Positions 1 to 6,781 of a DNA stretch of 6,781 nt are shown piece after piece; position 1 is the first letter of the stretch, and every line of letters begins with the position of its first letter. This stretch comes from Aquisalimonas sp. (lineage in GTDB: Bacteria > Pseudomonadota > Gammaproteobacteria > Nitrococcales > Aquisalimonadaceae), in assembly GCA_007133445.1 (NCBI GenBank), contig SLMR01000092.1:1-6781 (forward strand), written 5' to 3'. The notes below the pieces were generated by a model, which was not told the DNA's origin, made no database searches, and saw only the letters and a program-made list of their open reading frames with translations. The position numbers and the translations under genes were made by a program.

Positions 1-1639
1 CGTCCTGGAGCTGATCGATTTCCAGATCCAGATGCAGGGTGGTGAAGGGGTAGTCCCGGAACAGGGGCAGCAGCTCCAGGAGATCGTCCCGGTGTTCGGC
101 GAGGATCCAGTGCGGGTCGCCGAGCAGCAGTTCGGCGTCAATGCCGGCGGCCGCCAGGCGGTGCAGGAGTTCGCGCAGCCAGGCGTCCCGGCCCCGTTCG
201 AGCTCCTCGACCTGGTCCGGCGAGAAGGAGAGCAGGACGCGGGTGACGCCAAGTTCGTGGAGTTCGTCCAGATAGTCCGGGTCGCCGTCCACGCGCTCGG
301 CGAACCGGCCGGACGCCCAGACGTAGAACCCCATGGTGGCTTCGGTGCCCGGGCGCAGCGATGTCTGCAGGGGCGGTGTGGTGGTGGTCATGGGGCAGTC
401 CGGGGTGGCCAGGGGCTCCAGGGGCACGCGCGCGCGCAGCCAGGTGCGTTCGCGCTCGATGCGCTCCCGGGCGCGCCCGTACCAGGTGACGCCGTTGCGC
501 AGGGTGGTGAGCAGGTCATCGTCCATTTCAGCCCGCGCGCGCAGCGCCGATTCGCGCCAGGTCGTACGGGTGTGGCGCAGGCGATGGCCGGCGGTGTCCC
601 GCTGGCGCGTCTCGCGCTCAAGACGGGCCAGGTCGTCACTGACATCGCCGATCATCGCCTGTCTCGCGGAGGCGAGCTGGTGCTGCAGGCGGTTCACCTC
701 GGCATTGCGGACCTCGCGCCGCTGATTCCGGGCCTGGCCCAGAGAGAGCGGCATGTCGAACGTGATGCCGACGCTGGTTTCGTCGCCGCGATCGCGCCAG
801 TCATCCAGGTTCTGCCCGTGGGCCACCACGAAGTTCGTGTTGACCTCGTCCAGCAGCGGGGACTGCGGGCGCTCCAGCAGCAGCGAGAGCTCCTCCTGCG
901 TCGACTGGACGCGCGGGTCGTGGCGTTCCATGGCCTGCAGGAGTGCGTCCTCGCGGGTGCACATGGGCGTCGCGCCGGGCCAGACCGGCTCGAAGGCGGG
1001 CAGCTCACGGCCGAGCAGGCTGCCGAGCTCGCGCAGGGCAGCCCGTTTGTCGCCGCGGGCGGAATGGAGGTCGTCTTCGGCTTCGCGCAGGGCGAGGTCC
1101 ACCTCGGCCAGTTCGGAGCTGCGCACGGCGCCAGCGCCGCGATCCGCCAGAGGCGCGGCGGCTTCTTCCAGCACCTCCCGCCACTCCGCGGCCAGGCGTT
1201 CCAGCCGCCAGTGCGCCCAGTAATCGGCGTAGGCCGCCCGGAACTGCGCCCGCAGCGCCTCCAGGTCGGTATCGAGCTCGCCCTGCTGCTGGATGGCGGC
1301 GCGGTCAAGCTGCTCCAGGGCGCGGCGCTGCGGTGCCTGGCCGCCGAGGATGGGGTAGCGCAGGCCCACCTGGCCGCGAAGCTGCTCGAAGCGGCGGCTC
1401 TGGTCCCGGTCGATGATCTCGTTGACGGACGCCACGTCCGCCCCGCCGAAGAGCTGCCAGCCGCCCTCGGTCTCCTGGCGCCGGCGCTGCTGGTTGATGA
1501 GGTCCACGTCGGCGCGGGACGCCATGGCCGCCGGTGCCGTGAGCAGCTCCGTCTCCAGGGTCTCGCGCTCCAGCGGCGGTGCCGCGCCGGCAGCCGGGCT
1601 GATGAGGAGGACAATGACGAGGGATGCAAACCAGCGCAT
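1..1639 (-). CDS. TolC-family outer-membrane protein fused to a TIM-barrel-like C-terminal domain (partial, runs off left edge)
   Basis: The minus frame from the ATG at 1639 has no stop down to base 2, giving at least 546 residues. Residues 1-19 form a signal peptide (short basic start, hydrophobic LVIVLLI core, AAGA cleavage region). Residues ~20-400 look like the TolC/OprM fold: two halves of long Ala/Leu/Glu/Arg-rich helices, each with an amphipathic strand (GQVGLRYPIL around 89-98, VGITFDMPLS around 290-299). A Pro/Thr-rich linker (TTTT at 418-421) leads to a second domain from residue 436, starting GFYVWAS, with alternating strands and helices, GDPHW at 507-511 and HLDLEID at 536-542. 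Acidic residues at a strand end suggest a TIM-barrel hydrolase, perhaps a glycoside hydrolase; this is inference. TolC proteins usually end near 420-480 residues, so the extra domain is unusual. The start lies 5 bases after the glycosyltransferase stop, so translation is probably coupled. Likely role: polymer export across the outer membrane. The TolC part is fairly sure, the second domain is not. Confidence 0.85.
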   Translation of the reverse strand, partial: MRWFASLVIVLLISPAAGAAPPLERETLETELLTAPAAMASRADVDLINQQRRRQETEGGWQLFGGADVASVNEIIDRDQSRRFEQLRGQVGLRYPILGGQAPQRRALEQLDRAAIQQQGELDTDLEALRAQFRAAYADYWAHWRLERLAAEWREVLEEAAAPLADRGAGAVRSSELAEVDLALREAEDDLHSARGDKRAALRELGSLLGRELPAFEPVWPGATPMCTREDALLQAMERHDPRVQSTQEELSLLLERPQSPLLDEVNTNFVVAHGQNLDDWRDRGDETSVGITFDMPLSLGQARNQRREVRNAEVNRLQHQLASARQAMIGDVSDDLARLERETRQRDTAGHRLRHTRTTWRESALRARAEMDDDLLTTLRNGVTWYGRARERIERERTWLRARVPLEPLATPDCPMTTTTPPLQTSLRPGTEATMGFYVWASGRFAERVDGDPDYLDELHELGVTRVLLSFSPDQVEELERGRDAWLRELLHRLAAAGIDAELLLGDPHWILAEHRDDLLELLPLFRDYPFTTLHLDLEIDQLQD

Positions 1640-1644
1640 GGGAC

Positions 1645-2991
1645 TCAGTAGCGATTCCGTTTCAATACCCACCACGGCGCCATGCTGGTGTCGTTGTGGT
1701 TGGTGAGGAAGATCTCCGCCAGGGTGGCCACCGCCGCCCATAGCCGGAGTGCGAAGTTGTAGAAGGGGAACAGGAACACCATCGGCAGCAGCCGCGCATC
1801 GGTGCGCCTGCGCTCCGAGAGCCCGAGCCAGCCCACCAGGTAGAACACGAGCGTGACGCCGAGGTAGAACGTGTACACGAGCAGCAGCGTGGCCAGGATC
1901 GGAATCAGCGGCAGGGTGAAGGCCATCCACACGGTGTAGAACAGGATCACGAACGGCATCACCAACTGGAACAGCAGCCCGTACCAGATGGTCACCAGCA
2001 GGTTCGGCCAGCCCAGGATACGCGGCGAGAACGCGGCGCGGTGCTTGCGAACGTAGATGTAGAAGAGATCCCCGTCCCAGCGCAGCCGTTGCTGCAGCAG
2101 GCTGCGGAAGGTGCCGGGGACATCGGTGTGGCCCACCGCGCGGGGCTCGAACACCACGCGCCGGTTCCGGTAGCGGCCGAAGTAGCGCTTGATGCGCAGG
2201 GTGAGGTCCAGATCCTCGGCGCTGCCGGTGTCCCAGCCCCCCACGGTGGTCAGTACACTGCGCCGGAACACCCCGAATGCGCCCGAGACGTTGTTCACCA
2301 CGTTGAACTCGGCCAGCCCGACCCGCGCGGAATGGATGGAGATGAGGTACTCCAGCGCCTGCAGCCGGGTGCACAGGCTCTGGGTGCGGTTGCGAACCCG
2401 CAGAGAGCCGGCCAGGGCCATGACTGTCGGGTCCCGGAAGCGGGCCACGGCCATGTCCACCATGTCGTTGTCGAACGAGGTATCCCCATCCAGGGCCATG
2501 ATGATCTCGCCGCGGCTCAGGTGCAGCCCGGTATTCAGGGTGGAGACCCGGCCTCCGCGCTGCCACTTGGGGATGATCTTCAGGCGCCGCCGCGGGTAGC
2601 GTGCGGCGGTGGCCTGAAGCTGGCGCAGGGCGCGCAGCGTCTCGCCGTTCTGGCTGGCGCCGTCCACCACGGCGAGAATCTCGATCTCGCCGGGGTAGAG
2701 CTGCTCCAGCAGGGTTTCGATGGTGCCGCGGACGGCATCGCCCTCGCTGTAGCAGGTGATGACACAACTCACCAGCGGCCGGTAGTCCGCGCTCGGTGCC
2801 GGCGCGCGCTTCGGCCCGCGGAAGCGGTACAGGCAGATGCCGAGGAAGATCAGCAGATAAAGCGGCAGTTCGATGAAGAGCACGAACGGGATGAGCCGCA
2901 GCAGGACGTACCGCACCTCCCCGAGGTCGGCAGCCAGGGTGGCGAAGTAGAACAGGAGTTCGCTGGCCAGGCCATCAAGCACCGCCTGCAC
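1645..2991 (-). CDS. Membrane-bound processive family 2 glycosyltransferase (exopolysaccharide synthase)
   Basis: This 448-residue protein resembles the catalytic core of BcsA, PgaC and hyaluronan synthase enzymes, which polymerise a nucleotide sugar on the cytoplasmic face and pass the chain through the inner membrane. An N-terminal hydrophobic segment lies at ~33-55. The GT-A domain carries the processive-enzyme signatures in order: VVDG (Asp110), DGD (168-170, metal and UDP-sugar binding), EDLD (259-262, place of the TED catalytic base) and QRLRW (301-305, acceptor binding). Further membrane segments follow at about 327-352, 354-388 and 403-428. No PilZ domain is attached, unlike BcsA, so any c-di-GMP control must come from a partner. 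The start is the GTG at 2991, inside the end of the upstream gene (17-base overlap); no clear Shine-Dalgarno precedes it, which suits coupled translation, and GTG at 2982 is an alternative. Family and processivity are well supported; the sugar and polymer cannot be told from the sequence. Confidence 0.93.
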   Translation of the reverse strand: MQAVLDGLASELLFYFATLAADLGEVRYVLLRLIPFVLFIELPLYLLIFLGICLYRFRGPKRAPAPSADYRPLVSCVITCYSEGDAVRGTIETLLEQLYPGEIEILAVVDGASQNGETLRALRQLQATAARYPRRRLKIIPKWQRGGRVSTLNTGLHLSRGEIIMALDGDTSFDNDMVDMAVARFRDPTVMALAGSLRVRNRTQSLCTRLQALEYLISIHSARVGLAEFNVVNNVSGAFGVFRRSVLTTVGGWDTGSAEDLDLTLRIKRYFGRYRNRRVVFEPRAVGHTDVPGTFRSLLQQRLRWDGDLFYIYVRKHRAAFSPRILGWPNLLVTIWYGLLFQLVMPFVILFYTVWMAFTLPLIPILATLLLVYTFYLGVTLVFYLVGWLGLSERRRTDARLLPMVFLFPFYNFALRLWAAVATLAEIFLTNHNDTSMAPWWVLKRNRY

Positions 2992-4399
2992 CCGCCATGC
3001 TCGCGTCCAGCCGCTGCATCAGTCCGCTGCCGCTGTAGTCGCCGATATCTGGCGTGTCCCGCGAAACGAGGACCTGGGCCTGGAACTCCATACCCGCCGA
3101 GCGCAGGGACTCACTGGCCTGGGTGAGCTCCTCCAGCCGTTCCAGGAACAGGCGGCTGCCTTTTGCATCCGTCTGGGGCAGCAGCAGCCAGAAGTCCTGC
3201 TCCCGGGTGCGGGTGCACAGGTCGCTGGTGCGTACGAGTTCCTGCAGCCGCTCCGCGAAGCCGTACAGCAGCATGCTCAGCCGGCCCCGGCCGAGCCCGT
3301 CGGCCAGTTCCTCGAGGTTGGTGAGCTGGATCAGCAACAGGCTGAAGTGACACGCCTCGTGGCGGCTCACGACTTGAGCTTGCCACTGCAGAACGTGCTC
3401 GAACACCGGCAGGCGCAGATACTGGTTCTGATCGAAAATGTCGGCCAGGTCACCGGCGTCCCCGTGGAGGGCCAGCATGCGGCCGTAGTCGGTGAGCCGG
3501 TAGCTTGCGATCTCCCGGACCACCAGCTCGTCGGTGGTCGAGGTATCGTTGCACACCGCGCACCGGGCGAGCACGTCCGGTTCGGCGAACATCTCGCCAC
3601 AGGCACCGCAACTGTGGTTCTCCAGCGGGCGGTCGTAGTCCGTGCCGATGTGCCGCAGGCGGGTGCGGCAGTTGGGGCAGGTCATGGCGCCGCCGGTGAG
3701 GAACGTGCGCTGGCTGCCCACATGGCCGCAGGTAAAGCAGTGCAAGGCCTCGTCCCGCTGCAGCTCCAGGCTGTGGCAGGCGGGGCAGGTGTCCACGAAG
3801 ACGAGGTGGGCACTGGAGCACGAGGGGCACAGCCGCAGGCGCTCCACGAGCTGCTCCCGGGCAATGGCGCCGCGGCTGCTCAGGACGTTGAGCAGGTGCA
3901 GTCCGTCGCCACCGCTCAGGCAGCGCAGCAGCGGGTAGTAGTAGAGTTCCCGTGTCTGCCAGTCGCGTACCGGGTGGAGGGGCTGGTCGCCACGCAGGAG
4001 CAGGTATGCCAGCAGCCGTTCATCGGGTGTCTCCGGGGAGGCGGTCCAGGAGGCAGTGACCTCGCCCCAGAACCCGCGGGCCCGTTCCTCGGTGGTGCCC
4101 AGGTCCGTGACGAAGGCGTCCACAAGGCTGTCCAGCTCGGCGCGTTGCGGGCTGGCGTCCAGGTCATCGGGGCGTTCCGCGAATAACGGGAAGTAGCCGT
4201 GCCGGTCGTCGGCGCGAAGCGCACGCACAGTATCCATCAGCCTCGCTGAGTCGAGGCCGACCGCAAGAAAAGCGCGGGGTGATTCGTTCGGGACCGGTTC
4301 CGGGGACAGGGCCTGGAGCGCCTGCCGATCCAGGCGACTGGCCGAAATATCCCCGAGAACCACAAGGCCCGCCCCGTGGCTCCAGCGTGTATCCGTCAT
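2975..4399 (-). CDS. TackOD1-type zinc-ribbon protein with degenerate GGDEF domain; likely regulator of the exopolysaccharide operon
   Basis: This is a cytoplasmic protein of 474 residues with no membrane segment. Residues ~10-100 have alternating strands and helices like a receiver-type domain without an obvious phospho-acceptor. Residues ~160-300 hold six CxxC pairs (191/194, 205/208, 221/224, 241/244, 264/267, 280/283), enough for about three zinc sites, with the IGTDYDRP stretch at 251-258; the pattern matches what I recall of the TackOD1 domain (thaumarchaeal output domain 1). Residues ~345-450 follow a GGDEF fold, but the catalytic signature reads REQDF (399-403), followed by WLLLP, so cyclase activity is probably lost. 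RTSD (390-393) sits five residues before it, the normal place of the RxxD inhibitory site, so c-di-GMP binding is possible, as in PelD. It is the first gene of the operon and overlaps the synthase gene. A GAGAAG stretch 7 bases before the ATG may be its ribosome site. The regulatory role is inferred. Confidence 0.9.
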   Translation of the reverse strand: MTDTRWSHGAGLVVLGDISASRLDRQALQALSPEPVPNESPRAFLAVGLDSARLMDTVRALRADDRHGYFPLFAERPDDLDASPQRAELDSLVDAFVTDLGTTEERARGFWGEVTASWTASPETPDERLLAYLLLRGDQPLHPVRDWQTRELYYYPLLRCLSGGDGLHLLNVLSSRGAIAREQLVERLRLCPSCSSAHLVFVDTCPACHSLELQRDEALHCFTCGHVGSQRTFLTGGAMTCPNCRTRLRHIGTDYDRPLENHSCGACGEMFAEPDVLARCAVCNDTSTTDELVVREIASYRLTDYGRMLALHGDAGDLADIFDQNQYLRLPVFEHVLQWQAQVVSRHEACHFSLLLIQLTNLEELADGLGRGRLSMLLYGFAERLQELVRTSDLCTRTREQDFWLLLPQTDAKGSRLFLERLEELTQASESLRSAGMEFQAQVLVSRDTPDIGDYSGSGLMQRLDASMAGAGGA

Positions 4400-4423
4400 C
4401 CTGGTTCTTCTCGTTCTTTCAAC

Positions 4424-4440
4424 GGTAGGCCCACCCTACG
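4424..4440. repeat. Short hairpin in the operon leader, possible truncated REP
   Basis: On the plus strand GTAGG (4425-4429) and CCTAC (4435-4439) form a 5-bp stem around a 5-base loop. Read on the minus strand it starts CGTAGGGTGGG, the same head as the larger palindromes further right, so it may be a decayed copy. It lies between the candidate -10 and the start codon of the first operon gene, so it would be in the 5' untranslated region. Confidence 0.4.
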
Positions 4441-4446
4441 CCGGCG

Positions 4447-4475
4447 AATCTAGCAGCAAACCACTCCACCAACAA
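4447..4475 (-). promoter_or_regulatory. Candidate sigma70-type promoter of the exopolysaccharide operon
   Basis: On the minus strand TTGTTG (4475-4470) and TAGATT (4452-4447) are separated by exactly 17 bases. They match the -35 consensus at 3 of 6 and the -10 at 4 of 6 positions, and lie about 50 bases before the start codon at 4399. This is the best match seen in the leader, but it is weak and was found by eye, so an activator or another sigma factor may be needed. Confidence 0.35.
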
Positions 4476-4502
4476 CGAAAATTGCTGCCCCTTCAGAGTG
4501 CG

Positions 4503-4536
4503 CGCAACAGCGTTGCCGGGCATCGTCACTGTTGCG
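4503..4536. repeat. Wide inverted repeat upstream of the operon promoter
   Basis: CGCAACAG (4503-4510) is exactly mirrored by CTGTTGCG (4529-4536), with 18 bases between. A smaller CAAC/GTTG dyad (4505-4515) is nested in the left arm. It sits about 30 bases upstream of the candidate -35, where an activator or repressor could bind. It could also form a hairpin in RNA, but no T-run follows in either direction. Confidence 0.45.
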
Positions 4537-4605
4537 TCCGGTTGGAGGATTTCAAGCTGATGAGGGCGGGAAAGGGGAGCTCAGCGGCAACCCCGGAATC
4601 CACCC

Positions 4606-4627
4606 CGTAGGAGCGGCGCAAGCCGCG
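4606..4627 (+). repeat. REP-like palindrome, GTAG head
   Basis: GTAG at 4607-4610 is followed by a hairpin with stem GCGGC/GCCGC (4613-4617 with 4622-4626) and a GCAA loop, a stable tetraloop of the GNRA class. The tetranucleotide head plus hairpin is the form of REP elements moved by REP-associated tyrosine transposases. It differs in stem sequence from the other copies in this gap. The adjoining CCGCGAT (4624-4630) also pairs with ATCGCGG (4653-4659). Confidence 0.6.
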
Positions 4628-4665
4628 ATATTGCGGATGCCCGGTTCATGTCATCGCGGATTGTC

Positions 4666-4688
4666 GGTGCATCGAGATGCACCCTACG
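4666..4688 (-). repeat. REP-like palindrome, inverted copy
   Basis: The stem GGTGCATC/GATGCACC (4666-4673 with 4676-4683) closes around a 2-base spacer and is followed by CTACG, so on the minus strand it begins CGTAG. It is an exact 23-base inverted copy of 4782-4804 and faces the element at 4606-4627, giving the head-out pair typical of BIME-like units. Confidence 0.75.
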
Positions 4689-4707
4689 CGGGCCTCACCA
4701 CCGGTGG

Positions 4708-4729
4708 GTGGGGTGCGTCTCGATCTATC
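4708..4729 (+). repeat. Decayed REP-like copy
   Basis: This stretch matches the 22-base element at 4783-4804 at 17 of 22 positions in the same orientation. The head reads GTGG instead of GTAG and the far arm of the hairpin has lost pairing, so it looks like an old, degenerating copy. A perfect 10-base palindrome, CCACCGGTGG (4698-4707), directly precedes it. Confidence 0.5.
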
Positions 4730-4781
4730 ATCAATGAACCGGCCGAATATACGGAGTGTCACAGGGGCAGGGTTCCGGCCC

Positions 4782-4804
4782 CGTAGGGTGCATCTCGATG
4801 CACC
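4782..4804 (+). repeat. REP-like palindrome, GTAG head, next to the iscA-like gene
   Basis: GTAG (4783-4786) is followed by the hairpin GGTGCATC/GATGCACC (4787-4794 with 4797-4804). It is the exact inverted mate of 4666-4688. It lies 20 bases after the iscA-like stop codon and would form a hairpin in that 3' untranslated RNA, possibly protecting the end or aiding termination, though no T-run follows. Confidence 0.75.
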
Positions 4805-4824
4805 ATAAACCCACACCACGAAAC

Positions 4825-5148
4825 CTACACCGTGAAACTCTCCCCACACCCACACGCATCCTTCACGTTCGGGTTGCGGAACTCCAACCGGTGATTCAGC
4901 CCGTCCCGCACGAAGTCCACCTCCATGCCGTCCAGGAACGGGAGGCTCTTGCGGCTGATCACGACCTTGACGCCGTGCTGCTCGTGGACGGTGTCGTTGT
5001 CCTGCACGTCGTCGGCGTAATCCACGGTGTACATGAAACCGGAGCAACCGCTGGTACGCACACCCAGGCGCAGGCTCGAGGGCCTGCCGTTCTTGTCCGC
5101 CTGCATGCGCACGTGCCGCGCTGCCGCTTCGGTGAGCTGGATGGTCAT
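4825..5148 (-). CDS. iscA: A-type iron-sulfur cluster carrier, IscA/SufA family
   Basis: This 107-residue protein is the same length as E. coli IscA. Family hallmarks are LRLGVRTSGCSGF (26-38), KSLPFLDG (67-74), NPNVKDACGCGESF (92-105) and the three cluster-binding cysteines Cys35, Cys99 and Cys101. A-type carriers accept Fe-S clusters (or iron) from the scaffold and deliver them to apo-proteins in the cytoplasm. RTSGCSG and FLDG are closer to IscA/SufA than to ErpA. The start is the ATG at 5148, because AAGGAG (5160-5155) lies 6 bases before it; an in-frame ATG at 5172 would add eight residues but would place this ribosome site inside the gene. No other isc or suf gene is next to it, so it is a solitary copy and may not be the housekeeping IscA; the symbol marks the family rather than proven orthology. 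Confidence 0.93.
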   Translation of the reverse strand: MTIQLTEAAARHVRMQADKNGRPSSLRLGVRTSGCSGFMYTVDYADDVQDNDTVHEQHGVKVVISRKSLPFLDGMEVDFVRDGLNHRLEFRNPNVKDACGCGESFTV

Positions 5149-5154
5149 GGGCCA

Positions 5155-5180
5155 CTCCTTCCTGGCTGCCAATTGCCAGG
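5155..5180 (-). promoter_or_regulatory. Ribosome binding site of the iscA-like gene with an abutting hairpin
   Basis: On the minus strand AAGGAG (5160-5155) is a near-perfect Shine-Dalgarno sequence 6 bases from the ATG at 5148. Directly upstream, with no gap, CCTGGC (5180-5175) and GCCAGG (5166-5161) form a 6-bp stem with an 8-base loop. The RNA hairpin would end right at the ribosome site and could affect ribosome access or RNA stability. The ribosome site is secure, the hairpin's function is a guess. Confidence 0.7.
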
Positions 5181-5280
5181 GTCGGGCTGATCAGGTGCCG
5201 TCAGTAAAAGTGGTTACAGAATACATCTTATGGCGCTGAAAGGGAAGCGTACGTATAGCTCGTGTATAACGTTCTTGCCT

Positions 5281-5297
5281 CCTCCCCGGGCGGGAGG
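5281..5297. repeat. GC-rich hairpin downstream of the pilin
   Basis: CCTCCC (5281-5286) pairs with GGGAGG (5292-5297) around a 5-base loop. It lies 3 bases beyond the hairpin at 5301-5321, so the pilin transcript would meet two stems in a row. Neither is followed by a T-run. Confidence 0.45.
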
Positions 5298-5300
5298 TGC

Positions 5301-5321
5301 GGTACAACCGCCGGTTGTACC
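5301..5321 (-). terminator. Strong hairpin directly after the pilin stop codon
   Basis: GGTACAACC (5301-5309) and GGTTGTACC (5313-5321) form a perfect 9-bp stem with a 3-base loop. The stem abuts the TAA stop of the pilin gene (5322-5324). It lacks the T-run of an intrinsic terminator, so it may instead stabilise the 3' end of an abundant pilin mRNA or act together with the second hairpin at 5281-5297. Confidence 0.5.
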
Positions 5322-5801
5322 TTAGAGAATCGAGGTACAGTTGTTGGCGAATCCATCCGGAACGGACGTCTGGCAAACCCAACTGCCCGTGGGGACTGTG
5401 GCGTCATCGTTCACGCCGAACGTGTAGCGTACGCGTTGATCACGCAGGTTCATGTTGGCCTGCGTCGCCGCGCCGTTGGTTCGACGCTCGCCGAAGGTGT
5501 ACTCGATCCAGAACTCCGGCTCGCCGCTCCAGCCGCTGGTGTCCGTGATCACGCCGTGCTGCCCGTCCAGACGCCAGCCGAGCTGTTCCCGTGCTGCCTC
5601 CAGATCCGGCTCGATCTGTCGCCCGAGAAGGATGTGTGTCTGGATGCCGGGTCGGGTTCCGGCCAGCAGGGTATGTGCCTCCGAGAACTGTGCCCGTGCG
5701 ACGTAGCGTTCGTACTGTGGAATGGCAATGCTGGCAAGGATTCCGATGACGGCGACGACAATCATCAGTTCGATGAGAGTGAAACCCTTTGTTGTGTTCA
5801 T
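5322..5801 (-). CDS. Type IV pilin, PilA-like prepilin
   Basis: This 159-residue prepilin begins with a six-residue leader ending Lys-Gly, followed by [20 protein letters not shown]. Prepilin peptidase (PilD) would cut after Gly6 and methylate the new Phe. Glu11 is the conserved Glu5 of the mature pilin. The hydrophobic helix (7-29) anchors the subunit and packs the pilus core. The rest is a globular head with Cys143 and Cys155, likely the C-terminal disulfide loop (D-region) of type IVa pilins. The mature size of 153 residues fits a major pilin, but no pilB, pilC, pilD or minor pilin genes adjoin it, so it could be an orphan or minor pilin. AAGAGA directly before the ATG is a weak ribosome site. 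A strong hairpin follows the stop. The pilZ-type gene lies just upstream, 75 bases away. I leave the symbol empty because pilA versus another pilin cannot be decided. Confidence 0.93.
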
Positions 5802-5851
5802 TCTCTTGTGCCCACCGAGTGGACCGGCCCGGAAGGGGCGGTTACGGCCTG

Positions 5852-5857
5852 AGTATA
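5852..5857 (-). promoter_or_regulatory. Possible -10 element for the pilin gene
   Basis: TATACT on the minus strand (5857-5852) matches the -10 consensus at 5 of 6 positions and lies about 50 bases before the pilin ATG, in the gap after the PilZ stop. I find no good -35 at the right distance, nor the GG/GC pair of a sigma54 promoter often seen before pilA. It is a weak call. Confidence 0.25.
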
Positions 5858-5876
5858 GCGAGTATTCCGCGGGAGA

Positions 5877-6281
5877 CTAGGGCGTGATGCGGTCCGTGGC
5901 GCGGAGGTCCCACTGCTGGAGGTCGGGCACGAAGCCGTTCTCGATCTCGCCGTCGATGGTGGACCGGTGCCTGGGCTGGCGGCCCAGCAGGCGATACAGG
6001 TCGGCGAAGTCCTCCACGTGGACGGCGTCGAAGGTGACTCCGCAGACGCCGCGGCGCACGTAGGCCACACGACCGACCAGGGTCAGGGAGAGCAGGGCAT
6101 CGTGTTCCGCCTGCAGCACGAGTATGGCCCGCTCCTGTTCACGCAGGCCGTGGTCCAGGCATTCCAGGCTGGCGCCGCGCAGGGAGAGGTCGCGAGTGAC
6201 GACGCGGATCTCCGGCCGGGCATTCACGATCAGCCGTCCAGGGAGTCCCATGCGGAAACGGTGGTTCTGCCTGTCCCGCAT
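5877..6281 (-). CDS. Single-domain PilZ protein, c-di-GMP receptor
   Basis: With the ATG at 6281 the protein has 134 residues, nearly all one PilZ domain. Both c-di-GMP-binding motifs are intact: RxxxR as RQNHR (4-8) and DxSxxG as DLSLRG (31-36), followed by beta strands (LTLVGRVAYVRR, GVCGVTF). The C-terminal ~30 residues are acidic and of unknown role. Such proteins bind c-di-GMP in the cytoplasm and pass the signal to a partner, often one acting in motility, pili or polysaccharide synthesis. The frame is open up to 6464, giving a 195-residue alternative, but the added part lacks domain character. The ATG at 6281 starts right at the domain and has GGAGA 9 bases upstream, whereas ATGs at 6308 and 6464 have no clear ribosome site. 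Its neighbour is the pilin gene 75 bases downstream. Partner and target are unknown. Confidence 0.88.
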   Translation of the reverse strand: MRDRQNHRFRMGLPGRLIVNARPEIRVVTRDLSLRGASLECLDHGLREQERAILVLQAEHDALLSLTLVGRVAYVRRGVCGVTFDAVHVEDFADLYRLLGRQPRHRSTIDGEIENGFVPDLQQWDLRATDRITP

Positions 6282-6445
6282 GATTGGCGTTCTCCGTGGC
6301 CGGGTCATCTGGCAAGAATAGTTGCTGATCCGGGCGCACGATACCTGCGGGGGCATTTGGGCAAAGCCTTCGGCTGGGATGCCGCGCTGCACAGTGCGCC
6401 CGAGGTCCAGGTGGGCTGTGTCGCGTCCGGTAGTGACGTTTGTGG
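6282..6445. other. Gap between the membrane protein and PilZ genes
   Basis: This 164-base gap holds the PilZ ribosome site and the in-frame upstream extension of the PilZ reading frame (to 6464). I see no terminator and no convincing promoter. The extension could be coding if the longer PilZ start is used, but it has no recognisable domain. Confidence 0.4.
6291..6295 (-). promoter_or_regulatory. Ribosome binding site deciding the PilZ start
   Basis: GGAGA on the minus strand (6295-6291) lies 9 bases before the ATG at 6281. The upstream in-frame ATG at 6308 is preceded by a pyrimidine-rich stretch without a purine run. This favours the shorter, 134-residue PilZ protein. Confidence 0.5.
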
Positions 6446-6781
6446 TCAGTTGCCGTCGCGACACTGCTCCAGGCCGCCGGAATCATGTATCTCGTCGCTG
6501 GCCCCCGGTGACGCCTGATACGTTGAGCGCCAGCGGACGGCCAGCAAGATGATGCCGCTCAGCAGCAGTCCGGCGGCGATCAGTTCTACCGATTCCTCCA
6601 GCAGGTGATCGACCAGCAGGTAGCCCGGGGTAAAGTAGAAGTCCGGGTCGTCTTCCAGGGCTTGTTCCGATCGCTCGAAGACCCGGGACCACGCGGGCAG
6701 AGGTTGCAGGTGCAGAGCGTCGATGAGCCAGTGGCCGAGGCGGTCCTGCCATTCCGCGACCCGCCGCCAGGCCGAGCCGAA
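6446..6781 (-). CDS. C-terminal part of an unrecognised membrane protein (5' end off the window)
   Basis: The minus frame is open from the right edge (6781) to a TGA at 6446-6448, giving 111 residues. I do not recognise the family. A soluble, Trp- and acid-rich part (FYFTPGYLLVDHLLEESVEL, 48-67) leads into one clear membrane segment, LIAAGLLLSGIILLAVRW (67-84). A basic pair after it (Arg83, Arg85) suggests that the short Ser/Asp/Gly-rich tail is cytoplasmic. The residue pattern (helices, a convincing membrane segment, usual codon use) supports this frame over the overlapping open frame at 6483-6752, which is Arg/Pro-rich and featureless. The PilZ gene begins 164 bases downstream, so co-transcription is possible but not shown. 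Confidence 0.7.
   Translation of the reverse strand, partial: FGSAWRRVAEWQDRLGHWLIDALHLQPLPAWSRVFERSEQALEDDPDFYFTPGYLLVDHLLEESVELIAAGLLLSGIILLAVRWRSTYQASPGASDEIHDSGGLEQCRDGN

What the first reader, a model, noticed from the sequence alone, without database searches (positions are those of the whole stretch)
1..4399. Three-gene operon: an unfamiliar c-di-GMP/metal-gated exopolysaccharide machine
TackOD1/pseudo-GGDEF protein, processive GT2 synthase and TolC-hydrolase-like fusion are translationally coupled (17-base overlap, 5-base gap). Together they cover control, polymerisation and export, yet the set matches none of the Bcs, Pga, Alg or Pel operons I know. The synthase lacks a PilZ domain, leaving the upstream protein as the natural c-di-GMP input.
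Basis: partly seen in the sequence, partly recalled or inferred. Interest (0 to 1): 0.85.

Follow-up and report, generated by a model that had tools for sequence, protein, structure and literature searches.

The report
Mxd-type exopolysaccharide operon with exporter-tethered hydrolase
Three neighbouring genes of a halophilic bacterium form the core of a slime-making machine that is already known from Shewanella, here joined to an outer-membrane exit channel that carries its own hydrolase-like domain.

Summary
In detail: on the minus strand the window carries a TackOD1 plus degenerate-GGDEF protein, a processive GT2 synthase and a TolC plus TIM-barrel fusion (cut by the window edge), tightly coupled. 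'Control, polymerisation, export' is right in kind; 'unfamiliar' is not. The first two genes are homologues of mxdA and mxdB of Shewanella oneidensis MR-1, whose locus I identified by its plasmid and by published mxd promoter primers that match directly upstream of its TackOD1 gene. MxdA is reported to bind c-di-GMP, and mxd mutants to lose three-dimensional biofilm. The synthase stands beside TackOD1 in 46 of 47 loci fetched by TackOD1; TackOD1 precedes it in 17 of 17 fetched by the synthase. An HlyD adaptor (MxdC), beyond the window edge, is the usual further gene. None of 64 aligned regulators has GG(D/E)EF; 57 keep the RxxD c-di-GMP site. 'Metal-gated' is unsupported: the conserved Cys/His look structural. 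Different from MR-1 is the TolC-hydrolase fusion, shared with other Gammaproteobacteria, Synergistaceae and a planctomycete; that MxdA contains TackOD1 I found in no held paper. Verdict: a new variant of a known, poorly characterised system.

The parts
2975..4399 (-). MxdA-like regulator, 474 aa: N-terminal alpha/beta domain, TackOD1 multi-zinc-ribbon domain, degenerate GGDEF domain
   Evidence: Pfam; 33% identity over 323 aa to the MR-1 mxdA product, E 1e-61; AlphaFold model mean pLDDT 89.5
4055..4372 (-). N-terminal domain (residues about 10-115), receiver-like fold suggested, no family match
   Evidence: alternating strands and helices in the model; REC-GGDEF chains PleD, DgcR and WspR align over both ends of the model, but at rmsd 12-19 A
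3494..4042 (-). TackOD1 domain (residues 120-302); 12 Cys and 1 His conserved
   Evidence: PF18551 214 bits; 12 of these 13 positions 64/64, Cys208 63/64
3221..3232 (-). RTSD: RxxD at the I-site position, R390 and D393, five residues before the GGDEF position
   Evidence: R 57/64, D 62/64, further Arg421 54/64; aligned to solved GGDEF domains
3191..3205 (-). REQDF in place of GG(D/E)EF: catalytic motif lost
   Evidence: 0 of 64 rows have a canonical motif
1645..2991 (-). MxdB-like processive GT2 synthase, 448 aa, GTG start, hydrophobic segments near both ends
   Evidence: 50% identity over 415 aa to the MR-1 MxdB, E 7e-150 (47% over 441 columns); D110, D168, D170, D260, D262, Q301, R302, R304, W305 in columns at least 97% identical in 62 rows
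1..1639 (-). TolC-like outer-membrane channel fused to a TIM-barrel hydrolase-like domain; cut by the window start
1..352 (-). visible start of the hydrolase-like domain with YVW, LLLGDPHWIL and LHLDLE
   Evidence: invariant Y, W and HLDxE in alignment A4, 13 rows, the window row ending just after this motif

Best explanation
It is an Mxd-type, c-di-GMP-controlled exopolysaccharide operon of an Aquisalimonas-like gammaproteobacterium. Proposed working: c-di-GMP binds the RxxD site of the catalytically dead GGDEF domain of the MxdA-like protein (binding is reported for MxdA of MR-1, inferred here). This protein, held together by TackOD1 zinc ribbons and carrying a receiver-like N-terminus for protein contacts, switches on the MxdB-like membrane synthase encoded next to it (inferred). 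The synthase polymerises a nucleotide sugar and pushes the chain through its own membrane segments (inferred from the GT2 family). An HlyD-type adaptor encoded just left of the window (inferred from relatives) links it to the TolC channel, and the hydrolase-like domain at the end of the TolC chain trims or clears polymer at the exit (inferred).
For: TackOD1 gene directly before GT2: 17/17 GT2-fetched loci; GT2 beside TackOD1 in 46/47 TackOD1-fetched loci and HlyD in 45/47. MR-1 identity: plasmid stretch 100% to NC_004349.1, primers of the mxd promoter match at L125 9772-10075 next to the gene start at 9767, homology to the window E 1e-61 and 7e-150. MxdA reported as c-di-GMP effector and mxd mutants as biofilm-deficient (passages of PMC7666153, PMC3691769). 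I-site kept, catalytic motif lost. Relatives L002, L004 and L014 have HlyD right after TolC. A PAS-GGDEF-EAL gene follows HlyD in L058 and L060. The hydrolase profile strongly hits 10 of 369 Gammaproteobacteria, 9 in TackOD1 genomes at the same place and the tenth on a contig that ends at it beside HlyD (6 of the 10 had given rows to the profile).
Against: HlyD is not in the window. No c-di-GMP binding, polymer or complex was shown for this organism. 7 of 64 regulators lack the R of RxxD, so c-di-GMP control may not be universal. L050 has an orphan TackOD1 gene. The hydrolase-like domain matches no named family, and TIM barrels that are no glycosidases also appear among its fold matches. The polymer is unknown, in Shewanella too as far as the passages I read say.
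Confidence: 0.78

Rival explanations
1. An undescribed exopolysaccharide class with no characterised relative.
For: Gene set fits none of Bcs, Pga, Alg or Pel; no TolC-hydrolase match at the MR-1 mxd locus; a 2021 review of c-di-GMP-controlled exopolysaccharides has no occurrence of 'mxd'.
Against: Clear homology and same gene order as the published mxdABC.
Confidence: 0.1
2. A PNAG-like (Pga/Ica/Hms) system in which other proteins replace PgaA, PgaB and PgaD.
For: PgaC/IcaA is the best NCBIfam model for both the window synthase (150.6 bits) and MxdB (133.6 bits); chitinases among the fold matches of the hydrolase-like domain.
Against: Far below the 422.3-bit cut-off; no PgaA, PgaB or PgaD match in the three genes; different exporter type.
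Confidence: 0.15
3. The TackOD1 protein senses metal or redox state, and the GGDEF remnant is only structural.
For: 12 Cys and 1 His essentially invariant; 7 of 64 rows lack the R of RxxD.
Against: Cys pattern typical of structural zinc ribbons (family knowledge); MxdA is reported to bind c-di-GMP; RxxD far better kept than the catalytic motif.
Confidence: 0.12
4. A TolC-HlyD efflux or secretion system for a small molecule or glycolipid made by the GT2 enzyme.
For: HlyD relatives score best against multidrug adaptor models, below cut-off; HlyD and TolC are shared with efflux.
Against: No RND, ABC or MFS pump gene was seen to recur in the gene maps (not searched for by profile); QxxRW motif and processive-GT2 relatives; mxd phenotypes are biofilm and aggregation.
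Confidence: 0.06

Closest known systems
Mxd system (mxdABCD) of Shewanella oneidensis MR-1
   Same: MxdA (TackOD1; GGDEF match at 22.5 bits, just under the 23.8 cut-off; RVTD kept and TRDGL in place of GGDEF as I read the protein), MxdB GT2 50% identical over 415 aa, HlyD-type MxdC, same order
   Different: No TolC-hydrolase match at the MR-1 locus; the next same-strand frame after mxdC is a 122-aa frame without Pfam match, perhaps mxdD
Pel system, regulator PelD
   Same: Degenerate GGDEF with RxxD as c-di-GMP receptor for an exopolysaccharide operon (passage of PMC8461298)
   Different: No GAF match here; TackOD1 instead; different synthase and exporter
Pga/Ica (PNAG) synthase PgaC
   Same: Nearest curated GT2 model
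   Different: Well below cut-off; no PgaA/B/D in the three genes
Bgs mixed-linkage beta-glucan system of rhizobia
   Same: c-di-GMP-controlled GT2 synthase without a typical PilZ domain (passages of PMC5567048)
   Different: There c-di-GMP binds the synthase's own C-terminal tail; here a separate protein is the likely receptor

Membership tests
Mxd system | MxdA: homologue of the MR-1 mxdA product with degenerate GGDEF | tested here: met
   33% over 323 aa, E 1e-61; REQDF, RxxD kept
Mxd system | MxdB: GT2 synthase directly after MxdA | tested here: met
   50% over 415 aa, E 7e-150; 17-base overlap
Mxd system | MxdC: HlyD-type adaptor in the operon | not testable with these tools
   Window and its nearest relative L001 end inside gene 3; present after TolC in L002, L004 and L014 of the same family
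Mxd system | MxdA binds c-di-GMP and the operon is needed for biofilm | not testable with these tools
   Reported for MR-1; no experiment here
Pga/PNAG system | PgaC equivalog score | tested here: not met
   150.6 bits against cut-off 422.3
Pga/PNAG system | PgaA, PgaB and PgaD partners | tested here: inconclusive
   No such match in the three genes; left flank unseen, relatives show HlyD instead
Bcs cellulose system | CelA/BcsA catalytic subunit with PilZ | tested here: not met
   18.8 bits against cut-off 699.1; no PilZ in the synthase
Active diguanylate cyclase | GG(D/E)EF catalytic motif | tested here: not met
   REQDF; 0 of 64 rows canonical
c-di-GMP receptor of the degenerate-GGDEF/RxxD kind | RxxD five residues before the GGDEF position | tested here: met
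   R390, D393; position rule from a passage of PMC5567048; binding itself untested
TolC/OEP outer-membrane factor | TolC protomer fold and OEP profile | tested here: met
GH18 chitinases | GH18 profile and catalytic DxxDxDxE (motif recalled) | tested here: inconclusive

The most novel reading that the evidence does not exclude
Mxd is the founding example of a cross-phylum class of synthase-dependent exopolysaccharide systems whose signature is a TackOD1 regulator, and in one large branch the exit channel is covalently fused to a dedicated polymer-trimming enzyme, so that synthesis, export and cutting are one assembly; TackOD1, until now a domain of unknown role, would be the scaffold that couples c-di-GMP and CheY-like input to the synthase.
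Probability: 0.35. Interest if true: 0.65.

Novelty: new variant of a known kind. Interest (0 to 1): 0.45.

Why it matters
It gives an orphan domain (TackOD1) a context in bacteria, shows that the little-studied Mxd machine reaches beyond Shewanella into Synergistota, Planctomycetota, Lentisphaerota and other Gammaproteobacteria, and offers testable parts: an I-site to mutate, a hydrolase-like domain to test on Mxd polymer, and a natural TolC fusion that suggests which kind of exit channel the machine uses.

Tried and rejected
Own-genome search: no genome held for the window, so the true left flank and HlyD gene could not be read. Shewanella was sought first through the NCBIfam model DgcS in the class (0 of 369 over cut-off) and in the family of the best weak hit (0 of 98 over cut-off); both led nowhere. 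The order search then gave candidates, and DgcS over cut-off in G475 and G784 (2 of 18) led to the genus. A profile search of the protein database with A1 returned 59 proteins, most unnamed; the named ones were Legionella or Legionellaceae, apart from one Longimicrobiales protein and generic source names, and none was named Shewanella. Other rejected ideas: plain PNAG system (below cut-off); active diguanylate cyclase (motif lost); metal gating (no evidence). A search for a described TolC-hydrolase Mxd variant showed nothing relevant among the 8 of 35 papers listed; 'TackOD1' occurs in one held paper only and 'Thaumarchaeal output domain' in none. Passages of PMC12175535 proved irrelevant.

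GH18 was considered for the hydrolase-like domain and left open; in the Foldseek list its best match is a class III chitinase (4toq_B, E 1.8e-4), but a methylenetetrahydrofolate reductase and an isocitrate lyase score close to it. The N-terminal 450 residues of the distant-branch hydrolase proteins (L054, L061) have no Pfam match and were not folded.

Rows dropped before counts: of 19 Gammaproteobacteria over the TackOD1 cut-off, 14 were fetched widely, 3 were already held (L001, L006, L013) and 2 partial hits (G158, G181) were not followed, nor was a second weak copy in G300; of 24 genomes, 23 were fetched (24 loci, G773 giving two) and G745 (broken frame) was not; of 16 genomes, 9 were fetched and 3 already held, 4 were left (G793, G802, G822, G849). 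The tree used 62 of 64 GT2 rows (L059 and L103 too short). Alignment A2 holds 64 chosen rows, not all homologues.

Full report
Observation. On the minus strand the window holds, in order, an MxdA-like TackOD1/GGDEF protein (4399-2975), a GT2 synthase (2991-1645) and the first 546 codons of a TolC-like protein with a further domain (1639 to the edge). The synthase has no PilZ domain. The nearest relative found is an Aquisalimonas MAG, 91% identical in the synthase.

Neighbourhood. A pattern scan of the genome collection with the synthase, which reaches close relatives only, gave 17 loci; all 17 have the TackOD1 gene immediately before it. Independently, loci fetched by TackOD1 alone (14 from a sample of 369 Gammaproteobacteria, 24 from a sample of 345 genomes of one order, 9 from 129 genomes of one genus) have the synthase within 7 kb on the same strand in 46 of 47 and an HlyD-type gene in 45 of 47 (the samples overlap in kinship). 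L050 is the exception for the synthase: an orphan TackOD1 gene beside what I read as phosphate-regulation genes. In all 65 rows, window included, 64 have the synthase, 61 an HlyD, and 25 a TolC and/or hydrolase-like match; L001 and the window end before an HlyD gene could show. The system is not common: 19 of 369 Gammaproteobacteria, 24 of 345 genomes of the order and 16 of 129 of the genus are over the TackOD1 cut-off.

Known pathway. One genome of the genus search, G840, has contigs of 4,969,811 and 161,613 bases; the first 1000 bases of the second are 100% identical to NC_004349.1 of S. oneidensis MR-1, a record of the same length. Its only TackOD1 match lies in L125 with a GT2 gene and an HlyD gene behind it. 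Three primers that a 2013 paper used for the mxd promoter match without mismatch at 9772-10075, right before the gene start at 9767. It is therefore mxdA, and the window's genes are its homologues: 33% over 323 aa (E 1e-61) and, for mxdB, 50% over 415 aa (E 7e-150). In the passages I read, the mxd cluster is needed for three-dimensional biofilm and for aggregation, MxdB is called a glycosyl transferase, MxdC efflux-pump-like, MxdD of no known homology (PMC3691769; PMC7666153), and MxdA a c-di-GMP-binding effector that interacts with CheY3 and the cyclase PdgA (PMC7666153; PMC11395469). The primary paper on binding (Gambari 2019) was not read. The word TackOD1 occurs in one held paper, on archaeal signalling, which says the function of the domain is obscure (passages); databases do use the name for bacterial proteins.

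Synthase. Columns at least 97% identical in 62 rows include D110, D168, D170, D260, D262, Q301, R304 and W305, the motifs of processive GT2 enzymes (family knowledge). The best model is PgaC/IcaA, far below its cut-off, so a hexosamine polymer is a guess only. In L013 a GH16 gene follows HlyD, which would rather fit a beta-glucan; the polymer is open.

Conclusion. The finding is real and its functional reading largely right, but the core is a described system. New here are the variant with an exporter-tethered hydrolase-like domain, the wide spread, and the recognition that TackOD1 is a standing part of MxdA. The left flank, c-di-GMP binding by this protein, the polymer and the hydrolase's activity are not shown.

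Noticed in passing
window 4666-4804: Imperfect 26-base inverted repeat (96% complementary, arms 87 bases apart) in the gap before the operon, like dispersed REP-type elements.
   Followed up: partly
window 5880-6464, 5322-5801, 4825-5172: Upstream on the same strand: a PilZ-domain protein, a type IV pilin-like protein and an IscA-like iron-sulfur protein. The PilZ protein could be another c-di-GMP receptor, perhaps of the pilus.
   Followed up: no
L013:12316-13224: A GH16 gene follows the HlyD gene in a Legionellales MAG, a hint at a beta-glucan substrate.
   Followed up: no
   Followed up: partly
L011: The locus labelled Methanomethylovorans (an archaeon) groups tightly with Synergistaceae; probably a misplaced contig of that MAG.
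   Followed up: no
L141:6269-7405 and L142:7046-7975: Separate relatives of the hydrolase-like domain, each with a GT2 gene 3-4 kb away and no TackOD1 match in the stretch: maybe another polysaccharide system.
   Followed up: no
P0122-P0171: Many Legionella proteins, some from L. pneumophila, have TackOD1; in L. jamestowniensis (L051) the gene stands before GT2 and HlyD genes. In L. busanensis and Legionella sp. D16C41 one such protein is about 755 aa long, perhaps a fusion.
   Followed up: partly
L059:5680-7119: Hydrolase-like and weak HlyD-like matches in one frame upstream of the TackOD1 gene, and the synthase in two frames; fusion or decay not resolved.
   Followed up: no
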